This document shows positions 1 through 64,000 of a DNA stretch of 64,000 bases, in pieces. The stretch is from assembly GCA_016790285.1 (NCBI GenBank), contig JAEUPJ010000022.1:1-64000 (forward strand), in the 5' to 3' direction. Origin of the DNA: Roseateles sp. (GTDB lineage: Bacteria; Pseudomonadota; Gammaproteobacteria; Burkholderiales; Burkholderiaceae_C). The position numbers and the translations under genes are program-made. The notes beneath the pieces are model-generated. The model saw only the letters and a program-made list of their open reading frames with translations. It had not been told where the DNA came from and made no database searches. Every line of letters begins with the position of its first letter. Position 1 is the first letter of the stretch.

Positions 1-92
1 TGGCGCCAGAGAGTCATCGGGAGGGGGACTCTTGTCTGTTGCAAGAGCGGCTTGCTGGCGAGGCCCAGCCGGGAGTTCGCCCCGGCGGGCGA

Positions 93-120
93 CCTACTTT
101 TTGTGTCGACAAAAAGTAGG
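93..120. repeat. Inner hairpin of left palindrome arm
   Basis: CCTACTTTTTGT (93-104) and ACAAAAAGTAGG (109-120) are perfect reverse complements around a GTCG loop. The stem is rich in T and A, unlike the surrounding GC-rich DNA. It matches the hairpin at 545-572 in inverted orientation. Confidence 0.85.
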
Positions 121-544
121 CAAAAAACGACCCCTGCAAAAACGCCCCGGCGGGGTTCCCTGCGATGGTCGAAGCCCGGGGCCGCGCCCAACTCACTTCG
201 CTACGCTCCGTTCAGACAAAGGGGCGCGAAGTCAGATGTTGAGGCGTGCTGCGCACGCGCCCCGGGCTTCTGCGCTTCTCGGCGGTTTAGAAGGGGAGGC
301 CCAGAACAGCCGAACAGCCAACAGCCAAACGCCGCAACCCTGCGGTCGCGGCTGTTTCATCAGTCCCCCCTTGAGCCCGCCGAGCAGCGGAAGGCCTTGA
401 GGGCGTGCGCGAAGCGCACTTCAAGAACTGACTCCGCGCAACTGTTTGAGCGCAGCGTAGCGAAGCGAGTTTTGCGCGGGCCCTCAAGGCCTGAGCAGCG
501 CAGGGAAGCCCGAAGGGCCGGGCGGATCGGGGGGCGACTTTTTG

Positions 545-572
545 CCTACTTTTTGGTCGCTCAAAAAGTAGG
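545..572. repeat. Inner hairpin of right palindrome arm
   Basis: CCTACTTTTT (545-554) pairs with AAAAAGTAGG (563-572) around GGTCGCTC. This is the inverted partner of the 93-120 hairpin. It lies about 75 bp upstream of the MFS start codon, so it could act in the leader of that transcript or end an upstream one (inference). Confidence 0.8.
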
Positions 573-647
573 TCGCCCGCCGGGGCGAACTCCCGGCACG
601 GTGCACCGAGCAGCAAGGCTCGCAGCAAAAGCAACCCGACGCTCGCC

Positions 648-1880
648 ATGACAAACAAGCCACGCTCGACAGGCGCCATCCGCCTGTCCATCACCCTCAC
701 CTACATGCTCTTCGGCGCGCTGCTCAACAGCGTCGGCGCCGTCAACCTCCTCGTCGTCGAGACCCTCGCCGTCCCCCGCGAGCAAGCCGCCCTGCTCGAC
801 GCCTGGAAGGACCTCCCGATCGCCATCACGTCCTTCCTCGTCGCCTCGCTGCTGCCCCGCCTGGGCCTGAAGCGATCGATGCTGCTGGCCCTCGCCGCCG
901 TCGGCGCCGCCTGCCTGGCCATGCCCGTGCTGCAGGCCTTCTGGGCCATCAAGCTGCTGTTCGCCACCCTCGGCGCGGGCTTCGCGCTCGTGAAGGTGTC
1001 GGCCTATTCCATGATCGGCCTCGTCACGCACGACCGCGCCAGCCATGCGCGCTTCACCAACCTGCTCGAAGGCCTCTTCATGGTCGGCGTGCTCGGCGGC
1101 TTCCTGCTGTTCAGCCAGGCCTCGCATGCCGCCGGCACCGGCTGGCTCGGCGTGTACCCGTGGCTCGCGGGCATGGCCGCGGCGGCGTTCCTGCTGCTGC
1201 TGGTGAGCCCGCTGGACGAAGGCCCCATCCAGTCGCCCGGCACCACGCTGCGCGAAGACCTGCTGGCCATGGCGCCGCTGCTGCGGCTCGGGCTGGTGGT
1301 GGTGTTCCTGCTGTCGGCCTTCCTGTACGTGCTGATCGAGCAGGGCATCTCGACCTGGCTGCCGAGCTTCAACCAGTCGGTGCTGCACCTGCCCACGGCC
1401 ATGAGCGTGGGCCTGGCGGTCATCATGCCGGCGACCACGGCGCTCGGGCGGCTGGGCAGTGCGGCCGTCATCGGGCGGCTGGGCTGGTTCGCCGTCGTGA
1501 TGGCCTGCCTGGCCGGCATCGCCGTGCTCATCCTCGCCACGCTGCCGCTCACCCGCGGCGTCAGCCCGCTGCCCGAAAACGCCGGCTGGCTCAACGCGCC
1601 GCCCGCGGCCTACCTGCTGCCGCTCACCGGGCTGCTGCTCGCCCCCATCTACCCGGCCATCAACTCCGCCATGCTGAGCGCGCTGCCGCAGCGCCAGCAC
1701 GCGGCCATGACGGGCCTCATCGTCGTCTTCTCGGCGCTCGGCGGCACGCTGGGCAGCTTCGTCACGGGGCGTCTTTTCGTCGCCTTCGACGGCGCCACCG
1801 CCTTCGGCCTCCTCCTCGTTCCCACCGCCGCGCTCGCCGTGGCCCTGACCCGCCTGCGCGCCCGGCTGAGCCATGCCTGA
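648..1880 (+). CDS. MFS transporter, probable sugar transporter
   Basis: A 410-residue inner-membrane protein with about 12 hydrophobic segments separated by short polar loops, the usual length for the major facilitator superfamily. The N-terminal half has the MFS loop after helix 2 (residues about 70-76, PRLGLKR). The stop lies inside the next gene: the trehalase ATG at 1873 gives an 8-base overlap, so translation of the two is probably coupled. The partner suggests uptake of trehalose or its glucose product, but the substrate cannot be read from the sequence. The start at 648 directly follows the palindromic element, so the promoter must lie in or very near that repeat. MFS membership is confident; the substrate is inferred. 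Confidence 0.85.
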   Translation: MTNKPRSTGAIRLSITLTYMLFGALLNSVGAVNLLVVETLAVPREQAALLDAWKDLPIAITSFLVASLLPRLGLKRSMLLALAAVGAACLAMPVLQAFWAIKLLFATLGAGFALVKVSAYSMIGLVTHDRASHARFTNLLEGLFMVGVLGGFLLFSQASHAAGTGWLGVYPWLAGMAAAAFLLLLVSPLDEGPIQSPGTTLREDLLAMAPLLRLGLVVVFLLSAFLYVLIEQGISTWLPSFNQSVLHLPTAMSVGLAVIMPATTALGRLGSAAVIGRLGWFAVVMACLAGIAVLILATLPLTRGVSPLPENAGWLNAPPAAYLLPLTGLLLAPIYPAINSAMLSALPQRQHAAMTGLIVVFSALGGTLGSFVTGRLFVAFDGATAFGLLLVPTAALAVALTRLRARLSHA

Positions 1881-3372
1881 CCTGACCCCCTACGAGCTTT
1901 ACGGCGACCTCTTCGTCGCCGTGCAGATGGGCCGCGTGTGCGACGACGGCAAGACCTTCGTCGACGCCCGCCCGCGCAGCGCGCCGGCGGCCATCCGCGC
2001 CCGCTTCGAGGCCGAGCGGCGCCAGCCGGGTTTCTCGCTGGCCGACTTCGTGCAGACGCACTTCGCGCTGCCTGGCCACCCCGACACGCCGCCGGGGCCC
2101 CGCGTGGGCATCCGCGAGCACATCCGCGCGCTGTGGCCGCTGCTCGTGCGCGAGCACCGCGAGGCCATCGACGGCGACACGCTGCTGGCCCTGCCCGAGC
2201 CCTTCCTCGTGCCCGGCGGCCGATTTCGCGAGCTGTACTACTGGGACAGCTACTTCACGATGCGCGGCCTGCTCGTGGACGGCCGGCGCGACCTGGCCGA
2301 GCCGCTGCTGGCCAACTTCTCGCACCTGCTCAGGACCTACGGCTTCATCCCCAACGCCACGCGCAGCTACATGCTCAGTCGCTCGCAGCCGCCGCTGTTC
2401 TACAAGATGGTGGCCCTGCTGCACGGCGACGACCCCGCCGCCGGCTTTGCACAGCACCTGCCCGAGCTGCGCGCCGAACACGCCTTCTGGATGGACGGTG
2501 AGGCCGGCCTCGCGCCGGGCCAGGCCCACCGCCGCGTGCTGCGCCTGGCCGACGGCGCGCTGCTCAACCGCTACTGGGACGACCGCTGCACGCCGCGCGA
2601 GGAGAGCTGGCGCGAGGACGTGCTCACGTCGGAGGCCGCCCGCGGCCGCGTGCCCACCGAGGTCTGGCGCGACCTGCGCGCCGGCGCCGAGAGCGGCTGG
2701 GACTTCTCCGGCCGCTGGTGCGCCGACCCCACCGACATGGCCACCATCGAGACCACCGCCATCGCGCCGGTGGACCTCAACGCGCTGCTCGCGGGCCTGG
2801 AAGACGCGATCGCGCAGGGCGCCGCACGGCACGGCGACGCCGCCACGTCACAGGCGTTCCAGGCCCGCGCCGCGGCGCGCCGCCAGCTGCTGCACACGCG
2901 CTTCTGGCGCGCGGCGGCCGGGCATTTCGCCGACCTGCACTGGCGCCAGCCCGAGGCATCGCGTCCGCTGACGGCGGCGTCACTCGTGCCGCTGTACCTG
3001 GGCCTGGCCACCCCCGCGCAGGCGCAGGCCAGCGCGGCGCAGGTGCAGCAGCACCTGCTGGGCGCCAACGGCCTGCTGACCACGCCGCAGCACACGGGCC
3101 AGCAGTGGGACGCCCCCAACGGCTGGGCACCGCTGCAGTGGATGGCCGCCGAGGGCCTGGCGCGGCATGGCCACACGGCGCTCGCACGCGAGATCGCCGA
3201 GCGCTGGTGCGCGAGCGTGCACCGCGTCTACCTCGCCACCGGCCGGCTGCTGGAGAAGTACGACGTCGCCCAGGACCGCCCGGGCGGCGGCGGCGAGTAC
3301 GAGACGCAGGACGGCTTCGGCTGGACCAACGGCGTGTATGTCGCCTTCCGCGAAGGGCTGCTGAAGGCTTAG
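1873..3372 (+). CDS. treF: Trehalase (cytoplasmic TreF type)
   Basis: A 499-residue glycoside hydrolase family 37 enzyme that splits trehalose into two glucoses. Both trehalase signatures are present: GGRFRELYYWDSYF near residues 115-128 and QWDAPNGWAP near 411-420, followed by the glycine-rich GGGGEYETQDGFGW near the C terminus. The N terminus (MPDLTPYELYGDLF) has no signal peptide, so the protein should stay in the cytoplasm, unlike periplasmic TreA. The length is normal for the family without extensions. The gene starts 8 bases before the end of the MFS gene, which argues for a two-gene unit for trehalose import and hydrolysis. Confidence 0.93.
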   Translation: MPDLTPYELYGDLFVAVQMGRVCDDGKTFVDARPRSAPAAIRARFEAERRQPGFSLADFVQTHFALPGHPDTPPGPRVGIREHIRALWPLLVREHREAIDGDTLLALPEPFLVPGGRFRELYYWDSYFTMRGLLVDGRRDLAEPLLANFSHLLRTYGFIPNATRSYMLSRSQPPLFYKMVALLHGDDPAAGFAQHLPELRAEHAFWMDGEAGLAPGQAHRRVLRLADGALLNRYWDDRCTPREESWREDVLTSEAARGRVPTEVWRDLRAGAESGWDFSGRWCADPTDMATIETTAIAPVDLNALLAGLEDAIAQGAARHGDAATSQAFQARAAARRQLLHTRFWRAAAGHFADLHWRQPEASRPLTAASLVPLYLGLATPAQAQASAAQVQQHLLGANGLLTTPQHTGQQWDAPNGWAPLQWMAAEGLARHGHTALAREIAERWCASVHRVYLATGRLLEKYDVAQDRPGGGGEYETQDGFGWTNGVYVAFREGLLKA

Positions 3373-3413
3373 GGGGCGACGCCGCGGCCCCTGCGGCTAA
3401 GCTGCCGCCCGTC

Positions 3414-4097
3414 ATGCCCGCCAACACGCCCGCACTCAGCCCCGCCGCGCTTGCGCGTTGCATCCCGTTCTTCGTCTTCATGGCGTTGCTGGCGCTGCGC
3501 GGCTACTTGCCCGAGAACCTCGGCATCGATGCGCGCTGGATCTACGGCGTGCAGACCGTCATCGTCGCGGGCCTGCTCGCCTGGTACTGGCGCAGCTACG
3601 GCGAGCTCGTGCGCCAGACCCTGCCCGACGCGCGGGAGGCGGGCTGGTCGGTCGTCATCGGCATCGCCGTGTTCGCCATCTGGGTGCAGCTGGACGCGCC
3701 CTGGATGCAGCTCGGCACGGCCACGGCCAGCTTCGTGCCGCTGGACGCCCAGGGGCAGCTCATCTGGCCGCTGGTGCTGCTGCGCCTGGCGGGTGCGGCG
3801 CTCGTCGTGCCGGTCATGGAGGAGCTGTTCTGGCGCAGCTTCCTGATGCGCTGGGTGCAGCACCCCGCCTTCGAGCGCGTGGACCCGCAGACGGTCGGCC
3901 TGAAGGCCGTCGTCATGTCGACCTTCGTCTTCACGCTGGCCCACACGCTGTGGCTGGCCGCCGTCGTCGCGGGCCTGGCCTATGCGCTGCTGTACCGCCG
4001 CACCGGCAAGCTCTGGACGGCCGTCATCGCCCACACGGTGACCAACGCCTTGCTGGGCGTGTGGGTCATCGCGACAGGACGCTGGGAGTTCTGGTGA
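3414..4097 (+). CDS. CPBP-type membrane protease, PEP-CTERM associated
   Basis: A 227-residue integral membrane protein. It carries the CPBP/Abi metalloprotease motifs: EELFWRSFLMRW near the middle (E-E-x3-R), then FTLAHTLW and IAHTVTNALLG, whose His and Asn complete the presumed metal site. The layout, including the start RCIPFFVFMALLALRG and the end GRWEFW, fits the CAAX protease-related family found in genomes with exosortase/PEP-CTERM systems. The ATG at 3414 was chosen because the frame upstream lies inside trehalase. It points toward a PEP-CTERM gene that begins 16 bp past its end on the other strand. A role in processing or membrane quality control of sorted proteins is inferred; no exosortase gene is in this window. 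Confidence 0.82.
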   Translation: MPANTPALSPAALARCIPFFVFMALLALRGYLPENLGIDARWIYGVQTVIVAGLLAWYWRSYGELVRQTLPDAREAGWSVVIGIAVFAIWVQLDAPWMQLGTATASFVPLDAQGQLIWPLVLLRLAGAALVVPVMEELFWRSFLMRWVQHPAFERVDPQTVGLKAVVMSTFVFTLAHTLWLAAVVAGLAYALLYRRTGKLWTAVIAHTVTNALLGVWVIATGRWEFW

Positions 4098-4113
4098 CCG
4101 GCAGCCGCTGCGC

Positions 4114-4701
4114 TCAGGCGCGCGGCGAGGACCGGCGGCGCGCGCAGGCGGCGATGCCGACCAGGCCCAGGGCCATGAGGCCGTAGCTGGCGGGTTCGGG
4201 CACCGCGGCCGCCGCGGTGATGACGCCCGGACCGCTGATGGTGGTGCTGAACGCACCCGCCTGGGCGTTGTCGAAACCGGTCACGACGTAGGTGTAGCTC
4301 TGCCCGACGACGAGGGCGTAGATCAGGCCCGAGGTGTTGTAGTAGATCGCGTCGTCGTTGGCCATCACCGCATTGGCCATGGGGCTCGCCGGGTTGAAGC
4401 TGCCCTCGTACAGGATGACGAAGGTGTCGTAGTCGGGCGTCTCGGCCTGCGTGAGGAAGGTGTACCCACCCGCCGTGCCAACGGTGAAGCTGAACGCATG
4501 GTAGGCCACGTTGGTGGCCTGGGCGCTCAGCTCGCTCGGGGCTTCCGGGAAGGGGTAGTCGTCGTAGGGGATGTCCGGGCGGTTGAACGTGGGCGCACCC
4601 GTCGTGTCACCGAGGTAGGTGTAGAAGCCCGCCTGGGCAGGGAGGCTGGCCGCAGCCAGCGCGAACGCAGCCAGCGAGGACGACATCAGGGACAGCTTCA
4701 T
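4114..4701 (-). CDS. PEP-CTERM exported protein
   Basis: A 195-residue protein starting MKLSLMSSS, with a signal peptide ending near PAQA-GFYTY. The C-terminal sorting signal is complete: VPEPASYGLMAL, a hydrophobic stretch, and the basic tail CARRRSS. Such proteins are exported, then recognised by an exosortase at the Pro-Glu-Pro motif. The mature region is rich in Tyr, Asp, Ala and Thr, has no Cys, and resembles pre-peptidase C-terminal-like beta domains (weak). The start at 4701 is preferred over a longer frame to 4815, which would put 38 non-signal residues ahead of the signal peptide. A CCCCCT-ATTC-AGGGGG dyad lies about 115 bp upstream. Confidence 0.9.
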   Translation of the reverse strand: MKLSLMSSSLAAFALAAASLPAQAGFYTYLGDTTGAPTFNRPDIPYDDYPFPEAPSELSAQATNVAYHAFSFTVGTAGGYTFLTQAETPDYDTFVILYEGSFNPASPMANAVMANDDAIYYNTSGLIYALVVGQSYTYVVTGFDNAQAGAFSTTISGPGVITAAAAVPEPASYGLMALGLVGIAACARRRSSPRA

Positions 4702-4814
4702 GCAGACTCCGCTCGTGAATGGCAGGAACGCGGGGACGACAGGTCCGCCGCACTTCTGAAACCAAATGTAGGCCGGGCGGGCCGCGGGCGCATGCGCGGC
4801 ACGGGCAAGCCTCA

Positions 4815-4830
4815 CCCCCTATTCAGGGGG
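4815..4830. promoter_or_regulatory. Palindrome CCCCCT-N4-AGGGGG, possible operator
   Basis: CCCCCTATTCAGGGGG is a perfect dyad between the PEP-CTERM gene (start 4701) and the end of the acyl-CoA ligase gene (4890). Similar CCCC/GGGG dyads occur at 26809-26823, upstream of another PEP-CTERM unit, and at 32848-32861. A regulator of the NarL/LuxR type would fit the form (inference). Confidence 0.4.
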
Positions 4831-4889
4831 GTGGGCAGGTGTCGGCCCGGGTTGCGCTGAGTTGGCGGGTCAGGCCCGCCGCCCGCCCG

Positions 4890-6563
4890 TCAACGCGACG
4901 CCTTCTCGCGCTCCTGCAGCGCCCGCCACATGACCTTGCCTGCACCACTCTTGGGCAGGCTGTCCACGAACTCCACGATCGCTGGCACCTTGTAGGCCGC
5001 CATGTGGGCGCGGCACCAGTCGCGCAGCTCGGCCTCGGTCAGCGACTCGTGCCCCGCGCGGCGCACGACGACGGCCTTGACCGTCTCGCCGCGGTAGGCG
5101 TCGGGCGCGGAGATGATGCAGGCCTCGGCGATGCCGGGGTGGGCGTGCATGAGGTTCTCCACCTCGCTCGGCCAGACCTTGAAGCCGCTGGCGTTGATCA
5201 TGCGCTTGAGGCGGTCGGTCATGAAGAAATAACCGTCCGCGTCCACGAAGCCGATGTCGCCGCTGCGAAAGAACCGCTTGCCCTCGAACTCGACGAAGGC
5301 CGCCGCGGTCGCGTCCGGCCGCCCCCAGTAACCGTCGAACACCATGGGGCCGTGGATGATGATCTCGCCGCTCTCGCCCACGGGCAGCTCGCGCAGGGTG
5401 TCGGGGTCCACCACGCGGGCGTCGCAGCTCAGGTAGGGCACGCCCAGGCACTGCTGCTTGGGTGCGTCGTAGGGGTTGCTGTGGCTGGGCGCGGCGGTCT
5501 CGGTGAGGCCGTAGCCCTCCATGTAGCGCAGGCCGAAGCCGTTCCACAGCCGCTCGGCAATCGCCTGCGGCATGGCCGCACCGCCGCCGCCGATGGAGAC
5601 CATGCTGCTCAGGTCGAAGCTGCCCACCTCGGGGCTGGCCAGCAGGTCGATGACCATGGTGGGGATGTTGGTCCAGCGCGTGACGCGGTGCGTGGAGATC
5701 AGCCGCGCGGCGTACTCGCGCTGCCAGCGCGGCATCAGCACCAGGGCCGCGCCGCAGGCCAGCGTGCCGTGCAGCACCACCACCATGCCGGTGATGTGGA
5801 ACATGGGCACGACACCCAGCACGACGTCCTCGTGACTCGCGTTGCTCCACAGGCCGCCGGCGAACACGTTGTGCTGCAGGCTGCGGTGCCGGTGCATGCA
5901 GCCTTTGGGGTGGCCGGTGGTGCCGCTGGTGTAGGGCAGCAGCGCGAGGTCGTCGGCGCTCACCTCCACCGCGGGCGGCGGCGTGGTGCAGGCCATGGCC
6001 TCCGCCCAGGGTGTGGCGCCAGCGGGCAGGGCGATGTCGGTGTTGAGCCAGTCGGCCCAGCCCGCGGGCAGGCCCGCGCCGTCGGTGCGCCCGCCGGGCA
6101 GCACCTCGGCCAGGCGGGTGACGAGCATCCGGCTGGCAGCCATGCCGGCGGCCAGCCACTCGGCGGTGAGGTCGGCGCTCGTCACGGCGAAGACGGCGCC
6201 GCTGTCGTCCAGCAGGTGCTTGATCTCGGCGGCGCGGCACATCGGGTTCACGGGCACGACGACCACCCCGAGGCTCAGCAGCGCGTAGTGCGTGATGACG
6301 AGCTGCGGGCAGTTCTGCAGGTCCACGAGCACCCGGTCGCCCTTGGCGATGCCGCGCTCGGCGAACCAGCCGGCCAAACGCTGCACCTGAGCGGCCAGCT
6401 CGGCATAGGTGGTGGTGTGGCCGAGGAAGACGAGGGCCGCGCGGTGGGGGAAGCGCCGCGCATTGACGAGCAGGTTGTCGTGCAGCCCGACGGCCGGCGG
6501 CTCGATGGCGTGCGGCACGCGAGCGGGCCAGAACTTGTGGTGGGCGCGAGGGGGCGTCGTCAT
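4890..6563 (-). CDS. Long-chain acyl-CoA ligase (AMP-forming)
   Basis: A 557-residue member of the ANL superfamily, which activates a carboxylic acid with ATP to an acyl-adenylate and then a CoA thioester. Visible motifs are the P-loop YTSGTTGHPKG, GYGLTETAAPSHSN (adenine-binding), the SGDIGFVDADGYFFMTDR block with the hinge Asp/Arg, and the C-terminal lysine motif SGAGKVMWR. Length and order are normal for FadD-like ligases. No transmembrane or signal segment is seen. The downstream neighbour on the same strand is the PEP-CTERM gene; upstream, 16 bp away, is a DMT exporter, so the two may share a transcript. Fatty-acid specificity is inferred from overall resemblance; other carboxylates are possible. 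Confidence 0.85.
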   Translation of the reverse strand: MTTPPRAHHKFWPARVPHAIEPPAVGLHDNLLVNARRFPHRAALVFLGHTTTYAELAAQVQRLAGWFAERGIAKGDRVLVDLQNCPQLVITHYALLSLGVVVVPVNPMCRAAEIKHLLDDSGAVFAVTSADLTAEWLAAGMAASRMLVTRLAEVLPGGRTDGAGLPAGWADWLNTDIALPAGATPWAEAMACTTPPPAVEVSADDLALLPYTSGTTGHPKGCMHRHRSLQHNVFAGGLWSNASHEDVVLGVVPMFHITGMVVVLHGTLACGAALVLMPRWQREYAARLISTHRVTRWTNIPTMVIDLLASPEVGSFDLSSMVSIGGGGAAMPQAIAERLWNGFGLRYMEGYGLTETAAPSHSNPYDAPKQQCLGVPYLSCDARVVDPDTLRELPVGESGEIIIHGPMVFDGYWGRPDATAAAFVEFEGKRFFRSGDIGFVDADGYFFMTDRLKRMINASGFKVWPSEVENLMHAHPGIAEACIISAPDAYRGETVKAVVVRRAGHESLTEAELRDWCRAHMAAYKVPAIVEFVDSLPKSGAGKVMWRALQEREKASR

Positions 6564-6579
6564 CGAGGCGGTCTCCGGT

Positions 6580-7437
6580 CTACTTTCTCGCCACGACCAG
6601 GTAGACGCCCAGCAGCGTCACACCCATGCCGGCGATGGCTTGTGCACCGAGTGTCTCGCCGAACAGCAACCACGCCATCACCGAGGTGACAGAGGGCACC
6701 AGGTACATCGTGCTGCTGACCGCCGTGACGCGGCCGTGGCGCAGCATGTAGAACATCAGGCTGATGCCGCCGGCCGTCAGCACGAGCACGCTCCAGCCCA
6801 TCGCGAAGATGACGTCGCGGTGCCAGACGATGCGCATGGGCTCCAGCCACCAGGCCATGGGCAGCGTGACGGCCAGCGACGCGGCGAACTGCACCACCTG
6901 CCCCGTGCGCAGGTCGAAGTGCGGCACGAAGCGCTTCTGGTACAGCGTGCCGCCCGTGATGGCCAGCAGCGCCATGAGGCTGAGCAGCAGCGGCGGGCCG
7001 TAGCTGGCACCCAGGTTGAGCTTGTGCCAGATGACGAGCACGACGCCCGCCAGGCCCAGCGCGACACCGGCCCATTGCCGCGGCGACACGCGCTCGCCGA
7101 TGAGCGGTGCGGCCGCCGCCACGAGCACCGGCTGCAGGTTGACGATGAGGGCGGCCGTGCCCGCGGGCAGCCCCTGGCGGATGGCCACCCACACGCCGCC
7201 CAGGTACAGCGCCTGGATGCCCAGGCCCGCCACCGCCAGGTGCAGCATCGCGCGCGGCGCTGGCCACGGCGCGCGTGCCGCCAGCGCCAGCGCCAGCATC
7301 AGCACGACGACGCCGGCGTAGCGCCAGGCGAGGAAGGTCAGCGGGTCGGCGTAGGGGGCGGCGAGCTTGGCGGCGATGTAGCCGGTCGCCCAGATGAAGA
7401 TGAACAGCGGCGGGGCGATGCGATCGAGCAGGGGCAT
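6580..7437 (-). CDS. EamA/DMT-family transporter
   Basis: A 285-residue membrane protein with about ten hydrophobic helices in two similar halves, each matching the EamA (RhtA/YdcZ-like) repeat; GLPAGTAALIVNLQPVLVA in the first half and a matching run near residues 235-255 are typical. The family exports amino acids, metabolites or purines; no substrate can be assigned. The gene lies 16 bp upstream of the acyl-CoA ligase on the same strand. Confidence 0.85.
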   Translation of the reverse strand: MPLLDRIAPPLFIFIWATGYIAAKLAAPYADPLTFLAWRYAGVVVLMLALALAARAPWPAPRAMLHLAVAGLGIQALYLGGVWVAIRQGLPAGTAALIVNLQPVLVAAAAPLIGERVSPRQWAGVALGLAGVVLVIWHKLNLGASYGPPLLLSLMALLAITGGTLYQKRFVPHFDLRTGQVVQFAASLAVTLPMAWWLEPMRIVWHRDVIFAMGWSVLVLTAGGISLMFYMLRHGRVTAVSSTMYLVPSVTSVMAWLLFGETLGAQAIAGMGVTLLGVYLVVARK

Positions 7438-7476
7438 GCACCCATCATGCAGCAGCGCCGCCGTGCGGGCCGTTCG

Positions 7477-7701
7477 TCAGCCGCGAGGCGGCGCATCGCC
7501 CGCGGGCAGGCGCCGCGTATCGGCCTCGATGAGCTCGTGCAGGCAGGCCAGGCACAGGCAGCCGCGCCAGCGCTCGGCCAGCTGCACGCGCAAGCGTTCG
7601 GTCAGGCGGATGCCGAAGCAGGCGCAGTGCCCGGCCTGAAAGCCGCAATCGAAGCCGCCGCCGCAGCGCGGGCAGACGGCGTCGACCAGCGGGCCGCTCA
7701 C
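7477..7701 (-). CDS. Cysteine-rich CWC-family small protein
   Basis: A 74-residue soluble protein. It has CPRCGGGFDCG near the N terminus, then CACFGIRL and CLCLACLHEL, the Cys-Trp/Leu-Cys layout of the CWC family of likely zinc-binding proteins of unknown function. The GTG start at 7701 overlaps the stop of the DUF1801 gene as GTGA, which explains the start and indicates coupling. A longer frame to 7731 would overlap the upstream gene by 34 bases and is less likely. Confidence 0.75.
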   Translation of the reverse strand: MSGPLVDAVCPRCGGGFDCGFQAGHCACFGIRLTERLRVQLAERWRGCLCLACLHELIEADTRRLPAGDAPPRG

Positions 7702-8111
7702 GTGCGCTTGTGCCGCACGGCGGCGGCGCACAAGGCTTCGAGCACGGTGAGGTCCACGTCGGACAGGCGCTTGACGTAGACGCAGCCCTTGCCCTGGCGG
7801 TGCTTGCCCAGCCGCGCGAGCAGGGGCTCGGCGGCGGCGGCGTTGGCGCCGATGTCCAGGTACAGGCTAAGCTCGCCCTTGCCGCCCGCGCCGCTGGCAA
7901 AGCCGATCTCGAAGGTGTCGCCCTCGCGGCCGCTGTCGTAGACGTAGTGGTGGTGCCCGAAGCCGACCATGCGGCCCCACAGCCGCGCCGGGTGGCCGCT
8001 CACGCGCTGCATCAGCGCAGCGAGGGTGCGGCAATCGTCGGCGCGCGCCTCGGGCTGGGCAGCGAAGAGGGCTTGCACCTCGGCGTCGGCGGTCTTGTCG
8101 GCAGCGGGCAT
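7698..8111 (-). CDS. DUF1801-domain protein
   Basis: A 137-residue soluble protein starting MPAADKTADAEVQALF. The pattern with MVGFGHHHYVYDSGREGD and a C-terminal HKRT matches DUF1801, a small fold related to YdhG/frataxin-like proteins with no settled function. The start at 8111 leaves 7 bp after the upstream DUF3857 gene; an alternative Met at 8135 would overlap that gene. The stop overlaps the next gene by four bases (GTGA), so DUF3857, DUF1801 and CWC genes probably form one transcript. Confidence 0.8.
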   Translation of the reverse strand: MPAADKTADAEVQALFAAQPEARADDCRTLAALMQRVSGHPARLWGRMVGFGHHHYVYDSGREGDTFEIGFASGAGGKGELSLYLDIGANAAAAEPLLARLGKHRQGKGCVYVKRLSDVDLTVLEALCAAAVRHKRT

Positions 8112-8118
8112 GGCGGGC

Positions 8119-10827
8119 TCAGGCAGACGGGGCAAGCGGCGATTGTGCGTCGCCCGCCGGGGGCGTGACCAGCCGCTGCACGAAGGTCCGCTGCACGCGC
8201 TCGGAGCGCAGGAAGTACGCGATCCAGATGCCTGCGCTGACCCAGGTGCGGACCATGGCGCCCCCCTCCTTGGCGCCCCAGTCCGCGCCCACGGCCGGGA
8301 TGACCAGCGCCCCCAACGCTTCCATGAGGCTGCCGGCCACGACCAGCAGCATCCAGCCGATGTAGACGCGCGGCATGCTGCTGCGCCGCTTGATGGCCAG
8401 CACCAGCAGCAGCAGGGCGCCGCCCATCAGGGCAAGGTTGACGACCAGCTCGGCCAGCACCATGGGCGGCAACAGCGGGTGGTAGCCCGGGGTGGACGGC
8501 AGCGTGAGCAAGCTCCAGCGCTCCACCGTCATGGCCGGCAGGGCCTGAAGCAGCGCCCGGCCCGCGGTGAAGGGTGTGGCCACCAGGCCCAGCATCGGCA
8601 GCCACAGCCAGCCGCCCAGGCCCGTGGCCGGGTGCGTGAACATCGGCAGCGGTGCGGGCGTCGGGTCCCAGCGGTACAGGCGCAGTGCCAGCAGGCCCAG
8701 CCCTCCGACGGCGGCCAGGCCCACGACGAGCGGCAGCCAGTGCGGGGAGTCGCCCCCCAGCGAACCGGCGGCCGCGGGCGCCGTGGCCGCCGCGGCCGTT
8801 TCAGCAGGTGCGTTGGCCGTCTCCAGCGGGTGGTAGAGGTTGTACTGCACGCCGGAGCGCGCCTTGTCGAGCTGCGCCACATAGGCCGGCATGGCCGACG
8901 CCTCGACGCGGTCGGCGAGCGTGCGGTAGCGGTCGGTCAGCACGACGGTGTTGCCGCCGCGCCAGGCCTCCTCGCGCCGCAGCGAGAAGGCGGGGCCTTC
9001 GACGACGAGGTTGTCGGGCTTGATGTTCCAGGTCTTGGGCAGCCGGAACTCGCTGACGAGGGTGAAGTCCACCGGGTGGCGCAGCGCCAGCGGCCCCTGG
9101 CGGTTCAGGCCTTTGGGGCGGCGCAGCCATTCGAGGAGGTCGGGCACCTCCAGGTCGCCCGTCCAGCGGGACTGCTTCTCGTTGCGCACCCAGTAGCTGG
9201 GCATGCGGTAGTGCTCGACGAGTTCGACCACGTTGGCGTCGGTGTCGTCACGCGTGGTGTAGGGCTGGTCGACCGCCAGGCCGGGGTAGCTGGCGGCGTA
9301 GAAGTCGAGGTACTGCTTCTGCAGGTCCTGGCGCGAATGCGTGGCCAGGGCCTGGCGCAGCAGCTCGGCCGCCTCGCCCTGGGCGCGCGTCGTGACGGTG
9401 AGCGTGGCGGGCTGGTCGAAGCCGGCGCTGGCGTCCAGCACCGTGTGCAGCTCGCGCTTGAGGGCGCGGGCCTCGGGCCCGGCCATGGGCACGAGCTCGC
9501 GCGTGTCGGGGCTCACGAGCAGCGCACGGCCGAAGTCGGACTGCACCCACTGCGCCACGCCCTTGCCCGCCTGCGGCGCGCGGGTCGGGTCCAGCCAGAC
9601 GCGCTGGCCGCCGAGGTCGGCCTGCACCAGGACATGGTTGAAGGCCCAGGGCGTGGGCAGCCGCTCCTGCGTGGCGTGGCGCAGGCCCGTGTGCACGAGG
9701 GCAGGGCGCGCCGGGATGCCCAGGCCGCGCAGCATCGCGAGGCTGAGCAGGGTCTTGTCCTTGCAGTCGCCGAAGCGGCGCTCCAGCACCAGCGACGGCG
9801 CATGCGGCGCGTGGGAGTTCACGCCCATCTCGATGCCGAGGTAGCGCACCTCGCGCTGCACGAAACGCAGCGCGGCCAGCAGGCGCTGCTCGGGGTCGCT
9901 CGTGGCGGCGGCGATGCGCGCCACCTCGCGGTCGACGGCGGGCAGCGGCCCGTCGGGCAGGCGGTACAGCGGCAGGGCCCAGCGCGCCACGGCCGCCCAG
10001 TCCGCGAACTCGCCCCACTCCGCCCAGACGTAGGGGTCGTACCAGCCCGGGCTGTTGTCGTCGACGACGCGCGCGGGCACGTCGCGCTGGCGCCAGCGGT
10101 GGTCGAGCTCGCCGCCGGTGCGCGTGACCGTGGCCGGCCGGGCGCCGTTGTGCAGCTGCCAGTACAGCGGCCGGCCCTCGGGCCACAGCAGCCGCGCATG
10201 GCGGTACGCCACCGGCACGCCCCAGTCGAAGTCGAAGCTGCCGAAACGCATGTCGCCGAAGACCGGGTTGCTCCCCTGCACGCTGTACACGGTCTCGACG
10301 ACGTCGCCGACGCGCACGTCCTTGAGTGCCACGTGGGCCGTGAGCCGGCCGTCGTAGATGAGCGACTCCAGGCTCGCCTCGCGCTGCAGCAGCTTGAGGG
10401 CGCCCGGGGCGACGCTGGAGACGATGCGCCCGGCGCGGCGCACGTCGATGCGGTGCACGGTCAGGGTCTGGTAGCTCGGGTCGAAGCGGATCTGGACATT
10501 GGCGATGTCCTCCACGCCGCGTTCGTTGACGGCGCGCGCGGCCGTGTGCCGGTAGTCGACCTGCGTGCCGCCGGCCACGCGCACCTGCTGGTCGGCGAGC
10601 AGGTGGTAGCGGCCATCGCTCAGGCCGCTGGCGGGCACGGCGGCGTCCAGCGGTGCGACCTGCGCGTCCACCCACGCCGGGGCCGGTGCGAAGCTGACCT
10701 TGCCCGCCGCTGCGGTGGCCACCGCAGGTGCGCTCGCCGCACCCGGCGCAGCCCCCGCGCCGCCCGCGAGCAGCGCGCCCAAGAGACCGGCGCAGCAGGC
10801 CAGCCCCATCCTCCACACGCGCGTCAT
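8119..10827 (-). CDS. DUF3857/transglutaminase-like membrane protein with DUF2569-like tail
   Basis: A 902-residue protein. A signal peptide (MTRVWRMGLACCAGLLG, residues 1-27) leads into a DUF3857 beta domain (about 60-240). A transglutaminase core follows, with catalytic Cys in RFGDCKDKTLLSLAM, His in PWAFNHVLVQAD and Asp in VWLDPTRAP. A second beta region precedes four C-terminal membrane helices starting near LPLVVGLAAVGG, including the GLGGWLWLPMLGL pattern of DUF2569. The transglutaminase part should be periplasmic and anchored at its C terminus. The family is common in Burkholderiales and its substrate is unknown; peptide-bond hydrolysis or crosslinking is possible. It heads the run towards the DUF1801 and CWC genes. 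Confidence 0.83.
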   Translation of the reverse strand: MTRVWRMGLACCAGLLGALLAGGAGAAPGAASAPAVATAAAGKVSFAPAPAWVDAQVAPLDAAVPASGLSDGRYHLLADQQVRVAGGTQVDYRHTAARAVNERGVEDIANVQIRFDPSYQTLTVHRIDVRRAGRIVSSVAPGALKLLQREASLESLIYDGRLTAHVALKDVRVGDVVETVYSVQGSNPVFGDMRFGSFDFDWGVPVAYRHARLLWPEGRPLYWQLHNGARPATVTRTGGELDHRWRQRDVPARVVDDNSPGWYDPYVWAEWGEFADWAAVARWALPLYRLPDGPLPAVDREVARIAAATSDPEQRLLAALRFVQREVRYLGIEMGVNSHAPHAPSLVLERRFGDCKDKTLLSLAMLRGLGIPARPALVHTGLRHATQERLPTPWAFNHVLVQADLGGQRVWLDPTRAPQAGKGVAQWVQSDFGRALLVSPDTRELVPMAGPEARALKRELHTVLDASAGFDQPATLTVTTRAQGEAAELLRQALATHSRQDLQKQYLDFYAASYPGLAVDQPYTTRDDTDANVVELVEHYRMPSYWVRNEKQSRWTGDLEVPDLLEWLRRPKGLNRQGPLALRHPVDFTLVSEFRLPKTWNIKPDNLVVEGPAFSLRREEAWRGGNTVVLTDRYRTLADRVEASAMPAYVAQLDKARSGVQYNLYHPLETANAPAETAAAATAPAAAGSLGGDSPHWLPLVVGLAAVGGLGLLALRLYRWDPTPAPLPMFTHPATGLGGWLWLPMLGLVATPFTAGRALLQALPAMTVERWSLLTLPSTPGYHPLLPPMVLAELVVNLALMGGALLLLVLAIKRRSSMPRVYIGWMLLVVAGSLMEALGALVIPAVGADWGAKEGGAMVRTWVSAGIWIAYFLRSERVQRTFVQRLVTPPAGDAQSPLAPSA

Positions 10828-10868
10828 GGCGCCTCCCTGTCTTGTTGGGCGGCGATTATGGGCAGGGC

Positions 10869-11570
10869 TCAGGCCAGGTCGGCCTGGGGGTCCTCCGGGG
10901 GGGCCAGGGGCGTGGCGCGCGCCAGGGCCATCCAGGTGGCGAAGTCGGGCTTGCAGGCCCGCTTCGGGGCCGGGCGGGCGAGTTCGAGGTGGCTGTCGTG
11001 GCCGATGAGCACGCCGTACTCGGGCGGGATCTCGTCGGGGTCGGCGATGCCTGCCTTGATGACGAACCAGCACTGGCCGCACAGCGCGCGGTAGGCGGCC
11101 GACTTGGCGGGGCGGCGCAGCTCGCCGAGCAGGTCGGCGCGGCTGACCTTGATCTCGTGGATGGCCGGCTCGAGGTAGTCCTCCACCGTGCTGTGGCGGA
11201 TGGAATACACGTCGGGCATGGCGTTGACCCAGACGGTCCGGCCCGTGACGTCGCCGTCGGGCGGCGGCAGGCCCGCGCGCAGCGTGAGGCCGCGCCACGC
11301 GATGCGGCCGGCGCGCTGCATCTCGGTGGCTACGCGCTCCACCAGCAGCTCGTGCGCGTCGCGCGCGGCGCGGTTGCGCGTGAGGGAAGCGGCGATGTGG
11401 GCGATGCCGGCGTCGGTCACGCGCAGCCGCTCGCGGCCGTCGGGTTCCAGCAGCCGCTCCACCCAGCCGGCAGCGAGCAGCTCGACCTCGACGAGGTCCT
11501 GGCAGGGCCAGCCGGCGCTGCGCCAGAGCTGGCGCAGGCGTTGCACGTGGAGCCGGGTGGGGGCGGGCAT
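10869..11570 (-). CDS. MmcB-like PD-(D/E)XK protein
   Basis: A 233-residue soluble protein. The centre contains IHEIKVSRADLLGELR followed by a Tyr/Cys stretch (AAYRALCGQCWFVIKAGI), which recalls the E-x-K core of the restriction-endonuclease-like fold as in the MmcB DNA-repair family. The N-terminal third resembles a winged-helix region (LEPDGRERLRVTDAGIAHI). The start MPAPTRLHVQRL at 11570 is preferred to an upstream Met at 11597 that lies in the terminator hairpin. The DUF3857 gene begins 41 bp downstream on the same strand. Nuclease activity is inferred from one motif; an inactive fold is possible. Confidence 0.6.
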   Translation of the reverse strand: MPAPTRLHVQRLRQLWRSAGWPCQDLVEVELLAAGWVERLLEPDGRERLRVTDAGIAHIAASLTRNRAARDAHELLVERVATEMQRAGRIAWRGLTLRAGLPPPDGDVTGRTVWVNAMPDVYSIRHSTVEDYLEPAIHEIKVSRADLLGELRRPAKSAAYRALCGQCWFVIKAGIADPDEIPPEYGVLIGHDSHLELARPAPKRACKPDFATWMALARATPLAPPEDPQADLA

Positions 11571-11596
11571 GGCGACATCTTCGCGCCGGGCGCGCA

Positions 11597-11631
11597 AGAA
11601 AAAAGCCCCCGGCCGGGTGGCGCGGGGGCTT
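11597..11631 (-). terminator. Rho-independent terminator of the DUF4397 gene
   Basis: AAGCCCCCG (11603-11611) pairs perfectly with CGGGGGCTT (11623-11631) around an 11-base loop. Read on the minus strand, the stem is followed by TTTTTT. It lies 24 bp past the stop of the DUF4397 lipoprotein gene and just before the MmcB-like gene, so it separates the two leftward units. Confidence 0.88.
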
Positions 11632-11655
11632 GTTCGGTTCAGGCCAGGGCCGGGA

Positions 11656-12969
11656 TCAGCGGTCCTTGCTGAACTTGCCCTTGGGGTTGTTCGGGTCGCC
11701 CATCACGAAGATGGTGTAGACGCCGTTGGCCGTCAGCGGGGTCAGGCCGGAGGTGGTGCCGGCGGACGGGTTGTACAGCGCGTCGACCTTCAGCGGCGAG
11801 TTCACCGTCACCACCGAGCCCGTGGAGGAGCTGATGTTGACCGGCGCGGAGCTCGTGCCCGGCTGGACGTTGTTGGCCTGCGACTGGTAGTCGATGTTCA
11901 GCGAGGCGACGGTGCCGGCGACGGACAGGCCGTTGACCAGGCGCATCTTCACGTTGCCGCTGACGGTGGGCAGGCGGTTGTCGTCGCTCAGGACGGACAG
12001 CTGCGGTGTGGCCGCGTCGCCCCAGATCAGCAGCGTGTAGTCACCACCGGCGGCGAACACCGGCGAGGTGATGTTCAGCGGCAGGCTGTTCACGGTGATG
12101 GCCGTGGTGCTGGCGCCCGACGTGAAGCTGAAGTAGTTGCTGGTGTTGGGCGGCAGCGATGCCGGCAGGATGTTGTTGCCGTTGACCGTGGCGGCCACGA
12201 TGGGCGTGCCGGCCAGCGCGTTGACGGCGCGCACGCGCGTCAGCGTGTTGGGGTAGCTCTTGACCGCGCCCTTTTGCACCAAGTGCATGCCGTTGACCAG
12301 CACGCCGCCGCTCGTGGCCGTCAGGATCAGCGAGTTGACGCTGGTCGAGTCGAAGGTGACGGCCGGGATGTCCAGGCGCAGGTCTTCGCCCTTCTTCGAG
12401 TAGCCGGTCACGCGCACGCGGAAGGTGCCCGAGTTGATCTGGATGTAGCCGCTGCCCGAGCCGCCCTGCAGGTTGGAGGTCAGGGGGGTGGCGGTGTCCA
12501 GGGAGTCGGTGCTGGGCGTGACGTAGACGTCCAGGGCGCCGGCGTCCGGGGCCAGGTTCAGCACGACGAGCTTGGCCTTGTTGGCTTCCGGGGCCGACTG
12601 CGACTCTTCCAGCAGCGAGGTGCGCACGGCACCGGCGAAGCCGTAGGAGATGAAGGTGTAGTTGGTGCCACCGACCAGCGTGGGCGTGGTGGCGGAGATG
12701 CTGGTGCCGACGCTGCTTTCGAGCACGCGTGTGGCGGTGTTGCTGGTGTCGACACCGCCGTACTCGCCGACGGTGGCGTAGCCGACCTTGCTGTTGACGG
12801 TCTTGTCGTTGACCGTCAGGTCGAGCTGTGCATAGGACTGCGTGGCATTGAGCAGGCGGACCTGCGCCGTGCTGCCGCCGCCACCGCCGCCGCCGCAGGC
12901 GGTCAGGAAGGCAGTGGCCGACAGGCTCAGCGTCAGGACCAGTCGGGTGGCCCAGGGGGTGAATCGCAT
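11656..12969 (-). CDS. DUF4397 lipoprotein
   Basis: A 437-residue secreted protein. The N terminus is a lipoprotein signal with lipobox LTAC at about residues 22-25, followed by a run of seven glycines. The mature part is two to three DUF4397-type beta repeats, recognisable by openings such as VRLLNATQSYAQLDL, VVLNLAPDAGALDVYV, VRAVNALAGTPIVA and MRLVNGLSVAGTVASL, each ending in a short YTFISYG/YTLLIWGD/YTIFVMGD strand. The family is common in surface lipoproteins and its function is unknown. The gene ends at a strong terminator and is divergent from fadH, with 189 bp between them. Confidence 0.85.
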   Translation of the reverse strand: MRFTPWATRLVLTLSLSATAFLTACGGGGGGGSTAQVRLLNATQSYAQLDLTVNDKTVNSKVGYATVGEYGGVDTSNTATRVLESSVGTSISATTPTLVGGTNYTFISYGFAGAVRTSLLEESQSAPEANKAKLVVLNLAPDAGALDVYVTPSTDSLDTATPLTSNLQGGSGSGYIQINSGTFRVRVTGYSKKGEDLRLDIPAVTFDSTSVNSLILTATSGGVLVNGMHLVQKGAVKSYPNTLTRVRAVNALAGTPIVAATVNGNNILPASLPPNTSNYFSFTSGASTTAITVNSLPLNITSPVFAAGGDYTLLIWGDAATPQLSVLSDDNRLPTVSGNVKMRLVNGLSVAGTVASLNIDYQSQANNVQPGTSSAPVNISSSTGSVVTVNSPLKVDALYNPSAGTTSGLTPLTANGVYTIFVMGDPNNPKGKFSKDR

Positions 12970-13095
12970 CGAAAACTCTCCGAAAAAACCAAACCGCCGG
13001 GCTGAATCCCAAGGTCGCGGACTCGCGATTAGAACTCAAGCCGAGGACGTCACGATTACCGCCGCCTAGCGTCGGGTGAAGAACTGTTGCTGCGG

Positions 13096-13114
13096 CCTCA
13101 CCACACGGGTGAGG
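13096..13114. promoter_or_regulatory. Inverted repeat upstream of fadH
   Basis: CCTCACC (13096-13102) and GGTGAGG (13108-13114) are perfect reverse complements separated by five bases, 44 bp before the fadH start. It could be an operator for a fatty-acid-responsive regulator or part of the leader; it does not match the PsrA or FadR consensus I know. Confidence 0.4.
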
Positions 13115-13149
13115 AGAACACTCCAATCGCCGCGCGCGGTGCTCGCTAG

Positions 13150-15219
<2,070 letters not shown>

Positions 15220-15238
15220 GCGGCCGGTCGCACCGGGC

Positions 15239-15436
15239 TCAGTGGCGGGCCAGGGCCCAGAGCTGGTAGAGGGCGTCGTCGTCCTGCTCGACGATCTCCA
15301 GGCCCCGGGCGAGGTCGAAGCTGGAGTCGTACCAGCCGCAGTCGACCTTGCGACCCACCACCGGCAGGCGGCCCTGGGCGGCTTGCGGCAGCTTGGACGA
15401 CGACCAATCGAACGACGAGGACGGGCTGGTGGACAT
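15239..15436 (-). CDS. Small conserved hypothetical protein
   Basis: A 65-residue protein starting MSTSPSSSFDWSSSKL and ending YQLWALARH. The central part, VDCGWYDSSFDLARGLEIVE, looks like a compact folded core with an acidic C-terminal helix. No catalytic motif, signal or membrane segment is visible. I recall similar short proteins in other Burkholderiales, but the function is unknown. The start at 15436 was chosen over a longer frame to 15520, whose extra residues are low-complexity. It is convergent with fadH, 19 bp away. Confidence 0.6.
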   Translation of the reverse strand: MSTSPSSSFDWSSSKLPQAAQGRLPVVGRKVDCGWYDSSFDLARGLEIVEQDDDALYQLWALARH

Positions 15437-15586
15437 GGCGGGCTCCGGTCTTGAAGGTGGCGGCGCCGCTCCCGACGCCATGCCGTCAGCATCGCCCCCC
15501 AGCCCCCGCCCGGCCATCACCCGAACGACCGTGCGAAGAGGGACACCCCGCCGCGCGCCCCCCGCGCCCCACCCCCAAAGTGGGAT

Positions 15587-15613
15587 AGAAAATGGGGTCA
15601 GAGTCCATTTTCT
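15587..15613. repeat. REP-like palindrome containing GGTCAGAGT
   Basis: AGAAAATGG (15587-15595) pairs with CCATTTTCT (15605-15613) around GGTCAGAGT. The AT-rich arms stand out from the local GC-rich DNA. Sequences around GGGGTCAGAGTC are, as I recall, dispersed in betaproteobacteria and often near REP-associated tyrosine transposases; no transposase is nearby here. It lies in a 197-bp gap between two leftward genes and could also slow transcription. Confidence 0.5.
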
Positions 15614-15633
15614 GCGGACCCCGATCCGCCCGC

Positions 15634-16299
15634 TCAGCCCCTGCGCGCCAGCTCCCGGCGGGCGTCGCTGCCGATCCAGCGTGCCGACTTGTCTTCACGC
15701 TCGCACAAGCGCTGTGCCAATGCGAGCGCAGGCTCACGCAGGTCGGCACTGCGTTTGCCGATCTGGCGCAGGGCCCAGTTGACGGCCTTCCTGACGAAGT
15801 TGCGGTCGTCGCCCGCTGCGGCCTCGATGAGGGGCAGGCGCGCGAGGAAGTCGGCGTCCGGCCGCGTCTTGTGGTGCACGGCGGCCACCGCGAGCAGCGA
15901 GAAGGCGGCGCGCTTCTCGAACTCCGGCTCGCGTGCGGCCCAGCGCGGGATGGCGTCCCAGGCGAGCGGGCTTTTCACGAAGGCGTTGAGGCAGGCCTGG
16001 TCGCAGACGTCCCAGGCCTGCATGCCGGCAACCCAGTGATCCATCTGCGCCCGCGTGAGCTGCGCGGGCTCGGCGACCATGCTGGCCAGGATCTGCGCGT
16101 CGGGGATGCCGGTGTCCCACAGCGCAAGCGCCAGGGTGTGGTCGCGCTTGAGCTCACGCGCCAGCGCGCGCAAGGTCGGCACGGCCAGGCCCAGCCGTGC
16201 CTCGCCCGTGAGGCCGAAGCGGGCCATGGCGTCGAGCTGATCGGGCCGAGCGGCGGCACGCAGCCGCGCGAGGGTGGCGTCCAGTCGGGTGCGGTCCAT
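15634..16299 (-). CDS. DNA alkylation repair protein (AlkD-like)
   Basis: A 221-residue all-helical protein starting MDRTRLDATLARLRAA. It resembles the AlkC/AlkD HEAT-like glycosylase family: GLTGEARLGLAVPTLRALA near the N terminus, LALWDTGIPDAQILASMVA, and a WA(L/A)RQIGK motif near the end (VNWALRQIGKRSADLREPA). These proteins bind alkylated DNA and release 3- or 7-alkylpurines. The start at 16299 is preferred to a Met eight residues upstream because homologues begin in this way (from memory). The neighbouring PEP-CTERM gene 37 bp upstream is unrelated. Confidence 0.8.
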   Translation of the reverse strand: MDRTRLDATLARLRAAARPDQLDAMARFGLTGEARLGLAVPTLRALARELKRDHTLALALWDTGIPDAQILASMVAEPAQLTRAQMDHWVAGMQAWDVCDQACLNAFVKSPLAWDAIPRWAAREPEFEKRAAFSLLAVAAVHHKTRPDADFLARLPLIEAAAGDDRNFVRKAVNWALRQIGKRSADLREPALALAQRLCEREDKSARWIGSDARRELARRG

Positions 16300-16336
16300 G
16301 GGCGGGCACTCTAGCGCCCGCACGGGCCCGAGGCCT

Positions 16337-16942
16337 TCAGCGCGCGGGGTGACGCCGGCGCAGCCACGCGGCCAGGAGCGCGCCGCCGCCGAGCGCCAGC
16401 GCCGCGGTGCCCGGCTCCGGCACGGCCGTGACGGAGACGTTGTCGATCAGGCCGCCCGCCATGTCCGACGTGCCCACGGCCGCAAAACGCAGCAAGGCGC
16501 TGCCGCTGCTGCCCAGGTCCACCAGCGCGCTGAAGCGCTGCCATTGCGGCACGGAAGCGCCAGCGGCCGTGTCCATGACGGTGCTGGAGAAGCTGCCCAG
16601 GCTGACCTGCACGCCCTGCGTGCCCGCGCCCCAGCCGATGCGCGGCGTGTACCAGAAGCTCAGTTGCACCCAGCCCGTGGCGTTGATCGTCTGGCTCATG
16701 GCGCTGTTGGCGAAGGTGTCCAGCTCGACGAGCTGGCTGCCGTCCTGCGCCAGGTTGCCCTCGAGGGCGTTCTGCAGCTCGATGTCCGGCGCGCCGGCCC
16801 AGCCCGTGATGTTGGGCTGGATGACCCAGGTGCCGGGCTGGATGGCGTCCAGCTCGAAGCTGCCGTTGACGACGAGGTTGGGACCCTGGGCGAAAGCGGG
16901 AGCCAGTGACAGGGCCAGCGCGGCAGCAAGGACGGTTTTCAT
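16337..16942 (-). CDS. PEP-CTERM exported protein, DUF642-like
   Basis: A 201-residue protein. The signal peptide ends near APAFAQ; the mature part begins GPNLVVNGSFELDAIQPG, the usual opening of DUF642-like jelly-roll domains. The C terminus has VPEPGTAALALGGGALLAAW followed by LRRRHPAR, a full exosortase signal. The mature part is rich in Gly, Ser and Gln with no Cys. It is divergent from the thioredoxin-like gene, with 157 bp between. An exported surface or matrix protein is likely. Confidence 0.88.
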   Translation of the reverse strand: MKTVLAAALALSLAPAFAQGPNLVVNGSFELDAIQPGTWVIQPNITGWAGAPDIELQNALEGNLAQDGSQLVELDTFANSAMSQTINATGWVQLSFWYTPRIGWGAGTQGVQVSLGSFSSTVMDTAAGASVPQWQRFSALVDLGSSGSALLRFAAVGTSDMAGGLIDNVSVTAVPEPGTAALALGGGALLAAWLRRRHPAR

Positions 16943-17099
16943 GGGTGAGGCGCAAAGGGAGAACCTGCGGAGTCTAGGAAAACCCGCCCCGCCACACCCT
17001 CCCTATGAATGCAATCCGCGCAGATGCTCATGCGGCCTGCCACGCAGGTGGCGGCCCAAACGCTAGGAGAATCGCGCCACCGCATCCACGCTGCCTGCC

Positions 17100-18650
17100 A
17101 TGAAGCTGCTACCCCTCTTCTCGTCGCTCGCGCTCGCGCTCGCCCTGGGCTCCACCCCGCTGCACGCCAGCACCGGGCCGGGTGTGTCCTGGCAGGCCGC
17201 CGCGGCGGACGCCGACATCGACCGCTACTTCGTGCAGGCCAAGGCCGAGAAGAAGCCGGTGCTGCTGTACTGGGGCGCCAAGTGGTGCCCGCCGTGCAAC
17301 CAGCTCAAGGCCACGCTCTTCAACCGCGCGGACTTCATCGAGCAGAGCAAGGCCTTCGTGGCCGTGGGCATCGACGGCGACGGCCCCGGCGCGCAAAAGC
17401 TCGGCACGCGCTTCAAGGTGCGCGGCTACCCGACGCTCATCCTCTTCAGCCCGGCCGGCAACGAGATCACGCGCCTGCCCGGCGAGGCCGACGCCGGCCA
17501 GGTGATGAAGGTGCTGCAGCTGGGCCTGTCCAGCGGCCGCCCGGTCAAGGCCGTGCTGGCCGACGCCAAGGCCGGCAAGAAGCTCAATGCCAACGAGTGG
17601 CGCCTGCTCGGCTTCTACGGCTGGGAGACGGACGAACAGCAGCTCCTGCCCGTGGCCGAACGCGCCGCCACGCTCGCGCAGCTGGCCAAGGCCAGCGAAG
17701 GCGCTGACGCCGAGACCGCCACGCGGCTGTGGCTGAAGTCGGTCGGGGCGCTCGCCGAAGGCAAGGCCGCCGACCCCGCCGGCCTGCCGCGCCTGCGTGC
17801 CGTGCTGGGCGACGCCGCCCAGTCGCACGCGCAGATGGACGTGCTCACCAACGAAGCGCCCGACCTTGTCAAGGCCTTCGCCCCGCAAGCCGGCGATGCC
17901 CGCAACACCCTCGTCGCCGAGTTCGATGCGGCGCTGAAGCGGCTCAACGCCGACGCCAGCCTGTCGCGCGCCGACCGGCTCAATGCGCTGCAGGCCCGCA
18001 TCGACCTGGCCCGCCTGGAGTCGCCCAAGGACGAGCCCAACCCCAAGGGCATCCCCGCCGCGCTGCTGGCCGAGGCCCGCGAGCAGGCCAGCCGCGCCAA
18101 CCGCGAAGTGACCGACGGCTACGAGCGCCAGGCCGTGGTGACCGAAGCCGCCCACCTGCTGGGCCGCGCCGGGCTCTGGAAGGAGAGCGACGAGCTGCTC
18201 AAGTCGGCCCTGGCCCGCAGCCATTCCCCCTACTACCTGATGAGCCAGCTCGGCGGCAACGCCAAGAAGCAGGGCAAGAAGCAGGACGCGCTGCGCTGGT
18301 ACGAGGAGGCCTTCAACAAGAGCGAGGGCCCGGCGACGCGGCTGCAGTGGGGGTCCAACTACTTTGGCGCGCTCATCGAGATGTCGCCCGAGGACACGCC
18401 GCGCATCGAGAAGGCCGCTGCGCAGCTCTTCGCCGAGGCCGAGAAGGACCCCGGCGCCTTCTACGAGCGCAGCGAGCGGTCGCTCAAGAAGGTGGCGACC
18501 CTGCTGGCCACCTGGGGCCAGTCGCCCGCACAGCAGGCCGCGGTGGGCCGGCTCAAGTCGCAGCTGGACGGCGTGTGCGGCAAGCTCGACGCCAGCGACG
18601 CCAAGGCCCGCTCGGCCTGCGAAGGGCTGATGAAGACCAAGAAGGCCTGA
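17100..18650 (+). CDS. Exported thioredoxin-fold protein with helical C-terminal domain
   Basis: A 516-residue protein with a signal peptide (MKLLPLFSSLALALALG to about residue 24). A thioredoxin domain (about 30-145) has the redox motif WCPPCNQLK near residue 62 and the cis-Pro motif GYPTLILF. The remaining 370 residues are mostly helical, with Lys/Ala/Glu-rich repeats like tetratricopeptide segments. It should act in the periplasm in thiol reduction or as a chaperone. The next gene (DUF3667) starts 4 bp after the stop, so the two are probably co-transcribed. The function of the tail is unknown. Confidence 0.82.
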   Translation: MKLLPLFSSLALALALGSTPLHASTGPGVSWQAAAADADIDRYFVQAKAEKKPVLLYWGAKWCPPCNQLKATLFNRADFIEQSKAFVAVGIDGDGPGAQKLGTRFKVRGYPTLILFSPAGNEITRLPGEADAGQVMKVLQLGLSSGRPVKAVLADAKAGKKLNANEWRLLGFYGWETDEQQLLPVAERAATLAQLAKASEGADAETATRLWLKSVGALAEGKAADPAGLPRLRAVLGDAAQSHAQMDVLTNEAPDLVKAFAPQAGDARNTLVAEFDAALKRLNADASLSRADRLNALQARIDLARLESPKDEPNPKGIPAALLAEAREQASRANREVTDGYERQAVVTEAAHLLGRAGLWKESDELLKSALARSHSPYYLMSQLGGNAKKQGKKQDALRWYEEAFNKSEGPATRLQWGSNYFGALIEMSPEDTPRIEKAAAQLFAEAEKDPGAFYERSERSLKKVATLLATWGQSPAQQAAVGRLKSQLDGVCGKLDASDAKARSACEGLMKTKKA

Positions 18651-18654
18651 GGCC

Positions 18655-19695
18655 ATGATGGACGAACTCAGCGGCCTCTCCGGAGGCGCCGCGGCCGTGG
18701 CCGCGTCCGCCGAAGCGGCCGGGCTGGCCGGCGGGCGCGGCACGCATGCGGCCCACGGCCATGGCAACACCGGCGCCTGCCTGAACTGCCAGACACCGCT
18801 CACGCCCGACGCGCGCTTTTGCAACCAGTGCGGGCAGGACACGGCCAACCACCCGCCATCGCTGATGGAGTTCGTGCACGAGTTCGTCAGCCACTACATC
18901 GCCGTGGAGGGCACGCTCTGGAAGAGCCTGTGGGGCCTGATGGCCAAGCCCGGCTTCCTGACGATGGAGTACCTGGCCGGACGCAAGCAGCGCTACGTGC
19001 TGCCGCTGCGCCTGCTGCTCACGCTGGGCCTGCTGTTCTTCCTGGCGCTGAAACTCATGCCCGGCAGCGTGCACGTGGCCGAGCTCGACAAGGACGACGA
19101 CGACGTGGCCCAGGTGGCCGTGGTGGAAGCCGCGTCCGGCGTGGCCTCCGCGGCCACGACATCCAAGGCGGCCGAGAAGCTCGACAAGGCCGCGCGGCGC
19201 GTTGCCGAGCGCTCGGGCAACGTGAACATCATCGACAAGAGGCTCGCCGAGCGCCTGCCCGAGGGCATGCAGGCCAAGGTCAAGCGCGCCGAAGACCACT
19301 GGCGCGCCGACCCCAAGGGCTCCGTCAAGGCCATGGGCGCGACCATGCTGGGCCTGGCGCCCTACGCCGTGCTGTGCTCGCTGCCGTTCTTCGCCGGCCT
19401 GCTCAAGCTGCTGTTCTGGCGCCAGCCCTACGGCGCGCACTTCGTCTTCGCCATGCACCTGCACGCCGCGTGGTACGGCATGCTGCTGCTGGCCGTGCTG
19501 CTGCCCTGGGGCGGCGTCGCGTTCGCGGCCTGGGCGTGGTCCAACATCTACCCGGTCATTGCACTCAAGCGCGTGCATGCGGCGAGCTGGTGGACGACGC
19601 TGCTGCGCGCCGCGCTGCTGGCGGCGCTGCACTGGGTCATCATCGGCCTGGGGGTGCTGGTGCTGGCGATGGTGGGGGCGTTGGCCAGCGCCTGA
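18655..19695 (+). CDS. DUF3667 membrane protein with zinc ribbon
   Basis: A 346-residue inner-membrane protein. After a low-complexity N terminus, residues about 41-60 form a zinc ribbon (CLNCQTPLTPDARFCNQCGQ, two CxxC pairs). The DUF3667 hallmark follows (EFVSHYIAVEGTLWKSLWGL), with four to five membrane helices and a long soluble Ala/Lys/Asp-rich loop near residues 135-220. The family is widespread and of unknown role. Two Met codons at 18655 and 18658 are equally possible starts. It follows the thioredoxin-like gene by 4 bp. Confidence 0.82.
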   Translation: MMDELSGLSGGAAAVAASAEAAGLAGGRGTHAAHGHGNTGACLNCQTPLTPDARFCNQCGQDTANHPPSLMEFVHEFVSHYIAVEGTLWKSLWGLMAKPGFLTMEYLAGRKQRYVLPLRLLLTLGLLFFLALKLMPGSVHVAELDKDDDDVAQVAVVEAASGVASAATTSKAAEKLDKAARRVAERSGNVNIIDKRLAERLPEGMQAKVKRAEDHWRADPKGSVKAMGATMLGLAPYAVLCSLPFFAGLLKLLFWRQPYGAHFVFAMHLHAAWYGMLLLAVLLPWGGVAFAAWAWSNIYPVIALKRVHAASWWTTLLRAALLAALHWVIIGLGVLVLAMVGALASA

Positions 19696-19896
19696 GGGCG
19701 ATGTCCGTGCAGCTTCGTCCCACCGCCTGAGGACGGGATCAGGCAAACATCAGAAAACCTTGAGCACACCCGGCGAGCAAGCGCAGATCATGGCGCTTGC
19801 AGGGTGGGCCTCGCCGAGGTGAGCCCGCCACGGCGAAGGGGGTTCGACAGCCGCACGACGCGCCCCGAACGCCCCATCCACTCACCAGGATTTCCC

Positions 19897-20214
19897 ATGG
19901 CCAAGTTCACCGTCAACGTCCCTGTCGAAACCGCCGCGCCCACGGTCGTGGTGGACGCCAGCCCCGATGCGCCGCTGGCCGCGGGCCGCCACCGGTTCAG
20001 CCTGGTGGTGGTCGACGACTCGGGCAACGAAAGCACACCCGACACTGTCGATGTCATCGTGGCTGACCGCGATCGACCCACCGCCGTGCTGCAAGGCCCC
20101 GCCATCGCCGCCGTTGGCAAGGAGTTCACGCTGAACGGCGCCCGGTCCTTCGACACCGGCGGCGGCACGATCAAGACCTGGCGCTTCACCTACCTCGGCC
20201 CCGCCATTCGCTGA
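19897..20214 (+). CDS. Small Ig/PKD-like domain protein
   Basis: A 105-residue protein starting MAKFTVNVPVETAAPTVVV. It reads as a short beta-sandwich: LAAGRHRFSLVVVDDSGNES, VDVIVADRDRPTAVL, then GKEFTLNGARSFDTGGGTI as in PKD/Ig-like strands (recognition is by pattern). No signal peptide, membrane helix or Cys is present. The ATG at 19897 has AGGA upstream (ACCAGGATTTCCC); the longer frame to 19804 is low-quality. A second gene with the same core motif follows after 5 bp. The protein could be a structural or adaptor domain; the function is unknown. Confidence 0.6.
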   Translation: MAKFTVNVPVETAAPTVVVDASPDAPLAAGRHRFSLVVVDDSGNESTPDTVDVIVADRDRPTAVLQGPAIAAVGKEFTLNGARSFDTGGGTIKTWRFTYLGPAIR

Positions 20215-20219
20215 CGGGC

Positions 20220-20393
20220 ATGCCGGTCCTGCAGCAGAACCGGCCGGTTGTCAGCACCGAGCCCCGGCTGGTGGTGCAGAACCTCCTGCCACCGGGCCAG
20301 CATCGCTTCGAATTGGTGGTGGTGGACGAGCACGGCCGCGCCAGCGCGCCCGACGTCTGGGTGGTGACGGTGCCGGCCCCGGGGCCGCGCTGA
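20220..20393 (+). CDS. Very small paralogue of the preceding Ig-like protein
   Basis: A 57-residue frame that begins 5 bp after the previous stop: MPVLQQNRPVVSTEPRLVV, ending VTVPAPGPR. Its core LPPGQHRFELVVVDEHGRAS lines up with LAAGRHRFSLVVVDDSGNES of the upstream protein, so this is a one-domain duplicate without the PKD-like half. The matched motif, spacing and direction support a real gene despite its size. Function is unknown. Confidence 0.6.
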   Translation: MPVLQQNRPVVSTEPRLVVQNLLPPGQHRFELVVVDEHGRASAPDVWVVTVPAPGPR

Positions 20394-20406
20394 CTGCCCG
20401 GCCCGC

Positions 20407-20616
20407 TCAGTCCGGTTCGCCCAACCCCACCGGCTCCCGCCGCAAATCGGCATCCACATCCATCAGCACACTGGCCAGCTCCAGGCTGCGCCACAGGTCT
20501 TCGGGCATGGCCAGGATGCCCTCGGGTGTGCGCGCCTGGCTGACCCAGGCGCCAATGTCGGCATGCTGCTGCGGCGTGAGCAGGCAGCGGTCGCGCATTT
20601 CGTCCAGGGTCTGCAT
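20407..20616 (-). CDS. Small conserved hypothetical protein
   Basis: A 69-residue protein starting MQTLDEMRDRCLLTPQQHA. It reads as three short helices with LWRSLELASVLMDVDADL at the end. No motif, signal or membrane segment. I recall similar short proteins in related genomes, but have no function for it. The start at 20616 is preferred to a longer frame to 20667, which adds a Pro-rich tail. It is convergent with the small Ig-like genes. Confidence 0.6.
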   Translation of the reverse strand: MQTLDEMRDRCLLTPQQHADIGAWVSQARTPEGILAMPEDLWRSLELASVLMDVDADLRREPVGLGEPD

Positions 20617-20776
20617 GCTCGGGGCTTTCTCGGGCGGTGGTGAGGGCCAGCATACGCTGCCGTTCATGCGCTGTCAGGCGCCATTCGCCGCGCGGGCATG
20701 CCGGCCATCCGGAAGAAGGCCCGGGCGAGGGCGGGCGCTCGGATACTCGCGGCCACCTGATTCCCGGAGCCCTGCC

Positions 20777-22288
20777 ATGCCCTTCCCCGTCCGGCGCGCC
20801 GTGGCGCTCGCCGCCGCCGTGGCGCTCAGCACGCTGACCGCGCTGACCGCGCCACTGGCCCACGCCGCCTCGCCGCTCAAGCCCTGCCGTATCGACGGCA
20901 TTGCCACCGAACTCAAGTGCGGCAGCGTCGAGCGGGCACTCGACCCGGCGCGGCCGGACGGCCCGAAGATCGCGGTGCACTACCTCGTCGTGCCTGCCCT
21001 GGCCCGCAACAAGCAGCCCGACGCCGTGCTGATGCTGGCCGGCGGCCCCGGCCAGAGCGCGATCAAGGTGGCCTCGCGCGTGCTGCCGCGCCTGTCACGC
21101 CTGAACAACCGGCGCGACCTCGTCTTCATCGACCAGCGCGGCACGGGCCGCTCCGCCCCGCTGGACTGCCCGGACGACAGCAAGCTGCCCATCACCGAGC
21201 AGCTCGACCCGGCCGCGCAGCTGCGCCGCATCGAGGCCTGCCGCGCGGGCCTGGAGAAGCTGCCCTACGGCCAGGACGGCGGCCTGCGCTTCTTCACGAC
21301 GACGATCGCCATGCAGGACATGGAGGCCGTGCGCGAGCAGCTCGGCGTGCCGCAGTGGAACCTGGTGGGCGCGAGCTACGGGACGCGGGCGGCGCTGGAG
21401 TACCTGCGCCTCTTCCCCGCCAAGGTGCGGCGCACCGTCATCGACGGCGTGGCCCCGCCGGACATGGCGCTGCCGGCCAGCTTCTCCACCGACGGGCAGG
21501 CGGCGCTGGACAAGCTGCTCGACGCCCATGCCACCACCCACCCCACGCTGAAGGCCGACTGGCAGAAGCTGCTCGCATCCCTGCCGCGCGCCGTCACCGT
21601 GCAGCAGCCGCTCACCGGCGTGCCCGAGCACTTCACCGTGGACCGCGACCTGCTGCTGCGCGCCGTGCGCATGCCGCTGTACCAGCCGGCGCTGGCGGCG
21701 GCGCTCCCGGCGGCCATCGAGGCGGCGGCGCGCGAGGGCAACTTCGCCGGCCTCTTCGGGCTCACGTCGGCCTTCGGCAGCAGCCCGGCGCTGCGGCTGG
21801 CCATGGGCATGCACTTCTCGGTGGTGTGCGCCGAAGACCTGCCGCGCCTGCCCGGCGCCACCGACCCGCCAGGGGCGGATTTCCGCACCGCCAACGCCGA
21901 GATGTACACCCAGGTGTGCAAGACCTGGCCCCGTGGCGCGGTCACGCCCGACTTCTACAAGATCCCGCCGGCCCCGAGCCCCGTGCTGCTGCTCAGTGGT
22001 GGCGCCGACCCCGCCACGCCGCCGCGCCACGGCGAACGCGTGGCCCAGGCCCTGGGGGCGGCCGACAAGGCCCGCGTGCAGCACGTCGTCGTGCCCGAGG
22101 CCGGCCACGGGGTGATGCCGGTGGGCTGCATGCGCGACCTCGTCTTCCGCTTCATCGACGCGAGAGACGACGCCGCCGCGCTGCCGCAGGATGCCAGCTG
22201 CGCCACGCGCATCCCGCGCCCCGTGGCCTTCCGGCCTATCCAGCCCGCTCAGCCTGTTCAGCCCGCCACGCAAGGGGCCGCGAAATGA
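20777..22288 (+). CDS. Exported alpha/beta hydrolase, S33 peptidase/TAP-like
   Basis: A 503-residue protein with a signal peptide (MPFPVRRAVALAAAVALS to AHAASP). Hydrolase motifs are LVFIDQRGTGRSAPLDCPD (oxyanion region) and VGASYGTRAALEYL with the nucleophile Ser in G-A-S-Y-G. The C-terminal TAP-like part has LLLSGGADPATPP (Asp) and VPEAGHGVMPVGC (His). This is the layout of tripeptidyl/prolyl aminopeptidases of family S33. It should act in the periplasm. The stop overlaps the ABC ATPase start as ATGA, linking it to the ABC genes. Confidence 0.85.
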   Translation: MPFPVRRAVALAAAVALSTLTALTAPLAHAASPLKPCRIDGIATELKCGSVERALDPARPDGPKIAVHYLVVPALARNKQPDAVLMLAGGPGQSAIKVASRVLPRLSRLNNRRDLVFIDQRGTGRSAPLDCPDDSKLPITEQLDPAAQLRRIEACRAGLEKLPYGQDGGLRFFTTTIAMQDMEAVREQLGVPQWNLVGASYGTRAALEYLRLFPAKVRRTVIDGVAPPDMALPASFSTDGQAALDKLLDAHATTHPTLKADWQKLLASLPRAVTVQQPLTGVPEHFTVDRDLLLRAVRMPLYQPALAAALPAAIEAAAREGNFAGLFGLTSAFGSSPALRLAMGMHFSVVCAEDLPRLPGATDPPGADFRTANAEMYTQVCKTWPRGAVTPDFYKIPPAPSPVLLLSGGADPATPPRHGERVAQALGAADKARVQHVVVPEAGHGVMPVGCMRDLVFRFIDARDDAAALPQDASCATRIPRPVAFRPIQPAQPVQPATQGAAK

Positions 22289-23067
22289 TCGACATCCAGG
22301 ACGTCCACAAGCAGTTCACCGCCCAGACCGGCGGCAGCCTCTTCAAGAGGGGCACCAAACGCATCGTCCACGCGGTGCAGGGCGTGACCGTGCAGGCCGG
22401 CAACGGCCGCATCACCGGCCTGCTCGGCGCCAACGGCGCGGGCAAGACGACGACGCTGCGCATGCTGGCCGGGCTCTTCCCGCCGGACGCGGGCCACATC
22501 GCCGTCGACGGCATCGCCGTGAAGGACGCACCGCTCAAGGCCATCGCCCGCATGGGCATCCTCGGCGACGCGCACGGCCTGTACCCGCGCCTGTCGGCGC
22601 GCGAGAACATCGTCTACTTCGGCCGGCTGCAGGGCATGACGCCCGACGCCGCCAACGCCCGCGCCGAAGAACTCGCCAAGCTGCTGGAGATGCAGGCCAT
22701 CCTGGACCGCCGCGCCGACGGCTTCAGCCAGGGCGAGCGCATGAAGACGGCCCTGGCGCGCGCGCTGGTGCACGACCCCGCCAACATCGTGCTCGACGAG
22801 CCCACCAACGGCCTGGACGTGCTGGCCACGCGCGCGCTGCGCGAGGCCCTGCGCTGGCTCAAGAGCCCCGAGGGCGGGGCCAAGTGCATCGTCTTCTCCA
22901 CTCACATCATGCAAGAGGTGGAGCAGCTGTGCGACGAGGTCGTCGTCGTCTCCAAGGGCCGCAGCGTGGCCCGTGGCAGCGTGCCTGCGCTGCTGGAACA
23001 AGCCGGCGAATCCCGCTTCGAGGACGCCTTCGTGAAGCTCGCATTCCCGGAAGAGGTGGCGGCATGA
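22285..23067 (+). CDS. ABC transporter ATP-binding protein (NatA-like)
   Basis: A 260-residue ATPase. It has Walker A (LLGANGAGKTTTLRML), a Q-loop region, a signature sequence of unusual form (FSQGERMKTALARAL rather than LSGGQ), Walker B (NIVLDEPTNGLD) and the switch His in FSTHIMQEV. The insert KHFTAQTGGSLFKRG-type between strands and the GAIP-free family resemble NatA/CcmA-type exporters. The start is fixed by the ATGA overlap with the hydrolase stop; the stop overlaps the permease start in the same way. Substrate unknown; sodium or peptide export is possible. Confidence 0.88.
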   Translation: MIDIQDVHKQFTAQTGGSLFKRGTKRIVHAVQGVTVQAGNGRITGLLGANGAGKTTTLRMLAGLFPPDAGHIAVDGIAVKDAPLKAIARMGILGDAHGLYPRLSARENIVYFGRLQGMTPDAANARAEELAKLLEMQAILDRRADGFSQGERMKTALARALVHDPANIVLDEPTNGLDVLATRALREALRWLKSPEGGAKCIVFSTHIMQEVEQLCDEVVVVSKGRSVARGSVPALLEQAGESRFEDAFVKLAFPEEVAA

Positions 23068-24227
23068 AACAAGCACTGATCGTCTTCTCGAAAGAACTCG
23101 CCGACGCCTTGCGCGACCGCCGCACGCTCTTGCGCCTCTTGATCCCGGCGCTGCTGATGGGGCCGCTGCTGCTGATGGCGCTGTCCGGCCTGATCGCCTC
23201 GCTGGAGGAGCGGGCGGACAAGCGCGAGGTGCTGGCCGTGGGCATCGACGCCGCGCCCACGCTGAAGAACTTCATCGAGCGCCAGACCTTCACCCTCAAG
23301 GCCGCCCCGGCGGACTACGAAGCCCGGCTGCGCGCGACGACCCTGCTGGAGCCGGTGCTCGTCGTGCCGGCCGACTTCGAGGCCAAGCTGCTGGCGGGCG
23401 AGGCGCCCACGGTGGAGGTCGTCAGCGACAGCGCCAACCAGCGCGCCAGCGCCGGCGTGGGCGCCATCCGCGGCCTGCTGTATGCCTTCAACCGCGAGCG
23501 TGCCTCGCTCAACCTCGCCATGCGCGGCGTCTCCACCGAGCTGCTGGAGCCCGTGGACCTGCAGGAGCGCGACCTCGCCAGCGCCCAGGCCCGCGCGGCG
23601 CGGCTCACGGGCATCATCCCGATGTTCATCATCATGGCGGTGCTCTACGGCGCCCTCACCGCGGCGCTGGACAGCACGGCCGGCGAGCGCGAGCGCGGGT
23701 CGCTGGAGCCGCTGCTGATGAACCCGGCGCCGCACGGCGCGCTGGTGGCGGGCAAGTGGGGCGCGGTGGCGCTGCTCAGCATGGCGGTGGCGCTGCTGTC
23801 CAGCATGAGCTTCGTGCCGGCGCAGTGGCTGCTCAAGAGCGACGTGCTGCAGGCCCAGTTCAGCTTCGGCGGGCCCGAGGTGCTGGCCTTCTGGCTGCTG
23901 CAGATCCCGCTGGCCGCCGGCCTGTCGGCCCTGCTGATGGCCATGGCCATCCGCTCCAAGACCTTCAAGGAGGCGCAGGCCGGCAGCACCCTCGTCATCA
24001 CCGCCGTCACGCTGATGCCGATGGTGAGCCTGCTCAACCCGGGCGGCGAGGCGGCCTGGTACTTCTGGGTGCCGGGGCTGGCGCAGAACACGCTGATGAT
24101 GGCCGTGCTCAAGGGCGAGGCGCTGCGCTGGAGCCAGGTGCTGCCGGGCGTCATCGTCGGCTTCGCGATGGCGGCCGTGGCGCTGGCCTACGTGGCGCGG
24201 TCGATGCGGGCGGCGGTGGCGCGCTAA
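23064..24227 (+). CDS. ABC transporter permease (NatB-like)
   Basis: A 387-residue inner-membrane protein. One helix near residues 20-45 is followed by a large periplasmic domain (about 50-180), then five to six helices (IIPMFIIMAVLYGALTAALD onward), the ABC2_membrane_3/NatB layout. The ERERGSLEPLLMNP motif is the coupling loop typical of the family. The ATGA overlap with the ATPase gene makes the pair certain. Confidence 0.88.
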   Translation: MKQALIVFSKELADALRDRRTLLRLLIPALLMGPLLLMALSGLIASLEERADKREVLAVGIDAAPTLKNFIERQTFTLKAAPADYEARLRATTLLEPVLVVPADFEAKLLAGEAPTVEVVSDSANQRASAGVGAIRGLLYAFNRERASLNLAMRGVSTELLEPVDLQERDLASAQARAARLTGIIPMFIIMAVLYGALTAALDSTAGERERGSLEPLLMNPAPHGALVAGKWGAVALLSMAVALLSSMSFVPAQWLLKSDVLQAQFSFGGPEVLAFWLLQIPLAAGLSALLMAMAIRSKTFKEAQAGSTLVITAVTLMPMVSLLNPGGEAAWYFWVPGLAQNTLMMAVLKGEALRWSQVLPGVIVGFAMAAVALAYVARSMRAAVAR

Positions 24228-24238
24228 GCTGCGGGCCG

Positions 24239-24742
24239 ATGAAACCTCTCGCCTTCCTCGCCGGCATGGCGGCCCTGTGGCTGGCCGGCTGCGCCAGCCT
24301 CGAGCCCGCCGCGCCGGCGGACTACACCGGCCCCACCGCCAACGTGGCCGACCAGGCCGTGGCCATCAACGGCCGGCTGCTGCACATCTTCGAGATGACC
24401 GCGGTGGACGGCCGGCGCTTGTCCAGCACCAGCATGGCCACGGTGGGCCTCACCCAGGGCCGCGAGCTGGCCACCTCACCCGTGGTGGCCCTCACCAACG
24501 AGTTGGCGCTGCAGCCCGCGCGCGTGCGGCTGCAGGCCACCACGCAATACGCGGCGCCGGTGCAGGCCTTCACGAGCCCCACCTGCCGCGTGCAGGGCGA
24601 CGTGGACTTCACGCCCGAAGCCGGCAAGGCCTACCGCGTGGCCGGCCGCATCGCGGCGGACGCGTGCGAGGCGTGGATCGAAGACCTCGCCACGCACCAG
24701 GCCGTGACGGCCAAGGTCAGCGGCAAGGGGACCGGCGCCTAA
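24239..24742 (+). CDS. Small lipoprotein
   Basis: A 167-residue protein starting MKPLAFLAGMAALWLAGC, a lipoprotein signal with Cys18. The mature part is beta-rich with two further Cys (SPTCRVQGDVDF and ADACEAWIED) that could pair. No family is recognised. It starts 11 bp after the ABC permease and likely belongs to the same unit. The last 4 bases overlap the convergent gene at 24739. Confidence 0.75.
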   Translation: MKPLAFLAGMAALWLAGCASLEPAAPADYTGPTANVADQAVAINGRLLHIFEMTAVDGRRLSSTSMATVGLTQGRELATSPVVALTNELALQPARVRLQATTQYAAPVQAFTSPTCRVQGDVDFTPEAGKAYRVAGRIAADACEAWIEDLATHQAVTAKVSGKGTGA

Positions 24743-25233
24743 AGACGCCGCACAGCGGCCGCGAGCAGCGCCCGCGAGTACCAGCGATGAAAGCCCAGCA
24801 GCGCGTGGAACACCGCGCTGAACCGCGGCTCGCCGCCCGGGCCGCGACGCCGGGGCACCACGGCGGAGCCGAACCACAGCCGGGTGCCGCCGTCGGCCTG
24901 CGCCTCGGCCCTGAACCACGAGCGCGTGGCGCCGCTGTCCTCGTGCATCAGCAGCTCGTCGGGCGTGCGGACCTCGACGGTCCACACCGCGATGCGCTCG
25001 CCCTCGCCGCGCGCCACGGCGCGGGCCATGGTGTCGCTGGACGGCTTGCCCAGCAGGCGGATGAGGGCGCGCTCGAGCTTGAACAGCCGCGTCGTGTAGA
25101 AAGCCTCGACGAACTCCGCCAGCGGCACGCGGCGCGGCAGCTGCAGCGCGTAGGCGTCGGCAAAGGCGCCGCGGGACTGCGCAAGGCGGCCCAGCAGGCT
25201 GTCAGGGGGCACGGGGCTGTCGGTCGGGCGCAT
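24739..25233 (-). CDS. Conserved hypothetical protein, DUF2867-like
   Basis: A 164-residue soluble protein. The elements VRTPDELLMHEDSGATRSWF, TRLWFGSAVV and FHALLGFHRWYSRALL resemble the DUF2867/SRPBCC-like pattern with charged strands and a final helix ending at Tyr-Ser. No catalytic residue can be named. The Met at 25233 is the only good start. It is convergent with the lipoprotein gene and shares 4 bases at the stops. Family recognition is weak. Confidence 0.6.
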   Translation of the reverse strand: MRPTDSPVPPDSLLGRLAQSRGAFADAYALQLPRRVPLAEFVEAFYTTRLFKLERALIRLLGKPSSDTMARAVARGEGERIAVWTVEVRTPDELLMHEDSGATRSWFRAEAQADGGTRLWFGSAVVPRRRGPGGEPRFSAVFHALLGFHRWYSRALLAAAVRRL

Positions 25234-25243
25234 GCCCGCAAGC

Positions 25244-26080
25244 CTACCCCCGCCGCGCAGCCGCCCGGCGCCGGAGCACCACGCCGGCCAGCCCCAGCGC
25301 CATCAGCGCCCAGCTCGACGGCTCGGGCACGGCACTGACGGTGTAGTCGTGCCCGCTCAGGCCGACCACGTTCAGCCCGGCCACCGAGGGCGTCAGGGCA
25401 TAACGCGCCGAGTGATAGAAGTCGGCCTCGGCGGAGCGCGCAATGAGCGAGTTGCCCTGCACACGGGCACCGGCCTTCAGGTCGGCCACGAGCAGCAGCG
25501 AATGCCCCACGGTCGTGTTGAGGGTCAGCGAGTAGATGCCGGTCGCGTTCTTGCGGTTGTCCCAGTTCATGAACACGGCCTGGCGCGTGAAGTCGTCCTG
25601 CAGCGACACCGAAGCGGTCGCAAACGCGCCGTAGGTCGGGTCGGGCAGTGCGCCAAGCACGGAGCCGGAGATGCTGAAGTCGAGCCGGTAGCTCACCGGC
25701 GTGCCCACGGCCAGCCCGGCACCGCCGACGACGATGGTGTCGTAGAAGCTGCTGGTGACGGTGCTGCTCGCCAGGCCGTCGCCGCCCAGCGGATACGACG
25801 CCCCGGCATAGACCTTGAGCAGCCCCACCGAGCCCAGGAAGCGGCCCGTGGCCTGGGCGCCCGGGCCGAGCTGGGCGGTGCGGTCGATGGCCTGCAGCGA
25901 GAAGGCCAGCGGGTCGCCATGCAGGTCGAGGAAGCCCACCTTGCGATCACCCGCGGGGAAGTTGGTGACCTCGGTGATGACGTTGGCCGAAAGCCCGTAA
26001 GGCGCCGCATGGGCCAGGCCGGGCAGGGCCAGCGCGACCAGCCCGAGGACGGCGACGCCGCGCAGCAGCGCGGCCTTCAT
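25244..26080 (-). CDS. PEP-CTERM exported protein
   Basis: A 278-residue protein with signal peptide (MKAALLRGVAVLGLVALAL ending AHA). The C terminus has VPEPSSWALMALGLAGVVLR and a basic RRRAAARRG tail, so it is an exosortase substrate. The mature part is rich in Ser, Thr, Gly and Asp with short aromatic strands. Its ATG overlaps the stop of the next upstream PEP-CTERM gene as ATGA: two tandem sorted proteins made together. Confidence 0.88.
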   Translation of the reverse strand: MKAALLRGVAVLGLVALALPGLAHAAPYGLSANVITEVTNFPAGDRKVGFLDLHGDPLAFSLQAIDRTAQLGPGAQATGRFLGSVGLLKVYAGASYPLGGDGLASSTVTSSFYDTIVVGGAGLAVGTPVSYRLDFSISGSVLGALPDPTYGAFATASVSLQDDFTRQAVFMNWDNRKNATGIYSLTLNTTVGHSLLLVADLKAGARVQGNSLIARSAEADFYHSARYALTPSVAGLNVVGLSGHDYTVSAVPEPSSWALMALGLAGVVLRRRAAARRG

Positions 26081-26724
26081 TGCACCCCCCCGCGGCGGCG
26101 CAGCGCGACCGCGCCCAGGCCGGCCGCCATCAGCAGCCAGGTGGTGGGCTCGGGCACGGCGGACGTCGTCATCTCCACGCGCAGCCCGGTGGGGCTGACG
26201 GTGGAGAAGGTGGTGAACTCCAGCGTGTTCAGGCCCGGCAGGATGCCGCTGGTGATGGCGAAGGTGGCCCACTGGTCGGCCTGCGCCACGGCCACGCCGG
26301 GCACCACGACGCCGTTCAGGCGAATCGTCAGGCCGCTGTCGTCGGCAGCCCAGCGCCCATCGATGCGCCAGGCGGGCGCGCTGTAGGCGCTCAGGTCGAA
26401 GGTGGTGCGGTAGGTGATGGTGTCGGTGATGCCGGCCTGGTCGAGGAAGAAGAAGTCGGTGGACGGCACCAGCCAGGTCGACGCCGTCGAGTCGTTGACC
26501 CAGGCGCCGTTGTCGATGGGCGCGCCGCTGAGCTTGGCGTACGCCGCCGGGCCGAAGACCGACGAGCCGACGATGGTGTAGTGCGGGTCGACGGCGTCCT
26601 GCGCGAGCGGGGCGCCGCTGGCGTCCAGGCCCGTGCCAAACGGACCGGGGTTGGCCGCCAGCGCGGGCGCAGCCAGGAGCGCGGCGGCGAGGGCCAGCGC
26701 GGTGGGGAAGGCAAAGCGTTGCAT
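26077..26724 (-). CDS. PEP-CTERM exported protein
   Basis: A 215-residue protein starting MQRFAFPTALALAAALLAA with a cleavage site near ALAA. The mature part includes DPHYTIVGSSVFGP and WVNDSTASTWLVPS, typical of galactose-binding-like PEP-CTERM proteins. The end has VPEPTTWLLMAAGLGAVALR followed by RRGGVQ. The stop overlaps the following gene as ATGA. Upstream, toward the divergent ECF sigma gene, lie two dyads (26746-26760, 26809-26823). Confidence 0.88.
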   Translation of the reverse strand: MQRFAFPTALALAAALLAAPALAANPGPFGTGLDASGAPLAQDAVDPHYTIVGSSVFGPAAYAKLSGAPIDNGAWVNDSTASTWLVPSTDFFFLDQAGITDTITYRTTFDLSAYSAPAWRIDGRWAADDSGLTIRLNGVVVPGVAVAQADQWATFAITSGILPGLNTLEFTTFSTVSPTGLRVEMTTSAVPEPTTWLLMAAGLGAVALRRRGGVQ

Positions 26725-26745
26725 GGTGAATCCTCGGGTGGTGCA

Positions 26746-26760
26746 GTCGAACCGTTCGAC
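26746..26760. promoter_or_regulatory. Palindrome GTCGAAC-C-GTTCGAC
   Basis: A perfect 7-bp inverted repeat around one central base, 22 bp upstream of the PEP-CTERM start and 97 bp from the ECF sigma start on the opposite strand. Its place between divergent genes suggests an operator (inference). Confidence 0.4.
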
Positions 26761-26808
26761 CTGCCCCAACCAACGCAGCCCCGGCGCGAAGCCGGACAGG
26801 GGAATCCT

Positions 26809-26823
26809 CCCCAAGGTATGGGG
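26809..26823. promoter_or_regulatory. CCCCA-N5-TGGGG dyad
   Basis: CCCCA (26809-26813) and TGGGG (26819-26823) are perfect arms. The site resembles the dyad at 4815-4830, which also lies upstream of a PEP-CTERM gene. It overlaps a second imperfect dyad, GGGGA-N4-TCCCC at 26799-26812. Confidence 0.35.
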
Positions 26824-26856
26824 GGTCAGGCCTTTCGCGTGAGAACATCAGCGCCC

Positions 26857-27399
26857 ATGCCCGCCGCCTCCAGCCCTGACGCCGCCCCGTGGCCCTCGGC
26901 CTGGCCTGCCGCCTGGCAGGAGGTCTACCCCGAGCTCAAGAAGATCGCCCGCGCGCGGCTGCACGCCGCCGGGCCGCAGCCCGGGCTCAACACCACGGCG
27001 CTGGTCCACGAGAGCTACCTGCGGCTGGCCCAGCGCCTGGGCCGTGTCGACTTCGCCAGCCCCGGCCACTTCTACGCCTACGCGGCGCAGGTGATGCGCT
27101 CGGTCATCGTGGACGAGCTGCGCGAGCGCCGCGCCGGGCGCCGCGGCGGCGGGGCCGAACCCGTCACGCTCGACACGCACGTGGCCGGGCAGCTCGTCAG
27201 CGACAGCGATGAGGCGCTGCAGGTGGACGAGGCGCTGCAGGCGCTGGCGCAGGTCGAGCCCCGGCTGGCGCAGGTGGTGGAGATGCGCTACTTCGCCGGC
27301 ATGACCGACAGCGAGATCGCGACCGCGCTGGGCCTCACCGACCGGACCGTGCGCCGCGACTGGGACAAGGCCCGGGCGCTGCTGCGCACCATGGTCTGA
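26857..27399 (+). CDS. ECF-type RNA polymerase sigma factor
   Basis: A 180-residue sigma-70 family protein. Region 2 has LNTTALVHESYLRLAQRLG and FYAYAAQVMRSVIVDELRERR; region 4 has MTDSEIATALGLTDRTVRRDWDKAR, a helix-turn-helix. This fits the ECF group found next to Ser/Thr kinases in Burkholderiales. The next gene, 62 bp downstream, is such a kinase, which probably controls it by phosphorylation or sequestration (inference). The ATG at 26857 was chosen over longer in-frame extensions because it directly precedes the conserved start. Divergent from two PEP-CTERM genes. Confidence 0.88.
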   Translation: MPAASSPDAAPWPSAWPAAWQEVYPELKKIARARLHAAGPQPGLNTTALVHESYLRLAQRLGRVDFASPGHFYAYAAQVMRSVIVDELRERRAGRRGGGAEPVTLDTHVAGQLVSDSDEALQVDEALQALAQVEPRLAQVVEMRYFAGMTDSEIATALGLTDRTVRRDWDKARALLRTMV

Positions 27400-27460
27400 G
27401 CTGCGTGGTGCGGGCCGCCAGCATGTCCGCCCGCACCGGCCGTTTGCGTTGGTGCTGCAG

Positions 27461-30250
27461 ATGAGGTTGCCCTGCCCCCCCGCGCAATGGCCGCGCTTTT
27501 CCGCGCGGCTGGACGAGATGCTGGCCCTGCCCGACGGCGAGCGCGCGGCCTGGCTGGCCGCCCTGCCACCGGCAGATGCCGACCTGCGCGACGGGCTGGC
27601 GGCGGTGCTGCAAGGGCTGCCCGCCGCCGGGGCCGGCTTCCTCGACGAGCTGCCGCCCCTGGACGATGCGCCGAGCCCGGGCACCGTCACGCCGGGTGCA
27701 GTGGTGGGCCCCTACCGTCTGCTGCGCGAACTCGGCCGCGGCGGCATGGGGGTGGTGTGGCTGGCGCAGCGTGCCGACGGCGCCTTCGCGCGCGAGGTGG
27801 CGCTGAAGCTGCCGCACGCCCACCTGCTGGCCGGCGCGGTGCGCGAGCGCTTCGACCGCGAACGCGACATCCTCGCGGCGCTGGACCACCCGCACATCGC
27901 CCGCTTCTTCGACGCGGGCCTGGCCGCCGACGGCCAGCCCTACCTCGCGCTGGAGGCCGTGGACGGCCGCCCCATCACCGACTGGTGCCGCGAGCAGGCG
28001 CTGCCCCTGGCCGGGCGGCTGGCGCTCTTCGCCCAGGTGGCCGACGCCGTCAGCCACGCCCACGGCCAGTTCATCGCCCACCGCGACCTCAAGCCGGCCA
28101 ACGTGCTCGTCACGGCCGACGGGCAGGTGAAGCTGCTGGACTTCGGCATCGCCAAGCTGCTGGCCGGCGAGGACGGCGACGGCTCGCCCACCGACAGCAC
28201 GGCCCTCACGCGTGCCCAGGGGCTGCTGGCCACGCCACGCTATGCCGCGCCCGAACAGCTGGCCGGCGGCCCGGTGAGCGTGGCCACCGACGTCTACGCG
28301 CTCGGCCTGATGCTCTTCGAGCTGCTGACCGACCAGCCCCCGCCCTCACCCGGCGGGCCCGTGCCGCCGCCCTCGCGCGCCACGGCGGATGCGAGCCGCC
28401 GCAAGGCCCTGCGCGGCGACCTGGACGCCATCGTCGACCGCGCGCTGCAGCCCCGCCCGCAGGACCGCTACGCGTCCGTCGCCGCCCTGGCCGACGACCT
28501 GCAGCGCCACGCCGAGCACCGCCCCATCCAGGCCCGGCATCTCGGCCCATGGCAGCTGGGCTGGCGCTACGTGCGCCGCCACCGCGGGCCGGTGGCCATG
28601 GGCACGGCGCTCGTGCTGGCGCTGCTCGTGGGCAGCGCGGGCGTGGCCTGGCAGGCGCACGAGGCGCGCGCGCAGGCGCGGCGGGCTGAAGGCGTGAAGG
28701 ACTTCCTGCTCGGCGTGTTCAGCGCCGCCGACCCGCGCCTGGCCGGCGGCAAGCCCGACGGCCAGACCACCGCCAAGGCGCTGCTGGACCGCGCCGCCGC
28801 CCGCATCGACGCGCAGTTCGCGGGCGACCCCGAGCTGCGCATCGAGCTGCTGCGCACCGCCGCCGACATCTACCGCGAGCTGGGCGAGGACGAGGCCTAC
28901 GAGCAGCTGCAGTCGCGCCAGCTGGCGCTCGTGCGCGAACGCTTCGGGCCGCTGCACCCGAACGTCATCGACGGCCAGATCGAGGCCGCCATGCGGGCCT
29001 ACCAGCGCGGCGACCTCGCCGCCTGCCGGGCGCGGCTCGACGAAGCCGACGCCGGTCTGCGCGCCACCGGGCAGGACGTGTCCGTGCCACGCGCGCACTG
29101 GTGGTCGACCCGCGGCATCTGCCTGCGCGACCAGAACGACCCGGCCGAGCGCCGTGCGGCGCTGGAGCGCAGCGTGGCCCTCTTCGCCCGCGTCGAGCCC
29201 GGCCAGCGCGGCCACGTCACGGCCCTGGCCGAGCTGGCCACCGACCAGAACGGTCAGATGCAGTTGCGCGAAGCGGTCGACACGAACGGTCGCGCGATCG
29301 CCATGGCCCAGGCGCTGCCCAGCCGCAACGAGGCCGAACTGCAGACGCTGCACGCCAACCGCGGCCTGGCCTTGATGCAGCTCGGCGAGCTGACCGCCGC
29401 CGCCGAATCGCTCGGCGAAGCGGCCGCGATTGCCGAACGCACGGTCGGCCCCACGGCCAATGCCGCGCTGCCGCCCCGCAGCCGCCACGCCCGCACGCTG
29501 CATCTGGCGGGCGAGCGCGAGCGCGCGGATGCCCTCTTCACCCGGCTGCTCGCCGACATCGATGCACGCGCCCAGTCGCCCACCGGACTCCCCGCGGACG
29601 CCACGACGGCGATCGAGGACATGGGCGAGCGCCTGGCCGCCGAGGGCCGCCCCGAGGCCAGCCTGCCGCTGCTGCTGCGGGCCAAGGCCATCTACGACAA
29701 GCAGTCGCAGTACGAGTACGACCGCCGCCGCATACGCCGCCACATCGGGGACGCCCTGGCCCGCCTGGGCCGCCGCGACGAGGCACTGGCCCTGTTGCAG
29801 TCGACGCTGCGCGAATTCGAAGCCGCCGACCCGCTCGACCGTCAGCCGACCGCCGCCTGCCGCGAGCGCCTGGGCCGGCTGCTGCTGGACATGAACCGCC
29901 CGGAAGAGGCGCGCGCGCAGCTGCAGCGTGTGGTGGACGACGCCGCGACCAAGACCTGGAGCCACGTCGTGCTCGCCCGCGCCGGCCTGGCTCGCGCGGC
30001 GCTGCTGCAGGGCGATCTCGCCACGGCGCAGCGCCTGAGCGCCGCCGCCGTGGACGACTGGGCGAGGGTGACAGGCTTTCGCGACGTGCGCATGCAGGCC
30101 TACCTGTGGCGCGTGCGCGCGGCCGTGCTGGCGGCTTCGGGCGACGCACCCGGCGCCCAGACCCTGCGCGAGCAGGCCCTGGCGGCCGCCCGGCGCACCG
30201 ACGCCCCCGAGAGCCCGACCGTGCGCGACCCGGCCTACGTCGGGCTCTGA
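27461..30250 (+). CDS. Serine/threonine protein kinase with TPR-like C-terminal region
   Basis: About 929 residues. A short N-terminal helical region is followed by a Hanks-type kinase domain: glycine loop LGRGGMGVVWLAQRA, VALKLPHA (Lys), HRDLKPANVLV (catalytic loop), LDFGIAKLL (DFG) and the APEQLAGG motif. A hydrophobic segment near residues 375-395 (AMGTALVLALLVGSAGVAW) spans the membrane, and about 500 residues of helical repeats follow, probably periplasmic TPRs. Paired with the upstream ECF sigma gene. The start is unsure: ATG 27461, GTG 27452 or TTG 27449 are in frame; I use the ATG. Confidence 0.88.
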   Translation: MRLPCPPAQWPRFSARLDEMLALPDGERAAWLAALPPADADLRDGLAAVLQGLPAAGAGFLDELPPLDDAPSPGTVTPGAVVGPYRLLRELGRGGMGVVWLAQRADGAFAREVALKLPHAHLLAGAVRERFDRERDILAALDHPHIARFFDAGLAADGQPYLALEAVDGRPITDWCREQALPLAGRLALFAQVADAVSHAHGQFIAHRDLKPANVLVTADGQVKLLDFGIAKLLAGEDGDGSPTDSTALTRAQGLLATPRYAAPEQLAGGPVSVATDVYALGLMLFELLTDQPPPSPGGPVPPPSRATADASRRKALRGDLDAIVDRALQPRPQDRYASVAALADDLQRHAEHRPIQARHLGPWQLGWRYVRRHRGPVAMGTALVLALLVGSAGVAWQAHEARAQARRAEGVKDFLLGVFSAADPRLAGGKPDGQTTAKALLDRAAARIDAQFAGDPELRIELLRTAADIYRELGEDEAYEQLQSRQLALVRERFGPLHPNVIDGQIEAAMRAYQRGDLAACRARLDEADAGLRATGQDVSVPRAHWWSTRGICLRDQNDPAERRAALERSVALFARVEPGQRGHVTALAELATDQNGQMQLREAVDTNGRAIAMAQALPSRNEAELQTLHANRGLALMQLGELTAAAESLGEAAAIAERTVGPTANAALPPRSRHARTLHLAGERERADALFTRLLADIDARAQSPTGLPADATTAIEDMGERLAAEGRPEASLPLLLRAKAIYDKQSQYEYDRRRIRRHIGDALARLGRRDEALALLQSTLREFEAADPLDRQPTAACRERLGRLLLDMNRPEEARAQLQRVVDDAATKTWSHVVLARAGLARAALLQGDLATAQRLSAAAVDDWARVTGFRDVRMQAYLWRVRAAVLAASGDAPGAQTLREQALAAARRTDAPESPTVRDPAYVGL

Positions 30251-30292
30251 CCGGGTATCGCCGGCATAGCGCGAATCGATTGGCCGGGCCAG

Positions 30293-30322
30293 ATGCGAAT
30301 CATTAGCATTTAGCTATTCGCA
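30293..30322. promoter_or_regulatory. Candidate Fur-binding site
   Basis: ATGCGAATCATTAGCATTTA contains a typical betaproteobacterial Fur-box-like core (its complement reads AATGCTAATGATTCGCAT). The surrounding TGCGAAT (30294-30300) and ATTCGCA (30316-30322) form a further inverted repeat. The site lies about 20-50 bp before the DUF2061 gene, where a repressor would block transcription. Similarity is by eye; no score was computed. Confidence 0.5.
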
Positions 30323-30342
30323 ATCACAGGTCGATAGACATC

Positions 30343-30567
30343 ATGGCCAAGACCCTCAGCTTCGGCGTCCTGCACCTCGGCACGTCCTTCAGCGTGACCT
30401 ATGCGCTGACCGGCAGCGTGGCCGTGGCCGGTGCCGTGACCTTCATCGAGCCGGTGGCCAACACCGTGCTGCACTACTTCTTCGACAAATACTGGGACGA
30501 CCCGCGCTTTGAAGCCTGGCGGGCCCGCTTCTCGCCGGCGCGGAGCGCCCAGGCCCAGGCGGGCTGA
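30343..30567 (+). CDS. DUF2061 membrane protein
   Basis: A 74-residue protein with two hydrophobic segments (LGTSFSVTYALTGSVAVAGA and PVANTVLHYFF). The opening KTLSFGVLHLG and the HYFFDKYWDDPRF ending match the DUF2061 family of small membrane proteins of unknown function. A Fur-like site sits upstream, so iron-linked control is possible. The gene is convergent with the Bug-family receptor gene, 7 bp away. Confidence 0.82.
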   Translation: MAKTLSFGVLHLGTSFSVTYALTGSVAVAGAVTFIEPVANTVLHYFFDKYWDDPRFEAWRARFSPARSAQAQAG

Positions 30568-30574
30568 ACGCGGC

Positions 30575-31543
30575 TCAGTCGGGCCTGACCTTGGCGCGCT
30601 GGATGACCGGCTTCCAGCGCTGCTGCTCCTGCGCGATGAAGGCGGCGAACTGGGCGGGCGTGTTGCCCACGGCTTCGGCGGAGTCGGCGCCCAGGCGTTC
30701 CTTGGAGCCGGTGGAGCGGATGGCCTTGCCCGCCTCGGCGGCGAGCTTGTCGACCGACGCCGCGGCCATGGTGGCCGGCGCAAGCAGCCCGTACCACTGC
30801 GTCATCTCGAAGCCAGGGAAGCCCTGCTCGGCGACCGTGGGCACGTCCGGCAGCTGCGGCAGGCGCTCCTTGGAGCCCGTGGCCAGGCAGCGCAGCTTGC
30901 CGGCCTTGATGAACTGCATCACCGCCGGCGCCCCGACCGATGCCGCCTGCAGGCGCCCGGCCAGCAGGTCGGTCAGCTGCGGGCCGGTGCCCCGGTAGGG
31001 CACGTGCAGGATGAAGAGGTTGGCGGCCATCTTCAGGTACTCCATGGCCAGGTGGCCCGCACTGCCATTGCCCGCCGAGCCGTAGTTCAGCTGGCCCGGG
31101 CGTTTGGCGGTGTAGGCAACGAACTCCTGCAGCGTCTTGGCCGGCACGTCGGGGTGCACCACGTACAGGCTCGGCACCTTGGCCAGCAGCGTGACCGGGC
31201 GGAAATCCTTCACCGGGTCGTAGGGCAGCTTGTCGAAGATGTAGGGGTTCACGGCCAGGGTGCCGATGTGGCCCAGCACGAGGGTGTGCTGGTCGTCGGC
31301 GCGGGCCACCTCGGCCATGGCCACGTTGCCCGCGCCGCCGGGCTTGTTCTCGACGTACATCGTCTGGCCGAGCGATTTGGTGAGCTCGGCTGCCACGGTG
31401 CGCGCGACGATCTCGCTGCTGCCGCCCGGGGCGAACGGCACGAGCAGCCGGATGGTGCGCGTGGGCCAGGCCGTGTCGGCCAGGCTCGGCAGGGCCAGGC
31501 CGGCAGAAGACAGGATCAGGGTGCGTCGAAGCAGATCGGTCAT
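30575..31543 (-). CDS. Bug-family tripartite tricarboxylate transporter receptor
   Basis: A 322-residue periplasmic solute-binding protein. The N terminus resembles a Tat/Sec-type signal (LRRTLILSSAGLALPSLA). The family features WPTRTIRLLVPFAPGGSSEI, ENKPGGAGNVAMAEVARA, LNYGSAGNGSAGHLAMEYL and VPYRGTGPQLTDLLAG are all present. It captures a carboxylate for a TctAB-type transporter; no membrane partner is adjacent, as is common in Burkholderiales, where these receptors are abundant orphans. Ligand unknown. Confidence 0.9.
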   Translation of the reverse strand: MTDLLRRTLILSSAGLALPSLADTAWPTRTIRLLVPFAPGGSSEIVARTVAAELTKSLGQTMYVENKPGGAGNVAMAEVARADDQHTLVLGHIGTLAVNPYIFDKLPYDPVKDFRPVTLLAKVPSLYVVHPDVPAKTLQEFVAYTAKRPGQLNYGSAGNGSAGHLAMEYLKMAANLFILHVPYRGTGPQLTDLLAGRLQAASVGAPAVMQFIKAGKLRCLATGSKERLPQLPDVPTVAEQGFPGFEMTQWYGLLAPATMAAASVDKLAAEAGKAIRSTGSKERLGADSAEAVGNTPAQFAAFIAQEQQRWKPVIQRAKVRPD

Positions 31544-31577
31544 GGCGGGCGGCGGCGGGAGCGGGGGTGCCCCGACT

Positions 31578-31835
31578 CTAGTCCGGCGCCGTCTCGCGCT
31601 CCATCCAGCCTAACCAGCGCATCGCCTGCTCGCGGCTCTCGCCGCACATCAGCTCGCTGGGTTGCAACGAGCCGCACACGGCGGGGCGCTCCGGGCGGCC
31701 GAAGATCTTGCAGCGGTCCTCGTCATCGAGCTGCACGCATCGCACGCCCGCCGGCTTGCCGCCCGGGTGGCCGGGGATGGGCGAGCTGATGGAGGGGGCG
31801 ATGCAGCAGGCGGCGCAGCGGGGGCGGCAGTCCAT
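31578..31835 (-). CDS. YkgJ-family cysteine-cluster protein
   Basis: An 85-residue protein starting [19 protein letters not shown]. Cys residues at C3, C7, C10, C11, then CVQL, CKIF, CGSL and CGES match the zinc/iron-sulfur-binding CxxxCxxCC pattern of the YkgJ family. The start at 31835 was chosen over a longer frame to 31862. Located 34 bp after the receptor gene start on the same strand. Function unknown; metal binding is likely. Confidence 0.78.
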
Positions 31836-31872
31836 GACCGGATTGTCGGCCGCCCGGCGCACCGCGGGCCGC

Positions 31873-32067
31873 TCAGGTCTTCATCGGGCAGGTGTTGAAG
31901 CCCAGCACCGAGTACAGCGGGCAGGTACTCAGCAGGCCCGTGGCCAGCGGCACGACGCCGATCCAGCCCCAGACGCCGATGGTGCCGGTGAGGGTGAGCG
32001 CCAGCAGCACGAGGCCGGCGAGGATGCGGGCGATGCGGTCCAGGCCGCCGACATTGGTCTTGAACAT
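31873..32067 (-). CDS. DUF2892 small membrane protein
   Basis: A 64-residue protein starting [18 protein letters not shown] with two membrane helices ([16 protein letters not shown] and [18 protein letters not shown]) and the ending NTCPMKT. This is the DUF2892/YgaP-like family, often next to rhodanese or redox genes. A good ribosome-binding site (AAGGAGAGA) precedes it. It lies 68 bp downstream of the Crp/Fnr regulator gene on the same strand, with two dyads between, so it is a likely target of that regulator. Confidence 0.8.
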
Positions 32068-32102
32068 CAGTCTCTCCTTGAACAGGTGGGTGACGTCATC
32101 TT

Positions 32103-32118
32103 CGACACGGTCGTGTCG
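32103..32118. promoter_or_regulatory. Palindrome CGACACG-N2-CGTGTCG
   Basis: A perfect 7-bp inverted repeat with two central bases, 36-51 bp upstream of the DUF2892 start and just past the regulator stop. It sits 7 bp from the next dyad (32125-32140). Possible operator; the matching protein is unknown. Confidence 0.4.
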
Positions 32119-32124
32119 ACTGTC

Positions 32125-32140
32125 GGTGACCGTGGTCACA
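32125..32140. promoter_or_regulatory. Crp-like site TGTGA-N6-TCACC
   Basis: On the minus strand this reads TGTGACCACGGTCACC, one base off the classic TGTGA-N6-TCACA Crp site. It overlaps the stop codon of the Crp/Fnr-family gene and lies 58-73 bp upstream of the DUF2892 start, a suitable place for an activator of that gene. Confidence 0.5.
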
Positions 32141-32774
32141 CAGGGTTTGCGCCAGCGCAAACCTGCTGCAGGGCCGCGGCGTCGGCCACGTCGATGCGCT
32201 CGCGGCCGAGCACCACCCAGCCGTCGCGCTCGAAGCGGCGCAGCAGCCGGCTGACGATCTCGCGCACGGTGCCGAGTTCATCGGCCAGCTGCTGGTGCGT
32301 GGCCGACAGCCGCGGCCCCCGCGCGCACAGCAGCGCGGCCAGGCGCTGGTCCAGGCGCTGGAAGGCCACGGCTTCCACGAGGGCCATCAGGTCGGCCAGC
32401 CGCTCGGCCATCAGGCCCATCACGTACCGGCGCAGCACCGGGTCCTGCTCGCACACGGCCTCGAAGTCGGCCGGGCTGATGAGGCGCAGCGCCGTCTCGG
32501 TGCGGGCCTCGCCACTGGCCGTGGCTGCGCGGTGGCCGAACAGGCAGGTGGCCGACACCACGCAGACCTCGCCCGGCTCCACCCGGTACAGCTCCAGCTG
32601 CCGGCCGTCGGGCGCGGTCAGCGACACGCGCACGCAGCCTTCGTCCACGAGCGGGAAGCCCGGGCAGGGGTGGCCGGCATCGAACAGCCGCGTGCCGGCC
32701 GGCACCCGCATCGGCCGCGCGCGGGCGGCGAGCTCGGCCAGCGGCGCCAGGACGGGGTCGGGTGGGAAAGGCAT
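32136..32774 (-). CDS. Crp/Fnr-family transcription regulator
   Basis: A 212-residue protein. The N-terminal cyclic-nucleotide-binding-like barrel (residues about 20-135) includes CVRVSLTAPDGRQLELYRVE and CVVSATCLFGHRA; the C-terminal helix-turn-helix is QQLADELGTVREIVSRLLRRFE. Four to five Cys (GHPCPGFP, EGCVRV, EVCVVSATC) are present, but not the N-terminal FNR iron-sulfur pattern, so oxygen or redox sensing is possible but not shown. The start is set by ATG 32774. The downstream partner is the DUF2892 gene. Confidence 0.85.
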   Translation of the reverse strand: MPFPPDPVLAPLAELAARARPMRVPAGTRLFDAGHPCPGFPLVDEGCVRVSLTAPDGRQLELYRVEPGEVCVVSATCLFGHRAATASGEARTETALRLISPADFEAVCEQDPVLRRYVMGLMAERLADLMALVEAVAFQRLDQRLAALLCARGPRLSATHQQLADELGTVREIVSRLLRRFERDGWVVLGRERIDVADAAALQQVCAGANPV

Positions 32775-32847
32775 GGCGCGATTGCAGCACGGCGGGAGCC
32801 GGTCGGGCGACATCCCGTCATTCGGGGATGGAAACAGGCGCTTCCTT

Positions 32848-32861
32848 CCCCTGTTTAGGGA
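32848..32861. promoter_or_regulatory. CCCCT-N4-AGGGA dyad ahead of a chemoreceptor relic
   Basis: CCCCTGTTTAGGGA contains a perfect CCCT-N4-AGGG palindrome resembling the site at 4815-4830 (CCCCCT-N4-AGGGGG). It lies just where the receptor homology begins, so it may be a chance similarity. Confidence 0.25.
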
Positions 32862-33442
32862 CAGGACCTCGCCCACCGCACTGAGCACACCGCCAGCCAG
32901 CTGCAGCAGACGGCCAGCTCGATTTAGGAGATGCAGGCCACGGTCGCCAACACCGCCAGCGCCACGCGCGACGCGGCCGACCTGGCCGCGAACAACGCCG
33001 CCCTGGCGGCCGAAGGCGGCCGCACCCTCGGCGAGGTGGTGCGCACGATGGACAGCATCCGCGCCTCGGCGCTGACCATCCAGGACATCGTCGGCCTGAT
33101 CGACTCCATTGCCTTCCAGACCAACATCCTCGCGCTGAACGCGGCCGTGGAGGCGGCCCGCGCCGGCAGCGAAGGCCGTGGTTTCGCCGTGGTCGCCGGC
33201 GAGGTGCGCACGCTGGCGCAACGCAGCGCCGCCGCCGCCGCCAAGGACATCCGCCAGCTGATGGCCAGAGCGTGGAGCAGGCCGAGGGCATCTCGCTGGT
33301 CAACGGCGCCGTGGCGCACCTGGACCAGATGACGCAGCAGAACGCCGCGCTTGTCGAGCAGACGCAGGCGGCCGCCTGCCAGATGAACGCGGTCGCCACG
33401 GCCATGGTGGCCGAGGCGGGCCGCTTCCAGCTGCCGGCCTGA
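32859..33442 (+). pseudogene. Decayed methyl-accepting chemotaxis protein (signalling domain relic)
   Basis: The reading frame contains the hallmark MCP hairpin: [20 protein letters not shown] and then [20 protein letters not shown], followed by [14 protein letters not shown]. Several lesions are visible. A TAG at 32925 interrupts the otherwise continuous homology (QQTASSI*EMQATV); an earlier TAG ends the frame at 32856; sensor and membrane parts are missing. After KDIRQLMA near 33265 the homology jumps frame and skips about 40 residues of the usual sequence, continuing as [20 protein letters not shown] and TQQNAALVEQTQAAACQM to the stop at 33440. The fragment starting at ATG 32931 could still make 133 residues, but a working receptor is not possible. 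Confidence 0.85.
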
Positions 33443-33534
33443 GCGCTGCGGCCGGGGGGCCCGGTGTCCCGGTAGCCTTCAGCCGCTCCTAAGCCGGCGC
33501 GCGCAGCATGCGGGCAACGCTTCAGGAGCACCGC

Positions 33535-34254
33535 ATGACCGCGCCTTCTTCCCCCCTCACCGTCCAACCCCTGTGGGACGCCCCCGTGCGCCTGCTGCAC
33601 GCGCTGATGGCGCTGAGCCTGGCCGGCGCCTGGCTCACGGCCGAGGCCGATGGCTGGCGCGCGGTGCACATCAGCTTCGGCTTCACGCTGGCCGGCGCCA
33701 TGGTGGCCCGGCTGCTGTGGGGCTTCGTCGGCACGCCGGCGGCGCGCTTCAGCCAGTTCGTGCGCGGGCCGGGCGCCGTCGTGGCGCACCTGCGCGACCT
33801 GCTCGCCCGGCGCGCCGGCCCGCATGGCGGCCACAACCCGGCCGGCGGCTGGGCGGTGCTGGCGCTGCTGGCGGGCGGGCTGCTGGCCGCCGGCAGCGGC
33901 TGGCTGACCTGGCAGGGCGGCGAGGCCTGGGAAGACGTGCATGAGGCGCTGGCCAACGGGCTGCTGGTGCTGGCCGGCGTGCACGTGGCCGCGGTGATCG
34001 TGACGAGCCGGCTCGCGCGTGACCGCCTCGTGCCGGCGATGGTGACGGGCCGCAAGGCGGTGCCGGCCGGCACGCCGGCACCGCGCTCCATGCACCGCGC
34101 CCTGGCCGTGGGCCTGCTCGTGGCGACGCTGGGCTTCTGGGCCTGGAGCCTCGGGCCGACGGCACCGTGGCAAGGCGCGGCGGCCTCCGGTGGCGATGGC
34201 GCCCACGAGGGCCGCTCGGGGCATCATCGGGGCCATGACCGCGATGACGACTAA
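33535..34254 (+). CDS. Cytochrome b561-type membrane protein
   Basis: A 239-residue protein with four to five membrane helices. It opens VQPLWDAPVRLLHALMALSL with the heme-ligand His, then HISFGFTLAGAMVARLLWG and ANGLLVLAGVHVAAV, the b-type cytochrome pattern of the hydrogenase/b561 family (PF01292). The tail is rich in His, Asp and Gly (GHHRGHDRDDD). It probably passes electrons to a periplasmic partner not found here. The start at 33535 follows a good AGGAG. A two-component system starts 28 bp downstream, so the three genes likely form a unit. Confidence 0.82.
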   Translation: MTAPSSPLTVQPLWDAPVRLLHALMALSLAGAWLTAEADGWRAVHISFGFTLAGAMVARLLWGFVGTPAARFSQFVRGPGAVVAHLRDLLARRAGPHGGHNPAGGWAVLALLAGGLLAAGSGWLTWQGGEAWEDVHEALANGLLVLAGVHVAAVIVTSRLARDRLVPAMVTGRKAVPAGTPAPRSMHRALAVGLLVATLGFWAWSLGPTAPWQGAAASGGDGAHEGRSGHHRGHDRDDD

Positions 34255-34282
34255 CCCTGGCGATTGACCCCGGCGACTGACC

Positions 34283-34942
34283 ATGCGCGTGCTGCTCGCC
34301 GAGGATGACCCGCTGCTGGGCGACGGCCTGCGCGCCGGCCTGCGCCAGCAGGGCTTCCAGGTCGACTGGGTGCGTGACGGCGAGGCCGCAGAGCGCGAGT
34401 TGCGCGCGTCGCCCTACGCCGCCGCGGTGCTGGACCTGGGCTTGCCGCGGCTCGACGGCTTCGAGGTGCTGGCGCGCGCACGCGCGGCCGGCTGCACGGT
34501 GCCCGTGCTGGTGCTGACGGCGCGCGACGCCGTGCCCGACCGCATCCGCGGCCTGGATGGTGGCGCCGACGACTATGTCGTCAAGCCGGTGGACCTGTTC
34601 GAGCTTGGCGCCCGGCTGCGCGCCCTCGTGCGCCGGGCCTACGGCCAGCCGCTGGAGCTGCTGCGCTGGCGCGATGTGGCGCTCGACCCGGCGGCCCGCG
34701 AGGCCACGCAGGCGGGCGAGCCGGTGGCGCTGTCGGCCCGCGAGTTCGACCTGCTGGCCGTGCTGATGCGCCAGACCGGCCGCGTGCTCAGCCGCGAGCA
34801 GCTCGAAGGCCAGCTCTACGCCTGGGGCCAGGAGGTGGACAGCAATGCCATCGAGGTGCACGTGCACCACCTGCGGCGCAAGCTGGGCGCCGGGATGATC
34901 GAGACGGTGCGCGGCGTGGGCTACCGGGTGCCGCGCGAATGA
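34283..34942 (+). CDS. OmpR-family response regulator
   Basis: A 219-residue regulator. The receiver domain has the acidic pair EDD near residue 8, the phosphoacceptor Asp in VLDLGLPRLDGFE (about 51), and the Lys in ADDYVVKPVDLFELGARL. The winged-helix DNA-binding domain has LSAREFDLLAVLMRQTGRVL and VHHLRRKLG. It resembles QseB/TctD. Its stop overlaps the kinase start as ATGA. Confidence 0.92.
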   Translation: MRVLLAEDDPLLGDGLRAGLRQQGFQVDWVRDGEAAERELRASPYAAAVLDLGLPRLDGFEVLARARAAGCTVPVLVLTARDAVPDRIRGLDGGADDYVVKPVDLFELGARLRALVRRAYGQPLELLRWRDVALDPAAREATQAGEPVALSAREFDLLAVLMRQTGRVLSREQLEGQLYAWGQEVDSNAIEVHVHHLRRKLGAGMIETVRGVGYRVPRE

Positions 34943-36285
34943 AGCGGCCGGCGTCGCTGCAGGCGCGGTTGCTGGCGGGCATGGCGGCCGTGACCCTGGT
35001 CGTCGGCGTGCTGACGACGGTGCTGGCCGTGCGCCAGGCGCGCCACGAGCTCGACGAGCTGCTGGACGCCCACCTCACCCAGGCCGCCGCGCTGCTGGTG
35101 GTGCAGCACAGCGCGCGGCTGCCGCACGACGACGACGCCGTGCTCGACGCGCCCAGCCTGCACCGGTATGCGCCGCGGGCGGTGTTCCAGGTCTTCCACG
35201 AGGGGCGGCTCGCGCTGCGGTCCTCGCAGGCGCCGCCGACCCCGCTGGTGCCGCTGGTGCCGGGTGGGGAGCCGGGCTTCCACACGGTGCAGCGCGGCAA
35301 CGCGCAGTGGCGGGTCTTCGTCACCGACGGCGCGGCGGCCGATGTGACGGTGTTGGTGGGCGAGCGGGTGTCGGCGCGGCTGGAGATCCTGGCGGCCATG
35401 CTGGGCCCCCTGCTCGGCCTGGGCGCGGCCGCCTCGGCGCTGATGCTCGGCCTCGCGGTGGCGGTGCTGCGATGGGGCCTGTCGCCCTTGCGGCGCCTGC
35501 GCGAGACGCTGGCCGGCCGCCAGCCGGGCCAGCTCGCCGCCCTGCCGGCCGGCGAGATGCCGGCCGAGCTGGCGCCGCTGGTCGACACCCTCAACCTGCT
35601 GTTCCAGCGCCTGGACGCGCTGCTGCAAGGTGAGCGCCGGCTCACTGCCGACGCCGCACACGAACTGCGCACGCCGATCGCCGCCATCCGCGCCCAGGCC
35701 CAGGTGGCCCTCGGCGCCCAGGCCGATGACGAACGGCGCCGGGCCCTGCAGGCGACGCTCGCCGGCTGCGACCGCGCGGCGCGCGTCGTCGAGCAGCTGT
35801 TGATGCTCGCGCGGCTGGAGGCCGGCGACGCGCCCCCGCGCCGGCCCCTGGCGCTGGCCGACCTCGCCCGCCAGGCCGTGGCCGAAGCCGCCGAGCACCC
35901 GCTGCTCGCGGGGCATGTGCTGGCGCTGGAAGTGGCCTCCCCGGCCATTGCAGCGGGCGACGCGCTGCTGACGCAGCTGCTGCTGCGCAACCTGCTGGAC
36001 AACGCGGTGCGCTACAGCCCCGCGGGCAGCCCGGTGACGGTCACCGTCGACGCCGCCGGGCCCCAAGGCTGGCAGCTGACGGTGGAAGACGGCGGCCCGG
36101 GGCTGGATGCCGCGGGGCTGGCGCGGCTCGGCCAGCGCTTCCAGCGCGGCGAGGGCGTCACGCCGTCCGGCAGCGGCCTGGGCTGGTCCATCGTGCACCG
36201 CATCGCTGCCCTGCAGGGCTGGCGGGTGCAGGCGGACCGCTCACCCGCGCTCGGCGGGCTGCGCGTGCGGCTCACCGCCGAGTAA
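34939..36285 (+). CDS. Sensor histidine kinase (QseC/TctE-like)
   Basis: A 448-residue two-helix membrane kinase. Helix 1 lies near residues 12-30 and helix 2 near 155-175, with a periplasmic sensor region of about 120 residues between. The H-box is [20 protein letters not shown], the N-box [14 protein letters not shown], the G-boxes VEDGGPGLD and [13 protein letters not shown]. The signal is unknown; the neighbouring cytochrome suggests a redox or metal cue (inference). Confidence 0.92.
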
Positions 36286-36298
36286 TCCTTTGGGTGAC

Positions 36299-36307
36299 TT
36301 ATCCACA
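36299..36307 (+). promoter_or_regulatory. Perfect DnaA box TTATCCACA
   Basis: TTATCCACA, the consensus DnaA-binding nonamer, lies in the 89-bp gap before mnmG. I saw no other perfect copy in the window, so this is not an origin by itself. It may regulate mnmG or belong to an origin-proximal region. Confidence 0.55.
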
Positions 36308-36374
36308 GCCGGTTCGTAAAATTCGGGGTTTGCCCTGGCGCCCTGCTGCGGGCGGCTGTTCTTTCAGGACCGAG

Positions 36375-38324
36375 ATGCTCTACCCCAAGGAATTCGATGT
36401 CATCGTCGTCGGCGGCGGCCATGCCGGCACCGAGGCGGCGCTGGCCGCAGCGCGCATGGGCGCGCAGACGCTGCTGCTGACCCACAACATCGAGACCCTG
36501 GGCCAGATGAGCTGCAACCCCAGCATCGGCGGCATCGGCAAGGGCCACCTCGTCAAAGAGGTCGACGCCCTTGGCGGCGCGATGGCGCTGGCCACCGACG
36601 AAGGCGGCATCCAGTTCCGCATCCTGAACGGCTCCAAGGGCCCGGCCGTGCGCGCCACCCGCGCCCAGGCCGACCGCATCCTCTACAAGGCCGCCATCCG
36701 CCGCCGCCTGGAGAACCAGCCCAACCTCATGCTCTTCCAGCAGGCCGTGGACGACCTGATGGTGGAAGGCGACCGCGTGGTGGGCGCCGTCACGCAGGCC
36801 GGCATCCGCTTTCGCGCCCGCGTGGTGGTGCTGACGGCGGGTACCTTCCTCGATGGCCGCATCCACGTGGGCCTGGAGAACTACAGCGCCGGCCGCGCGG
36901 GCGACCCGCCCGCCGTATCGCTCTCGGCACGCCTGAAGGAGCTGAAGCTGCCGCAAGGGCGCCTGAAGACCGGCACGCCGCCGCGCATCGACGGCCGCAC
37001 GATCGACTTCTCCAAGTGCGAGGCCCAGCCCGGCGACCTGACGCCCGTGCCGGTGTTCAGCTTCATGGGCCATGCCGCCATGCACCCGCAACAGGTGCCG
37101 TGCTGGATCACCCACACCAACGCGCGCACGCACGAGATCATCCGCAGCGGCTTCGACCGCAGCCCGATGTTCACCGGCGTCATCGAGGGCGTGGGCCCGC
37201 GCTACTGCCCGAGCATCGAGGACAAGGTCAACCGCTTCGCCGACAAGGACTCGCACCAGATCTTCCTGGAGCCCGAGGGCCTGACGACGCACGAGTACTA
37301 CCCCAACGGCATCTCCACCTCCCTGCCCTTCGACATCCAGCTCGCCGCCGTGCGCAGCATCCCGGGCCTGGAGAACGCCGACATCATTCGCCCCGGCTAC
37401 GCCATCGAGTACGACTACTTCGACCCGCGCGGGCTGAAGAGCAGCTTCGAGACCAAGGTGATCCAGGGCCTGTTCTTCGCCGGCCAGATCAACGGCACCA
37501 CCGGCTACGAGGAAGCCGCCGCCCAGGGCCTGTTCGCCGGCCTGAACGCGGCGCTGCAGGTGCGAGGCGACGGCCCCTGGACGCCGGCGCGCGACCAGGC
37601 CTACCTCGGCGTGCTGGTGGACGACCTCATCACCAAGGGCGTGACCGAGCCCTACCGCATGTTCACCAGCCGCGCCGAGTTCCGGCTGCAGCTGCGCGAG
37701 GACAACGCCGACGCGCGCCTGACCGAGGTCGGCCGCCAGCTCGGCCTGGTGGACGACGAGCGCTGGGCCGCCTTCAACCGCAAGCGCGACGCTGTTTCAC
37801 GTGAAACCGAGAAGCTCAAGAGCACCTGGGTGCACCCGGGCGTCCTGCCGGCGGCCGACGCCGAGCGGCTGGTGGGCAAGGCGCTGGAGCGCGAGTACAA
37901 CCTCGCCGACCTGCTGCGCCGCCCGGGCGTGGGCTTCGACACGGTCGCTGAAGTGGCCGCTATCGCCAAGCCAGGCGCCGGTGTTTCACGTGAAACACTC
38001 GCCGCCGAGCTGGGCGCCGAGCTGGCCGACCTCGTCGCCGAACAGGTGGAGATCAGCGTCAAGTACGCCGGCTACATCAACAAGCAGGTCGACGACGTCG
38101 CCCGCGCCGCCCATTTCGAGCACCTCAAGCTCCCGGACGACCTGGACTACAGCCTCGTCCACGCCCTCTCCTTCGAGGCGCGCCAGAAGCTCAACACCCA
38201 CAAGCCCGAGACGCTGGGCCAGGCCTCGCGCATCTCGGGCATCACACCGGCTGCCATCTCGCTGCTGCTCGTGCACCTGAAGAAGGGCAAGTTCAAGGGC
38301 TTCACCGAGGCGGAGGCGGCATGA
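36375..38324 (+). CDS. mnmG: tRNA uridine-5-carboxymethylaminomethyl modification enzyme MnmG
   Basis: A 649-residue FAD-dependent enzyme that, with MnmE, modifies U34 of certain tRNAs. The N-terminal dinucleotide fold is [20 protein letters not shown], followed by [19 protein letters not shown] and [14 protein letters not shown]. The middle has [20 protein letters not shown], and the C-terminal helical domain binds tRNA ([18 protein letters not shown]). The start at 36375 is the second Met of the open frame; the 27-residue extension is not family-like. Two parS sites (37793, 37982) lie inside the C-terminal part, each encoding VSRET. rsmG and parA follow. Confidence 0.97.
37793..37808. other. 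parS site 1 (15 of 16 consensus)
   Basis: TGTTTCACGTGAAACC differs from the ParB-binding consensus TGTTTCACGTGAAACA only at the last base. It lies within mnmG, where it encodes the residues VSRET in frame. Confidence 0.9.
37982..37997. other. parS site 2 (perfect consensus)
   Basis: TGTTTCACGTGAAACA is the exact 16-bp parS consensus bound by chromosomal ParB. It also lies in mnmG and encodes VSRET, 189 bp from site 1. Confidence 0.95.
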
Positions 38325-38345
38325 CCGCGTGGGTTGAGATGAAAA

Positions 38346-38433
38346 AACACAGCCACAGAGGCACTGAGACACCGAGGCGCCCAGTGGGCATGCCACCGAT
38401 CTCTCTGTGCCTCTGTGCCTCTGTGGCTTTGTT
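38346..38433. repeat. CACAGAGGCACAGAG-type palindromic repeat, copy 1
   Basis: The left arm (38346-38376) contains GCCACAGAGGCACTGAGACA and the right arm (38401-38433) its near complement (CTGTGCCTCTGTGGCTTTGT). The arms form a 30-bp imperfect stem around CATGCCACCGAT. It fills the gap between mnmG and rsmG. A second copy is at 39074-39152. From memory, such ACAGAGGCACAGAG units are dispersed in many proteobacteria. Confidence 0.85.
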
Positions 38434-38445
38434 CGGGGGCCGCCG

Positions 38446-39072
38446 ATGAGAACGACCCTGGAGCAAGCAGCGCAACACCTTGGCCTCCACATGACGGAGA
38501 CCCAGTTGGACCAGCTGCTGGCCTACCTCGCCCTGCTGCAGAAGTGGAACAAGGTCTACAACCTGACCGCCGTGCGCGACCCGGCGCAGATGCTGAGCCA
38601 CCACCTGGTGGACAGCCTCTCGGCCATCCCGCCGCTGCTGCGCCATGGCGCGCCGGCCCGGCTGATGGACGTGGGTGCCGGCGGCGGCCTGCCGGGCGTG
38701 GTCATCGCCATCTGCTGCCCGGGCACCGACGTGACCTGCGTGGACGCCGTGGCCAAGAAGGCCACCTTCATCCAGCAGGTGGCGGCCGAGCTGAAGCTGC
38801 CCAACCTGCACGGCGTGCACAGCCGGGTCGAGCAGCTGACGACCGCGCCCTTCGGCGTCATCACGTCGCGCGCCTTCGCGTCGCTGCTGGACTTCACCAC
38901 CCTCACCCGCCAGCACCTGGCGCCGGGCGCCGTCTGGCTGGCGATGAAGGGCCAGCACCCCGCTGACGAGATCGCCGCGCTGCCGGCGGACGTGGACGTG
39001 TTTCACGTGGAACAACTGGCCGTGCCGGGGCTGGACGCTCAGCGCTGCATCGTCTGGATGAAGCCCACGTAG
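38446..39072 (+). CDS. rsmG: 16S rRNA (guanine-N7)-methyltransferase RsmG
   Basis: A 208-residue Rossmann-fold methyltransferase that methylates N7 of G527 in 16S rRNA. Its key features are WNKVYNLTAVRDPAQMLSHH, the SAM-binding LMDVGAGGGLPGVVIAICCP and the ITSRAFASLLDF block. The start is ATG 38446; the longer frame to 38407 reads through the repeat at 38346-38433. Near the end, a parS site (38999-39014) encodes VFHVEQ. In many bacteria this gene lies with mnmG and parAB near the origin. Confidence 0.95.
   Translation: MRTTLEQAAQHLGLHMTETQLDQLLAYLALLQKWNKVYNLTAVRDPAQMLSHHLVDSLSAIPPLLRHGAPARLMDVGAGGGLPGVVIAICCPGTDVTCVDAVAKKATFIQQVAAELKLPNLHGVHSRVEQLTTAPFGVITSRAFASLLDFTTLTRQHLAPGAVWLAMKGQHPADEIAALPADVDVFHVEQLAVPGLDAQRCIVWMKPT
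38999..39014. other. parS site 3 (15 of 16 consensus)
   Basis: TGTTTCACGTGGAACA differs from the consensus at one base; its complement TGTTCCACGTGAAACA is a known functional parS variant. It is inside rsmG, about 185 bp from parA. Confidence 0.9.
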
Positions 39073-39073
39073 A

Positions 39074-39152
39074 AACAAAGCCACAGAGGCACAGAGCCAC
39101 AGAGAAATTCCGTGGCTCTGGCTCTGTGTCTCTGTGCCTCTGTGGCTGTGTT
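39074..39152. repeat. CACAGAGGCACAGAG-type palindromic repeat, copy 2
   Basis: The left arm includes CAAAGCCACAGAGGCACAGA and the right arm its complement (TCTGTGCCTCTGTGGCTGTG), separated by AAATTCCG. It fills the gap between rsmG and parA. Both copies lie directly at gene borders in the mnmG-rsmG-parA block and could act as terminators or processing stems, but neither has a poly-T tail. Confidence 0.85.
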
Positions 39153-39198
39153 CGCCCTTATCCTCCCGCTTCGACCCAGCCGCCCGCGACACCAAGAG

Positions 39199-39972
39199 AT
39201 GGCCAAGATTTTCTGCATCGCCAACCAGAAGGGTGGCGTCGGCAAGACCACCACCACCGTCAACCTCGCCGCCGGCCTGGCGCAGATCGGGCAGCGCGTG
39301 CTCGTGGTCGACCTGGACCCCCAGGGCAACGCCACCATGGGCTCCGGCATCGACAAGCGCAAGCTGGAGACGACCGTCTACGACGTGCTGCTGGAGTCGT
39401 CGTCCATCGCCGAGGCCAAGGCCCGCGCCGAAAAGGCCGGCTATGACGTGCTGGGCGCCAACCGCGAACTCGCCGGCGCCGAGGTCGACCTGGTGGCCCT
39501 GGAGCGCCGCGAGGCCCGGCTCAAGGCGGCGCTGGCCGAGGTAGGCTCCGACTACGACTTCATCCTCATCGACTGCCCGCCGTCGCTGTCCATGCTGACG
39601 CTCAACGGCCTGTGCAGCGCGCACGGCGTCATCGTGCCGATGCAGTGCGAGTACTTCGCGCTGGAAGGCCTGACGGACCTCGTCAACACCATCAAGCAGA
39701 TCCACGCCAACCTCAACCCCGACCTGCAGATCATCGGCCTGCTGCGCGTGATGTTCGACCCGCGCATCACGCTGCAGCAGCAGGTCAGCGACCAGCTCAA
39801 GGCGCACTTCGGCAACAAGGTCTTCGACACCGTCATCCCGCGCAACGTGCGCCTGGCCGAGGCGCCGAGCTATGGCCTGCCGGGCGTGGTGTTCGACCCG
39901 TCCTCCAAGGGCGCGCAGGCGTTTGTCGATTTCGCCAAGGAGATGGTCAAGCGCATCGAGACGATGAAGTGA
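39199..39972 (+). CDS. parA: Chromosome-partitioning ATPase ParA
   Basis: A 257-residue Walker-type ATPase that, with ParB-parS, separates new chromosome origins. The deviant Walker A is KGGVGKTTTTVNLAAGLAQ; IDCPPSLSMLTLNGLCSAHG follows the Walker B Asp, with a MQCEYFALEGL block. The start ATG 39199 lies after the repeat; the longer frame to 39112 is read through the repeat. Normally parB comes next, but here three acetyltransferase genes follow and parB is at 61392. Confidence 0.96.
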   Translation: MAKIFCIANQKGGVGKTTTTVNLAAGLAQIGQRVLVVDLDPQGNATMGSGIDKRKLETTVYDVLLESSSIAEAKARAEKAGYDVLGANRELAGAEVDLVALERREARLKAALAEVGSDYDFILIDCPPSLSMLTLNGLCSAHGVIVPMQCEYFALEGLTDLVNTIKQIHANLNPDLQIIGLLRVMFDPRITLQQQVSDQLKAHFGNKVFDTVIPRNVRLAEAPSYGLPGVVFDPSSKGAQAFVDFAKEMVKRIETMK

Positions 39973-40511
39973 GCGCGCCCGCGCTCCGCCCCATGACCGC
40001 GGCCGACGCCGACCGCGTCGCCGCCCTGCACGCCGCCAGCTGGCGCAGCGCCTACCGCGGCGTCTTCACTGACCACTACCTCGACCACGAGGCCGACGCC
40101 GAGCGCCGCGACGCGTGGCATGCCCGCCTGACCGGCGACACGCCCACGCACGACTGGGGCGTGGTGGCCGAGGACGACACCGGCCGCCTGCTGGGCTTCG
40201 CCTACGTGATGCCCGCGCACGACCCGCTCTGGGGCGACTACATCGACAACCTTCACGTCGCACCTGACCTCAAAGGCGGCGGCATCGGCCGCCGGCTGAT
40301 GCAGGCCGTGGCCGAGCGACTGCAGCGCGACGGCTCGACCCGCCCGCTCTACCTGTGGGTGCTGGACGTCAACACCGCCGCCCGCGCCTTCTACGAACGC
40401 CTCGGCGCCGAGGTGACCGACCCGCGCCTGAGCGACCCGCTCGCCGGCCAGCAGCACCCGGTGTGGCGCTGCGTGTGGCGCGATCCCGCCCGCCTCCTCG
40501 ACCATGCCTGA
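39969..40511 (+). CDS. GNAT-family N-acetyltransferase
   Basis: A 180-residue acetyltransferase. The acetyl-CoA-binding motif A is DNLHVAPDLKGGGIGRRLMQ (with the Q/R-x-x-G-x-G/A-like loop), and motif B has LYLWVLDVNTAARAFYERLGA. Substrate unknown. The likely start is GTG 39969, overlapping the parA stop as GTGA; an alternative is ATG 39993. The stop overlaps the next GNAT gene by 8 bases. It opens a three-GNAT run coupled to parA. Confidence 0.85.
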   Translation: MSAPALRPMTAADADRVAALHAASWRSAYRGVFTDHYLDHEADAERRDAWHARLTGDTPTHDWGVVAEDDTGRLLGFAYVMPAHDPLWGDYIDNLHVAPDLKGGGIGRRLMQAVAERLQRDGSTRPLYLWVLDVNTAARAFYERLGAEVTDPRLSDPLAGQQHPVWRCVWRDPARLLDHA

Positions 40512-41262
40512 CGCCACCGCACCATCCCTCGCCCTGCGCGCCGAACTCGCCGGCCTGGACGCCTCCGCCCCGCCCCAGCAGAACGACATCGACGGCTGGC
40601 TGATCCGCCTGTCCCCCGGCAAGGCCAAACGCTCGCGCTGCATCAATGCACTGCGCCAGGGCTCGCTGCCGCTGGACGAGCTGCTCGCCCGCTGCCAGCG
40701 CGCCTTCGACGCCGCCGGCCTGCCGCTGGCCGTGCGTGTGACGCCCTGGAGCCAACCTGCCGACCTGGACGCGCACCTGGCCGCCAAGGGCTGGGGCGCC
40801 TTCGACGCGGCGGACGTGCTGCTGCTGGACGCGATCACGCCCGACCCCGCGCCCGCCGCCCTCCAGGCCCTGGACGCGCCCGCCTACGCCGCCCTCGTCG
40901 GCGCCCTGCGCGGCTCCACCGCCACCGCCATCGCGGCCCACGCCGAGCGCATTGCCGGCGCCCCGGTCACCTACCAGGGCTTCTCGCTGAACGACGCCCA
41001 AGGCCAGCTGCTGGCCTGCGGGCAGATGGTGGTCGCGGGCGACCTCGTCGGCCTGTACGACATCGCCTCGGCCGTGCCCCGCCAGGGCCACGGCGAGCGC
41101 CTGTGCCGCGCGCTGCTGGCTCTCGCCCATGCCCAGGGTGCGCGCCAGGCCTACCTGCAGGTGGGCAGCGACAACGACGTCGCGCAGCGCCTGTACGCCC
41201 GGCTGGGCTTCGCCTTCGCCTACCGCTACCACTACCGCAGCCCGGAGGCGGTGCTGACATGA
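40504..41262 (+). CDS. GNAT-family N-acetyltransferase (two-domain)
   Basis: A 252-residue protein. The N-terminal half is a degenerate GNAT-like region opening with DGWLIRLSPGKAKRSRCINA; the C-terminal half has IASAVPRQGHGERLCRALLA and QVGSDNDVAQRLYARLGFAF, a full acetyl-CoA-binding motif. The tandem layout resembles a double-GNAT family. Overlaps its neighbours at both ends (8 bases upstream, ATGA downstream). Confidence 0.82.
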   Translation: MPDATAPSLALRAELAGLDASAPPQQNDIDGWLIRLSPGKAKRSRCINALRQGSLPLDELLARCQRAFDAAGLPLAVRVTPWSQPADLDAHLAAKGWGAFDAADVLLLDAITPDPAPAALQALDAPAYAALVGALRGSTATAIAAHAERIAGAPVTYQGFSLNDAQGQLLACGQMVVAGDLVGLYDIASAVPRQGHGERLCRALLALAHAQGARQAYLQVGSDNDVAQRLYARLGFAFAYRYHYRSPEAVLT

Positions 41263-41768
41263 CCCTGCGCCGCCTGCATCCCGGCGACCTGGCCGCCTTC
41301 CAGGCCTACCGGCACGACCCCGAAGTCGGCCGCTGGCAAGGCTGGCAGCCGCAGACCGACGCGCAGGCGCTGGCCTTCCTGGCCGAGATGGCCGCCTGCC
41401 CGCTGTTCGCGCCCGGCACCTGGACGCAGCTCGCCATCGCCGACGACCTGACGGGCCAACTGATCGGCGACATCGGCATCCACATCAGCGCCGATGGGGC
41501 TGAGGCCGAGTTCGGCTTCACCCTCGCACGCACCGCCCAGGGCCGCGGCCTGGCCAGCGCCGCCGTGCGGGCCGCGATGCACCTCGTGTTCCAAGAGACG
41601 GCCGTGCAGCGCATCCAGGCCCAGACCGACGCCCGCAACGCGGCCTGCCTGCGCCTGCTCGAACGCCTGGGTGCCAGCCGCCTGGGCGCGATCGAGACCG
41701 AGTTCCGCGGCGAGCCCTGCACCGAGATCCGCTACGAGTTGGCCCGTCGGCCGCCGCCGTCGGCCTGA
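41259..41768 (+). CDS. GNAT-family N-acetyltransferase (RimJ/RimL type)
   Basis: A 169-residue acetyltransferase with LHPGDLAAFQAYRHDPEVGR near the start, FGFTLARTAQGRGLASAAVR (motif A) and ARNAACLRLLERLGASRLG (motif B), the RimJ/RimL-like subfamily that often acetylates aminoglycosides or protein N termini. The ATGA overlap ties it to the previous gene. It ends the parA-linked run, 104 bp before the OmpA-like genes. Confidence 0.85.
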   Translation: MTLRRLHPGDLAAFQAYRHDPEVGRWQGWQPQTDAQALAFLAEMAACPLFAPGTWTQLAIADDLTGQLIGDIGIHISADGAEAEFGFTLARTAQGRGLASAAVRAAMHLVFQETAVQRIQAQTDARNAACLRLLERLGASRLGAIETEFRGEPCTEIRYELARRPPPSA

Positions 41769-41872
41769 GGCCGTCTGTCACTGCTTCCAGCTCCCACGTT
41801 TGCAGGTCGCCGCGCGGCGGGCCTGGCGCGTTGCTGGGTCAACATTCCCGCTCCTCACCCGACAGCCGCCGC

Positions 41873-42913
41873 ATGACGCTCCTTCGCCGCGCCTCCCAGC
41901 TCTGTGCCGCCGCCGCACTGGTCCTTGCCACCACCGCCCAGGCCGACGCCCCCAAGCGCGACGTGGCCGGCAGCGCCGACCACCCGGTGCTGCAGCGCTT
42001 CACCGGCAGCGTGCTGGCCGGCTACGCGCAGCAGGACTGGGCGCAGACGCGCTTCCCCGACGCCAGCGGTGTCTCCAAGACCGAGAACGACAAGTTCGCC
42101 CGCCCGGTCACGCTGGAAGGCAAGGTCACGCGGCTCTTCTACCTCTCGCCGCTGAACAAGAGCCCGCTGGAGGTGTTCCGCAACCACCAGCAGGCCCTCG
42201 CCGCAGCCGGTTTCAAGACCGTGTGGCAGTGCGAGAACGAGGCGCAAGGCTGCGCCAAGGCCTACTTCGCCCTGGATGACGGCACCCGCGCCAAGGGCAT
42301 GTCCTGGGCTGAGGGCGACGTGCCCGGCGCCACGGGCGACAGCCGCACCAGCGCCTGGCCGCTGGCCATGAGCATCACCCACGACGAAGGCCGCATGCTG
42401 GTGGGCACGCTCAGCCAGGGCGGCCGCACGCTGCACCTGCTGCTCTACACCTCGATGGCCGCCAACGAATACACGCGCCGCGCCGCCACCTACCTCGAGA
42501 TCGTCGAGCCCAAGGCCATGCCCACGGGCCAGGTCACGGTCGACGCCAAGGCCCTCGGCCAGGGCCTGCAGGCCGAGGGCAAGGTGGCCCTGGCCGGCCT
42601 CTTCTTCGACACCGGCAAGACCGAGGTCAAGGCCGAGAGCGCCGCGCAGCTCGACCAGATGGTGGCCCTGCTCAAGGCCCAGCCCGCGCTCAAGGTCTTC
42701 ATCGTCGGCCACACCGACAACGTCGGCAGCGTGGACGCCAACCTCAAGCTGAGCCAGGGCCGCGCCCAGGCCGTCGTCGCGGCCCTCACCCAGCGCGGCA
42801 TCGCCGCTGGCCGCCTCGTGGCACACGGCAACGCGGGCTATGCGCCCGTGGCATCCAACGCCAGCGAAGACGGCCGCGCCCGCAACCGCCGCGTCGAGAT
42901 GGTCCTGCAATAA
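41873..42913 (+). CDS. DUF4892/OmpA-like outer-membrane protein, copy 1
   Basis: A 346-residue exported protein. A signal peptide (CAAAALVLATTAQA) precedes a DUF4892-like domain (GSADHPVLQRFTGSVLAGY, EGKVTRLFYLSPLNKSPLEV, CENEAQGCAKAYF). A C-terminal OmpA domain binds peptidoglycan: FFDTGKTEVKAES, then VGHTDNVGSVDANLKLSQGR and EDGRARNRRVEMVLQ. The protein should link to the cell wall. The start is ATG 41873; the longer frame to 41831 has no signal. A close copy lies 17 bp downstream. Confidence 0.85.
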   Translation: MTLLRRASQLCAAAALVLATTAQADAPKRDVAGSADHPVLQRFTGSVLAGYAQQDWAQTRFPDASGVSKTENDKFARPVTLEGKVTRLFYLSPLNKSPLEVFRNHQQALAAAGFKTVWQCENEAQGCAKAYFALDDGTRAKGMSWAEGDVPGATGDSRTSAWPLAMSITHDEGRMLVGTLSQGGRTLHLLLYTSMAANEYTRRAATYLEIVEPKAMPTGQVTVDAKALGQGLQAEGKVALAGLFFDTGKTEVKAESAAQLDQMVALLKAQPALKVFIVGHTDNVGSVDANLKLSQGRAQAVVAALTQRGIAAGRLVAHGNAGYAPVASNASEDGRARNRRVEMVLQ

Positions 42914-42930
42914 CTTCAAAGCTGAGCGTC

Positions 42931-43959
42931 ATGAACCTGTTCCTGAACCGCCTCGGCGCGACGCTGCTCGTCGCCCTCGCCCACACCGCCACCCTGGCCG
43001 CCGACGCCCCCGTGACCGACGTGCCCGGCAGCGCCGACCACCCGCTCATCAAGCGCTTCAACGGCTCGTGGCTGGCTGGCCAGCGCGTCTCCGCGTGGGA
43101 TGCCGCCGTGCTGCCCGGCAGCGCCGAGACGGCCAAGGACGACAAGCGCCAGTACGCCGCACCCATCACGCTCGAAGGCAAGGTCACGCAGACGGTCTAC
43201 ATCGCGCCCCAGGGCAAGTCGGCGCTGGAGGTATGGCGCAACTACGAGCAGGCGCTCAACGCCGCGGGCTTCAAGAAGCGCTTCGTCTGCGAGCGCAACT
43301 GCGCGGACCTGTACTTCGCCTGGAACAAGCAGAGCGAGCCCACCAAGGGCTTCGTCTGGGCCAAGGGCTACATCGTCACGCCCACGGGCAGCCGCTACAG
43401 CCTCACGTCGGCCAGCTGCGCTGACGACGGCCGCATGATGGTCGGCACGCTGGGCAAGCCAGGCCAGGAAGCCACGGTGTTCATCTACAACTCGCTGGCG
43501 GCCAACGCCACCACCGGCCAGGTCGCCACCTACGTGCAGGTCGTCGAGCCCAAGGCGATGGAAACGGGCCAGGTCACGGTGGACCCCGCCGCCCTGCAGG
43601 CCGGCCTCGCCGCCGAGGGCCGCGTCACGCTGACGGGCCTCTTCTTCGACACCGGCAAGACCGAGCTCAAGCCCGAGTCCAAGGCCCAGCTCGACGCGAT
43701 GGCGGAGCTGCTGAAGGGCCAGCCGGCGCTCAAGGCCTGGGTCGTCGGCCACACCGACAACGTCGGCAGCTTCGAGGCCAACGAGAAGCTCAGCCTCGCC
43801 CGCGCACAGGCCGTGGTGGCCGCGCTCACGGCCGCGCCCTACAAGGTCGACGGCAAGCGCCTCACGGCGCGGGGCCTGGCGTCGCTGGCACCCATCGCGG
43901 GCAACGGCGAAGAGGCCGGCCGCGCGCGCAACCGGCGGGTGGAGCTGGTGGCGCAGTAG
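42931..43959 (+). CDS. DUF4892/OmpA-like outer-membrane protein, copy 2
   Basis: A 342-residue paralogue of the preceding protein with the same plan: signal (LLVALAHTATLAA), GSADHPLIKRFNGSWLAGQ, EGKVTQTVYIAPQGKSALEV, CERNCADLYF, and the OmpA end FFDTGKTELKPES...VGHTDNVGSFEANEKLS. The two share spaced identity but differ widely between motifs, so the duplication is old. Both are in one direction, probably one transcript. Function beyond wall anchoring is unknown. Confidence 0.85.
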   Translation: MNLFLNRLGATLLVALAHTATLAADAPVTDVPGSADHPLIKRFNGSWLAGQRVSAWDAAVLPGSAETAKDDKRQYAAPITLEGKVTQTVYIAPQGKSALEVWRNYEQALNAAGFKKRFVCERNCADLYFAWNKQSEPTKGFVWAKGYIVTPTGSRYSLTSASCADDGRMMVGTLGKPGQEATVFIYNSLAANATTGQVATYVQVVEPKAMETGQVTVDPAALQAGLAAEGRVTLTGLFFDTGKTELKPESKAQLDAMAELLKGQPALKAWVVGHTDNVGSFEANEKLSLARAQAVVAALTAAPYKVDGKRLTARGLASLAPIAGNGEEAGRARNRRVELVAQ

Positions 43960-43968
43960 GCGCCGGCG

Positions 43969-44110
43969 CTGAACCCGCATGCGGCGCTCATCCGCGGCGT
44001 GGTCTGCGGCATCCGGGTCGAGTCCATCGAGGACCCTCGGATGCAAAAAGCTGCGTTGCCTGGACAAGCTTGTCGACGAACTCGCCGAGGGCAAGCCGAT
44101 GGACAGGAGC
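43969..44110 (+). pseudogene. Frameshifted coding relic (unrecognised)
   Basis: A run of codons [26 protein letters not shown] reads in one frame to the A-run at about 44042-44047, then [19 protein letters not shown] continues in another. The joined sequence looks like one conserved segment, so a one-base slip at the A-run is likely. No start codon or stop gives a whole gene. The parent family is not recognised; the homology impression rests on the coherent amino-acid pattern. Confidence 0.4.
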
Positions 44111-44179
44111 CTGCGCCGCAGGCCAAGGCCGGCGCGGCCCGCACGAAGCGGTGCACGGCCGTGCCCGCGCCGCAAAGCA

Positions 44180-44380
44180 GCCGTTGAGCACGCCCGGCAC
44201 CGCACTCATCAGCGCGACGAACCGGGTCGCGAAGATGGCCAGCGCCAGGCCAAGCGGCAGCCAGCGTCCCGGCATGCGCACCGCGCTGCCCTCATGGGCC
44301 AGTTGACGCGGCTCGACCAGCGACCCGCTTGCGACGAAGGGGCGCTCCCCTGTCGCGAGTTGCAGCCGGCCATCGTCGGC
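44180..44380 (-). pseudogene. Truncated membrane-protein relic, DUF6622-like
   Basis: The minus-strand frame DGRLQLATGERPFVASGS, then GRWLPLGLALAIFATRFVA, resembles the DUF6622 family of small membrane proteins (Pro-Gly-Arg/Ser-Trp-Leu-Pro-Leu-Ala-x-x-Leu-x-Ile-Phe-Ala-Thr). It lacks an N terminus, which would lie where the PEP-CTERM gene now ends (44386), and runs into unrelated codons near 44180. It looks cut off by a rearrangement. The remaining DNA at 43960-44385 shows no intact gene. Confidence 0.5.
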
Positions 44381-44385
44381 TGGTG

Positions 44386-45012
44386 TCAGCCCAGACGCGC
44401 CGCGCGGCGCCGCGCACGCATGCCGATGCCCGCCAGGCCGCCCAGCATCAGGGCCAGGCTGGTGGGTTCGGGCACCGCGGTGGTCAGCGCAAAGTTCTGT
44501 GCCGCGAAGCCCGGCAGCGCGGCCAAGGCGTCGGCGCCGGTCGGGCTCTCCACGCGGGCCAGGATGGCGAGGTCGGCCGTGGCCAGGTTGAGGTTGGTCG
44601 AGTAGACGAGGCGGTTCACGCCCAGCCCGACGTTGTGATAAACGAAGAAGCCGGCGCCGTCGGTGGTCACTGCCGCGGCGATCGCGTTCGCGGCGGAGCC
44701 GGCGTTGAAGCCGGGGCCGGTGTCGCGGATGACGATCAGATTGGCTCCACCGGAAGGTAGGCTGCCCGAGACGCCGTTGGCGAAGCTCAGGCTGCCGCCG
44801 ATAGCGAAGAAGGCGGGATCAAAGACGAAGCGGTCCTGGGCCTGGTCGAAGCTGGGCAGGCTGCGCTGGCCGTTGGCGAAAACCGTGCGCACACCATCGT
44901 TGGGATCGGCCGGCGAGCCCGCGAAGGGGTTGGCGCTGAAGACGGTGTCGGCGGCCGAGGCCGTGGCGGGCAACAGGGCGGCGGACAGGAGAAGGGCAAG
45001 CAGGCGGGACAT
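44386..45012 (-). CDS. PEP-CTERM exported protein
   Basis: A 208-residue protein. Signal peptide MSRLLALLLSAALLPATAS; the mature part is rich in Ala, Gly, Asn and Thr without Cys; the end has VPEPTSLALMLGGLAGIGM followed by RARRRAARLG. The start at 45012 avoids a longer frame to 45159, whose added residues contain the operator-like DNA. Two GGGAC-N4-GTCCC sites at 45073 and 45125 lie upstream, and the LysR gene is divergent. Probably secreted and sorted by an exosortase encoded elsewhere. Confidence 0.87.
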   Translation of the reverse strand: MSRLLALLLSAALLPATASAADTVFSANPFAGSPADPNDGVRTVFANGQRSLPSFDQAQDRFVFDPAFFAIGGSLSFANGVSGSLPSGGANLIVIRDTGPGFNAGSAANAIAAAVTTDGAGFFVYHNVGLGVNRLVYSTNLNLATADLAILARVESPTGADALAALPGFAAQNFALTTAVPEPTSLALMLGGLAGIGMRARRRAARLG

Positions 45013-45072
45013 CAGGAACTCCAGGGGTTGCAAGGGTGAGGTCATGCTGCCGGCGGCCCGGCCAGGGCGCAT

Positions 45073-45138
45073 GGGACAGCCGTCCCGGCCGCGGGGGCCG
45101 GCCCTCGCCGTTGGCGCCCGTGCCGGGACGGCTGTCCC
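45073..45138. promoter_or_regulatory. Pair of GGGAC-N4-GTCCC operators (perfect, perfect)
   Basis: GGGACAGCCGTCCC (45073-45086) and GGGACGGCTGTCCC (45125-45138) are exact reverse complements of each other, 52 bp start to start, about five helical turns. They lie between the PEP-CTERM gene (start 45012) and the divergent LysR gene (start 45213). Matching pairs precede two further units at 48868 and 53323. Confidence 0.6.
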
Positions 45139-45212
45139 ACTGCGCCCCCCCAAGACCAAGGGAGGGCTCGTTACGTTGCAGCAGCCCGTAGCCGGCGCGA
45201 CACTGCGTCGCC

Positions 45213-46118
45213 ATGATCACCGACCTTGGACTGCTGCAGGCCTTCGCGGCCGTCGCTGACTGCGCAAGCTTTGCCGACGGCGCCAAGCGGCTGGGCTTGC
45301 ATGCCTCGGTGCTGAGTCGCCGTGTGGCCGCGTTGGAGGACGAACTGCGCGTGCAGTTGATCCAGCGCACCACGCGTGGCCTGGCGCTCACCAAGGCCGG
45401 CGAGCGCTTCCACGCACGCTGCCGCACCCTGCTGGCCGACCTCGCCGCCGCCTGCGAAGACGTGTCAGGCGACAGCGAACGCCTGGCTGGCCTGGTGCGC
45501 ATCACAGCCCCGCATTCACTGCTGGCCGAGGCCCTGGTGGCGCCGGTGGTGGCAGACCTGCTGGCGCGCCATGAAGGCCTGCGCGTGGACATCGTGCTCG
45601 ACGAACGCAAGGTGGACCTGGTCTCCAACGCCATCGAGGTCGCCGTACGCGTCGGCCCCGTGCCCGATTCGCGCTACTACGCCCGCCCCCTGGCCACGCT
45701 CAGCGGCCTGCTGGTCGCCAGCCCCGACTACCTCGCCCGCAAAGGCACGCCGCACAACACCGACGAACTGGCCGAGACGCACGACTGCCTGATGCATGCA
45801 GAGATGAGCGGCCAGGGGCTGTGGCGCATGGACGGCGGTGACACACCTGCCTGGCGCGCGCGCGCCAACAGCTTCGAGACCCTGCGCCAACTGGCCTGTG
45901 CGGGGGTGGGCGTGGCCGTCATGCCGGCCTTCGCGGTGCAGCGCGAACTCGACGCGGGTCATCTGAAGGTCGTGCTGCCGCAGTGGCAGAGCCCGACCTT
46001 CCCGCTTTTTGTCGTGGCGCCCCCGGCGGCGCAGCTCTCGGCCCGCGCCCGGCTGGTGATGGACGCCCTCGTGGCCTATGCGTCCCGGCCCGCACACCGC
46101 TGGGGCGAGCCGGCCTGA
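45213..46118 (+). CDS. LysR-type transcription regulator
   Basis: A 301-residue regulator. The winged helix-turn-helix is AKRLGLHASVLSRRVAALED; the effector domain starts about residue 90 (GLVRITAPHSLLAEALVAPV) and is complete. Divergently placed from the PEP-CTERM gene across the operator pair at 45073-45138, as LysR genes often are with a target. The inducer is unknown. Confidence 0.9.
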   Translation: MITDLGLLQAFAAVADCASFADGAKRLGLHASVLSRRVAALEDELRVQLIQRTTRGLALTKAGERFHARCRTLLADLAAACEDVSGDSERLAGLVRITAPHSLLAEALVAPVVADLLARHEGLRVDIVLDERKVDLVSNAIEVAVRVGPVPDSRYYARPLATLSGLLVASPDYLARKGTPHNTDELAETHDCLMHAEMSGQGLWRMDGGDTPAWRARANSFETLRQLACAGVGVAVMPAFAVQRELDAGHLKVVLPQWQSPTFPLFVVAPPAAQLSARARLVMDALVAYASRPAHRWGEPA

Positions 46119-46231
46119 GCCTGCCGCCGCCCCCAAGAATTCGGGGTGCAAGACAGAAATGCAGGCGCGCCCGCCGAGGCGGCGGCCGGAACAATGCGGC
46201 TCCCCGGTTCAACCGCGCTGCGGGGCAGTCC

Positions 46232-47299
46232 ATGCAAAAGATCCAGTTCCTGCGCACCCACGACGGCGTGCGCCTTGCCTACACCCAGGGTGGCCAGGGG
46301 CCGACCGTTATAAAGGCCGCCACTTGGTTGTCGCACCTGGAGCATGACGCCGGCAGCCCGGTCTGGGGTCATCTGCTGAACTTCCTGGGCGCGCGCCACC
46401 GTCTCGTGCGCTATGACGAGCGGGGCTGCGGCCTGTCGGATTGGCGGGTGCCGCAGCTGACCTTCGAGAGCTGGGTGCGCGATCTCGAATCGATCGCCGA
46501 TGCCGCAGGCGGCGAGCGTTTCGCGCTGCTGGGTATCTCCCAGGGCGCGCCCATCGCCATCGCCTACGCCGTGCGCCACCCCGAGCGCGTGACTCATCTC
46601 GTACTGCAGGGAGGCTACGCGCGCGGCCGGCTGCTGCGCGGGGCCACGCGCCAGCACGCCGAGGAGGCCGAGATGATGTGCCGACTCGCAGCCCTCGGCT
46701 GGGGACGCGACGACCCGTCGTTCCGCCAGTTCTTCACCACCCAGTTCATGCCTGACGGCACGCCCGCGCAGCACGCCTGGTTCAACGAGCTGGAGCGGCT
46801 GTCCACGTCACCCGAGAACGCGGCCACCTTCATGCACGAGTTCAACACCATCGACGTGATGGGCCTGCTGCCCCGCGTGCGCTGCCCGACGCTGGTGCTG
46901 CACAGCCGTCACGACGTGCGCGTGCCCTTCGAGGAAGGGCGGCTGCTGGCTACGCACATCCCGGGCGCCTGCCTGGTGCCCATCGAAAGCCGCAACCACC
47001 TGCTGCTGGAGCACGAGCCCGGCTGGGCGGTGGCCCAGGACGCCATCGCCCAGTTCCTACCGGCGGCGGGCGCGCGGCAGACGGAAGGCCCGCTGGCCCG
47101 GCTGTCACCGCGTCAGCGTGAGCTGCTCGAGCTGATGGCCCAAGGCCGCGACAACCTGCAGATCGCCGCGTCGCTGGGCCTGTCGGAGAAAACGGTACGC
47201 AACTCGGTCTCGCTGCTGTTCGACCGCCTGGGCGTGGCCTCGCGCGCCATGGCCATCGTCATGGCGCGGGAGAGCGGGCTGGGCCGGTCAGTGGGCTGA
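46232..47299 (+). CDS. Alpha/beta hydrolase fused to LuxR helix-turn-helix
   Basis: A 355-residue protein with two parts. Residues 1-270 are an alpha/beta hydrolase: VRYDERGCGLSDWR, the nucleophile motif LLGISQGAPIAIAYAV (G-I-S-Q-G), LVLHSRHDVRVPFEEG (acid) and ESRNHLLLEHEPGW (His). Residues 290-355 are a LuxR/NarL-type DNA-binding domain: LSPRQRELLELMAQGRDN, IAASLGLSEKTVRNSVSLLF, DRLGVASRAMAIVMAR. The hydrolase may sense or remove a small ester-like signal while the C terminus binds DNA. It is a good candidate regulator for the neighbouring operator sites (inference). Its stop overlaps the convergent PEP-CTERM gene by 12 bp. Confidence 0.85.
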   Translation: MQKIQFLRTHDGVRLAYTQGGQGPTVIKAATWLSHLEHDAGSPVWGHLLNFLGARHRLVRYDERGCGLSDWRVPQLTFESWVRDLESIADAAGGERFALLGISQGAPIAIAYAVRHPERVTHLVLQGGYARGRLLRGATRQHAEEAEMMCRLAALGWGRDDPSFRQFFTTQFMPDGTPAQHAWFNELERLSTSPENAATFMHEFNTIDVMGLLPRVRCPTLVLHSRHDVRVPFEEGRLLATHIPGACLVPIESRNHLLLEHEPGWAVAQDAIAQFLPAAGARQTEGPLARLSPRQRELLELMAQGRDNLQIAASLGLSEKTVRNSVSLLFDRLGVASRAMAIVMARESGLGRSVG

Positions 47300-48013
47300 G
47301 CGGCGGCGCACCGTCCGCCCGACCAAGGCGGCGCCCAGCACCAGGGCGATCGACGACGGCTCGGGCACGCTGTTGCCGCCCTCCACCGCGTCGAGGCGGA
47401 AATTGAACTGGAAGCGGCTGCTACCGCTCGTGCCTGGGCCGAAAAGGCTGTCGATGCCGGAGCCCACCTGCAACAGGTAGTGGCCCGGATCGAGGACCCC
47501 GCTGAGATCAAGCGCCGGCGTGCCCAGGTTCAGGTCGAAGACGAATCGCTCCGTGTCGTCTGGACCGGCTTTGGACAGCTGCACCTGGCCGAAGGCGTGG
47601 GCTGTGCCGCTGGCCTCCAACAAGGCATGCACGGTGAAGGCCGAGACCTGCGTGAGGTCGAAGGTGGCAGCCAGCGTCGACGTCGCCACCCCCAGGTCAC
47701 CTGCGCCCAGCGCCATGCTGGCACTCCCCTGGCCGGACGCCCCGTGATGCGCGTCGAACAGGATGGCCTGCGCCGCGGTGGCGCTGGAGATCTGGCCTTG
47801 GCCGCCCAAGCCCAGGGACTGCGCCGACTGATCGAACAACGTGCCGTCGATGGCGTCCTCCTTGATGCTGACCAGCTCGGAAACACTCGTATGGGCAATC
47901 AAGCGGTGCCCGAGCAGCACAGCCTTGGCATGCGCGGCTGGCGACCAGGCGGCCAGGGTCAGGGTGCCTGCAGCCAGCAGGGTGCGTGAGAGGGAAGAGG
48001 TGGAAGGTGTCAT
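47288..48013 (-). CDS. PEP-CTERM exported protein (tandem pair, second)
   Basis: A 241-residue protein: signal TLLAAGTLTLAAWSPAAHA, a beta-rich mature part with no Cys, and the end VPEPSSIALVLGAALVGRTV followed by RRRSAH. It aligns with the upstream PEP-CTERM protein at HTSVSELVSI, LGLGGQGQISSA and GHYLLQVGS, so the two are duplicates. The 48-bp gap suggests one transcript controlled from 48868. Confidence 0.86.
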   Translation of the reverse strand: MTPSTSSLSRTLLAAGTLTLAAWSPAAHAKAVLLGHRLIAHTSVSELVSIKEDAIDGTLFDQSAQSLGLGGQGQISSATAAQAILFDAHHGASGQGSASMALGAGDLGVATSTLAATFDLTQVSAFTVHALLEASGTAHAFGQVQLSKAGPDDTERFVFDLNLGTPALDLSGVLDPGHYLLQVGSGIDSLFGPGTSGSSRFQFNFRLDAVEGGNSVPEPSSIALVLGAALVGRTVRRRSAH

Positions 48014-48061
48014 GGCAATGTGGCGTCAGCGGCTGAAGTAGTGAACGGGTACATGGCATGC

Positions 48062-48790
48062 TCAGCGCAGGCGCCGGCGCAGCGACAAGGCCGGCACCAG
48101 CGCGGCCAGCACCAGGGCGAGCGACTGGGGTTCGGGAAGGGCCGCCGCGTCGCCCCCCTCGCCCGGCCTGACCTGAAGGTCGAAAGCCAGCCGGCCCAGG
48201 GCGGATTCGCCCGGGTCGTTGTTCTGCGCGTGCAGTTGGAACCCAAACACGTAGTGGCCGGCCTTGAGCGACGCATTCAGGGTCTGGAGCGAGTTCTGCG
48301 TCAGGTCAACCAGGTACCTCTCGACCAGGCTGCCGCCCAGAATCTCCGCCACCGTCAGAAAGGCCTCGACCGACGCATTGCCACTTGCCTGGAGCTCGCC
48401 GCTGAAGTCGAACTCGGCATCGGTCGTGAAGATCATGTTGCGCCGGAAGTTGCTGTCGGCGTGGCCACGGACGCCGCTGGACAGGCCGAGCGCCACCTCG
48501 GCGGTGCCGGCAAAGCCCGTCTGGCGGTCGTGCCGGGTGAAGTGTTGCGAGGCGCTCGCTGACGACACGAGGCCCTGGGCGCCAATGCCCACCGAGCTCA
48601 CCGAGCCCTGGAACAGCAGGTCCGCGTTGGCCGGCTCTACCAGCATGTCCGGCGAGGACACGGAGGTTTGCGCGAACAGCTGGTGCTGGCTGGGCACGAT
48701 GAGCGCGTGCGCAGAGGTGCTGAGCAGGCCCAGCACCAGCGTGCAGCTGGCGATCAGGCGGGGACGAAAGGCGTGGAGATTGGTAAGCAT
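48062..48790 (-). CDS. PEP-CTERM exported protein (tandem pair, first)
   Basis: A 242-residue protein with signal peptide (LIASCTLVLGLLSTSAHA), the matched core SVSSVGIGAQGLVSSA and GHYVFGFQL, and the terminal LPEPQSLALVLAALVPALS plus LRRRLR. The Pro-Glu-Pro is preceded by Leu rather than Val. It is first in its unit; the operator pair 48868-48945 lies 78 bp upstream. Confidence 0.86.
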   Translation of the reverse strand: MLTNLHAFRPRLIASCTLVLGLLSTSAHALIVPSQHQLFAQTSVSSPDMLVEPANADLLFQGSVSSVGIGAQGLVSSASASQHFTRHDRQTGFAGTAEVALGLSSGVRGHADSNFRRNMIFTTDAEFDFSGELQASGNASVEAFLTVAEILGGSLVERYLVDLTQNSLQTLNASLKAGHYVFGFQLHAQNNDPGESALGRLAFDLQVRPGEGGDAAALPEPQSLALVLAALVPALSLRRRLR

Positions 48791-48867
48791 GGTGTGAGTG
48801 GCGATGCCGCCGAAGTGAAAGAAAGCGTTGCTGGAGCGATGCTCGCCGCGGCGCCTGGGTCATCGAA

Positions 48868-48945
48868 GGGACGGATGTCCCTGGCGGCCCGGTGCCGCGG
48901 GCGCTTGCAGCGCCCTACCCGCGGTCCGGCTGGGACAGCGGCCCC
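48868..48945. promoter_or_regulatory. Pair of GGGAC-N4-GTCCC-like operators (perfect, degenerate)
   Basis: GGGACGGATGTCCC (48868-48881) is a perfect dyad; GGGACAGCGGCCCC (48932-48945) is one mismatch off. The start-to-start spacing is 64 bp, close to six helical turns. It lies between the PEP-CTERM pair (start 48790) and the end of the GMC gene (48967). Confidence 0.55.
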
Positions 48946-48966
48946 GGCACTGCCGGGGCCGCCCCC

Positions 48967-50601
48967 TCACCTGGGTGGGCTGAACGCGGCGCGGCGGATG
49001 AGGTCGGCCGCCTTTTCGGCCACCATCACCGTCGGCGCGTTGGTGTTGCCGCCTGGCAGGCTGGGCATCACCGAGGCATCCACCACGCGCAGGCCGTCCA
49101 GGCCATGCACGCGCAGCTCGGCGTCCACCACGGCGTCGGCGTCGCGGTCCCGCGGGCCCATATGGCAGGTACCCACTGGGTGGTACACGGTGTCGCACCG
49201 GCGGCGCAGCACTTCGCGGATCTCGGACTCGCTGTGGACATCCGCGGTGAAAAGCTCAGGCCCGAGGTGGTCTGCAAGCGCGGGCTGCGACATCAGCGTG
49301 CGCGCCTGCCTGAAGCCCTGTACCAGGTCGTCCAGGTCCTGCGGCTCGCTCAGGTACTGCGGATCGATGCAGGGTGGCGTGTTCATGGTCGGGCCGCGCA
49401 GGGTCACCGTGCCACGGCTGCGCGGCCGCAACAGCACCAGGTGGCAGGACAGGCCATGACCACGGTGCAAGCGGCGCGCATGGTCGTCCAGCAAGGCCGT
49501 GATGACCATGATCTGCAACTCAGGCGGCTGCGCGCCGGGCCTCAGCCGCATGAAGCCGCCCATCTCGGCAAAGTTGGTCGACAGCTGGCCGCGCCGCTCG
49601 CTGCGCCAGCGCTGCCACTCCCGCCACAACCGCCAACCACCGGCCACCGAAAGGCCGGGCGTGTCGGTGCCGGGCACCTGCCAGCCGAAAACGAAATCGA
49701 GGTGATCCTGCAGGTTGCGGCCCACGCCCCGCAGCGCATGCCGCACCTCGATGCCTTGAGGCATCAGCACGGAGGGGCGCCCGATGCCCGAGACCATCAA
49801 CAACTGCGGGGACTGGAAGCTGCCGGCGCACAGCAACACCTCGCGACTCGCCCAGCCTGTCTGCGTCTCACCGCCACGCCGCCATTGGACACCGCATGCG
49901 CGCCGCCCTTGCCAAAGCACGCGCTGCGCCATCGCACCGCTGAGCACGCGCAAATTGGGCCGATGCAGCGCGGGCTCGAGGTAGGCACGGTAGGTGCTGC
50001 AACGCTCGCCACCCTTTTGCGTGACTTGGTACAGCCCCATGCCGGCCTGCTCCGCGCCATTGAAGTCGACATTCAAGACATGGCCAGCCTGCTGCGCCGC
50101 TTTCAGGAAGCGTTCATGGAACGGGTTGTCCGTGCGCAGCGCCGCAACGTTCAGCGGGCCGCCCTGGCCATGGAAGGCGTCGTCGAACTGTTCGTTGTGT
50201 TCCGCGCGTCGAAAGTAGGGGAGGACGTCGTCATAGGCCCAGCCCGGGTTGCCCTGCGCGGCCCAGCTGTCGTAGTCGCTGCGGTGGCCCCGCACGTACA
50301 CCATCGCATTGATCGCAGAACTGCCCCCGAGCGCTCTGCCGCGCGGCTGGTAGCCTCGCCGCCCGTGCAGCTCCTGCTGGGGCACGGTCTTGAGCGCCCA
50401 GTTGTGCAGCCGCGTTGGCACCGTCAGTGCAAGGCCGGCCGGCACGTCGATGAGCGGGCTTCGGCCGGTACTGCCCGCTTCCAGCAGCAGCACGCGGCAC
50501 TGGGGGTCCTCGCTGAGCCGGGCCGCCAGCACGCACCCAGCTGAGCCGCCACCCACGATGACGTAGTCAGCGTCGAAGGGGGTCGGGGTCTGCCAGCTCA
50601 T
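48967..50601 (-). CDS. GMC-family FAD oxidoreductase (AlkJ/choline dehydrogenase-like)
   Basis: A 544-residue flavoprotein. The FAD fold is YVIVGGGSAGCVLAARLSE (residues 13-31), followed by the GMC signature GRALGGSSAINAMVYVRGH. The C-terminal catalytic region has VYHPVGTCHMGP (His) and PGGNTNAPTVMVAEKAADL (Asn partner). The family oxidises alcohols to aldehydes; AlkJ is the closest functional model. The start ATG 50601 overlaps the P450 stop as ATGA, so both are made together. The protein probably oxidises the alcohol formed by the P450 (inference). Confidence 0.88.
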   Translation of the reverse strand: MSWQTPTPFDADYVIVGGGSAGCVLAARLSEDPQCRVLLLEAGSTGRSPLIDVPAGLALTVPTRLHNWALKTVPQQELHGRRGYQPRGRALGGSSAINAMVYVRGHRSDYDSWAAQGNPGWAYDDVLPYFRRAEHNEQFDDAFHGQGGPLNVAALRTDNPFHERFLKAAQQAGHVLNVDFNGAEQAGMGLYQVTQKGGERCSTYRAYLEPALHRPNLRVLSGAMAQRVLWQGRRACGVQWRRGGETQTGWASREVLLCAGSFQSPQLLMVSGIGRPSVLMPQGIEVRHALRGVGRNLQDHLDFVFGWQVPGTDTPGLSVAGGWRLWREWQRWRSERRGQLSTNFAEMGGFMRLRPGAQPPELQIMVITALLDDHARRLHRGHGLSCHLVLLRPRSRGTVTLRGPTMNTPPCIDPQYLSEPQDLDDLVQGFRQARTLMSQPALADHLGPELFTADVHSESEIREVLRRRCDTVYHPVGTCHMGPRDRDADAVVDAELRVHGLDGLRVVDASVMPSLPGGNTNAPTVMVAEKAADLIRRAAFSPPR

Positions 50602-52079
50602 GATGCCTCCAGGCCGCGGGGCACCAGACGCATCGGCAGCCGGCTGGGCATCATGGTGAAGACATTGCGCTCGGCGACAGCATCGGGTGGCCCGGCATGC
50701 TCGATGCGGAAATGCCGCATCAGCATGGACAGCACGAGGCGTATCTCCTGGCCGGCCAGGTGGCGGCCCGGGCACACGCGCGGGCCGGCACCGAACTGCA
50801 CATGGGCCCGTGGCTCGTGCGGCAGCAACGCCGCAAGCTCACGGTGTCCGCCCACCGGGCAGGCCGGCGGCCGCAGCCATCGCTGCGGACGGAAGCGATA
50901 CGGGTCCGCGAAGTTGCGCTTCTCCAGCATGGCCGGACGCGTCAACATGAGCAGCTGGGTGCGCGCCGGCAGGCTCACGCCCGCCAGCGTCACCTCCCGC
51001 AGGGTCTCCAGGTAGAAGATCGGCACCGTCGGGCGCAACCGCGAGGCCTCGGTGGCGCACGCCTCGAAGAGGTCCAACCGCTCCAGGTCGGCCAAGCCTT
51101 CGCACACGTCCGACGGGCCGAGCACCCGAACAGCCTGCGCGTGCAGTCGGTCCTGCCAGCGCGGTTGGCTCGCCAGTTGGTGAAGCGTCCACGCAAGCAT
51201 GTTGGCCGTCGTGTCCTCACCGGCCAGCAGCACCGTCAGCACGTTGGCACGCACATCGGCGTCACGGATGCTGCTGCCGGGTGCTGCAGCCTGCAACAGA
51301 AGGTTCTCCAGCAGGTTGCGTGGCTGGCCCCTGCTGTTGCGCAGGCGTTCGCGAGCTCGGGCGATAAGGCCGTCGATGTGATCATGGACGCGGGCCAGCG
51401 CCGCGTCGAAGCGCCGGTCGCCGGGCAACTTGAACAGCCGCCACCACGGAAAGGGCGCATTCACGCGACGCTGGATCATCGGGAACACCAGGGCGAGCTG
51501 CTGTTGGATCACGTCCCCCTCCGACGCGATCGTGTCGGGGTTCTCGCCGAAGGCCAGCGTGGTGGTGACATCCACCGTGAAGCGCGTCAGCTCTTGCGTC
51601 ATCTCCAGCACCGCGCCGCGCGCGGCCGCGCGCTGCCAGCGCCGTAGCAGCCCGCGGGTGATGTCGACCAGCAGGGGGTGAAAGCCGCGCATCTGCGCGG
51701 GCGACAGCGCCTGCATGATGAGCTGGCGCTGCGGCCGCCAGGCCTCGCCCTCCACGGAGAACAGGCCGTTGGCGCCAATCTCGTCGAACACCGATTCGAT
51801 GACGTGGCCGCGGCGGAAGTCTTGCGGGCGACTGCGCAGCGCGGTCTGCAGGGCTTGCGCGTCCGCCATGACCACCACCGGACGCCTGCCCATGCGAAAG
51901 CAGAATGACCCGCCCAGCTCTTCGTGCCAGCGCTCCAACTGCAGGTGCAGCCTGCTGGGCCGCAGTTGCAGGAGATTGCCCAGCCAGGGCAGCCCGGCCG
52001 GGCACGGCAGATCCTGCAGGTGGCGCAGCATGCCTTGCGCGCCGATGGCACGCGTGGCCACAGGGGAATGGATATCCAT
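50598..52079 (-). CDS. Cytochrome P450
   Basis: A 493-residue monooxygenase. The I-helix is LLAGEDTTANMLAWTLHQL, the ExxR is EASRLRPT, and the heme loop FGAGPRVCPGRHLA gives the Cys ligand. It resembles the CYP102/CYP4 style rather than CYP153 (which has GGNDTTRNS). No reductase or ferredoxin is adjacent, so electron partners must come from elsewhere. The start is ATG 52079; the longer frame to 52229 is Cys/Arg-rich and non-family. It lies 10 bp downstream of the OmpW-like gene. Confidence 0.9.
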   Translation of the reverse strand: MDIHSPVATRAIGAQGMLRHLQDLPCPAGLPWLGNLLQLRPSRLHLQLERWHEELGGSFCFRMGRRPVVVMADAQALQTALRSRPQDFRRGHVIESVFDEIGANGLFSVEGEAWRPQRQLIMQALSPAQMRGFHPLLVDITRGLLRRWQRAAARGAVLEMTQELTRFTVDVTTTLAFGENPDTIASEGDVIQQQLALVFPMIQRRVNAPFPWWRLFKLPGDRRFDAALARVHDHIDGLIARARERLRNSRGQPRNLLENLLLQAAAPGSSIRDADVRANVLTVLLAGEDTTANMLAWTLHQLASQPRWQDRLHAQAVRVLGPSDVCEGLADLERLDLFEACATEASRLRPTVPIFYLETLREVTLAGVSLPARTQLLMLTRPAMLEKRNFADPYRFRPQRWLRPPACPVGGHRELAALLPHEPRAHVQFGAGPRVCPGRHLAGQEIRLVLSMLMRHFRIEHAGPPDAVAERNVFTMMPSRLPMRLVPRGLEAS

Positions 52080-52089
52080 GGCGGCGGCC

Positions 52090-52779
52090 TCAGAACCGGT
52101 AGCCGAGCATGAGGGACAGCACGTCGGCGTCCACTCGCACGTCGAGGCTGCGCAGCACCTCGCCCACACCGGGCGTCTGCGTGCGCAGGGTGGCGGTCGT
52201 CGCGATGCGGTAACGCGCCAAGGACACATCCATCAGCCACGGCTCGCCCAGCGGCAGCTCGGCCCCCAGCTTGAAGACCGGCCCGACACTGGGCTTGAGC
52301 GCGGCCCGGCTGCTCGCCCCGCCGAACGCGGCGCTATACGCCGGCGACGCCTCGGTGTTGTCGAACCAGGTGAGGTGAGCGCCGAAGGCGGCATAGGGCT
52401 GCACCGCGCCCCACGCGGGCGGGCGCCAGCCCAGCAACACCGCCGGGAACCAGGCCCGCGCGCGTCCGACTTCACCGAGCGCCGCGCCCGCGCCGGCGCC
52501 GTCAAAACGCACGCGGGGTGGCACACCCAGCTGCAGGACGGCCGACCAGCAGGCGTCCAGGTCGCGCTCGGCTACCAGGCCCAGGGTGCGCGCATCACGC
52601 ACATCAGCTTTCACGCCGGGCGGTGTGCTGCCCGGCGGGCCCATCAGGTCAGCGGAATGCGTCCGGAAGTCCAGCAAGGCCGGCCCCGTCTTGAGCCGCA
52701 GCATGGGCTCGGCCGCGGCATCGAGGGCGCAGAAGAGCCCGAGTGCCGCCCACGCGGCACGCTTGAGACAGTGGTGCAT
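52090..52779 (-). CDS. OmpW/AlkL-like outer-membrane protein
   Basis: A 229-residue protein with a signal peptide (RAAWAALGLFCALDAAAE) and beta strands ending in aromatic residues; the final residues are LMLGYRF, typical of an outer-membrane barrel. PYAAFGAHLTWFDNTEASP and SVGPVFKLGAELPLGEPWLM are OmpW-like. AlkL of this family imports hydrophobic compounds such as alkanes. The gene sits in a single-strand run with the P450 and GMC genes. Confidence 0.8.
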   Translation of the reverse strand: MHHCLKRAAWAALGLFCALDAAAEPMLRLKTGPALLDFRTHSADLMGPPGSTPPGVKADVRDARTLGLVAERDLDACWSAVLQLGVPPRVRFDGAGAGAALGEVGRARAWFPAVLLGWRPPAWGAVQPYAAFGAHLTWFDNTEASPAYSAAFGGASSRAALKPSVGPVFKLGAELPLGEPWLMDVSLARYRIATTATLRTQTPGVGEVLRSLDVRVDADVLSLMLGYRF

Positions 52780-52824
52780 GTCGATCTCCAGGCCACGGCG
52801 CCCACCGGCGCGGCAGCCAGCGCA

Positions 52825-53235
52825 TCAGTAGGATGAGGAATAGGCCGGCTTGGACGTGTCCGAGACCGCCGGGCGTGCAGGCTTCGCAAGGCGCCAGACG
52901 CCGCCCTGGCCGTCGCCATTCGCGTCGCCGGGGTTGGCGTCGCCCGCGAAGCGGTACAGCGGCTGGCCCTTCCATCCCCACTGCTGCCCGCCCTCGCGGC
53001 GTGCATGCAGCGTCCATCCGCCCTGGGCCTGGGCGCCGGCCGAGGCCATCAGCGGTGGCCAGGCGGCGACACAGGCGTCGTGGCATTGGCTCTGGCCGTC
53101 CGCGTCCTTGGCAAACGTGTAGAGGCTGCGGCCATCGGAGCTGCGCAGCTGGCCGCCGGCTTCGATGGGCTGGGCGTTGGAGGCCTGCACCAGCAGGGCG
53201 CAGAGGGCGACGGCAAGGCCGCGGAGGGAAGTCAT
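52825..53235 (-). CDS. Small exported protein with COG4315-type repeats
   Basis: A 136-residue protein starting MTSLRGLAVALCALLVQAS with a signal peptide. Two copies of the secreted-repeat motif are seen (GRSLYTFAKDADGQSQCHDA and GQPLYRFAGDANPGDANGDG) and two Cys around WPPL. This fits the PF03640/COG4315 family of unknown function. The start 53235 was chosen because AAGGA has better spacing than for the Met at 53241. It is the first gene before OmpW, P450 and GMC, and operators lie 88 bp upstream. Confidence 0.75.
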   Translation of the reverse strand: MTSLRGLAVALCALLVQASNAQPIEAGGQLRSSDGRSLYTFAKDADGQSQCHDACVAAWPPLMASAGAQAQGGWTLHARREGGQQWGWKGQPLYRFAGDANPGDANGDGQGGVWRLAKPARPAVSDTSKPAYSSSY

Positions 53236-53322
53236 GGGCATGTCCTTTCGAGGGTGGATGGGCCGGCGGCGTGGCGCCGCGGCATGGCTTTGCAGTCTGC
53301 GGATCGGCCGCACGGGCGTCGC

Positions 53323-53378
53323 GGGACGCCTGTCCTGCCCGGGTGACAGGGGCGTGTGCCCCGCGGGACGCCAGCCCC
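53323..53378. promoter_or_regulatory. Pair of GGGAC-N4-GTCCC-like operators (near-perfect, degenerate)
   Basis: GGGACGCCTGTCCT (53323-53336) and GGGACGCCAGCCCC (53365-53378) are 42 bp apart start to start, four helical turns. They sit upstream of the COG4315-like gene (start 53235) and, on the other side, 37 bp before the GST gene (53415). Confidence 0.5.
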
Positions 53379-53414
53379 GTGCCAGGCCGAGCCGGCTGCG
53401 GGAAGATGCCGGCC

Positions 53415-54128
53415 ATGACGTCGCGCCCCCTGCTCTACGACTTCCCGACCTCCCCGTTCTGCGCCAAGGTGAGGGCGGCGCTCAACCTGCAGGGCGTGGC
53501 CTTCGACAGCGTCGACGCCACCTCACCGCGCGCCTGGCTGCGCCTGCGCCGGGAGGCGGACGGCAAGGTGCCCGCGCTATGGCTGGACGGGCGACTGGTG
53601 GCCGACTCCACGACCATCGCACTGGCGCTGCATGCGCGCGACGCGGCCCACCCACTGCTACCCGCCAGCCCACGCGAGCACGGGCTCTGCCTGGCGCTCA
53701 CGACCTGGTGCGACGACGTCCTGTACCCCCTGGGTCTGCAATACAACTGGCTCGACCCTGCGCATGGCCCGGCCGTTCGCCGCCGCTTTCCGCAGGGGCC
53801 CGTAGGCCTGCTGATGTGGCACTTCTATCGCCGGCGCATCGCCCGGCAGCTGCGCGCCCACGGCCTGGGCCGCAAGACACCGGCGCAACATCGGCAAGAA
53901 CTTGACCGCCAGCTCGAAGTGGCTGTGACCCTGCTGGCAGACCACCCTTTCCTGCTCGGTGAACAGCCCTGGCTTTGCGACCTGGCGCTGTTCGGCCAGC
54001 TGAGGTTCCTCGGCTTTGCGCCCCAAGCCCGCGCGGCGCTGGCGGCCCGGCCGGTCCTGGGCGACTACGTGGCGCGCGTCAAGGCCGCCGTCGGCTGGCG
54101 CAGTGCGATGCGCACGCCCGGGCGCTGA
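53415..54128 (+). CDS. Glutathione S-transferase family protein
   Basis: A 237-residue soluble protein. The thioredoxin-like N-terminal domain opens with LLYDFPTSPFCAKVRAALN (the S-P-F-C motif at the active site), has the cis-Pro in GKVPALWLDGRL, and the DST motif VADSTTIALALHARD. The C-terminal domain is all helical (LLADHPFLLGEQPWLCDLAL). Conjugation or peroxide reduction is likely; the substrate is unknown. It starts 37 bp past an operator of the leftward P450 unit, so a shared control is possible. Confidence 0.85.
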   Translation: MTSRPLLYDFPTSPFCAKVRAALNLQGVAFDSVDATSPRAWLRLRREADGKVPALWLDGRLVADSTTIALALHARDAAHPLLPASPREHGLCLALTTWCDDVLYPLGLQYNWLDPAHGPAVRRRFPQGPVGLLMWHFYRRRIARQLRAHGLGRKTPAQHRQELDRQLEVAVTLLADHPFLLGEQPWLCDLALFGQLRFLGFAPQARAALAARPVLGDYVARVKAAVGWRSAMRTPGR

Positions 54129-54149
54129 ACCCGCAGCCCGCTTTCGCGG

Positions 54150-55499
54150 TCAGCGCAACTGGCGGTCCAGCCAAGCCAGCACCCGCAGGTCCTGGAAGTA
54201 GCTGCAGTGGTGCGTCGTGGCACTCGGCCCCAGGTCTTCCCACTGGGGCGCGCCCAGCACGGTGGGGCCGAGCTGGTTCATCGACACGCTGTCCACGACG
54301 AGGTCGTTGGGCTGGTCGAAGATGAGGTCGGCGCCGTAGTACATCGCCTGGCCCTTCAGATGGGTCACGCGCTTCCAGACCTTCCACAGCGGCTCGTTGA
54401 CCTCGGTGGGCAGGAAGCTGCCGCCAATGGCGCGCACCTCGGCCCGGGTGGACAGCGGCCAGAGCTGCGCCAGCTCCAGGTTGTTGGCCACGCGCCCCTG
54501 CGCGAGCAGGCCCGGCACCAGGCCCACGGCGGCGTCCGCCAGCGGCGTGCGGGCGCCGAGCTGCAGCACCTTTCCCAGCACCATGGCCAGGCCGCCCACG
54601 CCGAGGGCCAGCGGCTGCAGGCTGGGCAGCACCTGGCCGGTCTTCTCGGCGGCCTCGGCGAGGGCGTCGGCCAGGCTGGCCAGCGTGTCCAGCGCCTGCC
54701 GGAGCTTGTCGGGTGCAGCCAGTGAGGTGCCGGCCAGCGGCGAGCCGACGAAGAGGGCCTGGCGTACCGGCAGGGCCGGGGCCATGCGCAGCAGCCACGA
54801 AATGACGAGACCGCCGCGGCTGTGGCCGACCAGGTCGAGCTCCGCGGTGCAGCCCGCCAGCGCATCGTTCAGCGCCAGCGCATTGAGCCACGGGGCGACG
54901 CTGAGCGTCGGATGGTCGAAGGCGAGCACCGCGGCATAGGCGCCACCGGCGCGCGTGAGCCGGTCGAAGAGCGCCTCGCCCTCGGCCGTGGCGGCGAACT
55001 CCTTCGTGTACATCGCGCTTTCGCTGAAGGTGCCATGCACCAGGACGAGCACGCGGCCCTGCAGCGCGGCGAGCTCGCCCGGGCGCAGCGCCGCCCAGCC
55101 CGTGCCCGCCCAGCGGCGCAGGCCCTCGGGCGCCGTGGCCAGCGTGGCGAGCACCGGGTTGAGGTGCGCGTCGAGCTTTTGCAGACCGGCGGTGACGCTG
55201 TTCTCGCCCAGCTCGGGGAAGGCGATGCGCTGCACGGTCTCGCGCGGATCCACGCCGAAGGCACGCCAGCTGCGCCGGCCGGCGTCGGCACCGCGAGCGC
55301 GTGCGGGCGGCTCGTAGACCCAGCGCAGCAGGCCGCCCTCGCCCGCGTCGCGCACCAGGCGCACGGCCGCGCGGCCATCGCCCGCCTGCGGCTCGAAGCC
55401 GCGGCGCCGGCGCTGCTGGATGGGCGCGCCCCCGCCCGCGCGGGCGGGCTCGGTGAGGCGGGCCTGCACACCGCCCCAGAGGTCGTCGGCGGCGCTCAT
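54150..55499 (-). CDS. Alpha/beta hydrolase (DUF7379-like), partner of CHAT protein
   Basis: A 449-residue protein with no signal peptide. The hydrolase part begins VLVLVHGTFSES (residues 151-162, oxyanion HGTF). The nucleophile is in LDLVGHSRGGLVISWLL (Ser227). An N-terminal region of about 150 residues (WVYEPPARARGADAG) and a C-terminal region with HHCSYFQD flank it. The His near the end (TTHHCSYF) may complete a triad. The start ATG 55499 overlaps the CHAT gene stop as ATGA, so the two are a strict pair. It may be the effector, cleaving lipids or peptides (inference). Confidence 0.75.
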   Translation of the reverse strand: MSAADDLWGGVQARLTEPARAGGGAPIQQRRRRGFEPQAGDGRAAVRLVRDAGEGGLLRWVYEPPARARGADAGRRSWRAFGVDPRETVQRIAFPELGENSVTAGLQKLDAHLNPVLATLATAPEGLRRWAGTGWAALRPGELAALQGRVLVLVHGTFSESAMYTKEFAATAEGEALFDRLTRAGGAYAAVLAFDHPTLSVAPWLNALALNDALAGCTAELDLVGHSRGGLVISWLLRMAPALPVRQALFVGSPLAGTSLAAPDKLRQALDTLASLADALAEAAEKTGQVLPSLQPLALGVGGLAMVLGKVLQLGARTPLADAAVGLVPGLLAQGRVANNLELAQLWPLSTRAEVRAIGGSFLPTEVNEPLWKVWKRVTHLKGQAMYYGADLIFDQPNDLVVDSVSMNQLGPTVLGAPQWEDLGPSATTHHCSYFQDLRVLAWLDRQLR

Positions 55500-57937
55500 G
55501 CTTCGTCTCCCAGCAGCGGCAGCGGCGTGACCTGGGCGCGCCGTGCGGTGACGATGTCCAGCATGGAGTCGTAGTCGCTGCGCTCGGCCAGGGCCTGCAC
55601 GCCGGCCTCGATGGCTTCGATGAAACCGCAGTGCTCGGTGAGCCGCACGGTCTCGATGGGCACCAGCTTGCGCTCGCGCACCCAGCGCGCCACCTCGGCC
55701 CAGCTGGCCTCGCCGGTGTGCCAGCTCTTGGCCTGCGCGTTGGCCGCGGAGTTGCCGCTGGCGTCGGCGTCCACCACCTCGCTGTAGTTGACCGCGCTCA
55801 TCTTCTGGTACTCCTGCTGGTAGCTCGGGTGGCGCCACCAGCCGGGCAGCGCATGACCCTTGAGCAGGAAGACGACCGGGTGGATGTCCACCAGCTCCAG
55901 GCAGGCCGCGAACAACAGGGCCAGGTCGATGCAGGTGCCGGCGCCGTCGGCCTTCACGCGCGAGGGCACGCGCAGGCGCTGCGAGTCCAGGTCGCCGCTG
56001 TAGCTGGGCGGCGGGTTGATGTAGCCGAGCTGCCAGTCGTGCAGCAGCGTGGCCCACAGCGCCTCGACCTGGCGGTCCACGCCGCGCAGGGCCTCTTCGT
56101 CGACGGCATCCTCCGGCACGCACTGGTAGCCCTCGAAGCCGGCGCTGGGGTCGTCGCGCAGCACGCGGTTGTAGCGCTGGGCCTGGGCCACGGCCTGCAC
56201 CACGGCGGGGTCGCGCGGCAGCACGAACGACGGCAGCCAGCGGCCGTCGCGCCGGTTGTCGCGCCACTGGTCCACCGGCAGCAGGCGCAGGCGGTGGCTG
56301 TCGTGATAGAGCACCTCGCTGCCCTGGCGCACGCACACCGACAGGCTCGTGTTGATCGCTTCGTGCACGCTTCGCGCGACCTCGGCGGTAAGCGGCACGT
56401 GGATCTTGTCGGTGAGCCGCTCGCGCGGGTACTTGAGCTGCACGCGGCGCTGGAAGCGCGCCACCTCCGCGCCCAGGTGCACGGCCACCTCGACATCCAG
56501 CGGCGCGGCCTGCTCGGGCAGGTCGCAGGCCAGCACGAAGCGGCGGAACAGCGGCTGCGCGTTGTGCAGCACGGCGTAGTTCAGCTCGGGGTAGGGCTCG
56601 ATCTCGCAGCGCACCTGGGCCGTCAGCGCGCGGTCCAGCGCCCGCTCGCCGCGCTGGCCACCGGCGCGCCGCGCCTTGGCCTCGGCCGCGCGGGCATGGC
56701 GCTCGCGGGTGGCGGCGTCCACGAACACGGGTGCGCCCACCCAGAGCGTCACGCCGGTCGCGTCCACCGACTCGGGCAGGGCGCGCACCTGCTCCCAGGC
56801 GGCGCGAAAGGCTGCGGGCAGGTCGAAGCCGCTCGCGAAGAGTTCGCGGCGCAGCTGCGTGAGCATGAACTCGGCCAGCGAGTCGTCGAAGGCGTCCTGG
56901 AAGCCCACGGCCGCCAGCGCCGCGCCCTCGGCCACCAGCATGGGCGCCAGGCGCGCCGCGCTGTTCCAGACGTTGAGCGTGGCGAGATACGTGGGCGCCT
57001 CGGCCCGCGCGAGCACGACGGCCAGCGTCTGCGCCGGCACGAGCTGGGGCAGGCCGTCGGTGCCGCGCAGCAGCAGGCCGTCGACGATGCGGCGCGTGTC
57101 GGCCAGCAGGTCGCTCACGCGCTGGAAGTTCTGCAGCCCGCGCAACGCGCCGGTGGCGCCGTCCCACTCCACCACCTCCACCCGCGCTGCCTCGCCCTTG
57201 AGCGTGGCCAGCTCGCGCAGGCCCTGGTGGCTGTCCATGCCGGCGATGTGCAGCAGGTGCGGGCGGTGGCACCGCACGGCGGCTTCGAGTTCGTCCAGGC
57301 TGGGGTGGTCCAGCACGCGCAGCTCGGCCACGCCGGCCGGCAGCGTGCGGCGGAAGTTGGCGAGTTCCTCGTCCACGCTCCAGCGCTCGCGCAGCTCGGT
57401 GGGCACGGTGTTGACGAACATCACCTCCAGCGCGGTCCAGGGCGGCAGGTCGACGGCGCCGCGTGGCAGCGGCGCCCAGCGCCCCTCCACCTCGTGCTGC
57501 ACCTGCAGCTCGCGGATGACGGTGAGCGCATGCGGGCGCCCGCCCGCACCGCGCCGCTGCTCGCGCGTGGCGGCCGCCAGCACGTACTCCCACGGGAAGA
57601 TGCGGCCCTCCCAGCCCAGCGCCTCGTGCTGGTAGGGCACGCGCACCACCAGCGTCGAGGCCCGGGCCAGCGCGCGCAAGGCGGCGGGGCCGACCCCGAG
57701 CTGGTCCAGGCTCTCTCGGGCGTCCGCCTGGTGCTGCTCGCGCACCAGGGCGTCATGCACCCAGCGCTGGCGGGAGCGCAGCACGTACGTCCAGCGCAGG
57801 GCCTCGCGCGCCAGGCTCTGGCGGGCGCGGCCATCGGCATCGGCCGTCACCGCGCGCAGCGGCAGGCCGCGCAGGTCGGCCTCGCTGGCGAGGTGGACGC
57901 CCTCCAGCAGCTCGTCCTGCGGTGATTCGTTGCTCAT
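55496..57937 (-). CDS. CHAT-like protein with degenerate catalytic site and transglutaminase-like domain
   Basis: An 813-residue soluble protein. Residues about 90-400 follow the CHAT caspase-like plan, including HRPHLLHIAGM (227-234 in HLLHIAGM), where caspase-like proteins have HG/GHG, and ATLNVWNSAARL (321-327 in LNVWNSA), where the catalytic Cys should be (LNACxS). Both catalytic residues are replaced. Residues 400-600 are a beta-rich linker. Residues 600-800 hold a transglutaminase-like Cys protease: DGAGTCIDLALLFAACLE (Cys669) and LLKGHALPGWW (His695). The start is ATG 57937. The stop overlaps the hydrolase gene. A sensor-effector pair is plausible (inference). Confidence 0.75.
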   Translation of the reverse strand: MSNESPQDELLEGVHLASEADLRGLPLRAVTADADGRARQSLAREALRWTYVLRSRQRWVHDALVREQHQADARESLDQLGVGPAALRALARASTLVVRVPYQHEALGWEGRIFPWEYVLAAATREQRRGAGGRPHALTVIRELQVQHEVEGRWAPLPRGAVDLPPWTALEVMFVNTVPTELRERWSVDEELANFRRTLPAGVAELRVLDHPSLDELEAAVRCHRPHLLHIAGMDSHQGLRELATLKGEAARVEVVEWDGATGALRGLQNFQRVSDLLADTRRIVDGLLLRGTDGLPQLVPAQTLAVVLARAEAPTYLATLNVWNSAARLAPMLVAEGAALAAVGFQDAFDDSLAEFMLTQLRRELFASGFDLPAAFRAAWEQVRALPESVDATGVTLWVGAPVFVDAATRERHARAAEAKARRAGGQRGERALDRALTAQVRCEIEPYPELNYAVLHNAQPLFRRFVLACDLPEQAAPLDVEVAVHLGAEVARFQRRVQLKYPRERLTDKIHVPLTAEVARSVHEAINTSLSVCVRQGSEVLYHDSHRLRLLPVDQWRDNRRDGRWLPSFVLPRDPAVVQAVAQAQRYNRVLRDDPSAGFEGYQCVPEDAVDEEALRGVDRQVEALWATLLHDWQLGYINPPPSYSGDLDSQRLRVPSRVKADGAGTCIDLALLFAACLELVDIHPVVFLLKGHALPGWWRHPSYQQEYQKMSAVNYSEVVDADASGNSAANAQAKSWHTGEASWAEVARWVRERKLVPIETVRLTEHCGFIEAIEAGVQALAERSDYDSMLDIVTARRAQVTPLPLLGDEA

Positions 57938-58039
57938 GCGGGGCCCTGCCTCCGGTCGCGGCCGTGTCCGGCCTGTGGGTCTTGACGGTGGGCGAGTATC
58001 GCGACCGGCGGGCGGGCCGCAAGGCCCCAATTCACCATG

Positions 58040-59008
58040 TCAGCCCGCCTGGGTGCGGCGGTACTCGGCGGGCGACAGCCCCAGGCGCCGCTGGAAGGCC
58101 CGGCCCATCACCGTCTCGCTGGCAAAGCCCGCCGCGCGGGCCGCGGCCTTCACCGACGCGCCGGCGCCGAGCTGGTCGCGCGCCGCCTGCAGGCGCAAGG
58201 CCTCGACGAAGGCGGCCGGCGTCTGCCCGGTCGCGTCCACGAAATGGCGGTGGAAGCTGCGCGGGCTCTCGCCAGCCTGCTCGGCCAGGCGCTCCACGCC
58301 CAGAGGCTCCTGCAGCCGCGCGCGGGCCCAGTCCACCAGCGCCGCGTAGCGCCCGGCCTGCGCCTGCAGCACCTGCGCGTACTGGCTCTGGTTGCCCACG
58401 CGCCGCGCCGGCAGGATGAGCTCCTGCGCCACCCGCGCTGCCAGCCACCGGCCGCCGTCCTCGGCCACCATGGCCAGCGCCATGTCGATGCCAGCCGTCA
58501 CGCCGCCGCTGGTCCACAGCCGGCCGCTCTGCACGTAGAGGGCGTCCGCGGCCACGTCCACCCCGGGGAAGCCACGGCGCAGGCGCTGGCTGCCGGCCCA
58601 GTGGGTGGTGGCGCGGTGGCCGTCCAGCAAGCCCCAGACGGCCAGCAGGAAGGCGCCGGAGCAGACCGAGCCCAGCCGGCGCAGCCCCGGCGCCAGCGCG
58701 CAGACCGTCGCGGCCAGGGCGGCGTCGGCGGCTGTCGCGCGCACGTCGTCCGGCGTGGCCGCGCCGGTCAGCAGCAGGGTGTCGAGCCCGGCGGCGGCGG
58801 CCAGCGGCTCGGTCATGAGGGCGATGCCGCTGCTCGTGCGCACCAGGCCGCCGTACGGCGAGAAGAGCTGCACGCGGTACAGCGGCGCCGGCGCAAAGCG
58901 GTTGCTCACGTCGAACACGTCGGCAGGCCCGGCGGCGTCCAGCAGCTGCGCGTGCTCGAACACCAGCAGGCCGACGGCGGCGGGCGACGGGGCGTTGGCA
59001 GAAATCAT
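58040..59008 (-). CDS. GlxA-family regulator (DJ-1/PfpI plus AraC domain)
   Basis: A 322-residue protein. The N-terminal DJ-1/PfpI fold has VGLLVFEHAQLLDAAGPADV and the nucleophile-elbow LGSVCSGAFLLAVWGLLDGH. The C-terminal AraC domain has LAEQAGESPRSFHRHFVDAT and AARAAGFASETVMGRAFQRR. The start at 59008 is preferred because earlier Mets extend past the conserved start. Divergent from a tautomerase relic and a second DJ-1 gene. The controlled genes are unknown. Confidence 0.88.
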   Translation of the reverse strand: MISANAPSPAAVGLLVFEHAQLLDAAGPADVFDVSNRFAPAPLYRVQLFSPYGGLVRTSSGIALMTEPLAAAAGLDTLLLTGAATPDDVRATAADAALAATVCALAPGLRRLGSVCSGAFLLAVWGLLDGHRATTHWAGSQRLRRGFPGVDVAADALYVQSGRLWTSGGVTAGIDMALAMVAEDGGRWLAARVAQELILPARRVGNQSQYAQVLQAQAGRYAALVDWARARLQEPLGVERLAEQAGESPRSFHRHFVDATGQTPAAFVEALRLQAARDQLGAGASVKAAARAAGFASETVMGRAFQRRLGLSPAEYRRTQAG

Positions 59009-59082
59009 CGAAGCATTGTCATTGCTGCCAAAGACCGTGCCAAGGACCATGGCGCCGTCATCCACTCTCCCCGGCCACCGCC

Positions 59083-59193
59083 ATGCCATTCCTGCACCTT
59101 CACACCACCGAGGGCCTGCTGAGCCCGTCGCAGAAGACCGCGCTCATGGAGCGCTTCACCCAGGCCCCCGTGGCCCAGCGAGGCGCAGCATGA
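59083..59193 (+). pseudogene. Truncated tautomerase relic
   Basis: A 36-residue frame MPFLHLHTTEGLLSPSQKTA then [16 protein letters not shown]. The Met-Pro start and the LLSPSQKTALMERFTQA helix match 4-oxalocrotonate tautomerase-like proteins, which use Pro2 as base; full versions are longer (about 60-130 residues). The rest of the domain is missing. Its stop overlaps the following DJ-1 gene as ATGA, so it could still serve as a leader peptide. Confidence 0.5.
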
Positions 59194-59840
59194 GTGCCCC
59201 GCTGCAGATCGGCCTGCTGATGTTCCCGGGCGTCACCGCGCTGGACTTCATCGGCCCGGCCCAGGTGCTGGCCGCCAGGCCGGACACGCGGCTGCACTTC
59301 GCCTGGAAAGACCTCGGGCCGGTGCCCAGCGACTGCGGCCTGCCGCTGCTGCCCACGACGACGCTGGCGGGCTGCCCGCCGCTGGACGTGCTGGTGGTGG
59401 CCGGCGGGCCCGGCCAGGTGGCCTGCATGCAGGACGCCGAGGTGCTCGGCTGGATCGCCGCCCGGGGCCGCGCGGCGCGGGTGGTGGCGAGCGCCTGCTC
59501 AGGCTCGCTGCTGCTGGCCGCCGCCGGGCTGTTGCAAGGCCGGCGCGCGGCCAGCCACTGGGCCTTCCGCGATCTGCTGCCCCACTACGGCGCCACGCCT
59601 GACCCGGCACGCGTCGTCGTCGACGGCAAGTTCGTGACGGGCGGCGGCGTGACCGCCTGCCTCGACATGGCGCTGCGGCTGCTCGCCGAGCTGGACGGCC
59701 CCGCGATGGCCGAGGACGTCACGCTGCGCCTGGAATACGCGCCCGAGCCGCCCTTCCCCACCGGCCGGCCCGAGGGGCTGCCGCCGGCCCAGGTGGCGCG
59801 CGTGCGGGCTGCGCTGATGCGCGAAGCCGGCCTCGCTTAG
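59190..59840 (+). CDS. DJ-1/PfpI-family protein
   Basis: A 216-residue soluble protein without the AraC domain. It opens [20 protein letters not shown] and has the elbow [20 protein letters not shown], with Cys as possible nucleophile; the family includes isonitrile hydratases. [19 protein letters not shown] follows. The start ATG overlaps the tautomerase relic stop. The gene mirrors the GlxA gene on the other strand, so the two are related neighbours. Confidence 0.83.
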
Positions 59841-60784
59841 AGCAGCCCCAGCGTCTCCTCGACGCCCAGGTGCACGTTCATCGCCTGCACGGCCGCGCCG
59901 CTGGCGCCCTTGCCGAGGTTGTCCAGGCGGCTCATGACGAGGACCTGGGTGTCCGAGGCGAACACGAAGAGGTCCACGCGGTTGGTGTCGTTGCAGGCCT
60001 GCACGTCGAAGAAGCCGCCCTCCAGCGTGGCCGCATCGCGCAGGCGCATCACGTTGATGAAGCGCTCCCCGGCGTAGTGCGCGGCGAGCGCCGCATGCAC
60101 TGATTCGGGCGTCGTGCCGGGCGTGAGCTGGCTCAGGTGCAGCGGCACGCTGACCGTCAGGCCCTTGTAGAAGCTGCTGACGATGGGCATGAAGACCGGC
60201 GCCGAGGTGAGGCCCGTGTGCGCCATCATCTCCGGCAGATGCTTGTGCTTGAGGGCCAGGCCGTAGGGCCGCGGCGCCTGCAGGTGGGCCGGCAGCGGCT
60301 GCTGCTCGTACTCGGCAATCATGCTCTTGCCGCCGCCCGAGTAGCCGGTGATGGAGGTGGCGCTGACGACCGCGTCGCGCGGCAGCAGGCCGGCGTCCAC
60401 CAGCGGGCGCACCGCCAGGATGAAGGCGCTGGCGTGGCAGCCCGGGTTGGCGATGCGCTTGCTGGCCTGGATGGCGCCGCGCTGGCCGCGCGCCAGCTCC
60501 GGCAGGCCGAAGGCCCAGCCCGGCGCCGTGCGGTGCGCGGTGCTCGCGTCGATCAGGCAGGTGTTGGGGTTGTTGACCATGAAGGCCGCCTCGCGCGAGG
60601 CGGCGTCGGGCAGGCACAGGAAGGCCACGTCCGCCGCATTGAGCAGGCGCGAGCGCTCGGCCGGGTCCTTGCGCTTGTCGGCATCGATCTTCAAGACCTC
60701 GATGTCGCTGCGGGCCGCGAGGTATTCATGGATCCGCAGACCCGTCGTGCCCTCTTGTCCATCCACAAACACCTTGAACGTCAT
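59837..60784 (-). CDS. argC: N-acetyl-gamma-glutamyl-phosphate reductase (short type)
   Basis: A 315-residue enzyme of arginine synthesis that reduces N-acetylglutamyl phosphate with [25 protein letters not shown] is the nucleotide fold; the catalytic Cys is in [18 protein letters not shown]. The length and [10 protein letters not shown] stretch fit the second, short ArgC subtype. It is convergent with the DJ-1 gene, sharing 4 bases. A small hydrolase gene is divergent. Confidence 0.92.
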
Positions 60785-60835
60785 CGCCGCTGCTCCACGC
60801 GCTGAAAATCGAACTGTGCAGGATAAGGGCAAACC

Positions 60836-61375
60836 ATGAATCCATCGCGAGTACTGCTCCTCCCCGGCTGGCAAAACTCCGGCCCCGAGCATTGGCAAAG
60901 CCGCTGGGAGCGGCTGCATGGCGACCAGCGCGTGGAGCAGCACGACTGGGACTGGCCGCGGCGCGGCGACTGGATGGCCCGCCTGGACGAGGTGCTGCTG
61001 CAGGACGACGCCCCGGCGGTGCTGGTGGCGCATTCCCTCGGCTGCCAGCTGGTGGCGAGCTGGGCCGAGCATTCGCAGCACACGGCGCGGGTGAAGGGTG
61101 CGCTGCTTGTCGCTCCGCCCGACACCGAGCGCGAGGACATGCCGCCGCAGCTGCACAACTGGCGCCCCATCCGGCGCCCGCGCCTGCCCTTTCCGAGCAT
61201 CACCGTCATCAGCAGCGACGACCCGTTCGGCGCTGCCGAGCGCAGCACCCAGATGGCGGCCGACTGGGGCAGCAGCGTCATCATCGCCGGCCCGCGTGGC
61301 CACCTGAACGCCGACTCGGGCCTGGGCGACTGGCCCGAGGGGCGGGCGCTGCTGGCCAGCCTCGTCAAGCCCTGA
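60836..61375 (+). CDS. RBBP9/YdeN-like small alpha/beta hydrolase
   Basis: A 179-residue protein. It begins [20 protein letters not shown] (family motif PGW...S.PEHWQ), has the nucleophile in [17 protein letters not shown] (S in HSLG), Asp in VISSDDPF and His in [18 protein letters not shown]. The length fits the RBBP9/YdeN serine hydrolases, whose substrates are mostly unknown. parB follows 16 bp later, so the two may be co-transcribed. Confidence 0.87.
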
Positions 61376-61391
61376 ACGACAATCCGCGCCC

Positions 61392-62294
61392 ATGGCGACC
61401 AAGAAACCCAAAGGCCTCGGCCTCGGCCTCGAAGCCCTGCTCGGCCCGAAAGTCAGCGACACCCCCGCGCCTGAGCGCGACGGCACGCCCAGCACCCTCA
61501 AGCTCGAACAGCTGCAGGCCGGCAAATACCAGCCGCGCACGCGCATGGACGAGGGGTCGCTGTACGAGCTGGCCGAGTCCATCAAGAGCCAGGGGATCAT
61601 GCAGCCCATCCTCGTGCGCCCGATCACGCCCAACGGCGCGGTGGGCTACGAGATCATTGCGGGCGAGCGGCGGTTTCGTGCGGCCAAGCTCGCGGGCCTG
61701 CGCGAGGTGCCGGTGCTCGTCAAGGCGGTGCCCGACGAGTCCGCCGCGGCGATGGCCCTCATCGAGAACATCCAGCGCGAGGACCTCAACCCGCTCGAAG
61801 AGGCCCAGGGCCTCAAGCGCCTGACCGACGAGTTCGGCCTCACGCATGAACAGGCCGCGCAGGCCGTGGGCCGCTCGCGCAGCGCCGCGTCCAACCTGCT
61901 GCGCCTGCTGAACCTGGCCGCCCCCGTGCAGAACATGCTGATGGCCGGCGACCTGGACATGGGCCACGCCCGCGCGCTGCTGCCGCTGGACGGCGCCGCG
62001 CAGATCACCACGGCCAGCGAGATCGCCGCGAAGAAGCTCAGCGTGCGCGAGGCCGAGAAGCTCGTCGCCAAGGCCCAGGGCGCCGCGCGCCAGACGCCGC
62101 TGCTGCGCGTGAAGAACGACAAGAGCCGTGACGTGCTGCGGCTCGAGGAAGAGCTGGCCGACGCGCTGGGCGCCACCGTCGAGGTGCGCGTCAAGAAGCG
62201 CACGAAAAAGGGCGGCCAGAGCGGCGAGCTCGCCATCCACTTCGATTCCCTGGACGCGCTGTCGGGCATCCTGGACAAGCTGCGCGGCAGCTGA
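61392..62294 (+). CDS. parB: Chromosome-partitioning protein ParB
   Basis: A 300-residue DNA-binding CTPase. The N-terminal box has [20 protein letters not shown] and the CTP motif [37 protein letters not shown] follows. The helix-turn-helix is [20 protein letters not shown]; the C-terminal dimer helix ends [11 protein letters not shown]. It should bind the three parS sites at 37.8-39.0 kb. Unusually, it lies 21.4 kb from parA. Confidence 0.96.
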
Positions 62295-62700
62295 CGCCGG
62301 CGCCCGCCGCGCGCAATGCGGCGGCGTCCGACAAGGCGCGTGCTGCCGCCGGCACAACACTGGCGTCGCGCCTGCAACAGTTCTTCACCAGCACGCTGTC
62401 GGAGGCCCGCCACAAGGCCCCCGTGTTCGTGTGGTTTGCCCGCGATGTGCCAGGTCTTGCCTCCATGGCGGGCGTATGCTGGCCCGGCACCTGTCAACGA
62501 AACGCCGAGCGGATTTGTTGGTGGGCTTGCCGCGGCTTATTCTTGTGATCAGCGCGCCGCGCGGCGCGCCAAGCTGAGAGCCAGCCGAGTGGAGAGTTCT
62601 GATGACGCCTTGCAGTTGAGGCGCGATCAGAACCCCCCAGTCCCTACGGGCACGGATCGTGCCTGTGGCCCTGTGGAGTTCACACCGCAGGAGATCGGGC
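62295..62700. other. Non-coding stretch before prkA, with a perfect palindrome
   Basis: No convincing gene is seen. One frame (in step with CTG 62291) stays open to TGA near 62546 and reads SRLQQFFTSTLSEARHKAPV and on, but it has no good start. GCGCGCCGCGCGGCGCGC at 62552-62569 is a perfect 18-bp palindrome in the prkA leader. A 7-bp stem (GACGCCG at 62293, CGGCGTC at 62322) follows the parB stop without a T-run. The prkA start has AGGAGA just upstream. I cannot name a promoter. Confidence 0.5.
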
Positions 62701-64000
62701 ATGGACGTCATCAGCCATTTCGCAGCACGCTACGAGCGCAGCAAGGTCGAGGAGCTCTCGCTGGAGGAGTACCTCGCCGAGTGCAAACGCAACCCCCTGG
62801 CCTACGCCACCGCCGCCGAGCGCATGCTCCAGGCCATCGGCGAGCCGCAGATGCTGGACACGCGCAACGACCCGCGCCTGTCTCGCCTCTTCGCCAACAA
62901 GACGATCAAGATCTACCCGGCCTTCGCCGAGTTCTATGGCCTGGAAGAAGCCATCGAGCAGGTGGTGTCGTACTTCCGGCACGCCGCGCAGGGGCTGGAG
63001 GAGAAGAAGCAGATCCTCTACCTGCTCGGCCCCGTGGGCGGCGGCAAGAGCAGCATCGCCGAGCGCCTGAAGCAGCTCATGGAGCACGTGCCCTTCTACG
63101 CGCTGGCGGGCTCGCCGGTGAACGAGTCGCCGCTGGGCCTGTTCGACCCCACCGAGGACGGACCGCTGCTGGAGCGCGACTACGGCATCCCGCGCCGCTA
63201 CCTCAACCGCATCCTCTCGCCCTGGGCCGTCAAGCGCCTGGACGAGTTCGGTGGCGACATCCGCAAGTTCAAGGTCGTCAAGCGCTACCCGAGCGTGCTC
63301 AAGCAGCTCGGCGTGGCCAAGACCGAGCCGGGTGACGAGAACAACCAGGACATCAGTTCCCTCGTCGGCAAGGTCGACATCCGCAAGCTCGAGACCTACG
63401 CCCAGGACGACCCCGACGCCTACAGCTACTCCGGTGGCCTGTGCCTCGCGAACCAGGGCCTGCTGGAGTTCGTGGAGATGTTCAAGGCGCCCATCAAAGT
63501 GCTGCACCCACTGCTCACCGCGACCCAAGAGGGTAACTACAAGGGCACCGAGGGCTTCGGCGCGATTCCCTTCGACGGCATCGTGCTCGCGCACAGCAAC
63601 GAGAGCGAGTGGAAGACCTTCCGCAACAACAAGAACAACGAGGCCTTCCTGGACCGCGTCTACATCGTGAAGGTGCCCTACTGCCTGCGCGTGAGCGAGG
63701 AGGTCAAGATCTACGAGAAGCTCATCCGCGGCTCGTCGCTCGCCGAGGCCAAGTGCGCCCCGGGCACGCTGAAGATGATGAGCCAGTTCGCTGTGCTCAC
63801 GCGATTGAAGGAGCCCGAGAACTCGTCGCTGTACTCCAAGATGCAGATCTACGACGGCGAGAACCTCAAGGACACCGACCCGCGTGCCAAGAGCTACCAG
63901 GAGTACCGCGACTACGCGGGCGTGGACGAAGGCATGAGCGGCATCAGCACGCGCTTCGCCTACAAGATCCTGTCCAAGGTCTTCAACTTCGACCCCGCCG
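62701..64000 (+). CDS. prkA: PrkA-family serine protein kinase, 3' end cut by window
   Basis: The first 433 residues of a kinase of about 640. It starts MDVISHFAARYERSKVEELS, has Walker A in LLGPVGGGKSSIAERLKQLM (near residue 110), and the AAA-type continuation YSYSGGLCLANQGLLEFVEM and LLTATQEGNYKGTEGFGAIP. The family (YeaG in E. coli) has an AAA+ domain and a C-terminal kinase-like domain, the latter beyond the window. YeaG acts in nitrogen starvation and stress; partners such as YeaH and SpoVR-like proteins usually follow. ATG 62701 is preceded by AGGAGA. Confidence 0.93.
   Translation, partial: MDVISHFAARYERSKVEELSLEEYLAECKRNPLAYATAAERMLQAIGEPQMLDTRNDPRLSRLFANKTIKIYPAFAEFYGLEEAIEQVVSYFRHAAQGLEEKKQILYLLGPVGGGKSSIAERLKQLMEHVPFYALAGSPVNESPLGLFDPTEDGPLLERDYGIPRRYLNRILSPWAVKRLDEFGGDIRKFKVVKRYPSVLKQLGVAKTEPGDENNQDISSLVGKVDIRKLETYAQDDPDAYSYSGGLCLANQGLLEFVEMFKAPIKVLHPLLTATQEGNYKGTEGFGAIPFDGIVLAHSNESEWKTFRNNKNNEAFLDRVYIVKVPYCLRVSEEVKIYEKLIRGSSLAEAKCAPGTLKMMSQFAVLTRLKEPENSSLYSKMQIYDGENLKDTDPRAKSYQEYRDYAGVDEGMSGISTRFAYKILSKVFNFDPA

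Follow-up and report, generated by a model that had tools for sequence, protein, structure and literature searches.

What reads the paired dyads that stand in front of three neighboring leftward transcription units in Roseateles sp., and what would such a reader do there? In the window, i.e., the whole stretch of 64,000 nucleotides that was analyzed, each unit is preceded by two near-identical 14-bp dyads of the form GGGAC-N4-GTCCC, in which an earlier note on this DNA saw one operator type with two helically spaced sites, common to all three units. A mismatch search of the window located all six dyads, at the positions and with the start-to-start distances given there (Table 1). Here, we propose, with a probability of about 0.83, that each pair serves as a twin operator for the alpha/beta-hydrolase-LuxR fusion encoded in the same interval, which would switch on a small local regulon through its hydrolase-fold sensor.

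Three of the six sites are perfect, and the other three carry one mismatch each. GCCCC is indeed the right arm (plus strand) of both distal copies that had been called degenerate (48932 and 53365), and the proximal copy at 53323 is likewise imperfect, with GTCCT. The outer-arm A-to-G change occurs in 10 of 46 distal sites, those of the window included, and the N4 letters vary among the dyads. An extra site with two mismatches lies at 53349, near the unit 3 pair. The gene calls were correct according to Pfam: PEP-CTERM, Lipoprotein_15 (COG4315), OmpW, P450, GMC, LysR, and hydrolase plus GerE. In unit 2, the gene at 48062 gave no Pfam match and its C-terminus (LPEPQSLALVLAALVPALSLRRRLR) is PEP-CTERM-like by eye, and the gene at 47288 scores slightly under the PEP-CTERM cut-off.

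Table 1. Coordinates of genes, dyads, and predicted -10 elements at the three units.
Feature	Position	Strand	Details
Unit 1: PEP-CTERM protein	44386..45012	-	PF07589, 2.9e-05, extended start used in the scan
Unit 2, first gene: exported protein, PEP-CTERM-like tail	48062..48790	-	by eye
Unit 2, second gene: PEP-CTERM-like protein	47288..48013	-	PF07589, 0.0011, 19.5 bits; cut-off 20.7
Unit 3: secreted-repeat protein (COG4315 type)	52825..53235	-	PF03640, 1.1e-22
Unit 3: OmpW family protein	52090..52779	-	PF03922, 2.8e-12
Unit 3: cytochrome P450	50598..52079	-	PF00067, 1.2e-72
Unit 3: GMC oxidoreductase	48967..50601	-	PF00732, 3.1e-54
LysR-type regulator, neighbor	45213..46118	+	Pfam; probably does not bind the dyads
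Alpha/beta-hydrolase-LuxR fusion, proposed regulator	46232..47299	+	355 aa; Abhydrolase_1, 1e-16; GerE (PF00196), 1.4e-15
Proximal dyad, unit 1 (GGGACAGCCGTCCC)	45073..45086	.	exact; predicted center -42.5
Distal dyad, unit 1	45125..45138	.	exact; 52 bp from proximal; predicted center -94.5
Proximal dyad, unit 2 (GGGACGGATGTCCC)	48868..48881	.	exact
Distal dyad, unit 2	48932..48945	.	1 mismatch; 64 bp from proximal; outer arm A to G
Proximal dyad, unit 3	53323..53336	.	1 mismatch
Distal dyad, unit 3	53365..53378	.	1 mismatch; 42 bp from proximal; outer arm A to G
Predicted -10, unit 1 (CAGCAT)	45044..45049	-	rank 1 of 76 offsets
Predicted -10, unit 2 (GAGCAT)	48839..48844	-	rank 2 of 76 offsets
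Predicted -10, unit 3 (CAGACT)	53294..53299	-	rank 2 of 76 offsets

It is the clustering of the dyads, not their number, that exceeds chance, and our argument for an operator is built on position rather than on counts. The window holds 27 matches at up to two mismatches against a shuffle mean of 60.6; the motif is therefore not over-represented overall in it. In the genome (5.88 Mb, 95% complete, 107 contigs), the exact dyad occurs at three places, all at these promoters, against nine for the reversed control pattern, which agrees with the claim that the three units form one local regulon; at up to one mismatch there are 76 places, the six window sites included (50 of the 76 among the matches listed), against 290 for the control. 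The genome-wide count of two-site arrangements, which had been suggested as a check, found the first two pairs as sole matches (control: one forward, zero reverse), with the third pair excluded by the design of the pattern. Relatives that lack a close homolog of the fusion carry zero to five exact dyads per genome, so that a raw genome count is uninformative; indeed, raw counts fail to separate genomes with a close homolog from those without.

Position becomes telling at the homologs of the fusion in other genomes. The comparison set consists of the 80 best-matching loci among 548 relatives, unevenly sampled with many from Caballeronia and Cupriavidus. Exact dyads were found 39 times within 2 kb of the fusion gene (in 38 of the 80 loci) and once in the remaining 784 kb, whereas none of 19 composition-matched control half-sites gave more than nine near-gene dyads. 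Among spacer lengths of 0 to 11, only N4 yields more than one near-gene dyad. Pairs are present in 49 of the 80 loci, against 0 to 11 for the 19 controls, in some loci upstream of the fusion or about 1 kb from it. All 54 pair distances are 41–43, 51–55, or 61–64 bp (range searched, 38–68 bp), and the same classes accommodate all 34 non-redundant clusters beyond the window with spacings of 40–66 bp, which bears out the helical spacing of the two sites; ten of 47 pair clusters fall outside 40–66 bp, with spacings of 25–34 and 89–121. Nine additional loci of the fusion family, all with a TVRN helix, have pairs at 41–54 bp (eight loci) or at 20 (one locus). A fit does not fix the helical period (R stays at 0.57–0.63 for all periods between 9.5 and 12), owing to the dominance of the 51–55 class. 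Under the criterion used, 31 of the 80 loci have no pair, and in six of them (L093, L096, L105, L106, L108, and L119) one exact dyad lies close to the gene; the Variovorax loci L049–L051 have zero sites at up to one mismatch, despite a KTVRN helix and 65–66% identity.

The fusion itself (predicted structure with a pLDDT of 94.0) is the sole strong full-length match in its own genome, the best of 18 other matches having an E-value of 1.8e-10. Its C-terminal GerE helix-turn-helix, whose PDB matches include DosR, GerE, and NarL, places it among LuxR/NarL proteins, and the autoinducer-binding domain of quorum-sensing LuxR is absent from its Pfam matches at E ≤0.001. The N-terminal domain is an alpha/beta hydrolase, by Pfam and by fold, and not a receiver domain. 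By residue identity, it has the catalytic triad of this family (Ser103, Asp228, and His256), conserved among 57 sequences as Ser in 48 and Cys in five, Asp in 56, and His in 56. The recognition helix reads SEKTVRN, and dyad presence follows the helix class (12 of 13 versus 1 of 9; Fisher P = 2.4e-4), with homologs of a different helix mostly lacking the dyad and having CCGTAG-type elements instead. Briefly, 15 of 17 additional family loci were examined; L165, L168, and L169 were left out of the helix comparison, the latter two having an unreadable helix, which cannot be classed, and no dyad at up to one mismatch, and a one-mismatch site within the fusion gene of L156 was left uncounted. L165, which a text filter on the helix passed over, has the helix ADQTVRN and a dyad pair; adding it would favor the proposed reading.

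Activating LuxR/NarL regulators place a dimer on a palindrome near -42.5. In an alignment of other genomes' promoters, whose directions were picked by hand, a -10-like element stands at a fixed distance from the proximal dyad, putting the predicted center of the latter at -42.5, and the same offset is seen at all three window promoters. The -10 matrix was trained on other genomes and fell within one base in 24 of 32 left-out cases; at two of the window promoters a different offset outscores the expected -10. In the LysR direction, the score at the expected position is -8.0.

Clustering, cross-taxon association with the regulator, phased spacing, the -10 position, covariation of helix and operator, and recurrence of target types are computed results. 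We infer that the fusion binds the dyads, cooperatively and as an activator rather than a repressor, in response to a ligand. Two fusion dimers would occupy both dyads of each promoter on one helix face, four, five, or six helical turns apart; the proximal dimer at -42.5, abutting a weak -35, would bring RNA polymerase to a GASAAT-type -10, and the distal dimer would stabilize the proximal one. The hydrolase-fold N-terminal domain, with its triad residues retained, may act as the ligand sensor, and the activated fusion would turn on the oxidation operon (COG4315/OmpW/P450/GMC) together with the PEP-CTERM surface proteins. Such coupling of surface proteins to oxidation, also put forward in the earlier note, is somewhat strengthened by other genomes, in which both target types adjoin such operators: in L047 and L164, a P450 gene (product 50–51% identical) is divergent from the fusion with the pair separating them, and in L165 and L166 the neighbors are PEP-CTERM genes. 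The putative targets are very different from genus to genus, so that a shared function cannot be read from them. A 320-aa Caballeronia-type target (L110 and L118 scanned) gave zero matches in Pfam at 0.001 and NCBIfam at 0.01, and that of L118 has a weak AurF match (0.0058, 16.3 bits versus a cut-off of 29.6).

Two candidate regulators had been named from the interval, the fusion and the LysR protein. LysR proteins often control a divergent gene, and here the LysR gene is divergent from the PEP-CTERM unit 1 with the dyad pair in between; in L044, too, a LysR gene (50% identical) precedes the fusion and the pair lies between it and a divergent gene. However, a LysR relative is found at only three of 90 homolog loci (L044, L084, and L121; tblastn E ≤1e-8), whereas the exact dyads accompany the hydrolase-LuxR gene in the 38 loci mentioned above, and the 14-bp dyad is presumably not of the T-N11-A kind. 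Binding by LysR is thus very unlikely, and the regulator of the dyads is very probably the fusion, by whose homologs the dyads cluster. There is a small chance that the fusion is a mere neighbor and that a DosR-type NarL response regulator encoded elsewhere binds the dyads, considering that the dyad is the core of the DosR box and that the genome has further GerE-domain proteins; against this stand the 39-to-one excess of exact dyads less than 2 kb from the fusion over more distant ones and the variation of operator type with the fusion's own recognition helix.

It could also be asked whether the dyads are RNA hairpins or terminators, or a dispersed repeat. Together, the stretches 45072–45089 and 45122–45139 make up a perfect 18-nt inverted repeat, a 12-nt stem at 48938–48962 overlaps the distal site of unit 2, and in other genomes many dyads lie directly past the stop codon of the fusion. 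We consider such an origin highly improbable: pairs are also placed upstream of or about 1 kb from the fusion, the -10 is at a constant distance, N4 is variable in letters and predominant in spacing, and there are zero further exact copies in the genome. Dependence of the PEP-CTERM units on RpoN, as reported for Aquincola pepA (PMC9850573), is scarcely to be expected here; a -24/-12-like site with one mismatch (53370–53384) shares bases with the distal unit 3 dyad, but upstream of units 1 and 2 no such element is present at up to two mismatches, the best candidates there have three mismatches, of which about one per promoter arises by chance, and the conserved -10 is of the sigma-70 type.

With the fusion as the preferred regulator, an operator, a promoter geometry, and a regulator are proposed for a large family of hydrolase-LuxR fusions, and the twin-site code (GGGAC arms; 42, 53, or 63 bp) permits regulon prediction in Burkholderiales and beyond. 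Candidate targets for a ligand search are the P450, the AurF-like protein, methanethiol methyltransferase, and PEP-CTERM proteins. More tentatively, and with real doubt on our side, the hydrolase domain across the family may be a catalytically competent receptor, whose turnover or covalent acyl intermediate is signaled to the DosR-type domain on phased twin operators. If true, bacteria would have an equivalent of the hydrolase hormone receptors that is wired straight to DNA, and hydrolase receptors would govern monooxygenases and surface proteins across many bacteria. In the open-access literature, judged mostly from titles and abstract openings, we found no description of a hydrolase-LuxR fusion, of such an operator, or of regulation of PEP-CTERM genes by a LuxR protein.

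How does this compare with known systems? In Aquincola, PEP-CTERM genes are likewise under dedicated transcriptional control, pepA being RpoN-dependent with a suggested role of PrsK-PrsR (PMC9850573); unlike there, the regulator type and the operator here are different, and units 1 and 2 showed no -24/-12 promoters. The sensor domain has its hydrolase fold in common with RsbQ and plant D14 (PDB matches, E 6e-9 and 9e-9), which are outranked, by sequence and fold, by several esterases and an enol-lactonase. RsbQ and D14 are receptors with a retained triad and, to our knowledge, are not fused to a DNA-binding domain.

The closest likeness is to DosR/DevR, so that the remark in the earlier note, which knew of no such regulon described, is not supported. 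The dyad core is that of the DosR/DevR box of Mycobacterium tuberculosis (TTSGGGACTWWAGTCCCSAA), with identical arms and spacing, as given in PMC2275270, and DevR, according to PMC3029386, binds at least two boxes cooperatively, the proximal one overlapping -35, which resembles the two sites, one at the -35 region, predicted in the window promoters. DosR is also the best PDB sequence match of the fusion's DNA-binding domain: its contact residues K179, K182, and N183 align with K320, R323, and N324 of the fusion, conserved in 52, 51 (plus two Lys), and 53 of 57 sequences, and the K182R variant of DosR is said to retain binding (PMC5999986). There are differences: N4 is not conserved here, unlike in the DosR box; the sites are four to six turns apart, whereas close packing is described for DevR in PMC3029386; and the regulon found here is very small and confined to one locus, and its targets are unrelated. 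DosR has a phosphorylated receiver domain and partner kinases (DosS/DosT), whereas in the fusion, a one-component protein, an alpha/beta-hydrolase domain takes the place of the receiver. Given the identical arms and the DosR contact residues in its helix, the fusion would read DNA as DosR does, though as a one-component system whose sensor has an enzyme fold, which suggests that the recognition code of the DosR box has been reused by an unrelated sensor.

The alpha/beta-hydrolase-LuxR fusion protein encoded at 46232-47299, very probably the regulator of the three units described below, carries Abhydrolase_1 and GerE domains, and its only full-length strong match in its own genome is itself. 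Its homologs were collected from the relatives' loci together with 80 named genome loci (L044-L123), i.e., the best 80 of 548 relatives; L034 and L045 are one place, and only L045 enters the 80-locus counts. Please note that the genera are unevenly sampled among these loci and that the gene calls there were made by a simple script. Within the best 80 of 548 relatives, 39 exact copies of the dyad GGGAC-N4-GTCCC lie no more than 2 kb from the fusion homolog (38 loci, 308 kb), and one lies in the remaining 784 kb; the top scorer of 19 other half-sites of equal composition has 9 copies near and 18 far. When spacers of 0-11 were tested, the 39 near dyads were obtained with a spacer of 4 and at most one with any other, and the four inner bases vary between sites.

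In the window, the dyads form twins upstream of three leftward units, coding for a PEP-CTERM protein (unit 1), a PEP-CTERM-like protein pair (unit 2) and a COG4315/OmpW/P450/GMC operon (unit 3). All six copies were recovered where the earlier note had placed them, at distances of 52, 64 and 42 bp. In a genome-wide count, exact copies are confined to this cluster (3 of 3 places in the 5.88-Mb assembly, 95% complete; nine places for the reversed control pattern), and at up to one mismatch there are 76 places versus 290 for the control. Six of these 76 places, 50 of which were listed, are the window's dyads. A two-site pattern, which by design cannot match the unit 3 pair, matched genome-wide only the pairs of units 1 and 2. 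Motif enrichment in the window is absent at up to two mismatches (27 matches versus 60.6 in shuffled sequence), and exact dyads number 0-5 per genome in 60 relatives and the own genome, with or without a close fusion homolog. The dyad signal is one of position, not of number.

Two inverted repeats were also seen at these putative operators. In unit 1 each dyad is the other's reverse complement, so that the dyads and their flanks (45072-45139) make up a perfect inverted repeat of 18 nt whose arms are 32 nt apart. The distal dyad of unit 2 is overlapped by a perfect inverted repeat of 12 nt (48938-48962), located just beyond where the leftward GMC gene stops; the P450/GMC transcript may end there.

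Twin sites were called with at most two mismatches per site and three in both summed, 38-68 bp apart and within 2 kb of the gene. Pairs are present at 49 of the 80 loci (0-11 of 80 for 19 control half-sites) and absent under this criterion from 31, six of which carry a single exact dyad; the Variovorax loci L049-L051 have no dyad despite the same recognition helix. Beyond 2 kb, pairs occur at two of the 80 loci, with distances of 43 and 53 bp. The 54 pair distances fall at 41-43 bp (8), 51-55 bp (43) and 61-64 bp (3), with none at 38-40, 44-50, 56-60 or 65-68 bp. Widening the range to 18-130 bp and clustering similar pairs gave 47 clusters: all 37 at 40-66 bp, three of them from the window, fit the same classes, and the remaining ten lie at 25-34 or 89-121 bp. 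In a later set of the same family (L158, L160-L166) the pairs are 52, 44, 53, 54, 43, 52, 41 and 42 bp apart, with L167 as an exception at 20 bp. A helical period could not be fitted from the pair spacings because a single class dominates. Among 46 oriented pairs, which include the window and were all selected for low mismatch count, the inner arms of both dyads are near-invariant, and the proximal outer arm has C for T in 28 and T for C in 34. In 10 pairs the distal outer arm has G for A, which is also the change in the GCCCC copies that the earlier note called degenerate.

The dyad also follows the recognition helix. Over 22 loci with a readable helix, from the relatives and family surveys with L165, L168 and L169 left out, a dyad no more than 2 kb away and with one mismatch or none occurs at 12 of 13 loci with a K-x-x-R-N helix versus 1 of 9 with R-x-x-E-M (Fisher P = 2.4e-4). 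In the 250 bp that follow the gene, CCGTAG or TACCGTA is found at 8 of 9 R-x-x-E-M loci and at 0 of 13 others. R, E and M occupy these helix positions in four rows of a 57-sequence alignment, all from this clade. In the sister clade with helix SPRTVEMH (L036, L037, L038, L040, L155, L156, L157, L159), CCGTAG/TACCGTA replaces the GGGAC dyads, and in L036, L038 and L040 the elements precede a gene identified by eye as a PaaI-like thioesterase.

Fifty proximal dyads, three from the window, were aligned, each oriented by hand toward its presumed target gene. The third base past the dyad is a conserved G (92%), and a second conserved block, GASAAT, follows 23 bp past the dyad. These are read as the -35 and -10 of a sigma-70 promoter, and the proximal dyad is therefore predicted to be centred at -42.5, the classical lux-box position. 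A -10 matrix built from 32 non-redundant rows, all of other genomes, gives the expected offset ranks 1, 2 and 2 among 76 offsets in the promoters of units 1, 2 and 3, respectively; in a left-out test the correct offset, within one base, was found in 24 of 32. Toward the neighbouring LysR gene the score is -8.0. Toward the divergent GST-like gene at 53418 it is 4.2, so this gene might share the unit 3 operator, which would then act both ways; the -10-like sequence there is spaced from dyad 53365 as expected and lies very near the start codon.

Twin dyads and predicted transcription start sites of the three leftward units
Unit	Dyad positions	Predicted start site	5' leader (bases)
Unit 1	45073, 45125	45037	25
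Unit 2	48868, 48932	48832	42
Unit 3	53323, 53365	53287	52

The genes adjoining the operator in other genomes are diverse and include hydrolases and methyltransferases. At L047 and L164 a P450 50-51% identical to that of the window is divergent from the fusion gene, with the pair between. A PEP-CTERM protein follows the pair at L166 (25.7 bits, above the cut-off) and at L165 (19.3 bits, below it). A Rubrivivax MAG (L044:2685-9062) retains the LysR and hydrolase-LuxR tandem; the pair there separates LysR from a divergent ECF sigma factor, and a GMC gene of 64% identity is close by. Because both window target types recur elsewhere, these comparisons support counting the three window units as one putative regulon. 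In loci of Caballeronia, Ramlibacter and Hydrogenophaga, an unnamed family of 320-aa proteins that match AurF weakly lies after or facing the pair; in Cupriavidus the pair is followed by small proteins that by eye look exported and repetitive. L106 has an exact dyad, then a methanethiol methyltransferase, and no pair under the criterion. A further recurring target is a 50-63-aa protein with an arginine-rich stretch and a VPYY or VPYC end (L103, L105, L108, L114, L121, L162), without a match in Pfam and NCBIfam (L103), NCBIfam (L105) or Pfam (L162). In the window, two large leftward frames after the GST gene (54150-58030) look by eye hydrolase-like in one case and CHAT-domain-like in the other.

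The predicted structure of the fusion (pLDDT 94.0, pTM 0.80) matches alpha/beta hydrolases, e.g., esterases and an enol-lactonase, and sequence matches of the hydrolase domain include RsbQ and the strigolactone receptor D14. Of 57 sequences, 48 have Ser at position 103, 5 have Cys, 3 Thr and 1 Ala; Asp228 and His256 are each kept in 56. The nucleophile Ser is replaced by Cys (CCQG or SCQG) in L087, L088, L091, L095 and L098, whose records are labelled Bradyrhizobium (three), Hyphomicrobiaceae and Hyphomicrobiales, and Thr stands there in L036-L038. We propose that the hydrolase domain would bind a small ligand, perhaps turning it over, and would thereby gate the attachment of dimers to the twin dyads.

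A PEP-CTERM gene of Aquincola is under RpoN, according to an excerpt of PMC9850573; an RpoN-type promoter with up to two mismatches was not found at units 1 and 2. The DosR/DevR box, TTSGGGACTWWAGTCCCSAA (excerpt of PMC2275270), has arms and N4 spacing identical to those of the window dyad. The OsdR site of Streptomyces, AGGGCCGATCGGCCCT, conforms to the mycobacterial consensus according to its authors (excerpt of PMC5069765). DosR is also the best PDB match for the DNA-binding domain of the fusion, and the DosR contact residues K179, K182 and N183, as named in excerpts of PMC5999986 and PMC4082495, align with K320, R323 and N324. DevR binds cooperatively at two or more sites, the proximal one over the -35 (excerpt of PMC3029386). 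By this comparison the fusion works like DosR, as far as the aligned features indicate, and falls outside the DosR group because a hydrolase stands in place of the receiver domain.
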